This document shows, piece by piece, positions 1-64,000 of a DNA stretch of 64,000 bases. Under the pieces are notes generated by a model. The model did not search any database. It was given only the letters and a program-made list of their open reading frames with translations, and was not told the DNA's origin. This DNA comes from Antrodiella citrinella (lineage: Eukaryota > Basidiomycota > Agaricomycetes > Polyporales > Steccherinaceae), in assembly GCA_004802725.1 (NCBI GenBank), contig SGPM01000052.1, positions 4,267-68,266 of the forward strand, given 5' to 3'. Both the position numbers and the translations under genes were made by a program. Within the stretch, counting starts at the first letter, position 1, and each line of letters starts with the position of its first letter.

Positions 1-670
1 CNCNCACNCNNCCCNANANNCNACCNTGANATCCCTCCCTAGGCGTCCGGACCNACCCCGCAGACATCACACCTTCTCCGCACGCACTTACCCGTGCGTC
101 TTCCGTATCNNATTGGACCTTGTCAAGACTTGGATGAAATTCCTCCCCGGACGACCGACATTTGGGTGTCATCTGCGAACACNACTACCCGATGACCGTG
201 GCCGAGGCGTTTCGAGGACAGAGATGGACGAGGATGGTTCGTGTAAGTCACACCAACCGAGGGAGAGCACAGGAACAAAGAACACCTCTACTAATAGATG
301 CGTTCTAGTCACGACGCGTCTCATCTGACTGGAAACGTGTACCGAGAAGCCCGTTCAGGAAGCCGAACATAGCAAGCAGAAGTATGCCGTGTATGTAGCG
401 CGTATTTCATTATGGGGTAAGCGATAAGGCTACATTAGATGAAGCAAACAAGAAGAAGAGTACGTGGTTATACAGAATCCCAAAACAAANGATACACTGG
501 CAGAAGGGCATTTGTCGGTCACGATATCGTTTACTCGTGGTGAAGTCGTGATTCGTGAATGGTGAACGGAAGGAAAGAGATGGGACGGACATGGATGGAA
601 GGGAAGGGAGAAGGGGGACCGTGGGATGTACCTAGACAGAGGGAGACCTTCATGTGTGGGATCCTAGGTC
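1..670. other. Left edge: N-containing sequence, no gene seen
   Basis: The first 120 bases contain many Ns, with scattered Ns up to about 735, so this is the edge of a sequencing gap or contig. Short open frames are present but none has a start, splice sites or protein pattern that would support a gene. Confidence 0.6.
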
Positions 671-1018
671 CTAGTAGGTAGTCCCCGCNCCTGCTCCCAG
701 CCCTCCTCCGCCGCCACCGAAGCGNTAGCGGTGNGTGCCCGTACGACGCGTGCGACCGCCGAAGCAGTTGCAGCACAGGATATCGAAGATGACATCAAAT
801 ATCGTGACGATAATCTACGGCAAGAGATGTGAGTGAAGAGACTGGGGTAGATGAACGCGGTGCTCACCGTGACGATGACTGAGACGATGATCATGCATAC
901 GCTGGCAATGGCAGAGATGACGGCCTCGATGGCGCCGCCAATAGCAGATACGATAGCACCCTGTGCGCACGCTGGGTCAGCACGACGTTGGCTTCTGACA
1001 ACGTCAAGCACATACCAT
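671..1018 (-). CDS. Small hydrophobic MGAI-type membrane peptide, copy 1
   Basis: Model: complement(671..814, 868..960, 1016..1018), 79 aa. The first coding exon is only the ATG (1018-1016), followed by a GT...AG intron, then a 31-codon exon and a C-terminal exon ending in TAG. The protein starts MGAIVSAIGGAIEA, continues as an almost unbroken aliphatic helix to about residue 45, then has a Cys cluster (CCNC) and a Gly/Arg-rich tail. Three Ns fall in the last exon, so one or two tail residues are uncertain. It matches copy 2 and copy 3 in exon phase, exon 2 length and sequence. I know similar short hypothetical proteins from Agaricomycetes but no function. Divergent from copy 2, sharing about 300 bp of promoter; an A/T-rich TATA-like stretch lies near 1066-1075. 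Confidence 0.8.
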
Positions 1019-1323
1019 GTTATTAGTTGGTCGGAGTGAAGAGGATGTGGAACAGGCAGCGACGACCTTAAATAAGGCTAGGCTCACCCCAATGACGACA
1101 TCATTCAGAGTGTCACGCTCTGCGCCAGAATTCGCGTGACATAACGCGCGTGTGAGTGTGACAGATGACGTCGAGGAGGAGTGACGTCATTGGCGAGGAT
1201 GCGACCGTCATCGCTCCGACACGACCTATAAAGCAACCTGCGCGAAAAAGATACCATCCTTCATCTAAATACCCCCATCACGAACATACCACACCCACCA
1301 CAACGCACGTTTTCATATCCACA
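1019..1323. promoter_or_regulatory. Divergent promoter between peptide copies 1 and 2
   Basis: The 305 bp between the two start codons must hold both promoters. On the plus side tataaa lies at 1227-1232, about 95 bp before the ATG of copy 2. On the minus side a TTATTTAAG-like box lies around 1066-1075, about 50 bp before the ATG of copy 1. Placement is from sequence only; transcription start sites are unknown. Confidence 0.5.
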
Positions 1324-1673
1324 ATGGTATGCCCCCTTCACGCGGCGAAAGATAAACCTATCCTGACTTTGTTTCGTTCTTGCAGGGCGCAATCGTATCA
1401 GCTATCGGCGGAGCCATCGAGGCCATTATCAGCGCTATCGCCAGCGTATTAATGATCATTGTATCCACAATAGTCACCGTAAGTCTTCACGCACCTTCCA
1501 CGTCTCCTTCCTTTCGCCTTACTCAACATGCCTTGCAGATCATCGTCACCATCTTCGACATCATCTTCGACATCATCTGCTGCAACTGCTTCGGCGGGCG
1601 GACACGTCGCACGGGATCCCACCGTTATAACTTTGGTGGAGGCCGGAGTCGCGGAATCGGCTCAGGGATCTGA
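1324..1673 (+). CDS. Small hydrophobic MGAI-type membrane peptide, copy 2
   Basis: Model: join(1324..1326, 1386..1478, 1539..1673), 76 aa. Exon 1 is the ATG alone; exon 2 is 31 codons (MGAIVSAIGGAIEAI then aliphatic residues); exon 3 carries IFDIIFDIICCNCFGG followed by an Arg/Gly/Ser tail. The N-terminus fits the MGxxxS pattern recognised by N-myristoyltransferase, and the adjacent cysteines after the helix could be lipid-modified; both are inference. A membrane role is likely from composition; the real function is unknown. The 3' part of this gene and its downstream flank were duplicated to about 2085-2335. Confidence 0.85.
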
Positions 1674-1900
1674 GCGGGTCGCTGAGCGAGAGAGAGTCCC
1701 TCCTCGGAGTAGACGGGCGTAGAGCTGGGACTGGTGTATGATATGATTGGCTGCTTTGCTTGGAGATACCCCCCGTGTTGCATCAACGCTTTAGTGTACG
1801 CTCAGTTTCTAGAGTTAATTGGAGGATGGTGTTGATCTGTACACACCTGCTGAGTTTAATGACCATTCCTCAATGTCTCGCTTTCGTTGGACTTTGGCGT
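1615..1900 (+). repeat. Tandem duplication, unit A (3' end of peptide copy 2 plus flank)
   Basis: The stretch from the Gly/Arg tail of copy 2 through about 1890 resembles 2085-2335 in order and orientation. Matching landmarks are the ggaggccggagtcgcgga block, the gatctgagcg stop-codon region, the tacacacctgctga block and tcaatgtctcgctttcgtt. Identity is clearly imperfect, so the duplication is old. Confidence 0.6.
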
Positions 1901-2084
1901 GCGTGTTTGGGGGTCGTTCAGAATGAGAGCCTCGAGCTCTCAGCTCCTGGAAGATTCAGTCGAGTATTCGTCGCTGGCGGGGTTCTATACGCAGTCTTGA
2001 CGCAAAGACTTCAGTATCTGTCCATTGCCAGGTGGCTCAGAGGTAAAAGACGGGCTTCTACTCACAGACTGCTAATGAGACACC

Positions 2085-2335
2085 CTACTTCACGTAGTCA
2101 TCGTATACCACTGCGACACTATTGGCGGAGGACGAAGTCGAGGAAGTTAGAGATCTGAGCGAGTCGCCGCTAAGACGGGGACGTGTACGATTTCTTTAAA
2201 TTGGGAGTCCCCTTACGTTGGATCAAAGCTGGTCGGAAAGTCAGTTTTTATAGTTGATGGAGACTACTGTTTATTAGTACACACCTACTGACAGCAATGA
2301 CATTCCTCGAGGGCATGTCTCGCTCGTTCGTTCTG
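2085..2335 (+). pseudogene. Relic 3' exon of the peptide family (duplication unit B)
   Basis: This contains a degenerate copy of the C-terminal exon of peptide copy 2 (ggcggaggacgaagtcgagga, then gatctgagcgagtcgcc) followed by the same downstream flank (gtacacacctactgacagc, tgtctcgctcgttcgtt). No exon 1 or exon 2 counterpart is visible upstream, so this is a dead fragment. The stretch 1674-2798 otherwise holds no supportable gene. Confidence 0.55.
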
Positions 2336-2720
2336 CCTTCTCCCCCTTATGTCCCTCGACTCGGATATGCGTCCATATCCCCCCAAGGCTCAAGAACCGG
2401 GTCGCAGAGCGTCTCCATTGAGGAGAGCCAGTGTCGTTCACCACGCCGCAAAATAGATGGGCATGACCCTGGTAATGGCATGTGCGCGTGAAGAATCAGT
2501 GAAGATAGTCGGAGAGGGTCCTGGCCAACTTTCGTTGACAGGCGCCCGTCGCGTCTGGGGTTGTCCGGGCCGGCAAGCCGCAAAGCGTTCGCTGGCAATG
2601 ACTCGGACACTGGGACAGCAGCGCACAGTCCTGTCAGACTCGGACGTCGACCTCATTTCACCCTCTTCTACTACTGGCAGACTGAGGCCAGAGGGTTAGA
2701 GCGGCGTACTTGTGTTCCGG

Positions 2721-2787
2721 GTATGTTGGAAATAATCGTATCGTGTGTGGCCTTCCTTTTGATTAGTGCTGACGTCTCGAACCATAG
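2721..2787 (+). other. 5'UTR intron of F-box copy 1
   Basis: A GTATGT donor and a CATAG acceptor lie just upstream of the start codon at 2799. The same arrangement (intron ending 10-25 nt before the ATG) is seen for F-box copies 2 and 3, which supports both the intron and the chosen starts. Confidence 0.55.
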
Positions 2788-2798
2788 ATTCTGACACC

Positions 2799-4625
2799 AT
2801 GACCAAATCAAAGACCCGTGTCGCACTTGACCGTGACCTGGCTCAGTGTCGCGACAAATACGACCGACTTCGACTGTCGAACGCGTCTGCGCCAGTATCT
2901 CAACTCCCTCCAGAGATACTGACCAGTATACTTCTCCTCCTCATGCAGGATTGGATGTCCACTTGGATGAGGTCATACCCGAGTCTGGACAACCATCAGT
3001 CGTCGAACAATACCCATCCTTCTTCCTGGATGACCTATACGCATGTCTATCACCGGTGGCGAGAAGCCGCGCTGCATTGTAAAACGCTATGGTCCTCCTT
3101 TGTTATCCAAAACGGCTCGTCGGAACTGGTCGATACCATGATCAGTCGATCTGGAGAAATGCCCCTGCGAGTCCACATCCAGTTCTGGGACGACAACGCT
3201 CCCCGCAATGTACTTTCAGTTCTCAAGGAATTGCACCGCGTGGAAGAGCTCGTATTTAGTTCCGGCTTCAATGTTAACATCTTCCCGCCACTCAAGACCC
3301 TCGATCTTGGTGACGCGCCCATCCTGCGTCATCTGAGAATGGTGAAGTCGTCCATATGGTATCCAAATTTACAGGTTACATATCCCGTTCTGGGATGTCT
3401 GGAGGAGCTGGTGTTCTGGGATGTACCGCACGATGAGTTTGCGTCGTTACTGCGCCCGACTCTCACTCATCTCACGCTCGAATTCACTACGGGGGACGGT
3501 TCCGCGCTGGCGTTGCTGCTGGCCCTTCGGAAACTGGAAAACCTCCAGTTTTTGAAGATCGCTCAACAAATGAACAACCGCTGGAGGTTTTCGAAGGTCG
3601 CTCAACCGGTGAGCCACCACGCGCGGTTGGGTCCGGAAACAAAATGGGTCCACATCACCCTTCCCCATCTTCGCCGCATGGAGCTATATACTGACAACCG
3701 CACCACACCATGGAACACGTTCCTGCACCATCTCTCCGTCCCCGCATCCGCACGATTCTCCGTTCGATTTACTCGTCAAAACCCAGTCGCCCTCGATGTT
3801 CTCGCCTTCTTCCGAAACAGAGTGGAGACATTTGACTGCACACAAAGTCATCCAGGAGTCGACTGGCCGTTCACCTCTTTCGCCATCGAGCCATATCGGT
3901 TCGTTCTATGGAGCGTAGACTCGGATAGCGACAACACCTCCTCTCGCGCGCGTTTCACATCGCACCAGGATTCGGAGAAATCGTCGTGGTATTCGCACAT
4001 CCATCTCGAGTTCGCACATTTGCGGATCTCAAACGCCATGCTCTCTGCGTTCAGGCTTTCACTGAGCGACGTGCGGGAACTGTATTATGAGTGGGACCCA
4101 TCAGAGAACATGGAGGTGGTACGTGCCGCACTTGATAATATGCGACATGTGGAGACGTTGTGCGTCCCGCCGGAGTCGTACGTCCCAGACGATCTATCCG
4201 TGCATATTGGAGTCGCCAGCCCTAGCGACGACACAAACCCTCAGCATCCGCCGCCTTCTGTGCATCCATATGCTCTCTTCCCCGCACTGAAGACCCTCAT
4301 CATCATCGGCCTGCATAGTGCACCTTGGACACTTCACGAGTGGAAAAAGTGGTGGAGCAAGCTGATCGCCGCTTTGGCTTCTCGGCGGGATAGCGGTGTC
4401 GTTCCGCGGGTCGAGAAACTCTTTCTGTTCCTGCCACCTGCGGACAAACGGCACAGATTTGAGGTGCTGCCAATAGCGACGGATGTGCAGGAGGCTTTGG
4501 GTGTGGTCACGGAGTTTGTTGAGGTCAGGGGGGATAGTCGGCATCAAGGGCAGGTCCTTCGCCGTGTGTCGGAAGAGAATGGGTGTCCGCGTGGGTTTGT
4601 CGAGTTTGTCGATTCGAAGTGTTGA
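2799..4625 (+). CDS. F-box/LRR-like protein, copy 1 (intact)
   Basis: Single-exon gene of 608 aa. The start at 2799 was chosen over an upstream in-frame ATG (2766) because a 5'UTR intron acceptor lies at 2787 and the paralogs start at the equivalent place. An F-box-like segment (SQLPPEILTSI) begins near residue 37, followed by the usual spacing to THVYHRWREAAL. The remainder has leucine-rich, irregular repeats ending in NGCPRGFVEFVDSKC. F-box proteins recruit substrates to SCF ubiquitin ligases; in Agaricomycetes this family is hugely expanded and substrates are unknown. It belongs to a local array with copies at 5152, 9057 and the split copy at 11200/17023. Confidence 0.85.
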   Translation: MTKSKTRVALDRDLAQCRDKYDRLRLSNASAPVSQLPPEILTSILLLLMQDWMSTWMRSYPSLDNHQSSNNTHPSSWMTYTHVYHRWREAALHCKTLWSSFVIQNGSSELVDTMISRSGEMPLRVHIQFWDDNAPRNVLSVLKELHRVEELVFSSGFNVNIFPPLKTLDLGDAPILRHLRMVKSSIWYPNLQVTYPVLGCLEELVFWDVPHDEFASLLRPTLTHLTLEFTTGDGSALALLLALRKLENLQFLKIAQQMNNRWRFSKVAQPVSHHARLGPETKWVHITLPHLRRMELYTDNRTTPWNTFLHHLSVPASARFSVRFTRQNPVALDVLAFFRNRVETFDCTQSHPGVDWPFTSFAIEPYRFVLWSVDSDSDNTSSRARFTSHQDSEKSSWYSHIHLEFAHLRISNAMLSAFRLSLSDVRELYYEWDPSENMEVVRAALDNMRHVETLCVPPESYVPDDLSVHIGVASPSDDTNPQHPPPSVHPYALFPALKTLIIIGLHSAPWTLHEWKKWWSKLIAALASRRDSGVVPRVEKLFLFLPPADKRHRFEVLPIATDVQEALGVVTEFVEVRGDSRHQGQVLRRVSEENGCPRGFVEFVDSKC

Positions 4626-5061
4626 TTCAGAATGAAAGGTATGCGTCCAGACGTTATGTACCGCAGACCTTCTGAGTCTTATGACGATCGTCACCTTCCA
4701 GTGGCAAACCATTCAGTCTGATTTGCGCGGACGATTTAAGCCCTCAAAAAGTACTAGTGCCCTAGATGTGAACGCGGCTCTAGTGAAGAGATCAATACTC
4801 TGACTGCTATATGTAAAGAATCTGGTTGTGTTCTCCAACTACGTACCTGTCGTATGGAGTCCTTATGGTAGCTTCAGCGCCGGACGGACTCACGGCGTGG
4901 GGATTGTGAGTCGAGCAGGTCGGTCACAGCCCAGACCACCGGGCCGACAAGCCGGTAGCAACTTTCGGCGAACTTTTTTCTTCGCATTGGACGAACTCAT
5001 TCCCACCTCAAGTTGCGCACATTCCTAGTACAGACCGAGTTCATTACGGTTGCGAACCAGG
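4626..5061. other. Intergenic region between F-box copies 1 and 2
   Basis: It holds the 3' end of copy 1 and the promoter/5'UTR of copy 2. A TTTAAG-like box and several short frames are present, but there is no supportable gene. Confidence 0.4.
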
Positions 5062-5140
5062 TAAGTTCAAGTGTCTTCATCGAAATCGATTGTGTCCTAC
5101 ATACACCCCATTCGACGTCTCGCTAACCTATAACTCATAG
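5062..5140 (+). other. 5'UTR intron of F-box copy 2
   Basis: GTAAGT donor at 5062 and CTCATAG acceptor at 5138-5140, just before the former start codon at 5152. It mirrors the introns upstream of copies 1 and 3. Confidence 0.55.
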
Positions 5141-5151
5141 GTGTCGCCGCC

Positions 5152-6940
5152 ATGGTCTCACCGAATCGGAGACCCATGTCGTGCTTGACCTCGCTCGCCA
5201 AGACGTCTCCAATCTTATCTCGCATCTAGACTCGTTCGCACCAATATCTCGTCTGCCTCCAGAGGTGCTGACGTGTATATTCGGTCTCCTGGAGAGCGCT
5301 TGCATGCCTGTCTGGTCGAGAGAGCTGGACGATTTCCAGTCGAGCGACACAGCTCCCTATTCCTGGGTCCTATGCACGCACGTCTGCCGTCGCTGGAGAT
5401 TCGTAGCGCTGCAATGTCCAGCGCTCTGGACTTTCCTCTTCATCAACAACAACGACCGGCCTGAAGCAGTGAAAACTATGATACGACGATCCGGGAAAAT
5501 ACCTTTGAGAGTCCACGTCTCTTGCCAGGACCGGCCCGGGAGAAATCCTCGTGTCTTCTTAGCAGCTCTCAGGGAGTTGTGCCGTATCGAAGAACTGGTT
5601 ATGGATGTGGATGTCTATACCGAGACCCCGTTGCTGGAGAAACCAGGAGAGGCGCCTATTCTGCGCCATCTCATGTTGTTGAACTCCTTGTCCGAGCCCT
5701 CGTGGTGTCCGAAGATAGAAACCGTCCTTGCCGCGTCTAGATCCCTCGAAGAGCTTGTGTACTTGGTGCCGACGCTTGAGAGCAGGTTCACGCCCTTCCT
5801 GCGCCCCGGTCTGACTCATGTCACCCTCGAGTTCTTCACGGGAGAGGCGGCCGCACTAGCCCTGTTGCTGTCCCTTCGCGGTTTGAATAGTCTCCAGTTT
5901 TTAAAGTTAAACCAGCTCGCAATTCAGTCGTGGCGTGACTGGGTAGATCCACAGCTATGGGTTCGGGTTGCCCTCCCGCGCCTTCGTCGCTTGGATCTAT
6001 GTACTCAACACGACCGCACGCCTTGGCACAAGTTTCTTCAGCACCTCTCTGTCCCCAAATCCGCACGGTTCTCAATCGACTTGCCGGGGGAGACAGCGAT
6101 ATTCTTGCTTTCCTCCAAGACAGGGCGGAGAGAGTTGACTACAACAGCCGTCAACCCGGGGTCTCGTGGCCGTTCACAGCATTTGCCATTTACTGGGGTC
6201 AAGCACTGCTATGGCGCACAGACTCGACGGTCAACAATGTATCCCCCCGTACTGGTTTTTTCGTTCCACGAGCATTCGGAGGAAGAGTCGTCGCATTCGG
6301 TTCATCCATTTCTCGACTCGTTATGCGATCCCCTTCAAAGACGCGTTCTCTGCCTTCAATCCACCCAGCGAGTGGCGTGCGTGCGTTCTACTACACGCGA
6401 GAGCGGGAGAGCAGCGCCACCATGCACGACACCCTGGGACATATGCGACAGGTGGCGACTTTATGTGTTCCGCCCCGTTGGTTCGTTCCAGAGGACCTAC
6501 GCGTGCATCCCAACGAAGCCGATCAGGCAGAGGTCGTAGACGGTACCACAGGAGAGTCGTCAGTGCACGAGTGCGCCCCGTTCCCGAAACTAAGGACCCT
6601 CATCATTATCGGCCACCATAATTCACATCAGACACGAGTCGAGTGGTGGGGCAAGCTGATTAGTGCTCTGGATTCTCGGCGGGACAGCGGTCTCGTACCG
6701 CAGGTCGAAAAACTCATTCTTTTGCTGCCACCAGCGGGCGGGACAGAGGAGCGACTGGTGGAGACGGATGTGCGGGAGGCTTTGGAGGTGGTCAAGGAGT
6801 TTGTCGAGATGAAGACAGATAGGTGGCTTCAAGGGCAGGTTCTTCGCACCCTGCTCGAGGACAACGGGTGTCCTCGTGGGTTTGCCGAGTTTGTCGATTC
6901 AAAGTGTGACCTGGAGATACACGATACACTGCGAAATTGA
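5152..6940 (+). pseudogene. F-box/LRR-like protein, copy 2 (frameshifted)
   Basis: Clear homolog of copies 1 and 3 along its whole length (SRLPPEVLTCIF near the start, NGCPRGFAEFVDSKC at the end), but the frame is broken. The ATG at 5152 is out of frame with the F-box: the split copy 4 reads ATGGGTCTC where this one reads ATGGTCTC, consistent with loss of one G. Around 6085 the homologous reading moves to another frame, and weak similarity to the paralogs hops frames again near 6250, 6300 and 6360 before a clean final stretch to 6940. At least two breaks are certain; the others are likely. Long homopolymers at some sites leave sequencing error possible, but the neighbouring core genes are frame-perfect. 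Confidence 0.75.
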
Positions 6941-7660
6941 TGCCGATTTCGTATACGTGCAGTCAGTCTCATTCAAGCTGTGTCTCGCGGTGCAGCTATG
7001 GACAGCTTCTTCCCCGCATCCTAGAGGAGAGCAGGAGTTCTCGTAGCTTCGATATCATGGTCATGTACGTAGAATTGTCACATCTTTTGGAGCTGATGTT
7101 GAACGTTGAGTATGCAACAGCGACTGAAAAATTGCCGAGGTGTTCGCTCACATGTGAGCTGCCATCGCCTTCCAGTTACTTGACGGCCTGCTCTAGTATG
7201 CCAGTGGCGGCCCCAGAGGGTGAAGTTGCAACCGATATCTCGGATTCCAAAGTGCCCTTATGCCAACTCCATACTTAAAAGCTTGGACTGGCTACAAGAT
7301 AAACAGCTGTAGTCTATTTTACATCAGCCTCCAATCCGCCTGTGATCATTCCAGGCGACCCCGCAGTGGATGTAGCTAACTTCTGGACGACTCTCTCACT
7401 CTGTGCTGTAAGTTTATGTGACATCACGTAGTACCTGGATCTCACTTGCGCGTGCGGGGTTGGCGGTTTGGGTTCCGCCGAGGGAGCGTGCCAAGGGTTG
7501 GTATATAGTCCGAGGTGGCGTGGCCTCGCGACTGTACTACGCTAACGACAACGACAACGGACGCTCGAGCCTACGACTACCTTCTTGACTGTCGACGAAC
7601 TCAACGAAAATACCCATTATAACTTATACCATCTATACTTGTCTGGACTACTACTGAACG
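6941..7660. other. Intergenic region upstream of peptide copy 3
   Basis: No gene is supportable. A TATATA box at 7502-7507 lies about 155 bp before the start of peptide copy 3. Confidence 0.4.
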
Positions 7661-8042
7661 ATGGTAAGTACACTCTCTGCGGTTCAAGCGTAAGGACGAC
7701 CTGAGGCTAACGCGAGCACAGGGCGCGATTATATCCACCATCGGTGCAGGCATCGAGGGCATCATCAGCGCCATCGCGAGCGTGCTCATGATCATCGTGG
7801 ATACTATCGTCACTGTACGTTTCTCTCCCTCCTTCTCCCTTCTCTTTCGTCTCCTTCCCCGCCTCCTCTACATCTCCTCTTCCTCCTTTCACGCGGAACG
7901 GAGTAAGCTGACCGTGAATGGCCAGGTGGTCGTGCTCATCTTCGACATAATCCTCGACATCCTCTGTTGCCGATGTTGTACCAAGACGCGCATGGCGGGG
8001 AGGCGGACGGGTGCGTATGGGTCCCGCCCAGGGAGGTACTAG
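7661..8042 (+). CDS. Small hydrophobic MGAI-type membrane peptide, copy 3
   Basis: Model: join(7661..7663, 7722..7814, 7926..8042), 70 aa. It has the same architecture as copies 1 and 2: ATG-only first exon, a 93-nt second exon, and a third exon beginning with aliphatic residues and ending in a CCRCC cluster and a basic tail. The protein begins MGAIISTIGAGIEGI. Intron 2 is longer (about 111 nt) than in copies 1 and 2. Function unknown; a membrane-inserted helix with a possibly acylated N-terminus is the best inference. Confidence 0.85.
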
Positions 8043-8914
8043 GCGGACAGCGTTGAGCACTATGGGGTTGTGGGGGGAAGGAAGACGTAGCCAGGTCAAG
8101 AGGGTGAGGACTGAACTTGAACTAGACTGACGAGTCACGGATACCAGCACACGCAAACATAGGCATGAGCATGAGACTGTACTACGTTGTATATACCTGT
8201 TAGCACTACGGTTCGATGATTATATTACACACTTTGCTTCGTGTATGAAGTTGGAAGGCTCCGAGATTATCGAGACTCGAGAAGATGTTGACGATCCTAA
8301 GATACGACTGTACCGGGGAGAGCTGATCACGAAAAGTCGGCGACACATGCAAGACAAGCATGAATCAAAATCACAATGACGTCGGGAGTATCCGCAGTAC
8401 TGCGACGACCACAAAGAGGGCGAAAACGTCCAAAGTGGAGACCAGGCACTATAGCCCCAGAGCGTGTCATCATACAGGTAACTTATACTTCGAAAGTAAA
8501 CGTCACACTCACTTGGAAGATCTTGCAAAGTACTAAACTCCCCGTATTGACGAAGCAATAACATACACTGGCCTGTGCTCGATGTCCATTCCTTTGCCAT
8601 TCTGAATATCATCGGAAGGCTGTCAAGACTGAACGAGTCACGGTAAGAATGAAGTCGCCGTAGTCTTGAAGCTGATGTATCGTCGTCATACGGCTGAACC
8701 GGTCAGATAGTGGCTAAATCTTCGAGTGCGGCTGTTGAAAGGGAATAACATTGAAAGCGAGGATAATTGGGTGAGAACAAAAGAGAGCTCGTGAATAGAC
8801 GCTGGGGTTTTGCAAGTCCGATCGCCTCGAACGCGAGGCTTTGGCCCTGGGCAGCGGGCATTGTGCAAGTTTCCGACGACACGACTACTTGCTACTGTTG
8901 CTGCTCAGTTTGAG
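8043..8914. other. Intergenic region, no gene seen
   Basis: Short overlapping frames on both strands show no protein-like pattern or consistent splice sites. The right part is presumably promoter and 5'UTR of F-box copy 3. Confidence 0.4.
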
Positions 8915-9034
8915 GTGAGTATTCACTAGGTTGCTATCGGTGCAGATGAGGTTCAAGCTCATGGAGTCAATCGGATCGGTGACTTCAAAGATAGCATTTT
9001 AACCAACACTGACATGGTTTCTCGTATCTCGCAG
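8915..9034 (+). other. 5'UTR intron of F-box copy 3
   Basis: GTGAGT donor at 8915 and TCTCGCAG acceptor near 9034, about 22 nt before the ATG at 9057, as in the sister copies. A second CAG four bases on could also serve as acceptor. Confidence 0.45.
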
Positions 9035-9056
9035 GCAGGCCTTAAACGCTACGACC

Positions 9057-10841
9057 ATGGCACCACTCCCTTTGACTCTATCCGAAACTCACCATGCGTT
9101 GGACCGGCTCCGTCTCGAGATGTGCGAGCTGCTCACGCACGCGAACACGTTCGCGCCCATCTTTCGTCTCCCGTCGGAAATTCTCTCGAGTATCCTCCTC
9201 ATCCTGATGAGCGACTGCATGCGACCTTGGTTGAACGAGGTAGACAGCTCTAAAGCGCCTGGAATCCAACCATATTCCTGGGTGGTCTACACGCACATAT
9301 GCCGCCGCTGGCGAGAAATCGCGCTGCGATACCCTGTGCTCTGGTCTTCCCTCATCATCCACCAAAACTTACCACCAGAAGCGATGGAGACTATCATTCT
9401 TCGATCGGGTAGTATGCCGTTGCGCATCGTCATCTACAGCTGGGACAACAAAAATCCTCGGAATTTAGCGGCAGCGCTCGAGCAACTGGACCGCACGGAA
9501 GTGTTCATCTGCAGAGACGAAGTCAACGTCGCTACGTTCCCGCAACTCGAGAAGATCGACATCTCCGATGCGCCGATCCTGCGGCGTCTGTCATTGCTGG
9601 GGCTGTCGCTGTGGGATACGAGCTACCACGCGACGCTGCCGACGTTGGAAGCCCTGGAGGAGCTGGAGTATCATGAGCTCCCGCCGCATGGGTTCGCGTT
9701 CTTGCATCACCCAACGCTGACGCAGCTTATCATCAATTTTTCTACTGAGAATGACTCTGCGCAGGTGTTGCTTCAGACACTCCGCGGCCTGGAGCGGCTC
9801 CAGTTCTTGAAGGTGAACCAGGTCATGATGGGGCAAGAGCCCATACAGACAGAGTATCAGCCATGGGTAAAGGTCGTCCTTCCGCACATGCGTCGTCTAG
9901 AGCTAAGTGCGGTGAACACCGCCACGGCGTGGGATATATTCCTGTTGCATCTCACCGTCCCGCTCACAACGCGCTTCTCCATCACCCTGTTCACCACATC
10001 GAATACGACTGTCCCCGTCCTCTCGTATCTCCAGGACAGGTTGGACCAGTTCGACTACAGCCAGAGCCGACCAGGCGGCGTGTGGCCGTTCACGTCATTC
10101 GCTATTGAAAGACGTCGGACGGTTCTATGGAGCACAGATAACGACGATGACTGCACTGGCGTCTCATCAAGGCCCGTCCGGTTCCCATCCCACAGGGCAT
10201 CAGAACACGCGCCGTGGGATTCCTTCATCTACCTGCACGCATTCACCGACACCGACGCTGTCCTCTCTTCATTCCGACAGTCATTGGGCGGTGTACGCGC
10301 CCTCTACTACAAATGCGACCTCCCAGAAGACGATGCCATCCGCGCCTCGCTCTCCCACATGCGGCTCGTCGAGACACTGTGCATCCACCCCGAGACCTCC
10401 ATCTCCAAAGACCTCCAAGCCCCCTCCTCTCTTGAAGAAAGCCTCCTCGGCGCGCTGTTTCCAAAACTCCGCACCCTGATCATCCTGTGCCGCGACCCCG
10501 ACCGCACAGTATCCGACTGGAAATCATGGTGGCGCGGGCTGATCGACGCGCTCGCGTCACGGATGTACAGCGACGACGTCGCGCCCGTCGAGACGCTCAT
10601 CCTCATCCTGCCCGAGACCTTGGGCATGCCAATCGAGATGGACGTCGAGGAGGCGTTGGGGGTCGTTTCGGAGTTTGTGGAGATAAGGGCGTGCGCGGAG
10701 TGGCAGGAGAGGGTGCTGGGTCTGTTGAGAAGGAGTGGGTGTCCGAGGGATTTTGCGGATTTTGTGTACTTTAAGGGGAGGATCGCGTTAGATGGGGGGC
10801 CGGCGGACGTTTCAGTGGATGGGTGGTGGGTACATGTTTGA
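9057..10841 (+). CDS. F-box/LRR-like protein, copy 3 (intact)
   Basis: Single-exon, 594 aa. The F-box-like segment (RLPSEILSSILLIL) starts near residue 38, followed by YSWVVYTHICRRWREIAL, the same layout as copy 1. The body contains leucine-rich stretches (LRRLSLLG, LERLQFLKV, MRRLELS) and the family C-terminus SGCPRDFADFVYFK. It is expected to be an SCF substrate adaptor, with unknown substrate. An AATAAA lies at 10871-10876, 30 nt after the stop, a plausible poly(A) signal. Copies 1, 2 and 3 align end to end, so the array arose by tandem duplication together with or around the peptide genes. Confidence 0.88.
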   Translation: MAPLPLTLSETHHALDRLRLEMCELLTHANTFAPIFRLPSEILSSILLILMSDCMRPWLNEVDSSKAPGIQPYSWVVYTHICRRWREIALRYPVLWSSLIIHQNLPPEAMETIILRSGSMPLRIVIYSWDNKNPRNLAAALEQLDRTEVFICRDEVNVATFPQLEKIDISDAPILRRLSLLGLSLWDTSYHATLPTLEALEELEYHELPPHGFAFLHHPTLTQLIINFSTENDSAQVLLQTLRGLERLQFLKVNQVMMGQEPIQTEYQPWVKVVLPHMRRLELSAVNTATAWDIFLLHLTVPLTTRFSITLFTTSNTTVPVLSYLQDRLDQFDYSQSRPGGVWPFTSFAIERRRTVLWSTDNDDDCTGVSSRPVRFPSHRASEHAPWDSFIYLHAFTDTDAVLSSFRQSLGGVRALYYKCDLPEDDAIRASLSHMRLVETLCIHPETSISKDLQAPSSLEESLLGALFPKLRTLIILCRDPDRTVSDWKSWWRGLIDALASRMYSDDVAPVETLILILPETLGMPIEMDVEEALGVVSEFVEIRACAEWQERVLGLLRRSGCPRDFADFVYFKGRIALDGGPADVSVDGWWVHV

Positions 10842-10870
10842 TGTATGATGGTGTGTTGACTGTGCGAGAG

Positions 10871-10876
10871 AATAAA
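10871..10876 (+). terminator. Poly(A) signal AATAAA of F-box copy 3
   Basis: Perfect AATAAA 30 nt downstream of the stop codon, in an A/T-rich stretch. Confidence 0.5.
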
Positions 10877-11199
10877 ATACAATTTATACTTTGTCTTCGG
10901 CGTGTCACCGCACCCGGTAACAGGCCACGGCCAGGGAGTGGCCAGTGAGCCGCTCTGACCCCTTCTGACCCGGGCCCTAGTAGCTGGCCCTAGTCACCCT
11001 CTTGTCTCTCCGACATAGCTTGCATCCATCTTACGAATCTCTTCAATCTAGTTCAAGTTCCATACAATCCTATACAGCGTACTCTTTCTGACTCTTTCAG
11101 ATGTGTGTGTGTTCACTATTTAGTCATCGTTGTTGCTTGATGATATCTGATGTTCGCCAGCAGTAGTCACACGGCTTCGAGTCCTTCGAAGGAGATCGT
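10877..11199. other. Intergenic region, nothing recognised
   Basis: No protein-like frame. This is where the C-terminal half of F-box copy 4 would be expected if that gene were complete, but no similarity to the family is visible. Confidence 0.4.
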
Positions 11200-11628
11200 C
11201 TCTAATCAGAGGTGACGTTGACGTTGGACACTAGCACGCTTGACATAGTACCCTGCCAGACGGACTCTCCTTCCAGCTTCAAACGTTGGAGCATCGGCGC
11301 ATCGATGATGTCCGGTATTTTGAAGCTATATCCAAGGTCTTGCTTGAAAACGAGTTCCTTGATCCGATACAAATTGTCGAAGACTATCCTCAAACACGAG
11401 CTGACGACATGCATATGGCCGCCGTCCGGGCTTGGGATCCCGTAAAATCGAAGCGCAAGTGGTGCTACATTTTGAGGTCTATATTACTCTATAACAGTGA
11501 CAGGACTGAAGGACAGCAACGTGCAGTGGACTTTTCCCGGATCGAGATATCATGGTCTCCACCACCTCGACAAACGAGGGGATGTCAGCGTCAACGACGG
11601 CAGTAGACCATAGCGACGAACGCTGCAG
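11200..11628 (-). pseudogene. F-box/LRR-like protein copy 4, 3' fragment (left of transposon)
   Basis: Reading the minus strand from 11628 gives LQRSSLW, then VVETMISRSG (matching VDTMISRSG of copy 1), then in another frame YRIKELVF and IDAPMLQRLKL, all matching the family in order. The fragment stops at about 11200, so the C-terminal half of the gene is gone. Its 5' part lies at 16708-17023, on the other side of the transposon and in the same orientation. Confidence 0.75.
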
Positions 11629-11783
11629 AGCAAGGGGTGTCAGATCCTCCGATCGCGGCCATAGGGCAACATTAAGCGTTGCCCATAAAAGGTGAGCCAC
11701 ATGGCGAACGGCACCAGCGGCATCTGCAACGAGATTCATAGCCCGCTCTCCTTGCCGGCACCGGCACTGCTCGTCCAAACGCG
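11629..11783 (+). repeat. Left terminal inverted repeat (155 bp)
   Basis: Outer end reads AGCAAGGGGTGTCAGATCC. Identical to the reverse complement of 16553-16707. It contains a 7-bp stem hairpin (GGGCAAC...GTTGCCC) at 11664-11684. Confidence 0.95.
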
Positions 11784-11826
11784 CGCGTCGTAGTACTAGT
11801 AGCTTGTATAATAGAGAAATAGATGG

Positions 11827-14800
11827 TTATACAAACCTCAATGGTGGGACTAGGTGCGAAGTATGAGAAGAGTGAGGAGGAAGACCGTGGTATACTCGCA
11901 CAGAGCGCGGTGAGTTATTACGGTCGTAGTGGGGTATAGCAGGAGTCTCACGCCGTGCTTCGTACGACAGGGATCTCTCGTACACCCACTTCCCGTATTT
12001 ATCTTGAGGAACACCAATGCTCTTCTGCTCCTTGTCGCTGATTGCAAGGGTATCTGGAAACCCAGCCTTGTCTCGAGTACAATCACGGTCCGCATACCAC
12101 GATGAGTGACGCTCGAGTATGTGGCGCCAAATGTTGTACTTCCAGTGTATAGTCGGAGGTATGACGGGACAGAGGACACATATCAGGGGGATATTAGTGC
12201 ACGGCCTGCTTCCAGAAGACACAGATGCAGGCTGGATCTTGAAAGGGTATGCAAACGGACATGTCGATTTCGCTACATTCCCCTCTCCAATGCTGATTGG
12301 GCATTTCCCGTCAGCTGATGATTCTCCACAGAAGCCACAAGGATACAAGGGGGATACCTATGGCACGACAAGTCAGGACTGTTGCAAACTTTCTGTGACA
12401 CGAGAGAACAATACACTTACCAAGCCATTTGGTTTTGCTGAATCTACTGATGCGTCGCGACGGTGATCAAGGACTCCACGGAGTGCACGAAGAATGTGCC
12501 CACCCATATGATTCTGGTGCTCTGGTCCAGCAATCATACGATGGCATATAGCGCACTCTTGGGCTGCGTTGGGTGACACTGGAAGCGAGATTGACTGCGT
12601 GGTGTGGGAGACAACTTGAACAACACGAGAGGCTGAGTCGGATGGGCCTGGGGCTGATGTTGAACGACAGCAGTGAGCAGATCGTCATCACATTGTTAGC
12701 GACCGAAGAAAAACTGACCTGCGTGTGTGTCGACAGTAGTTGCAGCCGAGTAAGGAAACACACCATCCCGAACGTCTGCGAAGACTTGCAGCTGTGTACG
12801 TACACCGTCTTCTTCCTCGAGTCGCTTAAATAGTGTTGTCTGGGCCTCACTTAAGGTAGTAGGCGGAAACATCCAAGAGGACCGTGCATTCTCGTTGGGG
12901 GACTCGGAGTTGGTACGGCTGTCTGTGGCTTCCGATGAGGAGTTAACTGGTGTGGGACTCGGAGAGTAGCCTGGTGCACTGAAGTATTGCTGCTCGACTT
13001 GGAGTGGGAGAACAAGCCGTCCAGTTGATGGGACGACCAGATGCCGCATGTGCGTCGTCAACGAAGACTGGGTATTGCCTGTAGCGGTGAGCACATTGAA
13101 TGCAGCGTACTTCGTATCCCACACCCATGAGCCAACTTTTGTGGGGTTTGACGGATCCGACATCGGCACAAGGGAAAGTACCTGCCCGGAGACCTCGTAA
13201 GTTGATTTTGGAAGGCATATTTCGTCTGTCGGAGCCCATCGGTAATGGTGACCACCAGACTTGATCGCCGTACATTGAACGATTGCCACAGCCATGCTCT
13301 TGTGAAGGCTGAGTCCAACGACAGTGGCGTACAATGATCCGAGACGGAAGGTCTTCCCAGGTATGGGACGCCGATGAGCTCCTTTGGATTGTTTTAAGCT
13401 CTGACCGCCGATCGAGAAGTAGCGGACTCGGAGAAGACGGTCCTGGCTTTTTTTGTAGTCAACGTCAGACGTCGGATCCATCACAACTCGAAGAACTGTC
13501 TTCTTGTGTACCACCTTATTCCCAGCACCGAGAGGCATCCAAACCGAGGGACTTGGGTTAAGACTACTCTCAGTGTCCTCCTTCGCTTCTGCAGCAAGTA
13601 CTGCAGCCCCGTTAAACGAGACCGAGTCCATCAGCTCAGTATCCACACCAATATCATGAATGTCCGCCGGTTGAGGCTCTTCGAGCGTGTCTGTGTGATT
13701 GGCAGATGACTCGGGATTGGTGCTGTTTTGAGGAGCGGCTGAGGAGTCCGTGGAGTCACAGCCTGAGGCCACGAGGGATCGGTCAACCTCTTTAGACACT
13801 CCCGGGTATTTTCCACCATTCGGTCGAAGGAGGTCAACCTTGCGTGCATGTGAATTACTGAAGTGCGACTGGATATCAAAATTGCACCCATGAGTAGCGA
13901 AGACGGCAGTTGCGAGCTCGATCCCTGTCCCGTAGCATTCCTTCAGATTGCAGCTCTTCCCTCGAAGTTCCCCCGTCCAGTGAAACGGAGATAGATGATC
14001 CAAGTCTCGCATCCGTGCCAATTTAAGTCTCTCTGGTCTCCGCTCCCATTCAGGATGGATGGCGAAGATCCTATCTAGGCGTAGGGCGGACCCGAAACGA
14101 ACACGTAGCTCCGAAACGTCCATGTTTGGTGAATGGGCACCAATCATTCTTGAACGGCCGAAAAGAACCTCTAGGCGATCAGTACCAAGATGGCACAGGA
14201 ACACCTTCAACTCCGGGTCGATATCCTTCATCTGTGCGACCCGACAGACCGCCGTCTTGAACATACACTGGAGGTCGCTGTATAGATGATGAGGCATGAA
14301 GCTGCTACCATGCTTCACGTAGAGAGCGGCTGCAATGAAAGCGAACTTCGTGAGGAGGATAATTTGGTTGGAAAGTGAAAGTGTTGGATTGAGGAAGGGT
14401 GTTACGAGAGCATCGAGCATCTCGCCAAGGAGAGAAAGCGCGTGGTAGACCGGTTGCTCTGAAGCGTTATTTGGGACTGCGAGGTGTCGAATTTTTGCAA
14501 TGAGGGTGAGAAGCCTGATTGCGCGAGGGACATCTTGAGCATCCTTTGGACGAAGCAAGACCTCAATCTCTGGATTGGGTTCATCAACGTCCTCATCATC
14601 CCATTCCTCGGGATTGAGAAGATCATATAGACTATTCTCTGACCAGTCAATATCTGACAAGCGCTCCAGCCACAATGCGAGCAAGTCTTTATGTACAACG
14701 ACACCATTGATGACCATGCCCTCTCTCGTGCAAAGAAGAGTACATACACCTGTGCCAACCGAGTCAGATACGTGCAAGGAGTCCCGAGAGAGCAGACTAC

Positions 14801-16434
14801 TCACGCTTGAATGTGTGTTTATAATCGAGGTCCTGAGTCTGTCCATCCGTGCCTGTGTACAGGTTAAACCCAGGGAGATCGTGTAGGTGTTCGTACGACG
14901 GATGTTCTGGCGTTACCTCGCAGCTCAAGCACTGCTGAAACAGTGCCGGTCTGCGCTTGGGGTCACCATCGGATGACACAGAGAGTATAGGGCCGTGAAG
15001 TTTCTTGCCGTACGGAGAGAGATTCCATGCTTGTACGAGCATCTCGTTGACTTTGAGCGCATCCACATGTGTACCCTGCTTGCAAGTTGGACGGAGAAGG
15101 ATGGGCTTCGCACCATAGTCGGTCTCGTCATTTCGAGCAATGGCAGCGACGAAAACTTCCTGACCGACATGAATCTCGCCTTTGCGTACGGCGGCAGCGA
15201 TGCCATGGATCACGTCAAGGTTGTTGCCCATTTTGACTGACTTCAACTTGCTTGAGACATGCTCGCACAGACCTGCGATGTCATCCACCTCAGCAAGATA
15301 GCAGAGACGCGAGTCACACGCGACCTCGTCCATCATTAGGGTTACTCCGTTGCGACTTGGTTTGGTACCTTCGAACATTATCTTGATGTTGTGCAGGAGG
15401 TCGGTCATTCGAATGTCTCCAGTGGATATGCGCGGAAGCAGGTTCTGACGTTGAGCGAGGATAGTCGTGCGTGCGGGAAATGCGTATGGGGAGTTGTGCA
15501 AGGCATGAAGGGCAGCCCCTCCGCCCAGCTCGTAGATTGTAGTCGCAAGATCTAACTCCCATTCCCTAAATCTACGAGGTCGAAACTCGCCACGCGTAGC
15601 CTTCTGCAGTTTCTCCAGCAACTTCTCCGCACTCCAATTCTCCTCCTTCGCAGCACGAAACACACGGTTGAGAGCCGGAATATCTTCCGTCCCGACCAAG
15701 GCCAGAATACACGACCAGGTTTCTTCGTGAACGCGAACACGCGACAAAGCCTTGTTCGTATCGAGCAGCTGTATAATTTGTGTCACCAGCGTGAATAATT
15801 GCAACTTCTAATGAAACGTACCTCCAAAACTTTATACTTGAGCGTGCGCCTCACCTCGTCTAGCCGAGCACACATTTGAATGTGGCTTAAGAACGGATTC
15901 TGCAGGCAATCTGGATCCTTCATGGCACGCTGGGTGACGAGGTCGACCAATTCCCCCGCCCCTCCACAGGCCGAGCAGGGGCTCACGCTATGCTGGTCGC
16001 CGAGTCCAGTCTCCCCGAGGCCACCTATCCATTGCCCTATTCCTCCGCCCGTAGACACATCCCCCCTCCCTGTATCCATCGTTGCACTTCCCGTACACTT
16101 CCACGATCGAATGAGGATGGTAGATGTCTTCGCGTCGACGCTGAGTAAGTTGTAGCCAGGTTTGGGGCGAGTATCGGGATCATGTATTGGGAAGGGGTAT
16201 GTCTGGTATGGAGATCCAGGAGTCCAAGGGTATTGAGCTCCGGGACATGGAATTACTGTAGTGGGTTGCGCTAATGGTGTGTAAGTATCAAATAGTATGT
16301 ATCACGGGCATATGATGTACTCACCTTGCTGATTAGTCGAGATAGAAGTAGAAGGAGAAGGATATAGAGAAGAGACATTATGAACAACGGAGATTAATGA
16401 AGAAGGTATCGCACTATGCACATTATCTACATCG
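11827..16434 (-). CDS. Transposase, RNase H-like with N- and C-terminal Cys/His clusters
   Basis: Supported exons (minus strand): A, from beyond 16430 down to 16325; B 15822..16270; C 14805..15768; D 12719..14749; E 12421..12647; F 11827..12357. All introns are GT...AG and phases agree throughout (B-F about 1400 codons). The first exon and start codon are unresolved: exon A stays open towards the right repeat without an in-frame ATG. Visible parts are a CSAC-type cysteine cluster in exon B, a region with LGGGAALHAL in C, then catalytic-type motifs MMDEVACDSR, SSDGD and DYKHTFKR, then LGTDRLEVLFGRSRM. The C-terminus has two Cys/His clusters (CAICHRM...H, and YPCGFCG...CVLC...H...H). The order D, D, DxxH resembles P-element-like RNase H-fold transposases. 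The intact frame suggests a functional element. Confidence 0.82.
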
Positions 16435-16474
16435 GTAATGTGCCATCTGAGGAAGTTGATAGTGGAAGACTTGG

Positions 16475-16557
16475 ACGCGTCGTGAACGGACGCGTTGTGG
16501 GTCCCGGATCGACGCGTTGGACGACTGTGTTGGACAGTCGAAGACGCGACGACGCGT
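16475..16557. promoter_or_regulatory. Cluster of four ACGCGT (MCB-type) sites
   Basis: ACGCGT occurs at 16475, 16490, 16512 and 16552, within 83 bp just inside and overlapping the right repeat, on the side where transposase transcription should begin. The left subterminal region has no ACGCGT. In ascomycete yeasts ACGCGT is the MBF-binding box for G1/S genes; the sites could also bind the transposase. Confidence 0.45.
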
Positions 16558-16707
16558 TTGGACGAGCAGTGCCGGTGCCGGCAAGGAGAGCGGGCTATGA
16601 ATCTCGTTGCAGATGCCGCTGGTGCCGTTCGCCATGTGGCTCACCTTTTATGGGCAACGCTTAATGTTGCCCTATGGCCGCGATCGGAGGATCTGACACC
16701 CCTTGCT
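16553..16707 (-). repeat. Right terminal inverted repeat (155 bp)
   Basis: Exact reverse complement of 11629-11783. It overlaps an ATAAAAGG box that, on the minus strand, could act as the core promoter of the transposase. Confidence 0.95.
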
Positions 16708-17023
16708 ACAGACATGTGCGTAGTCGAACCCAGGCGTAGCCGCGTAGGGGTCGTAGCGTCTCCACCTCGGGTACGAGGAATCACCGGCACTAGGCAGGTT
16801 CAGTATCACCAGCGGGTTCATCAGGGTCTCGTGTCATACAAGGTCGCAGGTGGTCGTGCACAAGTATCAGTGGCAAGACACTCGACAATATCTCCGAGGG
16901 AAGACGATAGGCAGGCGAGAATGAGTTGAAATGCATTTGGAGCTCCATGAGCTCTCTTTCAAAATCCGAGCAATCGCTACCTGGGGTTTCAGCAGGTGTA
17001 GATGGCATTGAGAGGAGACCCAT
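16708..17023 (-). pseudogene. F-box/LRR-like protein copy 4, 5' fragment (right of transposon)
   Basis: The minus strand from an ATG at 17023 (ATGGGTCTCCTC) reads into FSPAYRLPSEILSSVLPLIL, the family's F-box start. The frame is lost at a stop near 16790, but in another frame the sequence reaches YAHVC, equivalent to YTHIC of copy 3, right at the transposon edge. With the fragment at 11200-11628 it makes one collinear but interrupted gene. The extra frame break means the gene may have been decaying before or after insertion. Confidence 0.72.
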
Positions 17024-17537
17024 GACCGTTTGCAGTCCAGACGATGGTAGTAACGTCACGAGGGACCTGCCAATGCGACGCGACGCGTTAGTTTCAGAAA
17101 GAAAAAGTGTTAATTAACCGTTGTACACTAGCTAGTACATGCTAGAGAGTCGGGACAACAGGAAGAAAAAGGCTGATGATACGATGAACATACCAAAGTT
17201 GAAATCTTCGGCACGCCTGTGTTCGATCCCAAGTTGTCTCGCAGACTCACTGCGAGCTCTTGAGCACCACAGTGCAATACAGGCGTAGACGGTAGACGGC
17301 ACTTACGAAGATCCAACTTTTACTTGACACGCAGACAAACGGGTTGGAGATTCAAGCTTTACATAACGTTGCCGCTGCCAGTTTGCAAACGATTTTCCAG
17401 GGTTATGTTGTTACGTAATTCCATGTACAGGGTGCGAGAAGTAGGCGCCGACGATACCAGTGTCCAGCCTGAGTGTCCGAGCCCTTCCCCCATTTCTCTA
17501 CCTTCAATCTCTTTGTCCATCGTCCACTGTCTCAGTG
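17024..17537. other. Intergenic region, no gene seen
   Basis: A/T-rich stretch with short frames only. One more ACGCGT occurs near 17085. Confidence 0.35.
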
Positions 17538-18493
17538 ATGGATGAAAACCATGAATCTGTAATAATCGTCTATTGATCGTCGTCTCGTGCAGAAACTGCT
17601 GATTCGATTGCTTGCAGCTGCCGCCCTGGTCAGAACTCCAATGCCTCTCTGACAGTGCTCTCGTAGACATCTACGAGCAATCAATAATGGAAACACAACA
17701 CTCAAATTCTCCTTCGGTTGCTCGCTGGATTGGCCGCGACACAGTAGCAAAGGCAGCACCGCTGAAGCAGCAGCTCTTGCACTCGTCAGCTCTTCCACCA
17801 CAGTACCGCTGTCTAAGCTGTTACGCACCATTCCGATCACCAACTATGTATCTCTTGATACACTTCTTATTATGGAGTACATACCGGGACAGTCTCTTGA
17901 AAAGTGCTGGCCCCGGTTGTCTCTGTGGAGGAAGGTTTTCGTAATGTGGACACTGAGGGGATACGTCCTGCAGTTCCGTGGTAGCCCTTTCCATGTCGCT
18001 GGTCACGTACCATGGCCTGGTCCAGTTTCCACTCAACCCGTAGCGTGCATTGGAGAGATATTCACTGATTATGTGAGTGTATAGCCTGTCATGATGATAT
18101 TGCGCTAACCGGTGACTTCAGGATGCTGGTCCGTTCGCCACGTATGACGAACTCGCCGCATGGTATCAGCATAAGCTCGACGTCGCCATGCACATGAACA
18201 AAGCGCTTCCTAATACGGAACCGTTTGACCGCTCCATGCCTTTGGTCTTCACTCACCTCGACCTTTCGCCCGAAAACGTCGTTCTAGACAAGAACAACCG
18301 TCTTTGGGTCATCGACTTCGGTCTATCAGGATTCTACCCGCTATGGTTCGAGTATACAATCATGAAGCATCCATGGGAGCGCATGGCAAAATACGGGATT
18401 TTGATTGCGAAACTCATCGCCGGGTTTTACCAGAGACAGTTGAGATTCTTCAACTCCATATCTTGGGTATTGACCACGGGTGCCATGATGTGA
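17538..18493 (+). CDS. Aminoglycoside-phosphotransferase-like kinase, one frameshift
   Basis: Exon 1 17538..17558 (ATG GAT GAA...), exon 2 18 kb-side from 17618 to 18072, exon 3 18122..18493. The APH/choline-kinase fold is shown by VARWIGRDTVAK (nucleotide-loop region), MEYIPGQSLEKCW (hinge), the Brenner motif HLDLSPENVVLD and the metal-binding IDFGLSGFYP. Such genes are common in Agaricomycetes; substrates are unknown. Between about 17740 and 17760 the homologous reading moves to another frame (STAEAAALALV continues in the new frame to LLIMEY), so this copy carries a one-base indel. It may be a young pseudogene, or this could be a sequence error. Confidence 0.65.
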
Positions 18494-21180
18494 AGCATGG
18501 GGTGGCTGGCGTTCGCCAGAATACACGATTCTGTCTACCTCTTGTGTTTACTCACCGCTCTTGTTTTGGATGTATCTGTCAGTCTGATGCACATGTCTAG
18601 ATACGCTCAATTTTTGAAATCAACGTTGCTTGTCAACGCCTCGCGGTGTGTGGATTTAAATTTGGAGATGGTTCCAGTCACATCTTGATTCCAGGCGGCA
18701 TTGACAGGTTCAGGCCACAGCCTTATATCGTGCTATGTTTACCATCGGTGTACTTACAGCTGTTAGCAGGTCACTGATCTCATTCTTCGAAAGATCCAAT
18801 GATCACAAAGCGTCCAATCCAGCCATGGGGACTGTTGTTTGCCGTCAACGAGATATTCTCCACCCTCTTAGACCTCTATCACTATATTGACCTTCTACTT
18901 CTTATACCGTGTGGTATTCAAACCTTCGCGCTGTTATGACCTAGCTGTGCTGAACAAGAGGTTAGACACGACGCCTTTAGGACTCAAAGCGTGTTCAAGT
19001 TCGTCCAATTTAGTGAGCATGTCGTTGCTGAATAGCTGACGCGGCTCTCACTAATGTTTTCGACTCACAGCTGGTTTATTCTCAGCGATTGCCGTCATTC
19101 ATTATTGAGAAGTGCGTTCAGCTGTGATCCACGTCCCAGCACAAGTCGCGTACATCAGCTTCACTTGCGCTTTCGACAATGGTGACTTAGACCAATCGAT
19201 GCACTCCACTCATTCACGTTTACGCGAGCACCTACGCGCATGGGCAAGCGTACTTCGAGCGTCGAACAAGTCCAAGGTGTACGCTTGGGTTGGTCGTTTA
19301 CCGGCCCTGTTGAGTGACGCTTTGCTGTTCCTGTTTTTTCCGGTCCCCTCGTGGTTCTACAAGTGGCGTTGACTGCGAGCCCTGATCCTCGTCGTAGCGA
19401 CGACCCAGTCTCGTCCTCACCTACCACAATCGAGCTGATGCTCGCACTGGTGCATGTCCTCCTCACGACGCACTCGTCGAGCTGATTCTTGGATCACTGC
19501 GTCACTCATAAACTCTATGAACCGCTGGTGGCCTATATGAGCTAGGCGCAGGTACGTGGTTTTTGACTATTAAACGGGAGAGGCTTATTCACAAATATTC
19601 TCTGACTGACACTGTTGTCAGGCCGTGCATGAACGTGCCCTCGGCGGAACGGCTCAAACAACGTTCGTTGACCCTTTGGAAGTGCTCCACCCTCAGGCTC
19701 TCAGGGCTTTCGCAGATCCTCAATTACCTCGGACACTTTGGCTATCGCAGCTCGTACAGGACCGTGATCAACTCATGCCGTGTATCGCAGACACAATTGA
19801 CGGCCTCAGTTTTATGCTCAAGGCTAGAGTTAACTCTGTAGACGCGTACATGACGCAAGCGATGATGTCCTCTGCTGTTTCAGAGATGGAGACGTCTTCT
19901 TGCGATGATGGATCATCTGCCCTGTACGGGTCGGTGTTCGTATTCGGAGCTGCTAGCACTTCATCTTAGACAAGGTCAGTCTCTTAGGCTCGATTTCCTC
20001 CGAAGTGGGTTCATTTTAGATCCAATCCTCAGCGACTCACTTATGAAGGATCATTGCTATCTTTTGATCGCACCACATTGTCGAATGGCCTCCTCGAACT
20101 CCCTCACCGGCCTATCGTTGATCTCTGGCCTAACATCTACGAACTACCTTGATTCAGCCTGTATCACATGCACGATAGCTTCTTCCACTGCTTTCGACCG
20201 ATTGGGAAAGTGTGACCCTCGATCAGCTGTCTACCAATGCTCGCCAGTGCAAACCCTATGAAGCCACATCCTCTCATACACGATGCACAACCTTTTTTTT
20301 GACAATCTTATCTCCTCCGATGAGGTTGACACCACCACCCCCACCATCCCGCCGTGCACAAAGTAGTACTAGCGAGTCACATTGTTCAAGGTACTGTAGT
20401 ATAGTATACTTCTGTCTTTGTGCTGAAGTATTTGATAAAAAACCTTTGTAGACACTCTCTGTCTGACATTCATGTTATAACCTCGTGAGAGCACGTTCAC
20501 CCCCTGCGGGTTGTACGTCTCGTCGTTCCAGTCAAGTTCCAGTTGCCTATTATTACGCGGGAGGCTTCGCGTGTTCTGCGCGTGTCTGTATCTTCTCACT
20601 TCTCGTGTGAATGAATAGGTGCGTTGCGTACTCGACCCCAAACTCAACTCATGTCTTGCTCCGTGTCGCTCATATGTTCTCCTTTAGAGCTCTCTTCATA
20701 GATGACTTCGAGGAACAAAGAGACTAATGTACGGCAAGTGTCCGCCACACTGGATTTATTGAACCTTGCAAGGAATGCAAACCACAGACGGGTGACGGAA
20801 TACATTGGAGACATGCCACGTGTCAACGTGTGAGTTGGCAGCTATGCCGAGAGGCCCGAAATGTATGGGACAGTCATCTGAACACAGGGCCATGACATCT
20901 TCCAGGGGCTGGTAGAGCACTGTCCTGGATGGACGCACTATTGACATGTCATGGAGCATAATGGCGATGTCCAATACTCCCAGCTCGCCTTTTTCGTGAT
21001 CGGGTATGAAGATGCGCATCGTCTAACCATATATTTTATGCTGCCGGCAGTCGACCATTACTTATTTAAGTGGACCCACTTTCTCCGAACAGACTCAAAC
21101 TTCTTGCTACTCAACACCCCTCTTCACCCCTCTACCTTCGTCTCTTCCTCTCCAGGAAGCCCGCAACACACATTTTGGAA
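18494..21180. other. Gene-poor stretch, no supportable gene
   Basis: 2.7 kb with only short frames on both strands. The longest (plus strand, about 19625-19969, 114 codons) has no motif, start context or splice partner that I can support. A TTTAAG box near 21065 probably belongs to the hydrolase promoter. Confidence 0.4.
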
Positions 21181-22283
21181 ATGGGAGCCGCAACACCCTC
21201 GATCATTTCCAGCACTTCGCGGATCACAGTTAAGGTCCTGCAGTCTGCAGACGGCACATCTATCTATGCAGAGGGTGTCGGTGACCCTTCAAAGCCCAGT
21301 ATCGTCTTCATCCATGGGTACGGGTTGAGTGTAATCGCCTTTGACAACATCTTCGGTGAAACGAATGAAGGCCGAGATAGGTGGACTAACGATGTATATC
21401 TTGTAGGTTCATTATAGCTCGGTCTCTATGGCCACAAATTGAGTACCCGCTTACCGAAATATTGACAATTAGGTACGATACGATACACGTGGTCATGGAC
21501 GGAGTGGAAAACCAGAAGACGTGGCGTCTTGGGAGTCGAAGAGATTGGCTGAAGATTTCGATGCCGTGGTACATGGTTTTGGTTTGTCGAAGCCATTCGT
21601 GGCGGGCTGGTATGTCCAATCTGGTCACTTAATAACCTTCAAGATCGCTCATTCGAATCTGTAGGAGTTTGGGAGGTGTGTAATGAATTCAACTGTATAT
21701 GGATTGTCACTTAGGTTTCTCAGGTTTGACGGCGACAGACATCCTCAGCAAACACCCTACAGACTATCTATCAGGCGTCATCATTCTTGGTGGTTTCCCC
21801 TCTGTGACTGCTGTGTACAAGATCACGACCCCCTACGCGCTGTCGATGATCCCTCCATTCCTCGATACGACGTGTATCGATACGTTTCAATCGACAGCAG
21901 AAACCTTTATTTCTTGCTTCACTGCGCCCGGATCGCCGCCTCTGCCATATGTGCTGCGCCAAGCATTCCTGGGAGATGTTCTCAGCCAACCGAGAGCGTG
22001 TGCGAAGCAGATGTTGTCGAGAACACAGGATGAGACGGGACTGTGGGACGCAGGGAGGAATGGGTTACCATTGCTGATAATTACCGGAACCGAAGATGTC
22101 ATCGTGGCGGAAGAAGAGAAAGTGAAGCATCTGATGCGCGGAGAGGGGCGCGGGTGGAAGGACGCGACCTTCCATAGTGTCAAGGGAGCGGGGCATATCA
22201 TGTTTTGGGAGAAGCCTGCGGAGGTGCGGGATGTCATGCTGGGTTTTGTGAGACGTCTGACTGATTCGTCGAGGGCATCATGA
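21181..22283 (+). CDS. Alpha/beta-hydrolase fold protein
   Basis: Model: join(21181..21402, 21473..21609, 21665..21675, 21715..22283), 312 aa, all phases consistent. The fold signature is complete: IVFIHGYG (oxyanion HG), VRYDTRGHGRSG after strand 4, nucleophile elbow G-W-S-L-G-G with Ser as nucleophile, LLIITGTEDVIV (acid strand) and GAGHIMFWEKP with the catalytic His. No signal peptide is evident, so a cytosolic esterase/hydrolase of unknown substrate is likely; esterase versus epoxide-hydrolase type cannot be told here. The elbow is encoded by an 11-nt microexon flanked by introns of 55 and 39 nt. Confidence 0.85.
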
Positions 22284-24675
22284 TTCGAGTCGAGTCGCTT
22301 TCTTCTTTAAGTCTGCATAGAGTATGTCAGGACATGTTCCAGTTTGCGCTGTTCAGGTGGTTTGTTGTCTTCATATTCGTCTATTGCTTTGTGTTAAGTA
22401 TCACATGTATTCTGTTCTGATTTCATGTTCATCTGCACGTGAAAATATCGGTGAGCGACGTCTTTTAGACCTGTATACATCATATCAAGGAAATGTCGCG
22501 TACGCCGATGAATTCCTTGTCCATTTCTCATGATGCGGCTTCTTCGAGGGTCGAGAGGCCCTGTCCTGTCAATGTTCGCGAAGCGTCTGTATATGTTCGC
22601 TCAAATATATGATCTGGGTCGTGGCATGCAAAGAATCAGTCTTTTATGCATCACAAGTTCACCAATGACGTGGCGCGCATCTTATAAGGCTCGTCAATGC
22701 ACTGAGACAATGTAGGACACCTGAATGAAACTCACACGTATCATGTTGAGAAAGACTATTACCCCCTCGTTGCACGTCGTGACGCACAACGAATTCGCGC
22801 GCGTTTGATGGTCTTCCGATCTATATGCACCGTACACTCATGATCAGTGAGACGTCGTCATTGGGCTGGTCAGCATCCAGAGTAGCCTTGAGCAATCTCT
22901 GAACTTCTAGCGTGTCGTCCAGAATGGTCTTGAACGCTCTGTAAGGTTCTGTATGTTGTCCAGAAGAGCATACCGTGGTAACTTGCGGCGCGCAAAGGTT
23001 ATATTGGCTGAGATGGAGAGACATGCTGAGAACATGCCTTACTGTGCGCTTTCTTTCCGTTATCTGCATCCGAAAGGTACGTAACATGAGTACAAGTCAC
23101 AAAGAAATTCAGTACTCAAGATGTAATGCTATCCGGATCCGCTGTACGAATTCCAACAAGCGAACCATCCTGATTCTGGCTCCGCCAAACAATTTGATAG
23201 CTTCAAAGACTATATTGGCATGCTATGTTATAGGGTAGCTGGATTGAATACCAGTGTATTCGTGATGTTAGAGCTGGGCCTGAAGTTCATGTAATCTGAC
23301 AAATGGCTCATCTGGTGCAGGCAAGCTTGAGCAAAACTCGGACTTGACGAGTGACGAGCTCATGCGGCCATGATCGAGTTCTTCTGGTCCAGACTACGAT
23401 TCGATATCACCAGATAATCTTGGTCTATACTTCGAAAAGACACTGTACTTACCTTCATTATATTCGAGAACGTGGTTGGGGTCCAAGTTGAGGATGAAGA
23501 CCGACGTCGGACTTTTAACTTCGATTGGAGCCAGGGCGGTCCTTTTTCGTACGGAGATATATGCTTCACGGCCGACGCGGACGTCGTCCCCCGAACCAAC
23601 TTAATCCGCTTTCTCCTTTCTCTAGAACTCTACGTTCCATTCGTTGATTGTTATATATCAGCTTCATCTACCGATGCGGACGAAGCAGTTTACAATGGTT
23701 TCTTTGGGGTTCGCGGTGGCACCCCTCGTTAACCGCAACCTTTTCGGTATGTACATGGTCTGTCTGTTAATCACGGACGAGCTCTCAGTGGATTTTTTCG
23801 TTAACGTTCCCTCTGTTTTCCCGATGTCACTAAGATTGTCACGGCGACGATCCAACAACGATCCAATCCCCACAAGCTCACGCAGCCTCACGGAGGTTGG
23901 TCAAACCCCATAATTTGATCAACCAATTCCGGTTCTCCCACTCACTCAGACCACAACCTACATGCCACCACCTCATTATATCCGAGTCACTGGCTTGTGA
24001 TATTGTCCTCTAGAAACGTTGCTCATGTAACGCCAAGAGCTTCACGTTGACATGCGACGATTCGGAGCTAGCCAATGGTCAAGCAACTCATCCTAAGTTG
24101 CAGACTTTGGGAATGCCTCACATTCTTTGCCTGAAGTCAAATTCCAAGCGATTTTTGCACTACGTTTGGACTGTTTCTTCAAAGCACTGATCAACTTGAA
24201 CTTGGCAATGGTTATCGTATCACTGAGCTCCTTATGTAATCGCCCTGACCCGGTGCAGATACGGAACAGCAGCAGTTTGAAACGACCTTTTCTCCCATCC
24301 TTTGAGGCCAACGGCGGCGTACCAGAAGATACACACTCTTTGCATGAGATCATTCCGACGCATTTCCCGACGACAATTTGCTTCCGGCGTGAGCGGCGCA
24401 AACCTCTCAATGCTCGCGATCACTAATCTCACGCGTACGGCGTCTATTGGTCACAGCGGCTTTGAGATCGCTCGCAAGTCTTACGGACCAGAAGATAGGC
24501 AGTTCGAGGACTAGATTGTCCAGGACCATGTGTATTTGAGGGAGTGTGGTCAGGAGTATATTAAAGTGAGTCTCCTACAGCCACCATCTTCCCCATCCCA
24601 GTCCTCGATCTTCTCTGCTTTCTTAGGAGATCACCCTTCTTTCAAGTCACATACCACCTAAACCTCACAAAGATC
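22284..24675. other. Gene-poor stretch, no supportable gene
   Basis: 2.4 kb without a protein-like frame. A plus-strand frame at 23472-23732 (86 codons) was examined and has no recognisable partner exon. The last 130 bp (TATATTAAA near 24556, C/T-rich leader) look like the amine oxidase promoter and 5'UTR. Confidence 0.4.
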
Positions 24676-27556
24676 ATGGCCGATACTACCGCACCCGGGC
24701 CAGGAGTCCCAGGAACTGCCACTGGAGTACAGACCTCGACCAAAAACCGTATCCCTGGAGCCGAACATCCTTTGGACCCATTGACACCCGATGAGGTGAG
24801 CTTATATTTTCCCCTTTCGCGTATTCTGCTCTCACCTGAAGAATCGTAGCTCGTGGCTGTGTCTTTGACTGTCAGGAAGTACACGGCGGTTAATACACCC
24901 ATCAAGGCGATCCGCTTCATCACAACCCACTTGCTCCCACCTCCGAAGAAGGATGTTCTTGCCTACCTTGGAATTCCCTTGAGCACCGGAGCCGCTCCTG
25001 GACCTGTTCCCAAGATTGTCAGGAAAGCCGAAGTAGATGTGAGTGTCAAAATAATAACTGCGGCGATCTGATCTGACATTTCATTATCGCATCTCCAGTT
25101 CATTGATGTCGTCACCGGGTGAGTATAATTGTGCGCTACGACATGTTCGATCATGCTTAAAAAACGTAATCGTTTCGCAGAGACTCTTACAACTCCATCC
25201 TCACCCTTCAAAATGGTGTTTGGGAAGTGTCGGTGATTGAGAAACTTCCGGAGGGTGTGCATGCTCAAATCAGTGTTGAAGAGTTGTTGATGTGCGAGGA
25301 GATCATCCGCAAGGACGAACGCGTCATTCAGCTCGCTAAAGATGTCGGTCAGTATGACACACCTTGGTCCGCGCAATCCCGTACTCAATGATTTCTAGGT
25401 GTTGAACCCCACCAGATCTTCGCCGATGGCTGGGCTCTTGGTAAACATAACCTGCTGTACGCTCTTGTCTCGCTGAAACTCATGTGATTTGTCCAGGATA
25501 CGATGAACGGTTTCCCAAGAAGCAGCGCATCCAACAAGCTATCGTGTTCGCACGCTACAGCGAACATGACAATCTCTACGCGCATCCTTTGGTAAGAATG
25601 CGAGTGCTATTTTCGAATAACGATGTTGATGCCGTTCTCGTAGGATTTTGTTCCCGTTGTTGACTCCATTGAGAAGAAGGTCATCAACATTGACTGGCCC
25701 TCCCTGTTCACCACAAAGCCTTCGTCTTCCGCCTTGAGCTTCAAATCTGTAGGCAAGGATGTCGCCCTAGATCACACTACTACCGTATCGCCTGCTTTGG
25801 GTCAGGGACCTCACCGAGACCGTATTCCCCCACCTCAGGTGGCCCAGGATTACCTTCCTGACTTGATCAAGGAGTCACAGCCGAACTTCAAGATCAGAGA
25901 CGACATCAAGCCTCTGCACGTCATCCAACCAGAGGGTGTCAGCTTCAAGATGAACGGACATGAGCTGGAATGGCAGAAATGGAAAATGCACATCGGTACG
26001 ACGCGTTCTCCTTTGTATGTTGTAGTAGTACTAATCGCTTCTTTAGCTTTCCACCACAGAGAAGGTATTGTGCTGTCCACCGTGACGTACAATGATGATG
26101 GCACTGTTCGCCCGTTGTTCTACCGCCTCTCGCTGGCTGAGATGTTGGTTCCTTACGGCGCGCCCGAGCACCCTCACCCCAGGAAACATGCTTTCGACGC
26201 GTACGTACTCCAGTTTGTTTAATTTACCGGGTACACTTTCTGACCTTGCTGGGATAGTGGTGAATACGGTATGGGTACTATGGCTAACGACCTGTCGCTT
26301 GGTTGCGACTGCTTGGGTCAGATCCACTACCTGGTACGTACTCCTCTTGTCATGCCTGGATCTCGTATCGATAAGCTCTACTACAGCCCGGTAGCTACAT
26401 TAAAAACGACGGAAGTGCCTTCGTTATCAAGAACGCGATCTGCATCCACGAAGAAGACCACGGTCTGTTGTGGAAGCACACCGACTACCGTGTCGGTGGC
26501 CGGTCGCACGCTGTGCGGTCGCGCCGCCTTGTCATCAGCATGATCTGCACACTCGCCAACTACGGTACGTCGTTCAAGATCAGCAATGAACTACTGACCT
26601 GATCTCAACAACAGAGTACATCTGGAACTGGTACTTCTACCAGGATGGTACTGCTGAGCTTGAAATTCGTCTCTCCGGTATGCTTCAAGTCTACATCAAC
26701 ACTGAGGGTGAGCCAAACCCCTTCGGTACCACCGTCGGCCCAGGTCTCAGCGCTCAGTACCACCAACATCTGTTCTCCCTTCGTCTGGACCCTATGATCG
26801 ATGGTCTCAAGAACACCGTGGTTGAGACGGATGTTCTTCCGTTGGACGCTCCCACCGGCTCTATCCACAACTTCGCCGGCAATGGCTTCTTCACGCGCGA
26901 AACTGTCATCGCGAAGCAGAAGGATGGAGGCAGAAAATACGATCTGAAGACTGATCGCAGGTGGACCATCACTAACCCTGATCACCAACACCCTGCCTCA
27001 AAGAAGAATGTGGGTTACTCCATCGGGATGAAGGGTGGTGTCTGCGAGATGTTGGCCAAGGACGACAGTTGGGTTGTGAAGCGGGCTGGCTTCACGAAGT
27101 CGGATCTGTGGGTCGTGAAGGATGTTGAAGGTCCCACCGGTTCCCGCATCTGGCCTTCTGGCAAATTCGTCCCTGGGTCAAGAGGTGAACCCCAAGAAGA
27201 GTTCATCACCTCGTGGGTCCAAGGCGAGGACAGTCTTGTCGCTGAGGATCTGCTGGTGTACATCACAGTCGGTATGTCGTATTGTCCTTGCCAAAGAAAC
27301 TTAACGCTGATAACGTATGATCGTGTAGGTACGACCCATATTCCGCGCCCCGAAGACTGGCCTGTGTAAGTGTTTCCTTTTGCAATCTGAAATCGCCGTC
27401 GCTGATTTGCGCCCCGATAGGATGCCCGTCGAGATGCTGCGTGTCGCATTCAAACCGTCCCACTTCTTCACCGCGAATCCCAGCTTGGACGTTCCAGGTG
27501 CCAATGACTCGCACAGCGGACCTGCCTTCCCGGTTGATGCTGCTTGCTGCAACTAA
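24676..27556 (+). CDS. Copper-containing amine oxidase (primary amine oxidase)
   Basis: Thirteen exons: 24676..24795, 24850..25038, 25099..25118, 25181..25347, 25399..25440, 25497..25591, 25644..25995, 26047..26200, 26258..26333, 26387..26564, 26615..27271, 27329..27365, 27421..27556; 740 aa, every phase checked. It oxidises primary amines to aldehyde, NH3 and H2O2. Key residues are visible: the catalytic-base Asp in FDAGEYGMG, the topaquinone tyrosine in NYEY, copper ligands in QYHQH, and the third His in NPDHQH. N-terminal N2/N3-type domains precede the catalytic region. No secretion signal is apparent, so it is probably intracellular (peroxisomal or cytosolic), and no clear C-terminal SKL is present. 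The family is used for nitrogen from amines. Confidence 0.93.
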
Positions 27557-29392
27557 AGGAAAGTGAACGTGTGAGGGGCATGCTATGAACCTCATGCACA
27601 ACTGTACCATTATTCTGTCAGCAAAGATACCACAGTGTCTGTGACGTGGATATTCAACATGTCTCTTTCAGCTTGCAATGACGTGGATTGTATTCTCTTG
27701 TTGTCTGTGACTTTCAAATGTAAAATCAGAATTTCTGACCGGTAGAGCAACGTGGCAAACGCGTGTATTTAATAAACAGGTCATTCACAAACCTAATCGG
27801 CATTCATGAGAGGTCTAGACGGCAATATGCAAGGACCGTGTAGGAGAAATGCTTGGATCGGCGTTGCAAGAGTAGAAGATCAAGTGGGCGTGGTTCATCT
27901 GAATGGTTTGTCCGGTGTTCCAGTGCCTGTCAATCGAAACCAGCCGACAACTGTGCCCTTCTACTTTGCTTTCTCTGGGACCACAAGACACTACTAGGAC
28001 AGTCGTGTCTTGCTCACGGCTTCCGATAGTAGAACGGACCTACACGCTCCGTAAACTCAAAACATATGCAGCGTTAAGCAGGGGATGCCATGCCGGCGGC
28101 CGTCACCTGCATACGACTCGGAGTCTCTTCACTCGACATATATCCGACGATTGAACCATAAGACATGGAAAAAAAAATGTGAAGAATTTATGCACATGCA
28201 GAAAGCACTCGTCAATGACAGCAAACCCGGGTAAATCGGAGATCACACCTTCGACCGAACGTTGTACGTTGTACATTGGCTTCAATGTTATTCATCGGGT
28301 AGATTCTCTATCATTCCCGTAGGCAACTTCCACCGAAACATTCCGGGAAAGATGGAAACAAAGCACACGGGAAATTCTCATTAATATTGCTGAGAAACTG
28401 GACCCATGATGAAAATCTTCGGCGATTCACATGCGGGTCAGATAAGGATGTGTTCATGTTTACATATTCAGCACTCACCAACAGGTGGGCATGCGCACTG
28501 AGACTTGAGGACGCTGGCGATATAATAATTATGATGCATGTATACGGTGACCTTGTATCTCCACCATGTCCGGTCGGACTATATCTGCACTCAGGCTGGC
28601 ATTCGATGTCACCTGTAGTTGACAGATGGAACCTATGAAAAGTGATTCACTGTACACATGCTACAGTTCGCCGTTGCGCAAAGGAATATCACGTATTATT
28701 TTCGTGACGAGGTTACACTAATCTCAGTATGTCATGTAAGAACTTTAAGTTCGGCCAACGCACATCAGAAGCGAACATGAGCTATGGTCGCGGTTTCAGG
28801 ATCAATTTGCACTGGTAAATGTCGGTCTTAATTGAATGGGACAGGGATCCCTTCAGCAAGAATATAGATCGTCTCAAAACGGAATGATGAAGTTAAGTCT
28901 GCATCACTCAAGCTTGTCGGCATGGCAAGTCCTTCGAGCCTGCTAGGATGAGATTTTCCTAGATAGTCAACGGACGATCGTCTGTCGACCACGCTGAACA
29001 TTGCCTGTCCATTCTTACGGTAACTTACAGCGACCACATTGCACACCGGCGGAGAAGTAAGCGTGTAGCTAAGGCAGTTGGATTTCTGCGTTTGAGAGAG
29101 ACGTAGGGCATGGTAGCACGCGCAGGACGTGAGGATTCTCCTGAGATGATCAATCAGCGTGATTGAAGGTTAGATCCAGGAGACGAAGAGAGAAGATTCA
29201 TCCTACTATTGATAGTCGATAGTGTTCGTAGCAGATAGAATAGAGAAGCACTTGCACCATTGAATGAGCTCCTGCAAGAGGAAAGATAACCGATCTTGGA
29301 CCCAGTCCGATACTGATGTCATAAGTACAATCCACATTCGCAACTACCAATACCTGACGGTGCCCAGTCCGACCAGCATTAGCAGAACACGT
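27557..29392. other. Intergenic region, no supportable gene
   Basis: 1.8 kb without convincing coding sequence; a 72-codon minus-strand frame at 28828-29046 has no recognisable features. Confidence 0.4.
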
Positions 29393-29592
29393 TCATGTCA
29401 GCTGCCGCTGCGCCCATCGATGGTGTTCTCGTTTCGAACGAGTGAGGGAGACCATGGTACGCAATCTGAGATGATGGATCAAAACAGCAATTAGGACAAT
29501 ATTGAATGCACCTACAGTCAGGATGTGCCCGACGCCGAACGGGACTGCACCCGCTAACTGTCTGTCTGTTCCATAAGTCCAACAGCGTTGCC
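29393..29592 (-). CDS. Possible short two-exon gene or downstream exon (weak)
   Basis: The minus strand shows a stretch reading QLAGAVPFGVGHILT, a good GTAGGT...CTCAG intron of about 47 nt, then an exon reading IAYHGLPHSFETRTP and a TAA. A start codon was not found and the segment abuts the stop codon of LTO1, so this could be a tiny independent gene or noise. Confidence 0.2.
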
Positions 29593-30260
29593 TCAAAAGC
29601 TCAAATCTTCCCCCGCAGATGGCGATGGATTATTCAGTGCCCACACCTTCTTCTCCTTCTTCTCGCTCGAACGGCTCTCGAGAGGAACAGCAGCAGGTAC
29701 ATCATCCTCCGCGGGCGACGAGATCGTGTCCTTGCTGTATACAGCTCTGACGCCTAGCGTAGCACAGAGCGCTTTGTGGCGCGAACGAATCTGGCGGAAC
29801 AATTTCGGTATGTCCAAGTCTGAAGAATCGGAGGCTGAAGGATTCGATTTTGGGAACTGGGCTATGAGGTCTTGAAGATGCTTGATGTGATGCAGAGCAC
29901 GACTGTACGACCGCCGGGACCGAGTAGGCAATGGAGGGAAGGTAAAAGGCACCGTCAGTGTGATCGAACAGCGTGGGCAATCAAAGAGTATCGCGTACTC
30001 GTCGTCAACGCCTCTTTGGTCGTATATTGCTTTCCACATGATCGCAAAGCCCTCGTAAAAACCGAGCTCCTCCCACATCTCAAACCCCTTCTCCCTACCT
30101 AAAGCTCTACCTTCGATCAGACCGTGTACCCGGCCGTGAGCGAAACCATCTTGGTAACCTTCGTTGAAGAATCTGCGTAGGAGTGAGCCAAGGTTCCACT
30201 CCTCACGATTGCAACGTACGTTTCCTCGACGTTCACTAGCTCTTCCAGATCAAAATCCAT
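29593..30260 (-). CDS. LTO1: LTO1/ORAOV1-type Yae1-domain protein
   Basis: Exon 1 30220..30260 (MDFDLEELVNVEE), exon 2 29593..30172. Just after the splice junction comes the diagnostic deca-GX3 pattern: GYQDGFAHGRVHGLIEGRAL then GREKGFEMWEELGFYEG. In yeast, Lto1 with Yae1 bridges the CIA machinery to the ABC protein Rli1 for Fe-S cluster insertion, so it is essential for ribosome function. A stretch in the middle of exon 2 could be a further in-frame intron (GTACGC...GTACAG) because the sequence resumes with RALHHIKHLQDLIAQFP, typical of the family. The C-terminus is low-complexity. Same strand as the WHI2-like gene upstream. Confidence 0.8.
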
Positions 30261-30589
30261 CTCGACGTCGTGGTACAAATTCAAAATGAAGTTGGGCGTC
30301 TGTGATCTAGCAAAATCTAAAAGCGGCGGCGAATCCAGCGTCGCTGACTTTGAAATAAATCTTGCTGTGGTAACAGTTTTACATAATAGCGATACATACG
30401 CCCGATAACGTGAGTGGCTGCGTGGTCGCCAGTCTACGAAATATCAGAACCTCTCAAGTAGTGCTCCGAATAAAATATTAGGGTATCCTGATCCGTATAC
30501 AGTACAGGGGGTCACCGTGAAGAACATGGTATCTCGTTTCCAGGTGGCAAAGAAATTGAGTACCAACCAGGTAGGACGTAGAAGGGTCA

Positions 30590-31795
30590 TCATACCTGCA
30601 GAACAGAGCGGCTGAGTCAAGAGGTGGTATGCTAATGATCATTGGTCGACTTACCAGGCTCAATTCTAGGGTCCAGACTCGACGTGCCCACAATTTCACC
30701 GTCTTCTCCGCATCTCCCGGTTCCGCAATGTTGACCTCTATGCCATCCCACCAGCACTTGCGCTAAGAAGAGACAAAGTGTTATAGAGGGTGGAGTGACA
30801 GGAACGTGTAGGAACTTACTGCAGGTTTCCTCCAGAACAACAGCAGCTTCTGAGCGGTACCCATTTGAGTGTAGTCAATGGTGACAGGACGGTCCGTTCC
30901 ATTAGGATGTTGAATTCCAGTCTTGAGCAGAACGAGAGCTATGGACGAGATACAGCAACGTGAAGGCTCCATGGCGCGGTAGCCCCACTCATCGTCACGG
31001 TCGAAACCACTGCACACGAACTATAGTCAGCGACGAATGGGAAGAGGAGTCGAGCAAGGGACACACCTCATGCACAGCATGTCAATGAGATGCTGTTCAG
31101 CAATATTGTTCTCCTTGCTGACATTTCGCTGCAGGGCGGTGAAGATATTACGCCTGTGCAGCAAGTAATTGCCACACTTGCGCTTCAAATCCAGCAAGGC
31201 CACGTTTGCGATGCCATTGGCGTTAGTCGTTGCTTGTCCTTCCTTGGGGGGGATGGCAAAATACTCCAGCTCCTCCCGTAGGACAATGATTGCTTGTTTG
31301 TTCAGCAGGGGATTCTGGGAGGCAGATGGTCCAAAGTCTGACGTCGGGGACCCGCCTTCCGCCAATTGCTGCTGCGCAGCATATAGACCCGGGGACGATG
31401 GAGTGCCGTAGAAAGTATCAGATGCATTTTTGAAGAACGTGAGCACGTATGAGAAGCACTCTGGGTCAAACTGTAAAAGCTCGTGAGCAGGCTCGTTGTA
31501 GGAGTACGTGAATGTCGGGACGTACGTCTACCCCGTAAAGCTCCTCGTAGTCGTCATTTTCTCCGCCTTCTGATAACGCTGCGCTTTGCCGACTAAGCAC
31601 CAGTCCGTTCGGAAAGAGACACAATAGAACGGATTCGGGTAGGTTCATGATGGTTTCGCGGTCCACGGAAAAGCGCTTCCCGCGCAAATCCAGGAGCAGT
31701 CTCGTCAAAAGTTGCGGTTGAGCATGGAGATTAGTCTGCACTGGTGTCTGCGAGACCTGAGTTATGGGAGAGTTCGATAGAGAGACAGCCGCCAT
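30590..31795 (-). CDS. WHI2-like BTB/POZ stress-response regulator
   Basis: Exons: 31526..31795, 31067..31470, 30820..31009, 30655..30762, 30590..30595; 325 aa. The N-terminal BTB-like block LRGKRFSVDRETIMNLPESV, followed by LLCLFPNGL, is characteristic of Whi2-type proteins; later blocks YGVDFDPECFSYVL, GFDRDDEWGYRAMEPS and RRVWTLELSLV also fit. In S. cerevisiae Whi2 works with the Psr1/Psr2 phosphatases in the general stress response and amino-acid signalling to TORC1. The start at 31795 (MAAVSLSNS) is the first ATG; upstream codons in frame lack ATG. In this model the last exon is only one sense codon plus stop; reading through that intron instead would add about 39 codons. Confidence 0.75.
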
Positions 31796-32846
31796 CGTCG
31801 ACGACAGCGGAGGAAACGACGACCAAGTGAGGACAGCGACCGACACACCGCCGCCAGCGCGGTCAAGCCTGGACAAACATCAAATGCTATTTTGGGGAGA
31901 TAACAATTACGTAATTTTGTCATTTTCTTGCACTCACATTTCAAATGCCGCTTGATCTCTCATTTCCTCCGTCCCGTGAGCGCAGGAACACCTGTGCCTA
32001 CTCCCAGCCCAAGTGGAATGGGATCCTGATTTACCGGAAGTGCATTCCTATGTCGTCACGGTTGTTAGGGAGGCCGGCGGAGAGTGTGGCGCATCTTTCG
32101 CTACCCAGACTTCAGAATGCGAGGTCGTTGATCCTGCGATTGTCTACAGTCTAGTCACTCTAGGCGATGTCAGGTTGTAGTTCAATGCGGGCCGGTGATC
32201 AGGGACATCTGGACAGCATTTTTCACCTCCATCCTCGAAATTAGATTGCTTCTCAACAGGCAGTCGAAACAATGCCAGCATGCCAGGGCCTCTCGGATTT
32301 CCGTAGCGTTAGTCTCCCTCTTCGTTCGAGTGTATCGGTCCGAAGAAACACAAGAAGTGTACCTGCATGCACAGATGTGATAATTCTGAATTGGACGATC
32401 TTCACTGTGCGTTTCGAGCTTCAAGCTCTCAAGGGGCATGTGGCAACCACGCCCACTTGGTCCCTGTCGTAAGCGGTTCGCCCTTGCTGTTTGATCGATG
32501 CTCCCTAGTGCCACGCCGGGAGCTGCCATCAAGCTTTAACCGTTTAGTAGGAGGCAAAAATCCTGCTCCGAGCACAAGGCGATGGGAGATATTCCGCCGA
32601 GTCAGCGCGCCAGACGGTCCTGATATTGGCTTGTCAATTCGAGGTCCGATTGGGACCTATAATGGCATACAAGTATCCTGCCCCGCAACACTCTCCCGGC
32701 CGTCTTCCCTTCGCACTCCTCCCCTCATTTCCTGGCCCATCACTCACTGCCAGCGACCAACACCATCCGGTACTTATATAATTCACACCTGCCGGATCGT
32801 CTCAAGAGTACACAGTCGGTTCTTTGTTCTCAATGCTTCTTGATCT
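31796..32846. other. Divergent intergenic region between WHI2-like and MED25-like genes
   Basis: No supportable gene. A TATATA box at about 32776 and a C/T-rich leader precede the plus-strand gene at 32847. Confidence 0.4.
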
Positions 32847-35165
32847 ATGACTTCTCCGGTGTCCGCTTCGTCTTCATTCTCCGCACTCACGTCTACCGGA
32901 GATGCTATCGCAGTATTGGTACTGGTGGAGATATCGGGTGTGATGCAGACTTACTGGGACGATGTCAAGAGCTCATACTTGCCAATGCTGCTCGACACTC
33001 TGCGGGATGCTCACGACATCAAGACCATTCCTGTTCGTTTGGACTCTCCCTATTGGAAATTGTTATCCGTTGACATCTCGGTTGTGCAGATGCGTGTTTG
33101 CTGGCAAACATCGCAGACAGTCTTTTCGGGAAATCAGTCGTCATCACTAGGGGACGCGTCGGGCAAAGAGATACCAGACATTCGATTCGACCCAGCTTCC
33201 ACTAGCGCAGTCTCGACTACGGCGCTTCGGTACAGCATCGAGGTCCGTACTTACGCGTCCTTGGGCAATGGGCATCGCGCATTTTGCTGATCGTTACCAC
33301 AGACGCTAAAGGCCGCCTTTCGCGACCAGCACGCCACTCGCCATTTTATTGTTGTGGCTGCTTCTTCACCCATAGATGATTACAGCCAGACTATTTTCGA
33401 GCCAACTGCATTGCAGGCAATCGCGTCAATGCTGCGCCAGGTGAGTCGTCTGGCTGAACATGACGTTCGTCCTGCCACTGACTCCCATTTCAGGAGCAGA
33501 TCCGATTTCACATGATCCTGGGTACCGGGAGTTCTACGCAAGTTTATCACCAACTGCATCAGCAAGTAGTATGTATTCTCAAGCAGACACAAGTATATTT
33601 CATACTGATGAAGTTGCGTATACAGTTGCACCCACAGAATTGCCGAGCCATTCCATTATGGTTCAGTGCGGATACTTCAAAGTTCAACATATTACTAATG
33701 AGCAAGCCGTCAGCGTCTTTGATGGAAGGTCAGAAAACGCAGATTTGATTTACATTGTCCCATACCAACTTTTCTTCTAGGTTCTTCCTCTTTCAGCACC
33801 AGTGCGAGTCCTCAGAGCTCGGACACCCCGATTTCAACGGGATCGTCCCTACCCGCCTCTCCCAATCCAAACGACGCTTCTGCCTCTGATCGTCGCAAGT
33901 CAATGTCACCACAAACTCGTCGAGGGCGGCCGGGAATGGTGGAACAGCCTGCACACGGTCTTGTCAGCTACCTACAGCAAATGCACGGCCTCACCAAGAA
34001 AAGGACGTACGGCGGTGCTAAGACGGCAAAGCGTGCGTCCACTGGTGATGTTTCTCGCACATCGTCATCTTCTACTCGGCCCATCCTTCCTCGTCTTGAC
34101 TTACCAGACCACAAATCTCGCGGATTCGCCCCATATCCAACTATGGGCAGTCCTACCTCAGAACGTGGTCATGGTGTCAAATCTGCGTCTTCAAGTCAAC
34201 CATCACGATACATTCCCATTGCGCCAGCTTCCCCTCCGCACTCGGCATCAGAGGACGGCCAACGAGCGCGAAGCCGCTGGCCTTGGTTGCAGCCCACTCC
34301 CCCTCCATCACTGACTTCTGGCACCTCCAGTACGACCTCTGGCGCTGCTAACGCGCTTCGCAGTCTCGCCATGATGACGCCGCGACACCCCGAGCTCGCG
34401 GCGCGATTACCGGATCTCTCTTCGGCAAGAAGTGGTTCCATGGCTCCTTTGACTACGCAAATGCATGGTTATTCTGACCTACATCACGACACTACTGGAC
34501 CACCTATTTCGTCGCAGCGAGAACCTACCGACTGGTACACCAGACAGCGCTCATCTACCATTGCTACTTCCAACCCTACAGACTACCGGATGTCTACGTC
34601 CCCGAGTCCAACACATACGCATGCTGTGCCTTACCGACCTTCGTGGTTGCCCGGAAATTACACTGACCTGCACGAATACTCATCTTATGACGACTTGACG
34701 CCCACTCACGATCATGTTCACCATTCCTACACCCATATGATTCCTCCTCCACCTCTCGTTCAGCAACCCAATCACACTGACCCCGGGGACGCACCGTTCC
34801 TGATCACGCCTGAGTTTGAGGCTTTAGCCAACGCTCGGTTTGATGCTGCTGTCCGTTCCGGCGCGATGCAAGCGTCGATGACAGCTGCCACACTAGGCCC
34901 CGCAGCCGGGGACCCATCGATGTCTGGGCACCAACACGGCGCGGATTCTAACGCACCTGATAACTTTATTCCCGCACCTATGCCTGGCTACCATGAACCG
35001 CCTCACACCATGCACGGTGGCCCACCTCCCTCGATGACACCTCAAGCTCGTGCAGCCTCCGGTCCTAATGAGCCAGTATACCAAGCGCATGGAGACCATG
35101 TACCCCATGGCGGAAACCTGCACGGACCGGACCCTACTCAGAACCGTTGGTTTGGTTTAATGTGA
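32847..35165 (+). CDS. MED25-type von Willebrand A domain protein
   Basis: Model: join(32847..33242, 33303..33440, 33494..33565, 33626..33728, 33781..35165), 697 aa, phases consistent. The first about 230 residues resemble the Mediator subunit 25 VWA domain: AIAVLVLVEISGVMQTYW, then YLPMLLDTLR, then FIVVAASSP. The C-terminal two thirds is a low-complexity Ser/Pro/His/Thr-rich tail (SSSSTRP, HTHAVP, PPPP) expected to be disordered. Mediator links activators to RNA polymerase II. The VWA assignment is by pattern; the tail gives no independent support, and another VWA-fold regulator is possible. Confidence 0.7.
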
Positions 35166-36673
35166 CCAGCATCTTGATGCTCACGGTCACCTCTATCAAC
35201 GGCGTAGACTAACTTTGTTGCTAATGATTTCTCTGGTCTCAACACGTCGACATCTCACTCACCTCGTCAGTCACCCTCCTCCTTCTCCCTTTTGGGCACA
35301 CGTCGTTTTGTTCTCTTGCGTCTCCATAGCAGTATCTTCGTCAAGGTGGGTTCCAAGCGATGTAACAGTACATATCATTCCTCGCATCTTTTCCTTACCG
35401 CACTCCTATGGACCATACCCCATGCTGTTCTGTATATCCACTCTATATATTCCCTTGCAGATTATTGTTTAGCTCGCTCTCGTCGATCTCGTCACCTTGT
35501 CTACTTGCTCTGTATTTATTCCGCCATTTTTGTTCTCAGTGCCACAATGAGATCAACGCCACCATACGTTTCTAAGCTGGTCTCAGCTTCTATTCTTCGA
35601 AAGGAACTTCTTCCCGATCGTATTGAGAACGCTTTCCCTAAAAGTCAATGTGTCGGAGAAGGTATGAAGTACACAGCCTGAAGACCACGGTGTGAGAGCA
35701 GATCCCTCTATTAAGCGGGTGAGTAAGGGACATCGTAGATCTTTCCTTTCTCCCGACGATAGTTCATCGGCTTGAACGTCTTTGATCCACGCTGAACGCG
35801 GATATGTAAGCTCCGCCGCCCGGCGGGCCCTTGGTGTTGGTCTGAAACGCACAAACGAGAGAGGTCAGATGGACATGATCAGGGTCATTCTGGACTTCCA
35901 GTAGATGCCGCACTTACGCATGTAGGCAGCGCACGTAGGAGTCAGCATGTTTCTTGCTATACAGTAGCGGCGTCCAGAAAGTGCCGGCTCGGATGGCTTT
36001 TTGGAGTCAGCGATCCGAAGAACAATAACATCGTGAAATGAACGCGACGATGGGTTCAATCCGACACCGCCGATTGCGATATGCTACCTCTCGCTCCTCG
36101 ACAACGGAGCAAGACGGCGATAGACACATCCCTGCCGATAGCTGCGTGCCCGTGTAGCTCGAAGTGGTCGGTGAGTGGACTTTTGGTGTCCCGCGATTTC
36201 AGATGGATTAGCAGCGGCACTGATAGCAACCTTTAATGTCCGTTGTTCAAATGGCGGAACAAGGGAGGCATTCGCCCTAAGCTGGTAAGACATAATTCCG
36301 CGACGGATCCGTAGGTGCAAAATGATCTACCATAGCCTGGGCGGTTGGGAAAGATGGGATAAGTCACCTTGGATAATCGAATCTTTTTTGAACGTAGGCG
36401 GTCTCGGATACGGTCTCATGCATCGTGATCATACATTCTAAGGTGCAAGCTCATAAGCTCGCAAAGTGTGATGCTGTAGACCCGTAATAGTTACAACATG
36501 TCGATAAACGAACATACAAGTGATTCCGCGTCGATCATAAGAATATACGACTACTCATTTTGATTGAAAGATACAGACTTCCAAGCTCCATCACCCTAGA
36601 TAGAATGTCTGGTCAGAAAAGAACGGCAATAGATCAGGCATGTGCACGCACCTCATCAAGTCGGGTGCCGGTA
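35166..36673. other. Unresolved region, possible short spliced gene on minus strand
   Basis: No firm gene. Between about 35690 and 36060 the minus strand has good splice signals (GTAAGT in ATGCGTAAGTG near 35915; GTTTCAG near 35845) and an exon-like stretch reading KGPPGGGAYISAFSVDQRR before a stop, but the frames do not join into one model I can defend. Confidence 0.3.
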
Positions 36674-37070
36674 TCACGCAGTAGCAGCGGCTGCTTGCGG
36701 GTGGGCATCCGAGATGTGCAAGCTCTCCATAGCATCCTCAAAAGTCTCCTCCTCACTTTCCTCGCTCTCTGATGCATCATTCTCGCTGACGCCAGAGTCT
36801 TCTTCGTCCTCATCCGGCGGTTCATCCTCAAAGTCAAGCTATACAGTCTGTCAGAAATGGATATGAGGATTTATACGGGAGACATACCGGATCAAAAACT
36901 ACCCGAATTATGAGGCTGCAACTTGGACAGGTTGCGATGTCCTCATAGTCCGCAAGCTGCCTCCGACTGATCTCGAAACGGTCTCCGCATGGACAGGGGT
37001 AGTGATAAACCCGCTTTTCTTCGTCCCAGGCCATATCCTCGATCTCTATCTCGTCGTAATATGCACCCAT
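36674..37070 (-). CDS. DPH3: DPH3/KTI11 CSL zinc-finger protein
   Basis: Exon 1 36888..37070, exon 2 36674..36838; 115 aa. Exon 1 is a near-consensus DPH3: [10 protein letters not shown], the zinc ligands in [11 protein letters not shown] and [15 protein letters not shown]3 donates electrons to the radical enzyme Dph1-Dph2 that starts diphthamide synthesis on EF2, and as Kti11 it also supports Elongator-dependent tRNA wobble-uridine modification. The second exon adds a long Asp/Glu/Ser-rich tail ([15 protein letters not shown]...) beyond the usual about 80 residues. It is divergent from MTO1 with about 250 bp between start codons. Confidence 0.92.
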
Positions 37071-37320
37071 AATTAGTGTTTGTGGAGAGGAATGTTCAAT
37101 AGGGTATATGAAGATGCAGGTAAAGAGGTCGTAGTACTAAAGAGCACTGGCAACTTTGAGAGATGTGTCATAGACGCTTAACCGCTTATTCAGTGATCGG
37201 TAACCGCCCCCAAAATGGCAAAGGCTTGTGATCCTAACATGCGCAAACAACACCGGTCACGCGTCTTTTGGGTTCCTCAACCTTACGCTGAGTCTGGAGG
37301 CAGTAAGCCAGCACACGACG
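37071..37320. promoter_or_regulatory. Shared divergent promoter of DPH3 and MTO1
   Basis: 250 bp separate the two start codons. No TATA box is obvious, which suits housekeeping genes. Confidence 0.45.
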
Positions 37321-40247
37321 ATGCTGGCGTGTAACATCAAAACTTTCGTGCGCAGAGTTGCCGCAGCACATCGCGGATATGCATCACTTGCGTCGGGATC
37401 GAATCATTATGATGGTATGTGACGTGTCCGCTGCACGAATTCGGCGCTAACTTGGTCAAATTGTAGTGTGTGTCATTGGAGGCGGACATGCAGGCTGTGA
37501 GGCTGCTGCAGGTGCAGCGAGGACAGGGGCGAGGACAGTTCTGCTCACACAGAAGATCGATACTATTGGAGAGCTATCCTGTAACCCGGCTATGGGAGGT
37601 GTAGGGAAAGGCACGCTCGTGCGAGAAGTAGATGCCTTGGATGGCGTTTGCGGTCGGGTTTCAGGTGTGTTATTTTATTGCCTCTACCAGAAAGTCGACT
37701 CAGCTTTTGGACAGACCAAGCGGGCGCACATTTTGTGATGCTCAATCGCTCGAAGGGAGCCGCAGTTTACGTTGGTAGATATTTCGTAGTCATACCCATG
37801 CTCGTCCTGATAATCCTACAGGGACCCAGAGCACTTGTTGACAGGAAGTTGTACAAACAACACATGCAAGATGTGATTAACAACTATCCGAACTTGGATG
37901 TCCGTGCTGGCAGTGTACACGACCTTGTGTTGGATCATTCGGCAGAAGCTTCCAGTCCGGGCGATTCGGCCTCTGTGTCAGGTGTCAGACTCGGTAAGGC
38001 TCTTCAATGTATTACAGCGAACGGGAACTCAAGTTTTTTTTCCGCGCTAGAAACGGGCGAAGTCATACATGCGTCCCAGGTTGTGATATGCACTGGAACA
38101 TTTTTGTCTGGCGAAATACACATCGGTATATTAAAATATTGCGAGACAGGAACACTACACTGACTTAGAAATGGAAGGTATGAAGAGATACCCCGCTGGA
38201 CGCATGAATGAAGATCCTTCCGTTGGACTGTCGGGCTCTTTGCGTGACGCTGGGTTTTCACTCAGTCGTCTACAGACGGGTACACCCGCCAGATTACACA
38301 GGGACAGTATAAACTTCGAGAGCCTCGATATACAGCACGGCGACAAAGATCCTGCTCCATTCAGTTATATGAACAGGACAGTCACCAATGCTGTGAGTCA
38401 TTCATGCGGTGTATAATTCATCGCTCATTGTCATTGTTCAATCCAGAATAATCAACTTCTCTGTTTCCTCACAAAAACGACCGATGCCACTCATCAGATC
38501 ATACGCGACAATTTACACCTGAGCTGTCATATACAGGAAACGAAAAAAGGCGCGTCTCAATATATTGAATTCAACAAGTACCAAACTAATTGATGTCTCT
38601 TTGACAGGTCCAAGATACTGTCCATCAGTAGAAGCAAAGGTCGTCCGATTTCCTCAGAAACAGAGTCACCTCGTTTGGCTGGAGCCTGAAGGGTATGATT
38701 CTGGTGATTGCACATTTGACTATCGGAGGTTGAAGCGCAAGTCTCATGAGTTCTGCTGTAGATATGATCTATCCAAGCGGTCTTTCGTGCAGTTTACCGG
38801 AAGACGTGCAACTGAAGCTCTATCGGAGCGTTCCAGGCTTGGAGAATGCTGAGATAATCCGGCCTGCATATGGTGTTGAATACGACCATGTTGATCCCAG
38901 AGAACTGACTCGTGAGTTGTACGGCGTTCTCCACTTTCTCCGATACTAACTTAAGAAAAGGTACTCTGGAGACAAAACGGATTAGCGTACGACCTTCTGT
39001 TTGTCTACTTTGTCTAGGCTCACTAACAACATGCACAGGGTTTGTTCCTTGCTGGTCAGATTAACGGTACGACCTTGACATCCATACCTCAAGCGAAACC
39101 AAATTGACAATCATTGTCTGATAGGTACTACTGGATACGAAGAGGCCGCTGCGCAAGGCGTTGTCGCTGGTGTAAACGCAGGGCTGTCAGCACTCCGACG
39201 GCCACCACTCATTCTTACTCGAGCAGACGGATACGTCGGCGTCATGATAGACGATCTGATAATGAAGGGCGCAGAGGAACCATGTACGTCTGTCTCATTG
39301 TTCTGTGGGGCGTGTTCTCCACTAATATTGCCTAAGATCGGATGTTCACGTCGCGGTCGGAATACCGCATGACTATCCGCGCTGATAATGCTGACCTGCG
39401 CTTGACTGAGTTGGGTGAGTGACACTTGCGAGCCCACATGTTGTACCAGGTGTTGATGAATTTTGATATAGGACGTGCTGCTGGCATAGTATCTGACGAC
39501 CGGTGGTCGGTCTTCACCTCCACGAAAGCTGATATTGAACGTGTGACGACATTGCTAAAGTCATATGTGCTCAGCCCCCAAGTACGTCGTGATATCTTTT
39601 TGTACTTGCAGCTAGTGATTTTGATTGCCCAGGCCTGGGAGAAGCTCGGATTTGATGTCCAACTGAATGGCATCATGAGGAGGTGAGCTTTCGCCTTAAT
39701 GTCTATGTTGGTCCATAAAATTGACCCACATCGCAGTGCGTTCGATATGCTCCGACATCAAGGCATCACACCGGACTCTCTCAAAGCCGCCTTACCTGAG
39801 ATTGCAGCGGCAGATTCATTCATTTTGGACAGAGTCGCCATCGACGGTTTGTGTGACGCCCACTGCTGCTCCATCCTACTTCTGATCACCGTGTTCGGGA
39901 CTTTTACAGGACGGTACAATCTACATCTCCGTCGTCAAGAAGCAGATCTCCGTGTTTTCTTGGACGATGAGAATCTGACGTTGGATCCGCAGATTAACTA
40001 CGATATCGTGGAGGGACTTAGCTCGGAAGTGAAGGAACGCCTCGCAAAAATCCGGCCTACTAGTATTGTGAGTTGATGCCACGAGGAACGTTCCTTGCGC
40101 AGGGACGAGCTGAACATTTTGCAGGGTGCCGCTCGACGCATGGAGGGGATGACTCCGACTTCCATTGTCTCTTTACTTCGGTTTGCAAGGAGCACCGGAG
40201 GCCACCCGAGGAGCGTGGCAGATAACGTTGAACCTGTCCTTCTCTGA
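37321..40247 (+). CDS. MTO1: Mitochondrial tRNA-uridine modification enzyme MTO1 (GidA/MnmG family)
   Basis: At least twelve exons; the first ones are 37321..37414, 37467..37664, 37715..37770, 37822..37993, 38051..38125, 38169..38392, 38447..38549, and the last ends at 40247. With GTPBP3/Mss1 it installs the 5-carboxymethylaminomethyl group on wobble U34 of mitochondrial tRNAs. The FAD site is [14 protein letters not shown] right after exon 1; further family blocks are [54 protein letters not shown] and [20 protein letters not shown]. The first about 30 residues are basic and Ser/Ala-rich, a plausible mitochondrial presequence. The intron after 38549 appears to start with GC rather than GT. 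Confidence 0.92.
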
Positions 40248-40765
40248 CCTCCATACATCATGGGAAGTCCCTTGCCGCGACTTCCACTCTCCTCCGACAG
40301 ACATGTTCCCAGGTACAGGTTTTCAGTATTCTGGCAGAATACTTCGCCTCTTTGCACCGCTCGTTGCGCTTGCAGACATGAAGAATGACCGCTTCCCTGT
40401 CGAACTCTCTATGTTACTCAGCCGGAGAGGATCGCGTAGTCATTGGTAGCGGATTGCAGTCTGGCGTCCACTCACAAATATGCCCTTTGTCTGACCGACC
40501 GTCTCGCTCCCTATAAATACATATTTTCATGTGATTGTGCTTTGCTCTTCGCGTATTTACGCTAGCCGGAGAGGCCTGAGACACTTTCCATCCCTGACGC
40601 GCTTTTGATGATCGAGTAAGTCGTACTAGTAAAGCCGCCGCAGCGTGGCGTGTTGTGAAACCTCCCACCGACTCTGCCAGTGGTTTCCTCTCTTCCCTCA
40701 CTACCAAGACCTCCTCGTCGCTGTCTCTATCGAATTCGTTGCGTAGATCCAACATATCCACTAGC
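40248..40765. other. Intergenic region, 3' of MTO1 and promoter of the DUF2470 gene
   Basis: No supportable gene; a TATAAATA-like box near 40514 may belong to the next gene. Confidence 0.4.
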
Positions 40766-41606
40766 ATGTCAGACCCAGTAGCTGCGAAATCGACGTTTCT
40801 GTGCATGTACATGTCGTCACATCCAGATACACTTGTATCATACGTCAAGTTCTGGGGAAAGGTGCAGGAGCATGTAACCAGTGCTTCAATGGCATCCATA
40901 GATACGAAGGTAAGAGTGCACTCAGGCTTTTTGATGTCTGCATACTGACGAGCTGCCAGGGTATGACACTGACATACAAGACGAAGGCGGGAGGAACCAC
41001 TACGAAGGAGATCAGAGTTATATTCAACCCACCACTGGCGGGCTACGAAGACGTGAAACCACGGTTAATGATTATGAAGTCGGAGGCGGATGAGGCATTG
41101 GGTGTGGTACGTTCTTGTCTTTATTCTCGCAACGTCGACCAAGCTCACCCGGTACAATCCATGTTCAATAGACTCGTGCCCCTCAAATCTCGAGTTTCCA
41201 ATCCTCACCGAACATGCTTGTCTCGGCTGCTCTGATTTCATGTGTTGCGTACTTGGTATTGGCTCCATCAGCTGCATCGCCGTCCTACTCGCCGCTTTAC
41301 TTCGTTGCGAACTTTATAAGAGGCTATCTACCATCGTGGGCCATCACAACGACCTGGACAGTGCTTGCAGTCATGCACGTTCTGGAGTCGCTGTACACGT
41401 TCTCACTCTGTAGGAAACATCGGACGGGATTGTTGGTTGGAGTAAGTGTCGACGTGTCGTATTTCCCATACTATTACTTCACTGATGTACGCGCTTGACA
41501 GGTGCAACATGTTTTGGCGACGTTGTTCTTGGGAGCTCCAGTGTGGATGAATATGCGTCGACAAGTCCAAACAGCTCGCATAGACAGCATCATGAAGGGC
41601 CAGTAA
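40766..41606 (+). CDS. DUF2470 membrane protein with C-terminal transmembrane segments
   Basis: Model: join(40766..40909, 40960..41106, 41172..41441, 41502..41606), 221 aa. The N-terminal half fits DUF2470 (FLCMYMSSHPDTLVSYVKF, then KEIRVIFNPPLAGYEDVKPRL), a domain also found at the C-terminus of haem-utilisation-type proteins. The C-terminal half has about four hydrophobic segments (MLVSAALISCVAYLVLA, an amphipathic PLYFVANFIRG, TWTVLAVMHVLESLYTF, VLATLFLGAPVW), as in fungal integral-membrane members of this family. Biochemical role unknown. Confidence 0.8.
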
Positions 41607-42330
41607 AAGACCGAGGATATGCGATGTACGACTGGGCCTGTATTGTTATTATCCTTTTACGCTATATTACAGAGTGCCTCTCAGCCGTCTCCCACAGTCC
41701 AACAGGGCTTGATGATCAATCGAAAGTGAGACTGTCGCCGCAATCCTTCCACTATTCAGCGTACGCAGATCCTCACGTTCACATCCGACGTTGCTTTGTT
41801 GCTGACATAGCACTTGATGTGAGTACTCCGTTGGCGTTCTTCTCGCATCTTCCTCAAAATTGACACAATGACGGTTCTCTGTCCGTATCCAAGCCGACTC
41901 CATTCACTGCAGTTCAGACCATTGCAGTGGCGATATTCTCAAGGAAATGACTCTACATGGCAAGTCTATGCGCCAAGGTGGGCTGGGTTGTGGTGCTTCA
42001 TGGTGAGGATGCGGCGGAGAAGCATCGGGATCTGTCAGCTGACCGCACATTCTCCATCAATACCGTGTCGTCCAACAGTTTTCAGCGTGTGCGGTTTCCA
42101 AAGTGATCTGCCATGGAACAAACGCAGGCACGAGGACCACAGCGGACTCAACCTGGGAAGCCAGGAGTGGCTTCAAGGTTGACTTAGAAGAACAGCTTCT
42201 TCTGGCCATTCAAACTTCCAGTCCTTGCCATGTTCACACAGCGTTCATTTCCGCTTTCCCCCTGCTCTTATATAACTCGGTCACGGCTTTAAGGCGTGTT
42301 CACCCATGCCCTTTTGTCCTGAACGTCGCC
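41607..42330. other. Intergenic region, no supportable gene
   Basis: Several open frames (up to 122 codons) but no recognisable protein or splice-supported model. Confidence 0.4.
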
Positions 42331-43639
42331 ATGGCTAGCCTACCCCTGCTGCCTAACCCGCTCACGCCGTTGGCTTGGTTGCCGCCGGATATTGCTGGTC
42401 AATTGGAGGCATCCCGATATCTGTATGCGGCGACTGTCGGGGTGCGTTGATTCTTTCCAGAGTTACAGAACCGGTTTGACCGTATTCCAGGCATGGATTT
42501 GGGACTTTTTGATGTCGCTGCCCGAGGAGGTCCGCATGTTCACGAGATATCGACTCTCGTTTACTGATGTTGTATACGTTTGCGCAAGGTGCGTTTCATG
42601 ATGGTGTCTTTTGAAAGATTTTGTCTGAGCGTTCTCTGTAGAATGTCATCTTGTGCATTTATCCTTACATCCCTTATCTTCCAAGGTAACGCCAATTTAG
42701 ACATGACTTACTGTCATCTGCTCAAGTGCATTGCATATAGTTGCGCCTGTTGCCAATTGTCATATCTTGGCCAAAGCCATTGGTTGGTGTGGTGCGTTTG
42801 CTCTGCCTCTGAACTCCCTCCTGTTCTTCTTCCGTATAAGGGCAGTCTTCGGCCGAAGTAACGCAGTCATCACCTTCTTCGGTTTCTTGTGGCTAGCAAC
42901 GTTCGCGGCCATATCAGCTCCCTTTGGCGTCGACGGAACCCACATCGGAACGACGATGTTCTGCGTGAACAGTGACGTACAAGCGTTTAGTTCCGCCGGA
43001 ATTGTCGTCGTTGCTGTCCATGACACAATGGTCTTCCTGGCGATCACGACACGTCTTGTCATGTATTGTTTGGCCGATACGTGGTTTGCGCGATTCAAGG
43101 CCTTCTTCAGTGGGAAGGGAATGGGCAACGTCTCCAAGGCACTATTACAAACCGGGCAGATGTACTATCTGTGAGTACTTAGCAAACACATGGTCACAAA
43201 TACTATGCTCATGCCCCACATAATAATCAGGGCCACCGTCGGGATGAATATAGTAGCCATGGTCCTGATCCTCACACCCTCCGTTCCTCCTGTCCTCCGA
43301 GCGATGTTCGCCATTCCCAACGCAGCCCTGCAGAACACCATGGCCTGTCGTGTCTACCGCAAGCTCAAGCTCGGCTTGATCAAGGAAGACAGCCCGTCTC
43401 TCTCTCAGAGCACATTCTCGACTACGAATCGCATCCGATTCGCGCAGAACAGCGCTCAAGAATTCTCGACGACCGAGTCGGATTTGACGAGTATGGAGAT
43501 GTCTCGCTCCGTCAGGTCGGCGAAGCATGAAAAGCCGTTAGTGGTGAGGGTGGAGGTGGACGAGGAGACGGATGCAAAGAGCGGCATTAGTGCAAGCAAA
43601 GGAGACCGCCAGGACTGGACAGCAAGCGATTTCGCGTAG
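42331..43639 (+). CDS. Seven-transmembrane protein of basidiomycete DUF6533-like family
   Basis: Model: join(42331..42441, 42491..42588, 42642..42685, 42741..43170, 43231..43639), 363 aa, phases consistent. The first membrane segment includes the family-type block YAATVGAWIWDFLMSLPEEV; about six more hydrophobic helices follow (FGFLWLATFAAISAP, GIVVVAVHDTMVFLAI, NIVAMVLILTPSVPPV). A polar Ser-rich cytosolic tail ends at WTASDFA. Proteins with this layout are numerous in Agaricomycetes and are often described as receptor-like, but ligands are unknown. Confidence 0.78.
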
Positions 43640-43968
43640 GAGGCATTTAAACTCTTGATGTGAGTATTCAGTGCATTTTTTATGTGTGGCCCTCGTCTGA
43701 CTCTTGACTCTTGACTCATAAGGCTATAATGTCAACGTTCTTGTAGAATACCATATACCCATGCAGCTTGGACATATCTCGTATGAGTTTTATCTACTTC
43801 GCCTTGGGCCCACTTTTTATTGCATAACTTGATCTTGTATTTCCGCGACTCTTGGACTTTTCTTTATGCCTGACTGCCCTCTTGTTGTTGTCATCATATC
43901 TTGCATTACGAACGATACCAAAAATACACGATCCAAATCATGGCCATATGTGATCCGTTCATTGAACT
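43640..43968. other. Convergent 3' intergenic region
   Basis: Lies between the ends of the 7TM gene and the permease. No gene. Confidence 0.4.
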
Positions 43969-46300
43969 TCATTCTTCGCGCATCTTCTCCAATTTCTCGA
44001 CTTTCTCAATCTCGGCAGGATTTGTCACGTCAATACCCATACTTTCCGCTATAACAGCCGGAGTCAGCCAGATCATATGCAGAAAACTTCAGTGATGAGG
44101 GTGGTGACCCACCTTCGATCTGTTTGACAGGCCCCGTAAACCATTTTCTCGCAGAGATGAGCCAGAAGCCAAGGGAGTAGGTCACGACTATGCCCACGGC
44201 GACGACCGCGTAATTCAGGGTCTGAGAATCAACAGGGTTGATTTGAGGGAGAATGAACGCAATAGAAATGAAAGTGATCCAAAGCACCGCCGTTACGGCA
44301 ACAGGGTAGGAGAAGGACCCGAGGTGGAAGGGGCCGCGGACGAAATTCTGGCGGTTGATGACGCGCAGAGCAATAGGGATAGCTGACATTTGTAGAGTGA
44401 CACAGTCAGGGTTTGCTTTTGTCTTCCACAGCACGCGACAACGTACCATAGGATATATACAACCCGATGGTCGCAATTGATGTTGCAGCCGAGAAGGCTA
44501 CTGAGCTTCCCAAACTAGGCAAGCCGAGGATAAAGCTGAGAGTACACGCCAACCATACAGTCCGGATGGGCGATCTGCGTTTCACATCCACCTTGTGAAA
44601 GAACTTATGGCCGGGAATCCCACCGTCTCGAGCGAAGGCATACATCATACGACTGTTTGATGTTATAGAGAACGTCCCGCAGAAGAACATAGCACCAATC
44701 ACGATAGTCTGGCCGACTGCAATTTAGGTTCGAGAGAAGGACATCTGACAATAGTGTTGCTTACCATGAGCACGCTAGCGCCTTTCACACCGACAGTATC
44801 TAGGAAAATCTGCGCCACAGGTTGTCCGGTTGCTGAGCCTACAGTGCCTTCGAGGTCTTGAATGGAGAATAACAGGCCTAAAATGAGGAACCAGCCTAGG
44901 AATGCAGAGACACCTATGGCCATCACGATCCCAATGGACCCCGACATAGCTGCATTGTGAGTCTCTTCGGTCATCTGCGTTCAAACAGCGAATCAGTCTT
45001 CCCTATCTGCTTCGGGCATGCCGCACGGATCATGGACATACGTGTGCGCTGGCGTCGAATCCTGCACAACAAAAGACTTATCAATATGACGCCCACTTAT
45101 TGCGGGGACACGAGGACACGCACCTGTGAGTGTATACTGCGCCATCAAGGTTCCAATCACGACGACGTATGCGGGGCTTGCACGCTCGCTCCAACCGACA
45201 CCGTCGACGCCTGTATTGTCGATGAATGTCTGAAACACGAAGTGTGCGGATTGGTGAGAGGGTGCCGCAGCCAGGATCGCGATTACTACAGCAGTGGTGC
45301 CGACCGCATGCCACCAAACAGAGATGTTGTTCAGATATTTGAGCAAATGAACGCCGAAGGTGTTGATAAGACCTAAGTCACCGGATTCAGGAAACTTTCA
45401 AGGGTAAAATGAGAGAAGCAAGACGTACCCTGTGCAATCAGTACTGCGGCGTAGATGCCTATCGTCGTCTTTGCAGAGGGGATGAAGTCTGTGTGAAAGG
45501 TTGCTGCCGTTGAGATGAAGTTCGCGGCTGCATAACTGCCATTCACGGTATTTAGCGTTTAGTATGGGAGGAAGTGCACACAACCAGCACACCTAATGCC
45601 TGTGGTAACAGCAACTTGTCCAAGCAGGTTGAACCACCCTGTAATCCACGACGCGAATGGTGCGTGTTGTGGTTTTGAGAGCATAGCTGCCCAGAAGTAT
45701 GGACCACCGCTCGTCGGATGCGCGCTGCATACCTCTGGTGAGCTATTGAGTATCGCAAATCACTATATCATGTAGTGAGTTGAGACGCACCGCCCATTGA
45801 GAGCCCGACGAGCATGGTGAAGAACGCTACGACAGAGGAGTTATGGACGGCCCTTCATGCTGGAGTATTCACACATACCAACCACTATCCAGCCCCATAC
45901 CATGACAGCCGGCCCACCAGTGTTCTAAGGAGTAACAATATGTCAGGTTCGATTGCCGTATGAGCCATGACATTCACTGACCAGCCCAAACAAAAAGAGT
46001 GACGGTATCCCAGTGATGACGCTAATGATCGAAAAGGACACGCCGAAATTCTATTGCGCGCGTGAGCGAACCATGCAGGGTCCGAACGAAGACAGGTGCT
46101 TACTTGTAACAGACTGAGATCTCGCCTGTAGGAAGGAAATTGAGTACTACATCGAACACCGATTGGATAGCTATACTCACTTGAGTTCCTGTTTGTAGCC
46201 CATCCGCGCAAGCTCTGCTTCGTCCGCATCTCCTTCAATGGTCGGAGACCTGATTCGAGCCGTATGTCCATATCTGCGTTGTTCGTGTGTGACATGGAGT
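43969..46300 (-). CDS. APC-superfamily amino-acid/GABA permease
   Basis: A heavily spliced minus-strand gene; the 3' end (...KLEKMREE, TGA) is at 43969 and the 5' end is only approximate. Exons read in order: ELARMGYKQELK, RDLSLLQ, NFGVSFSIISVITGIPSLF, NTGGPAVMVWGWIVV and so on through about 12 hydrophobic helices. The signature between helices, FDASAHMTEETHNAAM, matches the fungal Uga4/choline-type amino-acid permease subfamily. It imports amino acids, GABA or related amines. The first exon and ATG were not fixed because several candidate ATGs lie out of frame. The tail is charged and cytosolic. Confidence 0.8.
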
Positions 46301-46889
46301 GAATGTAGAGGGTGAAGCTCAAGGGGATTCCGGTTACTGGTAGGGGCTCGATGTCACCTCAGTTCCCGCTGACCATAGTGGTGCGACACGGGGACAAAAA
46401 GCTGACCCGAGCGATTCGGGGGAGTGGAACTAAGGTTAGATAACGTGAACATTAGTGTGTGCAGGGAGAATGATTGGCGACGACCACAAAAGTGCATCGT
46501 GAGCTTCCAAGACCGCAAATGAGTTCATTCACACAATGCGCCGAAAAGATAAGAGCTGATAGTAGACGCTGTGTTTTGCAGGTGTTCTGATTGGCCTAAA
46601 GTATGCAACAGCGGTTGCCGTGGGCGATGCGGGCCTAAGCTGTCATATAGGCCGGGCCAAGAGGCGCATGAAGTCCGAGTCGTGTGATGAATTCACTCAT
46701 CGTATCGAACCATAGTAGTTGATGGTTGATGTTCCCAGGTAATCCGTTGTTATTGGGAGGACACCTCTAATAACAGTACATGTAGATGCCGAATTGTTGT
46801 TACCACTGCAGGCGGAGAAAAGTCGGTCAGCAGGGGATAGCAGAGCACACAGCCGAATATATTTACAAGCTGTGAGATAAAGGATGGCA
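46301..46889. other. Intergenic region, no gene seen
   Basis: About 590 bp between the permease promoter and the 3' end of DPB4; no protein-like frame. Confidence 0.4.
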
Positions 46890-47873
46890 TCATGCTTGCA
46901 TATCGGTATCTTGGTCTTGACTGAGAGCAACACCCTTGATTTCTTTCGCTTCCTGAGTCGGTCCAGGATCTTCTACGTCCATTGATTCGGCCACGTCCTC
47001 GTCCTCGTCCTCGTCCTCCACCTCTTCGTCTTCTATTTCATCATCCACGTCCTCTTGTTCTGGCTTCAGTACCTCTTCTTCCCCTCCCTCGCTCAATTCT
47101 CCTACGAGTCTTACGTCGTCCTCGGTTTCGTCACCATCATCAGGTTCTGGCTCAGAGCTGGGAAGTGGCAGTTGCGCAGATGCAGAGCGTGGTCCAGGAA
47201 TGACAATGATAGCTTTTTGTTTGCCTTTAGCGGTGGAGGTTGATGTGGCGTCCGTCTCTTTCGCTTTCCCCTTCGCACTGGATTTCTTACTCTTGTCCGC
47301 CTTTTGCAAATCTCGGTAGGCTGAACAATTGTATATTAGGCTGGCAAGTAACACATGACAGATTACATACCTTGCAGCTCGTCTTGTAGCTTGTCCACCA
47401 TGTCTCCAAACTGAGTAAGTTCCAGAGCTTTCAGTACATCAGAAGCAGATACACTTTTATGCTGTTTGGACGCTGCTACATCATGGGCCCTGTCCGAATC
47501 TTAATGAGAGACAATGACGTAGACGCATAAGAAACATACGTTGCAGCTAAAAAATATCAGTATGCGAAAGCAGCGACGAGCAATGAATCAAGAACCTCAC
47601 CTATATAGTTGACGAAGACAGTTGACCCTTTCAGCAGTGCGAGCATAGCCTCTTTCTGCAGCTTCACGTTATCAGGGAACTGTTTATAATCGTCTAAGGA
47701 ATGTAAATCTGCCTAGATCAAGATGAACGTACGGCAGAACGAGCAATACGCGTTACCAGACTCTTCGGTAACTCGTAAGTCTCCAGGCCATCCGAGGCGA
47801 ACTCCTGCTGAGCTTGTGCAGAGGGAAACGTGCTAGGGGCGGCGGCAGCGGTTGTTGGTTCTTTCCGAGGCAT
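46890..47873 (-). CDS. DPB4: Histone-fold subunit DPB4/POLE3 of DNA polymerase epsilon (also CHRAC)
   Basis: Model: complement(46890..47320, 47371..47489, 47540..47546, 47601..47679, 47733..47873), 258 aa; all phases agree. The histone fold runs from about residue 30: YELPKSLVTRIARSA, DNVKLQKEAMLALLKG, STVFVNYIAATAHDVA and SVSASDVLKALEL. With Dpb3 it forms the H2A/H2B-like dimer of Pol epsilon, binding dsDNA and parental histones, and it also occurs in ISWI/CHRAC complexes. The C-terminus is a very acidic tail (EDEEVEDEDEDEDVAES). One exon is only 7 nt. Head to head with the LSH-type remodeler. Confidence 0.9.
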
Positions 47874-48127
47874 CGTTTATGAAAAAGCGAATATGGACCG
47901 AATTGTTCTGGAGTATAGCGAAAGAGACCAGCTCAACACGAAAAGAGACGCGCGACAAGATTGTAGTGCACGTGATTATTTAGACGAACACGTATCACGT
48001 GATTTACTTCAGGGGCGGCAAAAGCGCGCTTTTGAGCGGTAGATGGGCGACCTCCAAGCTAACTCGTTCGTCAACGGCGACGACGACGACGACGAGGAGA
48101 AAAGTGTTTTTGTTCGTTAATCTAACA
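47874..48127. promoter_or_regulatory. Divergent promoter DPB4/LSH with cell-cycle-type boxes
   Basis: 254 bp between start codons. It contains CACGAAA (47937-47943, the yeast SCB consensus), ACGCGC just downstream (MCB-like), two CACGTG boxes (47969-47974 and 47996-48001, the second in the palindrome TCACGTGA) and a 14-bp palindrome AAAAGCGCGCTTTT at 48020-48033. A short CGA/GAC run follows at about 48076-48104. Confidence 0.5.
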
Positions 48128-51100
48128 ATGGATAGAAGCTCATCCCCTGCGTATCCTCCACCTTCCTCGCCAGCATCGTCCCCTCCTCCGCAGACATATG
48201 TTGACACACCGGTAACACCGTATGCATCTTCCAGCAAGTTACCGAGCACGGCTCCAACAACCCCCCCACCTGAAGGAACGTTTGAGGTACGTGTTATTCA
48301 TATCGTTGGAATATACTTCAGATGTTTAAAAATCCGTTTAGGATGTTGATGTAGAAGATGAACTGTCTGTGAGTGTTTCGTCCCGGTAGCTTGGTCTATA
48401 GCTCACAACTTTGCAGGACGAAGACAAGGAGAAATGGAAGAGTCTGGAACCTTTCCTAGACAAAGTGACTATGTACGCCAAATTGTTGAAGGACCAAATG
48501 GACAAAGCGAGGTCAACAAACCTTCCGACCGTGGCTGTGACCAAGCCAAAGTCCAAGGCAATACCCAAAGGCTCGATACCCAAGTTTGAGACGAGTAACA
48601 AACCAGCATCTTCACGGAAGCCGAGGTCTTACGTCGGCGGAACTAGAGGGAAGAAGCGGGCGCACGCTATGGTGGAAGACGATGAAGACGATAACGAAGA
48701 GTCTAAACGGATGAAGCTCACGGACGACGTGCAAGTCGTTCCATTTCCAGAGGAGGATTCGCAGACCTTTACGCAGCCTGCGCTGATCACAGGTGCCAAG
48801 CTGAAGTCATATCAGCTTGAAGGAGTTGCGTGGATGGCAGGTCTATATCAGAACGGGATTTCTGGGATTCTAGGTACGGGTATTCTCGCAATATTGTTTA
48901 CTGTAACTCAAGGCGCATTGCAGCGGATGAGATGGGCTTAGGGAAGGTACGCACTCTACGTGCAATACTATTCATTGACTCAAGCTCTGTGTCAAGACGC
49001 TTCAAACGATCGCGTTCCACGCTTATATTCGTGAACGAAGTCCATCCCCATTTCTTGTAGTATGTCCACTCAGCGTTCTGGACAACTGGGCTCGAGAATT
49101 CGCCAAATTTGCCCCAGAGGTACGCGGCTTATAACACCAAACTCATATACTTCGGTCGGATCTCATACTCTTTGCTCTAGATACCTGTCTGTGTGTACCA
49201 TGGGTCACCGGAGGAACGTGCAGAACTCCGGAAAACAGTGATGGTTCTCCCTGAGGCCCACCGCGAGAAGTTCTGGTTAGGTGTTCAGGGTATTCGCGGC
49301 ACGTCTGGCAGAGGTGCATCTTCACGCGGAAAGCGGAAAGGTCGAGGCGGGAAAGCCCCTACGCGAGCCCAGAGGGACGAGGAAAAGACAGATGAAGATG
49401 CAGATTTGCCCGAACACATGAAGACAACGTTCCCGGTGATCATTACGACCTACGAAATGCTCATGAAGGACCGACCGTATCTTGCGGCCTACAACTGGGG
49501 ATTCATTGTCGTTGACGAGGGACATCGGTTGAAGAATATGGATTGTAAACTCATGCAGGAGATCAAGCAACTACAAGCTGCGGGTCGCATGGTTCTGACT
49601 GGAACCCCTCTACATGTAAGTGGCACGTGTTTTGACCTATACTTACACTTCGCTCACGCTAATCGTAGAATAATCTTGCGGAACTGTGGTCTCTGCTGAA
49701 TTTTGTTCTACCAGATGTATTCTCAGATTTGTACACCTTCCAAGACTGGTGCGAGCACTGTCTTCTCTCTTCTAATAACATTCGTTGACGTGATGTCTCA
49801 CGTACAGGTTCAATCTCCCAGCAATGCAAGCGTCTGCGTCCAGCGCCCGCTCTACACGGGTAATCCATTCACTGCACACGATTCTACGACCGTTCCTACT
49901 TCGCCGTCTTAAGGTAGACGTGGAGACGAACCTCCCACCCAAGAAGGAGTACGTTCTGTACACTCCCCTAAGTCAGCGTCAACACGAGCTGTACGATGCA
50001 ATTGTGCAAGGTGGCCTGAGAGGTTTATTGCTACAGCAGCGGGGTGCTGAGCGGGCGAAATCAGAACAGCCGGAGGAGCAAGACGAAGGGTCTGGGACGC
50101 GGACGAGAAGTCAGAAGAACGGAAAGCATGGAAAGAGGAAGGAAACCCAGTATGATCCCGACGGAGATGACGATGAGTACTTCGAGAGGCTAGAGTCGGG
50201 AGAATTAGAAGCGAAGGAAGAACGGGATAGAGTTGCACGAGCTCAGAAAGTCGGGAAGGATTGGCAGTACAAAGCTCAACGTGAGATTTTGATATGATTT
50301 GCCTTCTCTCCTGACGCTCACATTCCTGTATCCAGTCAAGAAAGTCAACAACATGAAGCTACAGAACACCGTGATGCAACTTCGCAAAGTCTGCTCACAT
50401 CCATTCCTGTTTGATTGGCCCCTGGACACGGACACAATGCAACCGATCTTGGACGAAGAACTCTCAAGCGCCAGCGGCAAAATGATGGTGCTGGACCGAC
50501 TCCTGACCGAGTTATTCAAGAAGAAGCACAAAGTCCTTCTCTTCAGTCAATTCACGACGATGCTAGACATCATCGAGGTGTGTATTTCGTTTAGCTGTCT
50601 GTATTCCGAGTCGCAGTCCAGTCTGATGATTTTTCCTCCGTGTAGGATTGGGCAACCGAATTCAAGGGTTGGACTCTTTGTCGCATTGATGGATCTACTT
50701 CGATGGCAGACCGTCGAGATGCGGTGGACCGTTTCCAGAATGAAAGCAACGATTCTGACTCACCAAACTTGTTTATCTTGAGCACTCGAGCCGGTGGTTT
50801 GGGTCTCAATTTGGTTGCTGCGGACACCGTTATTTTCTATGATCAAGACTGGGTGAGTCACACCATGGGCATCAGAAGTTGAGTGTGCACTGATGTCTTC
50901 GATATAGAATCCACAGATGGACCTGCAGGCTCAAGACCGTGCACATCGCATCGGCCAGACGAAGCCCGTTCTCATATTCCGTCTTGTCAGTGCGCACACC
51001 ATTGAAACCAAGATCATGCAGCGCGCCACCGAGAAACGGAAGCTGGAGGCACTTGTCATTGCGAAAGGCAAATTCAAGACGCCTACGGCTGGTACCACTC

Positions 51101-51399
51101 GTCAAGCGAAACCAGAAACGATGGCCGAGATGGCGGCCTCTCTGCTGAGATTGGAAGGCGAGAAGATCCAAGTGGTTCCGAATACCGCTGCCGGCAAAGC
51201 GAGCGTCATCAGTGATGAAAACCTCGATACGTTGTTGGACCGCAGTCCCGCTGTGTTCGTGGATCGCGGCCGAGGATGGACGTCTGCGGAAACCATCGGC
51301 CAGGCTGGGAAGAAGGCGGTCTTCGCAGTGTACGAGGCTCCCGCGCATGAGGGCAACGACGCACTCGCAGATATGATGGGCGAGGCTATAGAGCTTTGA
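48128..51399 (+). CDS. SNF2-family chromatin remodeler, LSH/HELLS/DDM1 type
   Basis: Many exons; start 48128 ([15 protein letters not shown]), stop 51397-51399. After a disordered N-terminus and an acidic/basic linker come the helicase motifs: YQLEGVAWM (Q motif), [14 protein letters not shown] (Walker A), [10 protein letters not shown] (DEGH), [19 protein letters not shown] (III), then [43 protein letters not shown] (V) and [11 protein letters not shown] (VI). The overall pattern best fits LSH/Irc5/DDM1 remodelers, which slide nucleosomes to allow DNA methylation or repair. Walker A is split by an intron after GLGK. Divergent from DPB4. Confidence 0.88.
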
Positions 51400-52330
51400 C
51401 GACGACTCAGTACTCGCATGTACATCCAACGACGATTGCTTAGACTTCTTTCTTGATTATCCATTGGCCTTTGATGCCCATTGTCACATTTTCAAGCAGA
51501 GGTATTGTCTGACCAGCTATCACAGATAGCGAGGAATTCTTCAGGAACAAACGCTGCTCATTAGTACTAACTGTTCCGCAGGCTCAGGCTCACACCGATG
51601 AATCCTTCCTGAAGCTCCAATACCCACATAAGCAATGACGTCGGGTGTTTGTAAATATACACAAACAGCCTCGCTGCCAACGAAATGTGGGTCAAGGTTC
51701 AGGGAATGTCACCTTAGCCGCTGATGCAAGCGAAAATTGTTCGAGAGCCAGAGCTCCGCGGACTTTCTTCCATATGGTGTCTGCTCTACTTTTACTTCGT
51801 TATGATCCGACTGACAAGTGAACTTCAAGGTACCTTGGCCCACTTCAGACTTCTGTATGTGATGCGTTTATGCTCAAACGTTGAGCTTATACCTTCAGAC
51901 CGCGTGGTTTGGACAGCTCGGACGCAATGGCACAAGAATGTGGGTACACTCTGCATGCAGGGTCCCGAGGTTCGGCCGTCTCTTGGTTCACAACCTCCAA
52001 AACCCTACAATATCATCCTCTTGAGGCAACTTGGCGCGTCCAGCTCATCATTCTTGCTCTCAGGTGTACGACCACATGCAAGCGGTATCCACTTGTATGG
52101 TCAGGAGGAAGCAGGCCGAGTTACTACGACATGGACGTCCGCGTCTTGTCCGTCGCTAATTCGTAAGTTTGCACCACCGACATCCATGCCAAATGTTCAT
52201 ACCTTGATTACAGGAGAACCACTCATATTTACGCTCATAATTTATCTCTTGATCTATCCAGCTTGTCCACTGTATAAAGAGGAGCAACACGCGTATTCAT
52301 CTTTGGTCTATACCGTTTGCTAATTTGAAC
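51400..52330. other. Intergenic region upstream of P450 A
   Basis: No supportable gene. A TATAAA box at 52273-52278 lies 58 bp before the start codon of P450 A. Confidence 0.45.
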
Positions 52331-54415
52331 ATGTCTGTCGCAGCAGTTGGAGTGACAGTGCTTGTCGCAGCCGTCGTTTCACACCTCATCTTCACAACAC
52401 TTCTATCCAGAAAGCAGGGCCTTTCAGTACCTCCGGGTCCTCCTCGTCGATGGCTGGTGGGGAACCTTTTTGATGTCCCTTTGGTCACCCCCTGGTTCAC
52501 CTATAAAGCTTGGTGCGACAAATTTGGTGAGGATCTATGTCTGAGCGACTGGTGTGCACGAACTAAACATTCCTTTTCTAGGTGACATGGTCTACCTCGA
52601 TCTCCCAGGGAAATCAGTTTTGATCCTTGGATCAATACAAGCTGCAAATGCGTTATTGGACTGCAAGTCCCACATCTACTCAGATAGACCAAAGTCTGTC
52701 ATGGTCAATCTGTATGCTTAACCATCTTGCTTTCATCGTTGAATTGTCTGATCCATCGTCATCCAGGCTGTCGTGGGAGTGGACGTTCTCATTCATGAGA
52801 TATGGCTCCGTATGGCGCTCTTACCGCCGCTCGTTCCACTCGCATTACAATGGGGCGTCGGTTCGTTCATATCGGACAATCCAATTGCAAGAATCCCGAA
52901 TGTTACTCAAGCGAATCATCAACACTCCACGAGAGGCTCGCAAGCACGTCCGGAGGTGAGTATTCTATTCATGTTGATAAGGTGCGCAGAAGCGCTGATT
53001 CACACGACCAGATATACAGGATCTATCATCATACGGGTCACCTATGGCGCACCTACTGTTTCTCAAACCAACCGCTACATAGCATTGGCAGAGAGTGCTG
53101 TACAGTCTGCAAGAGAGATTGCTGTACCAGCGGCGTTCATGGTTGAGTCACTCCCGTTTCTGAAGTACATTCCAGCGTGGATGCCTGGCGGCCATACGAG
53201 TCGCTATGTGGCCAAGTACAAACCGATTGTGCAGGAGATGCGAAACAAACCCTTTGACGACGTCAAAGCGGCCGCTGTGCGTGTTTTCATTTTGGCTACA
53301 CTATACATCACTAAATACATCGATCATCTCTATCATCTCTATGCAGGCGGCAGGACGTGCAACATCGTCCGTTGCATATAGTCTAATTACCGAAGCACAG
53401 GACGAAAACCTCGACTTGACTCCGGAGCAAGACGCAATGATGAGAAATGTAACCGCCTTAGCCTACGCAGCTGCACCCGATACGGTACGTCCAAATGCGT
53501 TCATCGCATTCCTCGAGTCTCATAACGATGCTTTGTATAGACCACGTCCGTCATCGATTCTTGTATGCTCGCAATGGCCATGTTCCCTGAAACTCAGAAG
53601 AAGGTCCACGCAGAACTGGATTTGCACGTCGGCCCAACGCGTCTACCAGATTTCGGCGATCTGGAGCACCTGACGTACCTGAAAGCAGTTATTCTGGAAG
53701 TTCTCCGTTGGATGGTTGCAACCCCCATCGGGCTTCCTCACGCTCTTAGTGAGGATGATGAGCACAACAGATACCATATTCCGAAGGGTACTGTGGTTGT
53801 CACGGTAAGGTTTACTTTACTTATACCAGCTATTGAGAGGTTGACAACATTGCTGTTCAGAATATCTGGTCGGTGAAGCTTATGAACTTCTTCGGCTTCG
53901 GAGAGGTACTGATAGAGTGTTTTGTATCAGGGCAATGCTTCACAACGTTGAAGATTATTCTCAACCGGAAATATTTAAACCTGAGCGATTCCTTGACAGG
54001 GATGGCAAGATAGATCTCAGTGTTCGCGACCCTACTTCGGTGGCTTTTGGTTTCGGTCGGCGGTACGTTGCATCATGAGTCTTACGTGGACGGACGATAT
54101 AACAGTGGACCGACAGAATTTGTCCTGGTCAAGACCTTGGATTGAGTACCATCTCGATCTGTGTTGCGTCATTGCTTTATGTGTTCAAGGTAGAGGCTGG
54201 TGTAGATGATCTTGGTTCACCTGTGGAACTCACCACTGACTGCGGCAACGATGCAATATGGTGCGTAAGACTAAGTCTATTCACTATTTTTCTTTGCTCC
54301 ACCTCTCACGCTACATGCCATTAGCTCTCCAGCGACTTTTCCGCGGAGCTTTAAGCCTCGCACCCAAGAGCTGGAGAGTCTTGCTCGAGATCAGACAATG
54401 GCAGACGAAGAGTAG
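52331..54415 (+). CDS. Cytochrome P450 A (basidiomycete, ordA-like)
   Basis: Multi-exon gene; exon 1 52331..52526, exon 2 from 52582. An N-terminal membrane anchor (VGVTVLVAAVVSHLIF) is followed by the proline hinge PPGPPRRWLVGN. Conserved elements are present: I-helix AAAPDTTTS, K-helix ExxR as EVLR, PERF, and the haem loop FGFGRRICPG with the cysteine ligand. It is probably ER-bound and uses a P450 reductase from elsewhere; the substrate is unknown. Related Agaricomycete P450s are usually annotated as O-methylsterigmatocystin oxidoreductase-like, which says little about substrate. Tandem with P450 B, clearly a paralog. Confidence 0.87.
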
Positions 54416-55296
54416 TCATATCAAGTTTTAGCGAGCATATCGACTGGAATCCCTCGGTAGTAACCATACATATCATGTAATACATGCCGCTTTGACTGAA
54501 ATTTAATATTTATCCAGGAGATCAAGTTTCTGTTATCGATGGAACTTTCGTCGATCGGAAGTCGTTACACAATAGGAACAAACACCTTCAGTGGCATGCC
54601 GCGACACTGGCACGACAGCTATGAGCAGGCTGACATATCCATGTACAACTTATTCGCTTCATCGTCTCGGCGTCGTACAGTGGCTGTTGTATTCGACACC
54701 TACCCCACTCTCCGAGTCAGCCGCTGGCCAAACTGGAAATATTTATCACCTTCAAATAACCACATTCGTGGTCCGACCGTGCCCATCCCCGTGCCAAGTA
54801 CAGTGCATGTCATCAGCAACTGATATGTCTTCAGGGATGGGTTTCCAGGACCGCAGTGGAAATTTGCTCGGTCAGGCTCCGGCATACGCATCCGCACAAG
54901 AACGTCTCACGCGGACACATCCAACATAAGGGTGATGCCGGTGATGAGCTATGTACCGTCAATTTTGCCTCGCGTCAGGTGGAGGCTGCGATCATCTTAA
55001 GGGCTGAATCGGACTGGTACCGATGATAGTCTCCATACGCCTTTCCTCAATATGAATTGTTGATCCTTTGGTACGCCGACATTATCGGATGACATGGACC
55101 CGCGGCGTAACTTCAGAAATTTGAGATCAATGGGCCAACTAAGGGGATACATCGCTGAACTTGTGGTAGGGTCCAGAAGCAGAAGTGCCACTACTGTTCC
55201 GATATCATTCAAATTCCTAGTTAGCTGACGAATGTCATCCTGCAGAATGCCCTTATAATCCGAGGCAGTGTAAATGGTTTCAGTCGAACTCACTCT
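54416..55296. other. Intergenic region between the two P450 genes
   Basis: No supportable gene; short frames only. Confidence 0.4.
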
Positions 55297-57400
55297 ATGA
55301 TGCTCCGAGTCACTCTCATCGCTATCGTCTTCGGGATTGTCTTCGTCCAACTCGTTCTACGGAGATTTCGGTCCGCACCGCATGGAGCAGCTCCTCCCGG
55401 ACCTCCTCGCAAATGGCTACTGGGTAACTTACTCGATCTGCCCAAGGTCCGACCCTGGGAGACGTACCAAGCATGGTGTGCACAATATGGTATGTTGTTA
55501 TTCATCAATTTTGTCTGAGCAGAAGTGAACTGTCTATGTTGTAGGAGATGTCATCTATCTAGAGCTCCCATCAAGACCGATCATAATCCTTGGCACGGTG
55601 AAAGCTGCGACGGCTCTTTTGAATGGTAGATCAAACGTGTATTCTGGTAGAGCTCGGTCTGTGATGCGAGAGCTGTAAGTCCAGCACAACCTCACTCGTG
55701 CTTATCGTGCTCACTAGTACTCGTTGTCGCTAGGATCTCGTGGAGCTGGTCTTTACCGTCGATGCCCTATGGTTCCACTTGGCGTATTACCCGCAGGTAC
55801 TTCCACGAGCACTTCGCGGGCCCTGTTATTCGTCAGTACCACCCAATTCAGCTTAAAGAAACTCGAACTTTGCTTGCGCGACTCGCGGACACGCCTGAGA
55901 GGGCTCGAGAGCACATTCGCAGGTATGTCGATTGAAGTCTAACTGATGATTTGCGTCATAACGATCTGCTACAAGCCTCTCAGGCTCTGCCATCATGCGT
56001 GTGGTGTATGGTCCACGCACCCGGGCACAGATGCTCGAATACGTTCGATTGGCCGACGAAGGCTTAGAGTCAGCCAGAAGGATGGTAGTTCCGGGAGCCT
56101 TCTTGGCCGAATCACTGCCCTTCCTCAAGCACGTTCCAGGGTGGATGATCGGTGGTGGCGCACGTAGGTTTGCGGACAAACACAGACCTATCGTGCAGAA
56201 GATGCGCGACAAGCCTTTCGAGGAAGCTAAAGCGGCTATGGTTCGTTACACTCGTCGGTTGTAGCGCTATTATCCTGATATTTCTGACAGGTAGCGGGTG
56301 ATTATGTGCCGTCAATCGTGCACAATCTAATCAGACAGCTGCAGGGAGATAACGCAGGCCTCACACTAGAACAGGACAGGTTAGCTAGAAATGTTGCGGG
56401 AGTCGCATATGCAGGTTTGTCCACTCCCATCCCGCTCGTTATCGTGCCCGAGGCTGAATCTCAGCGTGTAGGCGCTGCCGGAGCGGTATTGTCCGTTAGT
56501 ATTTTCTGCGGTACCTAGCTGACTTTTATATTTGTATCAGAATACATCGGCTGTGGAGTCGTTTATTCTAGCCATGGCGCTGTTTCCGGAGGTGCAAAAG
56601 AGGGGGCAAGCAGAACTGGACTTGCACGTTGGCCCGAGTCGGCTTCCGGACTTCGGAGACCTGAAATCCCTGACCTATGTCAAGGCCATTGTCATGGAGA
56701 CTCTGCGATGGCTGCCGAGCGCACCCCTTGGCATCCCTCACGGTCTCACAGAAGACGATGAATGGAATGGGTATCGTATTCGAAAGGGAACCATGGTCGT
56801 CCCGGTACGTTACTTGATAGCATAATCCTACGATTTAATTGACCTAGATTATAGAACCTTTGGTGAGTCACACTGCTTCTATATCACTTGCCCATCCTTA
56901 TGATCATATGCAGGGCGATGCTGCACGATCCTGAGGATTATCCTGAACCCCACAACTTCAATCCTGACAGATTCATAGGAAGTGATGGGCTTATAGATAC
57001 ATTTGTCCGCGATCCTAGATCCATCGCATTTGGCTTTGGAAGACGGTAAGCTACTAGCATTGACATGGCGTGATGAACCCTGTACTCATCAGATGGTGTA
57101 TGTCTAGCATATGTCCTGGGTCCGATTACGCCATAAGCCTTCTGTCCATCTGCGTCGCATCTGTGCTGCATGCGTTCGAAATCAGCGCTGGATTGGATGA
57201 AGTTGGTCAACCAGTGCTGCTCTCCTCGGAGGCAAGCAGCGAGGCGCTCTCGTACGCTGGTCCACTTTCACTCCTTCACCTTGTTTTCATTTGCTTATAC
57301 TGGCGCACACAGATACCCACTAGATTTTCCGCGACATTTGAAGCCGCGGTCAGCGCGATTGGAGTCTCTGATTCAGGAGGTAGACTTGCAATATGATTGA
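55297..57400 (+). CDS. Cytochrome P450 B (basidiomycete, ordA-like)
   Basis: Starts MMLRVTLIAIVFGIVFV (membrane anchor), then PPGPPRKWLLGN, and ends at 57400. ExxR is present as ETLR, the PERF element as PDRF, and the haem loop is FGFGRRICPG. The I-helix oxygen-binding motif reads AGANTSAVES across exon junctions and uses a 14-nt microexon at 56472-56485; the equivalent region of P450 A lies in a larger exon. Both genes share nearly all other intron positions and blocks such as AELDLHVG followed by LPDFGDL, so they are a tandem duplicate pair. Confidence 0.87.
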
Positions 57401-57762
57401 GATTTAGAGTGCGATATGAGGGTGGTGGGAAATGAGTGCTCTGATCCGATCTTGCCCATAGTTCTAGATATGTGTACCAGCATTTTACAATTTGAGTAAG
57501 ATACTCCGTGCTGTGCCATGCCAAACAAGATAGAAACACAGATATCGAAGGCAGCAACCAAGCTGACGTCAGACAGAGAAACCGCCTGTTTGCGCATGTT
57601 TTCCTGACTAAAAGTCTAGCGTGCCTATGTCGGTGGCTCCGAAAAACGCAGAGGACAAGGACAACAGTGTTTGACTTATCGGGTGTAGTATCGACATGAC
57701 CAGATTGGGTTTCATATATATGTACACGCCATTGGCGCAGTCCATCTACACTGATGGCAGAT
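57401..57762. other. Convergent intergenic region
   Basis: Short region between P450 B and the kinase-like gene on the opposite strand. No gene. Confidence 0.4.
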
Positions 57763-58645
57763 CTAGAACATCTTCTCCAACATACCAATATCATGCTCCT
57801 TCAGCAGTGCTAAGGCCTCCACGTCCCGGTGCCATCGAATCTGAGAGGACAATGCTAGAGGGTAAGTGGCCACGTCTTCCTTACCCACCCAGTCAAAATC
57901 GCTTAGGAGCGCTTTGTGATCCTCAGAAACAATGACATTCGGGGGACGCAAGTCTCCATGGACAAGACCCTCCGCGTGCAACGTAGTTATAGCCTTGCGA
58001 ATGCTCGCCTTGACGTCCACTGGGTACAGGTCTCCTTTGAACCGTTTCTCGTGGATATATTCCATCACGATCATTTTCAGCGGGCCTTCGTATAGTCGGT
58101 GCGACAAGCCTTCATGATAGCCACCAGTCATATCGTCTTCGCTATTGATATTCAAGAAGTAGTGCAATTGCAGGGCCATCCCTGCGACAGCGAGCACCTT
58201 GTGCGCGACGAGGCCGTATCGGCTGACGAATTTGACCACGGCCGTTTCCCCAGACTCTCGCTCAGCCGTGAATGTCACGTCGTTTTTGAGTTGAAGGTTC
58301 CAGAGTACGTGAAAGTGTCCGTCCATGTATGGGGCTTGTGTACGACGTCGGGTAGGGAAAGACCCGGGGATGAGCGAATCCAAATTTGAAAGGAGGGATA
58401 CTATGCGCTTCATCGACCGTTTCAGAGTACGAGCTAAGCTGGGCGAGACGTTGACGGAGGGATGTGAGCACACGTGCGAGGCGAAGCTGACGTGGTTCCT
58501 GAAAGATGAACCGTTCTCCGATGGACATCATCTCCGTTAGCGGCTGAACAATGATCTTGCTCGTCAAGACCGCGCCAAATATGCAGAGCCAAGGTCCCGC
58601 GGTGACGATGATGAACCCCGGGCAGCAGCATCGGTCACGAATCAC
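57763..58645 (-). CDS. Kinase-like protein of an Agaricomycete family, frame broken
   Basis: The C-terminal part (57763 to about 58330) has kinase-like motifs: VVKFVSRYG, IVMEYIH (hinge), VHGDLRPPNVIV (HxD loop) and LLSDFDWVGKED (DFD). Upstream, in another frame, GPWLCIFGAVLTSKIIVQPL and LRQRLAQLSSY match the usual N-terminal part of this family. The two frames meet near 58320-58340, next to a CCCC run, so a one-base indel separates them. The N-terminus beyond 58645 probably continues through an intron near 58700 but I could not define a start. Likely a pseudogene or a sequence error; members of this family are lineage-expanded and of unknown substrate. Confidence 0.55.
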
Positions 58646-60319
58646 AGCAACCTACCTAGACTCATTAAGCCAACGAAGTTGCGACGAGAACGGGGAGACG
58701 ACTTACTTGTGGTTGCTTCCACAAATTCAGCAGCGAGAGCCCGGCCTAACTGGTCACGTCGCAGCCGCCATCACCGAAGGAACGTTATGTTCGCACAACA
58801 CCAGAGCAGCCGAACATCTACTTAGGTGTTTAAGGCCCACGCTCGTTGCATTGTACCCGTCTTCGACCACGTCTTGTTGTAGGATTTTGTTCAGTTATTC
58901 CGTCATTTGATGACCTATCTGGGGTGCTGAATTGATCATTGGTGTGAATGGCACCTACGGTGGATGTGAGGTCATGTACGAGGGAGACAACTTCAGCAAC
59001 ACCTCTGAATCTTGACGTACTCCTTTGAAATCGCACCTTTGGACACAGGTCTTGTACTATCCGTATCTTTCTCGAGACTGAGAAAGGCTGTAGAGGGAGA
59101 CAAGGTTGTCGACTTAAGCGTCTTCAAAGATTCATATGCATGGATAAAATGACGACGTACTATCATAGTATATCCTGAGATCATTTGATAGCGCGCTTGC
59201 TATATCCTCGTCTTCGTAGTCTCCTCTTCCGTGGCTTCCTCCGCACTGACAACGAGATGCACATATGACGTGTCTTGAGGACTTTATTGATTTCGGAAGG
59301 GTATGGCTGGTCCTGTCCAATCCCGTCAACATCCTCGACGGCGGAGAGTTGGTTCTTGGTACCAATGGCTAAGAGATCTAGAACAGGCTGAAAATTGCAT
59401 AGACATGAGTGGCGTGTGGACGCGCTGCAAGGTGGGACGTACAGTGTAGAATTCGATTGAGATTAACCGACATGGTACCTATGCCAGTGATAGATTTATT
59501 TCCGCATATGAGGAAGCAGAGTCGTCAAGGCGTGCTCCGTCTGTTCTTTGAGGATCTCGAAGGAGTACACCTTGAACTTGGCATTGCGAGCACGATCAAA
59601 CAGCATCCAGTTGATCTGGACGGTCGGGGTTCACGGGTCCATTGCTGCGCAATTGTTTTAAACTGGACGCTCTCTACGGCAATGGCATGGTGATATAGAC
59701 AGTGGAAGAAAGAGAGAGACTCAGTCCCGGTCGACCGCGACCGATGGGGCGTCTAATTATGATACGCGAATGGCGGGCTCAGACCACTCCAGGAAGTCAA
59801 AGTTTGACGACCATCTTAAATTTGCTGGTCTATTCCAATTTCCTTCAGTGAGCACTGAGCTTGCTGCTACAGCACAAATATTCTGTTTTGTCTCTTTTCA
59901 ATGTACGCCGTAAGACTCGAGGAAAAATTATCCCTGGAGCCCGAGTCGTCGTACGCGTAACGGGACACACTGGTGGCACCGACTCGCACTCGCAGTCATC
60001 TGGAAGATGACTGGTACTAGGCTCTCAGGCAGCAGATGCCAGTGCATTCAACTACCAGCCCTGCAACTACCGCATGAGTACGTGTTATTTCACATACTTT
60101 GATATTGTATATTCATATCTGAAGTGGCAAATACAGGTTCTTATGAGATGTGACGTTTCTCATGGTGCCGTTCCATTGGGATGACATTGCAATTATACAG
60201 CTTGGTCACAAGTCCTCCGAGTTCGAGGGAGATATCGTGACACCAATGAGCGTTCCCCCACAATTTTTCTATTAAACAACGGCGGAGATCACTCAACTCT
60301 TCCTGCATTGACCGCCACC
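58646..60319. other. Gene-poor stretch, no supportable gene
   Basis: It may contain the unresolved 5' exon of the kinase-like gene near 58700-58790; otherwise only short frames. Confidence 0.35.
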
Positions 60320-61955
60320 ATGTCTATCCCTCCGGAATACGAACAAACCCACAACGACCTCCAAGCCATCATTGATAATCCTCCTTCGCTCACAGACCAA
60401 GAGAAAACGAATGTCATCAACGGTCTCAGTGACGAAGTAACCAGCGCTGAGGCTGAGAAGACCCTTATGGACGAGATCACTGCCCTCGCCGGTGCCACCT
60501 TCGAGGTCGACAACTCTTTCAATAATATCGCCCGGATGTTTGAGAAAGTCCAGACTGCAGGAGCATCCCCAGAACTGATCAAGGATGTGAACGGTTTGAT
60601 CAGCACATGGGGTGGACATCACAGGGTACGGTCTGAAGTACTTCACTTGAAACCGCTGATGAAAATGTTGTGCAGACATTCAAATCGCTAGTGTGGAGAT
60701 CGCGGGAGGTCGCTGGGAAAGCCATGGCGGCAGCTGATGGTGAGACTGCTCCTGCATGTTTTCCAGGATTTACGAAGCTGATGCTTAGTAGACTTTTGCC
60801 GCGATTTTCTGCCTTTCCTCGCGGACGACACCGTGTCCCTTGAATCAAAGAAACGCGAAATCGAGTTTTACATGAAGGTTTCACTCTGTTGCTTTCCACG
60901 CATCGTTTGTGATCGCTTATAATTTCTCAGGAACTCGAGAGGGACGAACAGGCTTCTCGAGACATGTCGCAAGGTTTCACTGACCTGCGTAAGAATGTCG
61001 AGGCTTTCCAAGTCGAATGGAGGAGGATTGTTGACAAATACAAGCTGGACGCAATGAACGCCAGGATCACTGAGCTAGATGGTATCATCAAGAACCTTGA
61101 ACACACTCTCAACGAGTACGTTTATGATCAACTTCACCAGCGATATGGCTAACCTCAGCTTGGGACCTTCAGTCTCAATCGCAAGGTAGAGTTGATGTTC
61201 CCGATGACCCTCAAGACTGATACCTCCCGCAGATCAAAGATCTCACCGTCGCTATCGGTGCTCTGTCTGCCGTGTCGGGAATCTTAGGCTTCCTCAGTTT
61301 CATTTGTCCAGTGTTTATGATAGCGGGTCTGGTATGTGCATCCTGCCACCTTTTGAAGGACGTCCGCTTACCATACGTACAGTTCGGGGTCGCCAGTGTG
61401 GCCGTTGCGAGGTCCCTCAAGATTAAGGCCGAGAACGAGAAAAGCAGTGCGTGTTTTCTGATGTAAAGGCTGCAAACACGCCAATGACCCTCGTGAACAG
61501 AGGTCATTCGTGATATAGCAACAAACAAGGCAGATCGGGCGATGATTCAGGCTACTCTCAGGGCCGTGCAACAACTCAAGGCCGGCCTCGATGCTTCCCA
61601 GCTTGACTTCAACGTGATCACAACCAAGCTTGGCACATTTGCCCACGTCTGGGCCGTCGTAAGTCTCGCTCATGCTCGTATATAGTATCCAGCTTACTTT
61701 GTCTCTCGCAGATTCGTGCCGATATCCAAGCTATCAAAGAGAAATTGGAATATGCTTCGGGTACCGAGTCGAAGGCAGTGAGTGTCTTCCATGCCCTCGA
61801 GTCTCGTAGAGCTCCACATGACTCCACGACGACAGCTTCTGAAGGCTCGCCTTACCAACGCTGGCAAACTCTATGCAAGTTTGGCTCAAGCCCTGCGAAA
61901 GTACCAAAACGTGGTCACCCCTGATCATTCCATGTTTATTGCGTTGAACATCTGA
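60320..61955 (+). CDS. Coiled-coil protein with central hydrophobic hairpin (alpha-pore-forming-like)
   Basis: Ten exons: 60320..60625, 60676..60739, 60792..60877, 60931..61115, 61173..61185, 61233..61331, 61383..61446, 61501..61658, 61712..61777, 61836..61955; 386 aa, all phases checked. Strong Kozak (gccaccATG). The protein is mostly amphipathic helix with heptads, interrupted at about two thirds by a hydrophobic hairpin (ALSAVSGILGFLSFICPVF then GVASVAVA). Long helices around a membrane hairpin is the layout of ClyA/XaxA-type alpha-helical pore-forming proteins. I infer similarity of architecture only; cytolytic activity is unproven and a structural coiled-coil role is possible. No signal peptide. 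Convergent with a similar gene at 62433. Confidence 0.8.
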
Positions 61956-62432
61956 GGTACCACTATGTTTTGTCGTCTAGGCCCCACGGGGCATTAACAT
62001 GTACCATGTCTCTGGCGGCTATTGATGTCTGGATCGGATTCATTCTTGGAAATGTAGTCTTTATCTTCAAACACCTTGTAAGACAAGTCCGCGTAGGTCC
62101 GACGTACTGAGGTAAAGAAGAACGGCTGCGTAATAGAACCTTTCAGGACCCGTTCCACCGGACCTACTGATGGCCAGACCTACGGTGTGCGCACCCTTCC
62201 TACCAGATCTACTTACATTTGGTCTGCTGCACCATTCTCTCGTTAACCTATTCCTGACCTGACCTCTCTGGGACGCAGCTCGGGCCTTCGAAGGGGCTTG
62301 GTTGCACTGAGTACTCACGACATGACGAGTTTTCAATCAAAATCGCAGGGATGCTTGACTCAAGAAAAGACATCATATATTCATTGGATACAAAAGATGA
62401 CGTGAGTAGTTGAAAAGCGAGGCATTCGACGA
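61956..62432. other. Convergent 3' region between the two coiled-coil genes
   Basis: No gene. A small perfect palindrome GCCCCACGGGGC lies at about 61980-61991, 25 nt after the stop of the plus-strand gene. Confidence 0.4.
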
Positions 62433-64000
62433 TCAGTTGGACAACGGAGCTTTGGCGTAGATATCGAGGAGCTTGATAGAAACGCCCAGGACCTCCTTCA
62501 ACATGTTGACCTGAGATACGAAAAGCTAGGTTCGTTGGGTGATCAGTTGAAAGTGTTATGAGAATTGAGAGAACACTTACCGGATCAGTGACGGGAGTCT
62601 GCTTTTCCAGGAAGCTTCGGATCTTGTCCTGCTCAGCAGAGAGCTGAACATACCGACATTAAGACATAAGCGCGATTGTGAGCAAGGGATCGACACCATA
62701 CCTGGCTGAATGCGTTGGTAGCCTTGGTCATTCTACCAGCAAATTTGGTGATACCGGCGCAGATATCGATGATAGAGGAAGGCACGGTTGACGCGTCACC
62801 AATGCGGACTTGGTCGTTCTCCAGAGCTCGGACCTGAGCCTTCAGCTTGTCGATCTTGGAGTAGAGCGCTGGAGGACGGAGAATGTCAACTTTGCCCCTC
62901 TGCTAGAGGGCATTCGTGGTGAGGGAATTCGTGGTGACATACCTTGACGCTTTGCCTGGGCTGCCTTCAGCTGAGCGTCGAATTTCATCAGCTCCGGAAC
63001 GCCGTCGGCGACAGCTTTGAGCTAATACATGGTGTCAGATGGAAATGAGGCAATGAAGTACATCAACCCTTACAAGAGCTGAGAACGCAGAGATGGGAGA
63101 GCCACTGATAACACCCGCGAACGCGCCCGCCCCAAGCTTGAGGTATGCGACGATGGGGGTCACCTGTGACAGTGCATTTTTAGACAACGCTTCTCAGACA
63201 GCAAGGAAGTTCACCTACGACATCAACCGAGATGCTACGTAGGGATATCAGAACATCCACACTCTGCGGAGTGAACGAAGACCACTTACGACTCAATCTC
63301 AGTATTTGCGCTATCAATTTGGGAGGTCAAATCGAGGAGCCTCTTCTTGGCCTCAGAGTCTTTGTTCTGGATCTCTTTCTCTACCTTCACGCCATAGGCC
63401 CTCAGCGCGTCGACGAACTTCTCGAACTCTTCGGGCTGCTTGAAAGCGACAGAGCCCTTAGCCAATGTGATCTACATCGCATGAACTCATTATAGAGTCG
63501 ACAAACTTAAGAAACTCTCAGTACTGACCGAGTTCCAGTTCTTCAGTTCCGCAATCTTCTCCGAGAACGATACATCATCCATCATGATGAGATCTATCAT
63601 ATCTCCACGGAAATCTGCATCCGCTGAACGTCAGTATGCGCGGGCTTACAGCCTTGTTTACGCTCACCGTCAGCGGAGGCTTTGCCACTTCCCGAGATAC
63701 TCCGGGAATCCCAGAGCAATTCTTCATAAGCCTATAACGTATAAAGCCATACTCCTGCATGTTCGACTGTCCTAATCGATCGAAAGATCATACCTCGCGG
63801 TGAGTTTTGGCCTCGCGTTTGGAAGGAATATTGGCTTTCTCGACGAGGTTCTGTATGTCGAGGAGACGAGTGTCGAGGTCGTTGCCGTCCTTCACGAGCT
63901 CCTGCATTTCTTTGATCATCTGAACAAGGGTCTGCGGAGACTTGGAGGCCTCTTCAATGGCCTTGTTGGCGTCCTCGCGTGCCTTCTTAGAGATTTCGCC
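62433..64000 (-). CDS. Second coiled-coil/hydrophobic-hairpin protein, 5' end outside window
   Basis: The stop is at 62433-62435; at least seven exons continue to the right edge, where the frame is still open. Exons read SPQTLVQMIKEMQELV, a coiled-coil block, EEFEKFVDALRAYGVKVEKE, then a hydrophobic stretch LKLGAGAFAGVISG, then LYSKIDKLKAQVRALEND and the C-terminus LLDIYAKAPLSN. Same general layout as the gene at 60320 (long helices, one hydrophobic hairpin, similar exon size), so the two look like related or partner proteins. The function is unknown; a two-component pore-forming system is one hypothesis. Confidence 0.7.

Follow-up and report, generated by a model that had tools for sequence, protein, structure and literature searches.

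A probable P-superfamily DNA transposon, recently mobile, inside an F-box gene of the mushroom Antrodiella citrinella

Part of a 64,000-nucleotide stretch of the genome of the wood-rotting mushroom Antrodiella citrinella (the window) is a gene-bearing segment enclosed by long inverted repeats, which raises the question of what kind of element it is, where it ends and how recently it has moved. The two inverted arms are present exactly as a preliminary description of the window had reported: 155 nt each, at 11629-11783 and 16553-16707, and 100% complementary. No other inverted pair was reported between 10500 and 18000 (minimum length 20, seed 12), and an Rfam scan of the window gave no match. 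We searched the A. citrinella assembly (30.0 Mb in 602 contigs, with the window on contig C462) with the 155-nt arm, as had been proposed, and found 10 matches, two of them the arms themselves and eight elsewhere in the genome. These eight start at base 3 of the arm (four matches), base 2 (two), base 1 (one) and base 12 (one). Further, identical 8 bp lie immediately outside CAAGGGG at both ends of a copy split between C160 and C463, whose two parts, complementary halves at contig ends that share a target site duplication (TSD), we read as one element. Given that these flanks set the end at CAAGGGG and that four other copies align from arm base 3, the element spans 11631-16705, a length of 5,075 bp, with terminal inverted repeats (TIRs) of 153 bp at 11631..11783 (left, plus strand, beginning CAAGGGGTGTCAG), where several other copies start at the same base, and at 16553..16705 (right, minus strand). 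Judged by the boundaries of the other copies, the outermost 2 bp of each arm are flanking DNA, so the ends first given, 11629 and 16707, hold for the repeats and not for the element.

The gene between the TIRs consists of five open blocks on the minus strand joined by GT-AG introns in phases 0, 1, 1 and 0, with one further open block, lacking an in-frame ATG, upstream. The joined frame runs for 1,421 codons with no internal stop to a TAA (ending at 11827), and residues 28-1399 of its protein align with a Lyophyllum protein (P0003) at 46% over 1,380 columns, in keeping with the multi-exon gene of consistent splice phases claimed earlier. A stretch of about 30 residues (roughly 80-110) is absent from P0003 and may, on this alignment, be an unrecognised intron, near 15989-16088. 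The most upstream of the five joined exons (15822..16270), placed from open frames and the P0003 alignment, carries a cysteine motif (CPG...C...CxxC); the 5' end of the gene lies farther upstream. The next two were placed from open frames and the family alignment: 14805..15768 encodes the first half of an RNase H core, with hand-counted codons for two catalytic Asp residues (15328-15330 and 14968-14970) and for the Asp of a DxxH motif (14824-14826), and 12719..14749 encodes an insertion domain, the catalytic Glu (14169-14171, also counted by hand) and a beta-rich C-terminal region. The protein closes with two motifs that look by eye like zinc fingers, CxxC...H in the exon at 12421..12653 (open frames, homologs and P0003) and PCGFCG...WKYN..H in the last exon, which includes the stop codon (11827..12357; homologs and P0003). 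The encoded protein matches the A. citrinella hypothetical protein EUX98_g2906 (P0001, 1,023 aa) at 100%, but this NCBI model omits both protein ends and terminates by reading into an intron, without the C-terminal cysteine/histidine motifs. The TIRs, the TIR-bounded sister copies and the open frame all agree with the earlier view of a transposon with TIRs; its transposase gene looks complete, and we infer that the element is autonomous.

A protein search that scored the best ~8,000 candidates returned 27 proteins at E<=0.001, one of which is encoded by the query gene itself, and a profile search of the same depth returned 103 matches, of which the 85 that are named are called hypothetical. 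The named hosts, which we take from their genera to be all Agaricomycetes, include many members in Mycena and Favolaschia, and the family is indeed one of uncharacterised mushroom proteins, as had been recognised. Sequence comparison did little to name it. Precomputed annotation listed no transposase Pfam domain among the members, and our own Pfam scans of 27 and 42 members (6 common to both, hence 63) gave no significant match to any transposase family in any of the 63. TNP-like RNase H N and C reached at best 0.023 and 0.093, in 2 of the 27 members each, and were seen in 2 and 1 of the 42, values at which apparently unrelated families score alike in both sets. The spliced protein itself had no Pfam match, a PDB sequence search produced chance matches only, and PF21787 matched nowhere in the A. 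citrinella genome, a result without weight, since the controls were silent too.

The predicted structure was more informative. Its best match was the P-element transposase fold (PDB 6p5a/6pe2), which leads the next fold by nearly 11 Z units, with alignments covering P0001 residues 64-571 at a sequence identity of 12-13%. The beta-rich region lies after the RNase H core at about residues 800-1000 of P0001, outside this aligned stretch. As is characteristic of the P superfamily, a mostly helical insertion interrupts the predicted RNase H core between beta5 and the helix of the catalytic Glu. Passages of PMC8230255 give the catalytic D/D/E and [C/D](2)H as the signature of the superfamily, and the mushroom family carries both: the catalytic D, D and E, which are D165, D285 and E533 of the A. 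citrinella transposase, are kept in 26, 27 and 24 of the 27 members, and the Asp and His of DxxH in 23 and 24. Further, 25 of the 27 have an Asp at position -3 of the catalytic Glu, spaced as D528 is from E531; the residues of 6p5a linked to GTP use are K385, K400, V401, S409, F443, D444, N447 and D528. No THAP domain was listed for the spliced protein or the 27 members (E<=5) or for the 42 members (E<=1), many of which lack the N-terminal part; THAP is said in passages of PMC7776569 to be absent from fungi. The preliminary description had left the transposase family unnamed, whereas the fold predicted for its catalytic part matches the P-element superfamily. Taken with the copies described below, we regard the element as very probably a DNA transposon of this superfamily that moves by cut and paste, looks intact and was mobile recently; its transposase lineage is known so far from mushrooms.

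Transposase matches occur at nine loci in the genome (the C160 and C463 halves counted as one, C218 as two), and TIRs bound six of them: the window copy, C160/C463, C590, C255, C575 and one at C218. Perfect TSDs of 8 bp, the length expected of the P superfamily, flank four of these six (CGTCGACA, TTGTAGGC, GGAGTATG and GACAGACG), while the end 8-mers match at 6 of 8 positions in the window copy and at 2 of 8 in C590, which has no TSD. No TIR/TSD pair was found at the transposase-like loci C549 (a match near a contig end), C410 and the second C218. On one side, C160/C463 departs from the window copy by 4 substitutions and 26 gap columns in 1,159 aligned columns; on the other, 615 columns contain 5 substitutions. 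A DNA transposon keeps its TIRs unchanged from one insertion to the next, so that their identity is no clock, and the youth of the element had been weakly argued from its perfect TIRs; the near-identical second copy is better evidence, and low copy divergence together with the intact frame indicates, at the level of sequence, recent activity. These copy numbers are lower bounds, since the assembly may be incomplete: P0005, also an A. citrinella protein, has no near-identical place in it (best 57%).

Short TIR-only or decayed relatives were found at C190 (652 bp), C318 (86%), C175 (73% over 1,013 bp) and C91 (75%). The C190 element (943-1594) runs from TIR to TIR, and no place on C190 is among the transposase matches. 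Repeats occurring elsewhere without the gene had been named in advance as an observation that would speak against the proposal; this one is formally such a case, and reads as a non-autonomous derivative of the kind that DNA transposons have. Its two flanks differ (TTTCAACT/ACATGATG), and to the left of the C218 copy (9646-9949), which lies at the end of its contig, stands ACATGATG. Either the assembly joined two unrelated pieces here or elements have recombined.

The window copy lies in, and disrupts, a minus-strand F-box gene, and both flanks match F-box paralogs, in agreement with the F-box target named earlier. The N-terminal exon of the gene is at 16790..17113 (minus strand; RLPSEIL motif; paralogs C462:13326, C181, C56 and C46), and paralog comparison places its continuation (LQRSSLWSTAVV...) at 11479..11630 (minus strand). 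The flanking 8-mers, CTGCAGAG on the left (11623..11630) and CTACAGAC on the right (16706..16713), form no perfect TSD. In three of the four paralog loci six residues separate the Cys of 'THxC' from 'AL' (C-RRWREI-AL, C-HHLRSV-AL and C-RRWRDI-AL); at the fourth, C181, the motif was absent from the stretch examined. The right flank of the window copy ends '...YAHVC AG' and the left flank starts 'CT CTG CAG' (L Q...), so that by codon count against the paralogs about 17 bp of the target are missing. We considered the partial match of the flanks as a decayed TSD and rejected it, as these three paralogs point to native codons on both flanks; for the same reason the window copy probably has no TSD. 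The want of a perfect TSD, with some 17 bp of target apparently gone, points to an insertion that was imperfect or to a local deletion afterwards. A further F-box paralog adjoins on the opposite strand (open frame 9003-10841, plus strand, 612 codons). The homologous transposase model P0016 of Coprinellus aureogranulatus has an N-terminal extension resembling an F-box protein, and one of the 27 family members has a Pfam F-box match at 0.00098; insertion into F-box genes may be common, or such genes may just be numerous.

Could the element belong to another superfamily? The TIRs of hAT transposons resemble CA(A)GGGGTG-type ends, and the 8-bp TSDs and CA...TG ends observed here would also suit a hAT element. 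The hAT C-terminal dimerisation domain (PF05699) was found at 11 places in the genome, none at the P-type transposase loci, and we consider this origin very improbable. Somewhat less improbable, though still not to be expected, is a superfamily of its own, or a branch close to KDZ (Kyakuja-Dileera-Zisupton), that resembles P in fold alone. Such a placement would sit with the lack of any significant sequence match to a known transposase, with a structure comparison whose listed folds included no KDZ structure, and with the 8-bp TSDs that some KDZ elements, Zisupton and Dileera, also make according to passages of PMC12730594. KDZ elements do occur in this genome, where the KDZ domain profile (PF18758) gave 26 matches among the best candidates scored; that profile was silent at the P-type loci, and hhalign against one KDZ stretch returned a probability of 0.14%. 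This weak alignment pairs 'DE...YFADTGLMGMVCRHD' of the KDZ stretch (C103) with 'DE...YLAEVDDIAGLCEH' of the mushroom family around the first catalytic Asp and is probably chance. Against either placement stands the wide Z-score gap between the P fold and the next.

The least probable reading, to which we give almost no weight, is a domesticated host gene or an assembly artefact between chance inverted repeats. The fragmentation of the assembly into 602 contigs, the mismatched flanks of the related C190 element and the want of a perfect TSD at the window copy are what such an artefact might leave, but the DNA on either side of the window copy resembles a single F-box gene, and perfect 8-bp TSDs recur at four other copies, each with a chance of 1.5e-5 for a fixed pair of ends.

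A P-superfamily transposon is the reading we favour. Among the closest known systems is the Drosophila P element, which ends in CA...TG, as does the A. citrinella element. The two also have in common an 8-bp TSD, an Asp three residues before the Glu and, on the predicted mushroom structure (against PDB 6p5a/6pe2), an RNase H fold divided after DxxH by a largely helical insertion, and a D-D-E triad. Unlike Drosophila P, the mushroom transposase has no detected THAP domain, its N and C termini being cysteine-rich or zinc-finger-like, and its TIRs (153 bp versus 31 bp) and element (5.1 kb versus 2.9 kb) are longer. Human THAP9, described as domesticated, and zebrafish Pdre2 share the P-superfamily catalytic signature, on passages of PMC8230255, but are animal proteins with a THAP domain. 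Closer to mushrooms, the rust elements P-1_PSt, P-1_MLP and P-2_MLP of Repbase are likewise P-superfamily elements of Basidiomycetes, but from another subphylum; passages of a 2011 report (PMC3164196) describe rust P-superfamily elements as the first to be known from any Dikarya and give 8-bp TSDs for those of Melampsora. No rust name occurs among the 85 named of the 103 profile matches. In the portions of the literature retrieved by term we found no report of a P-superfamily element in Agaricomycetes, with Repbase/Dfam and the fungal survey of Muszewska et al. lying outside that search.

We hypothesize that the zinc-finger-like motifs at the N and C termini would bind the element ends in place of THAP, that the transposase would then pair the ends and cut at CAAGGGG, and that insertion would follow, staggered by 8 bp and perhaps with GTP bound in the insertion domain, before gap filling by host repair produced the target duplications. 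More speculatively, and rather doubtfully, these elements may form a large and still mobile P-type lineage of the mushrooms' own, with zinc fingers instead of THAP, unusually long TIRs and a GTP dependence, supposedly unique to P, perhaps altered or lost, of which the window copy would be a case of ends joined to target sites about 17 bp apart.

These data offer a likely name and mechanism for a family of 103 profile matches. They also carry the study of P elements beyond animals, its main field so far, into mushrooms, where the ends and target duplications can be given precisely. A transposase of the P type that has no THAP would allow the role of the GTP-binding insertion to be separated from THAP binding, and the element may be of use as a mutagenesis tool in mushrooms.
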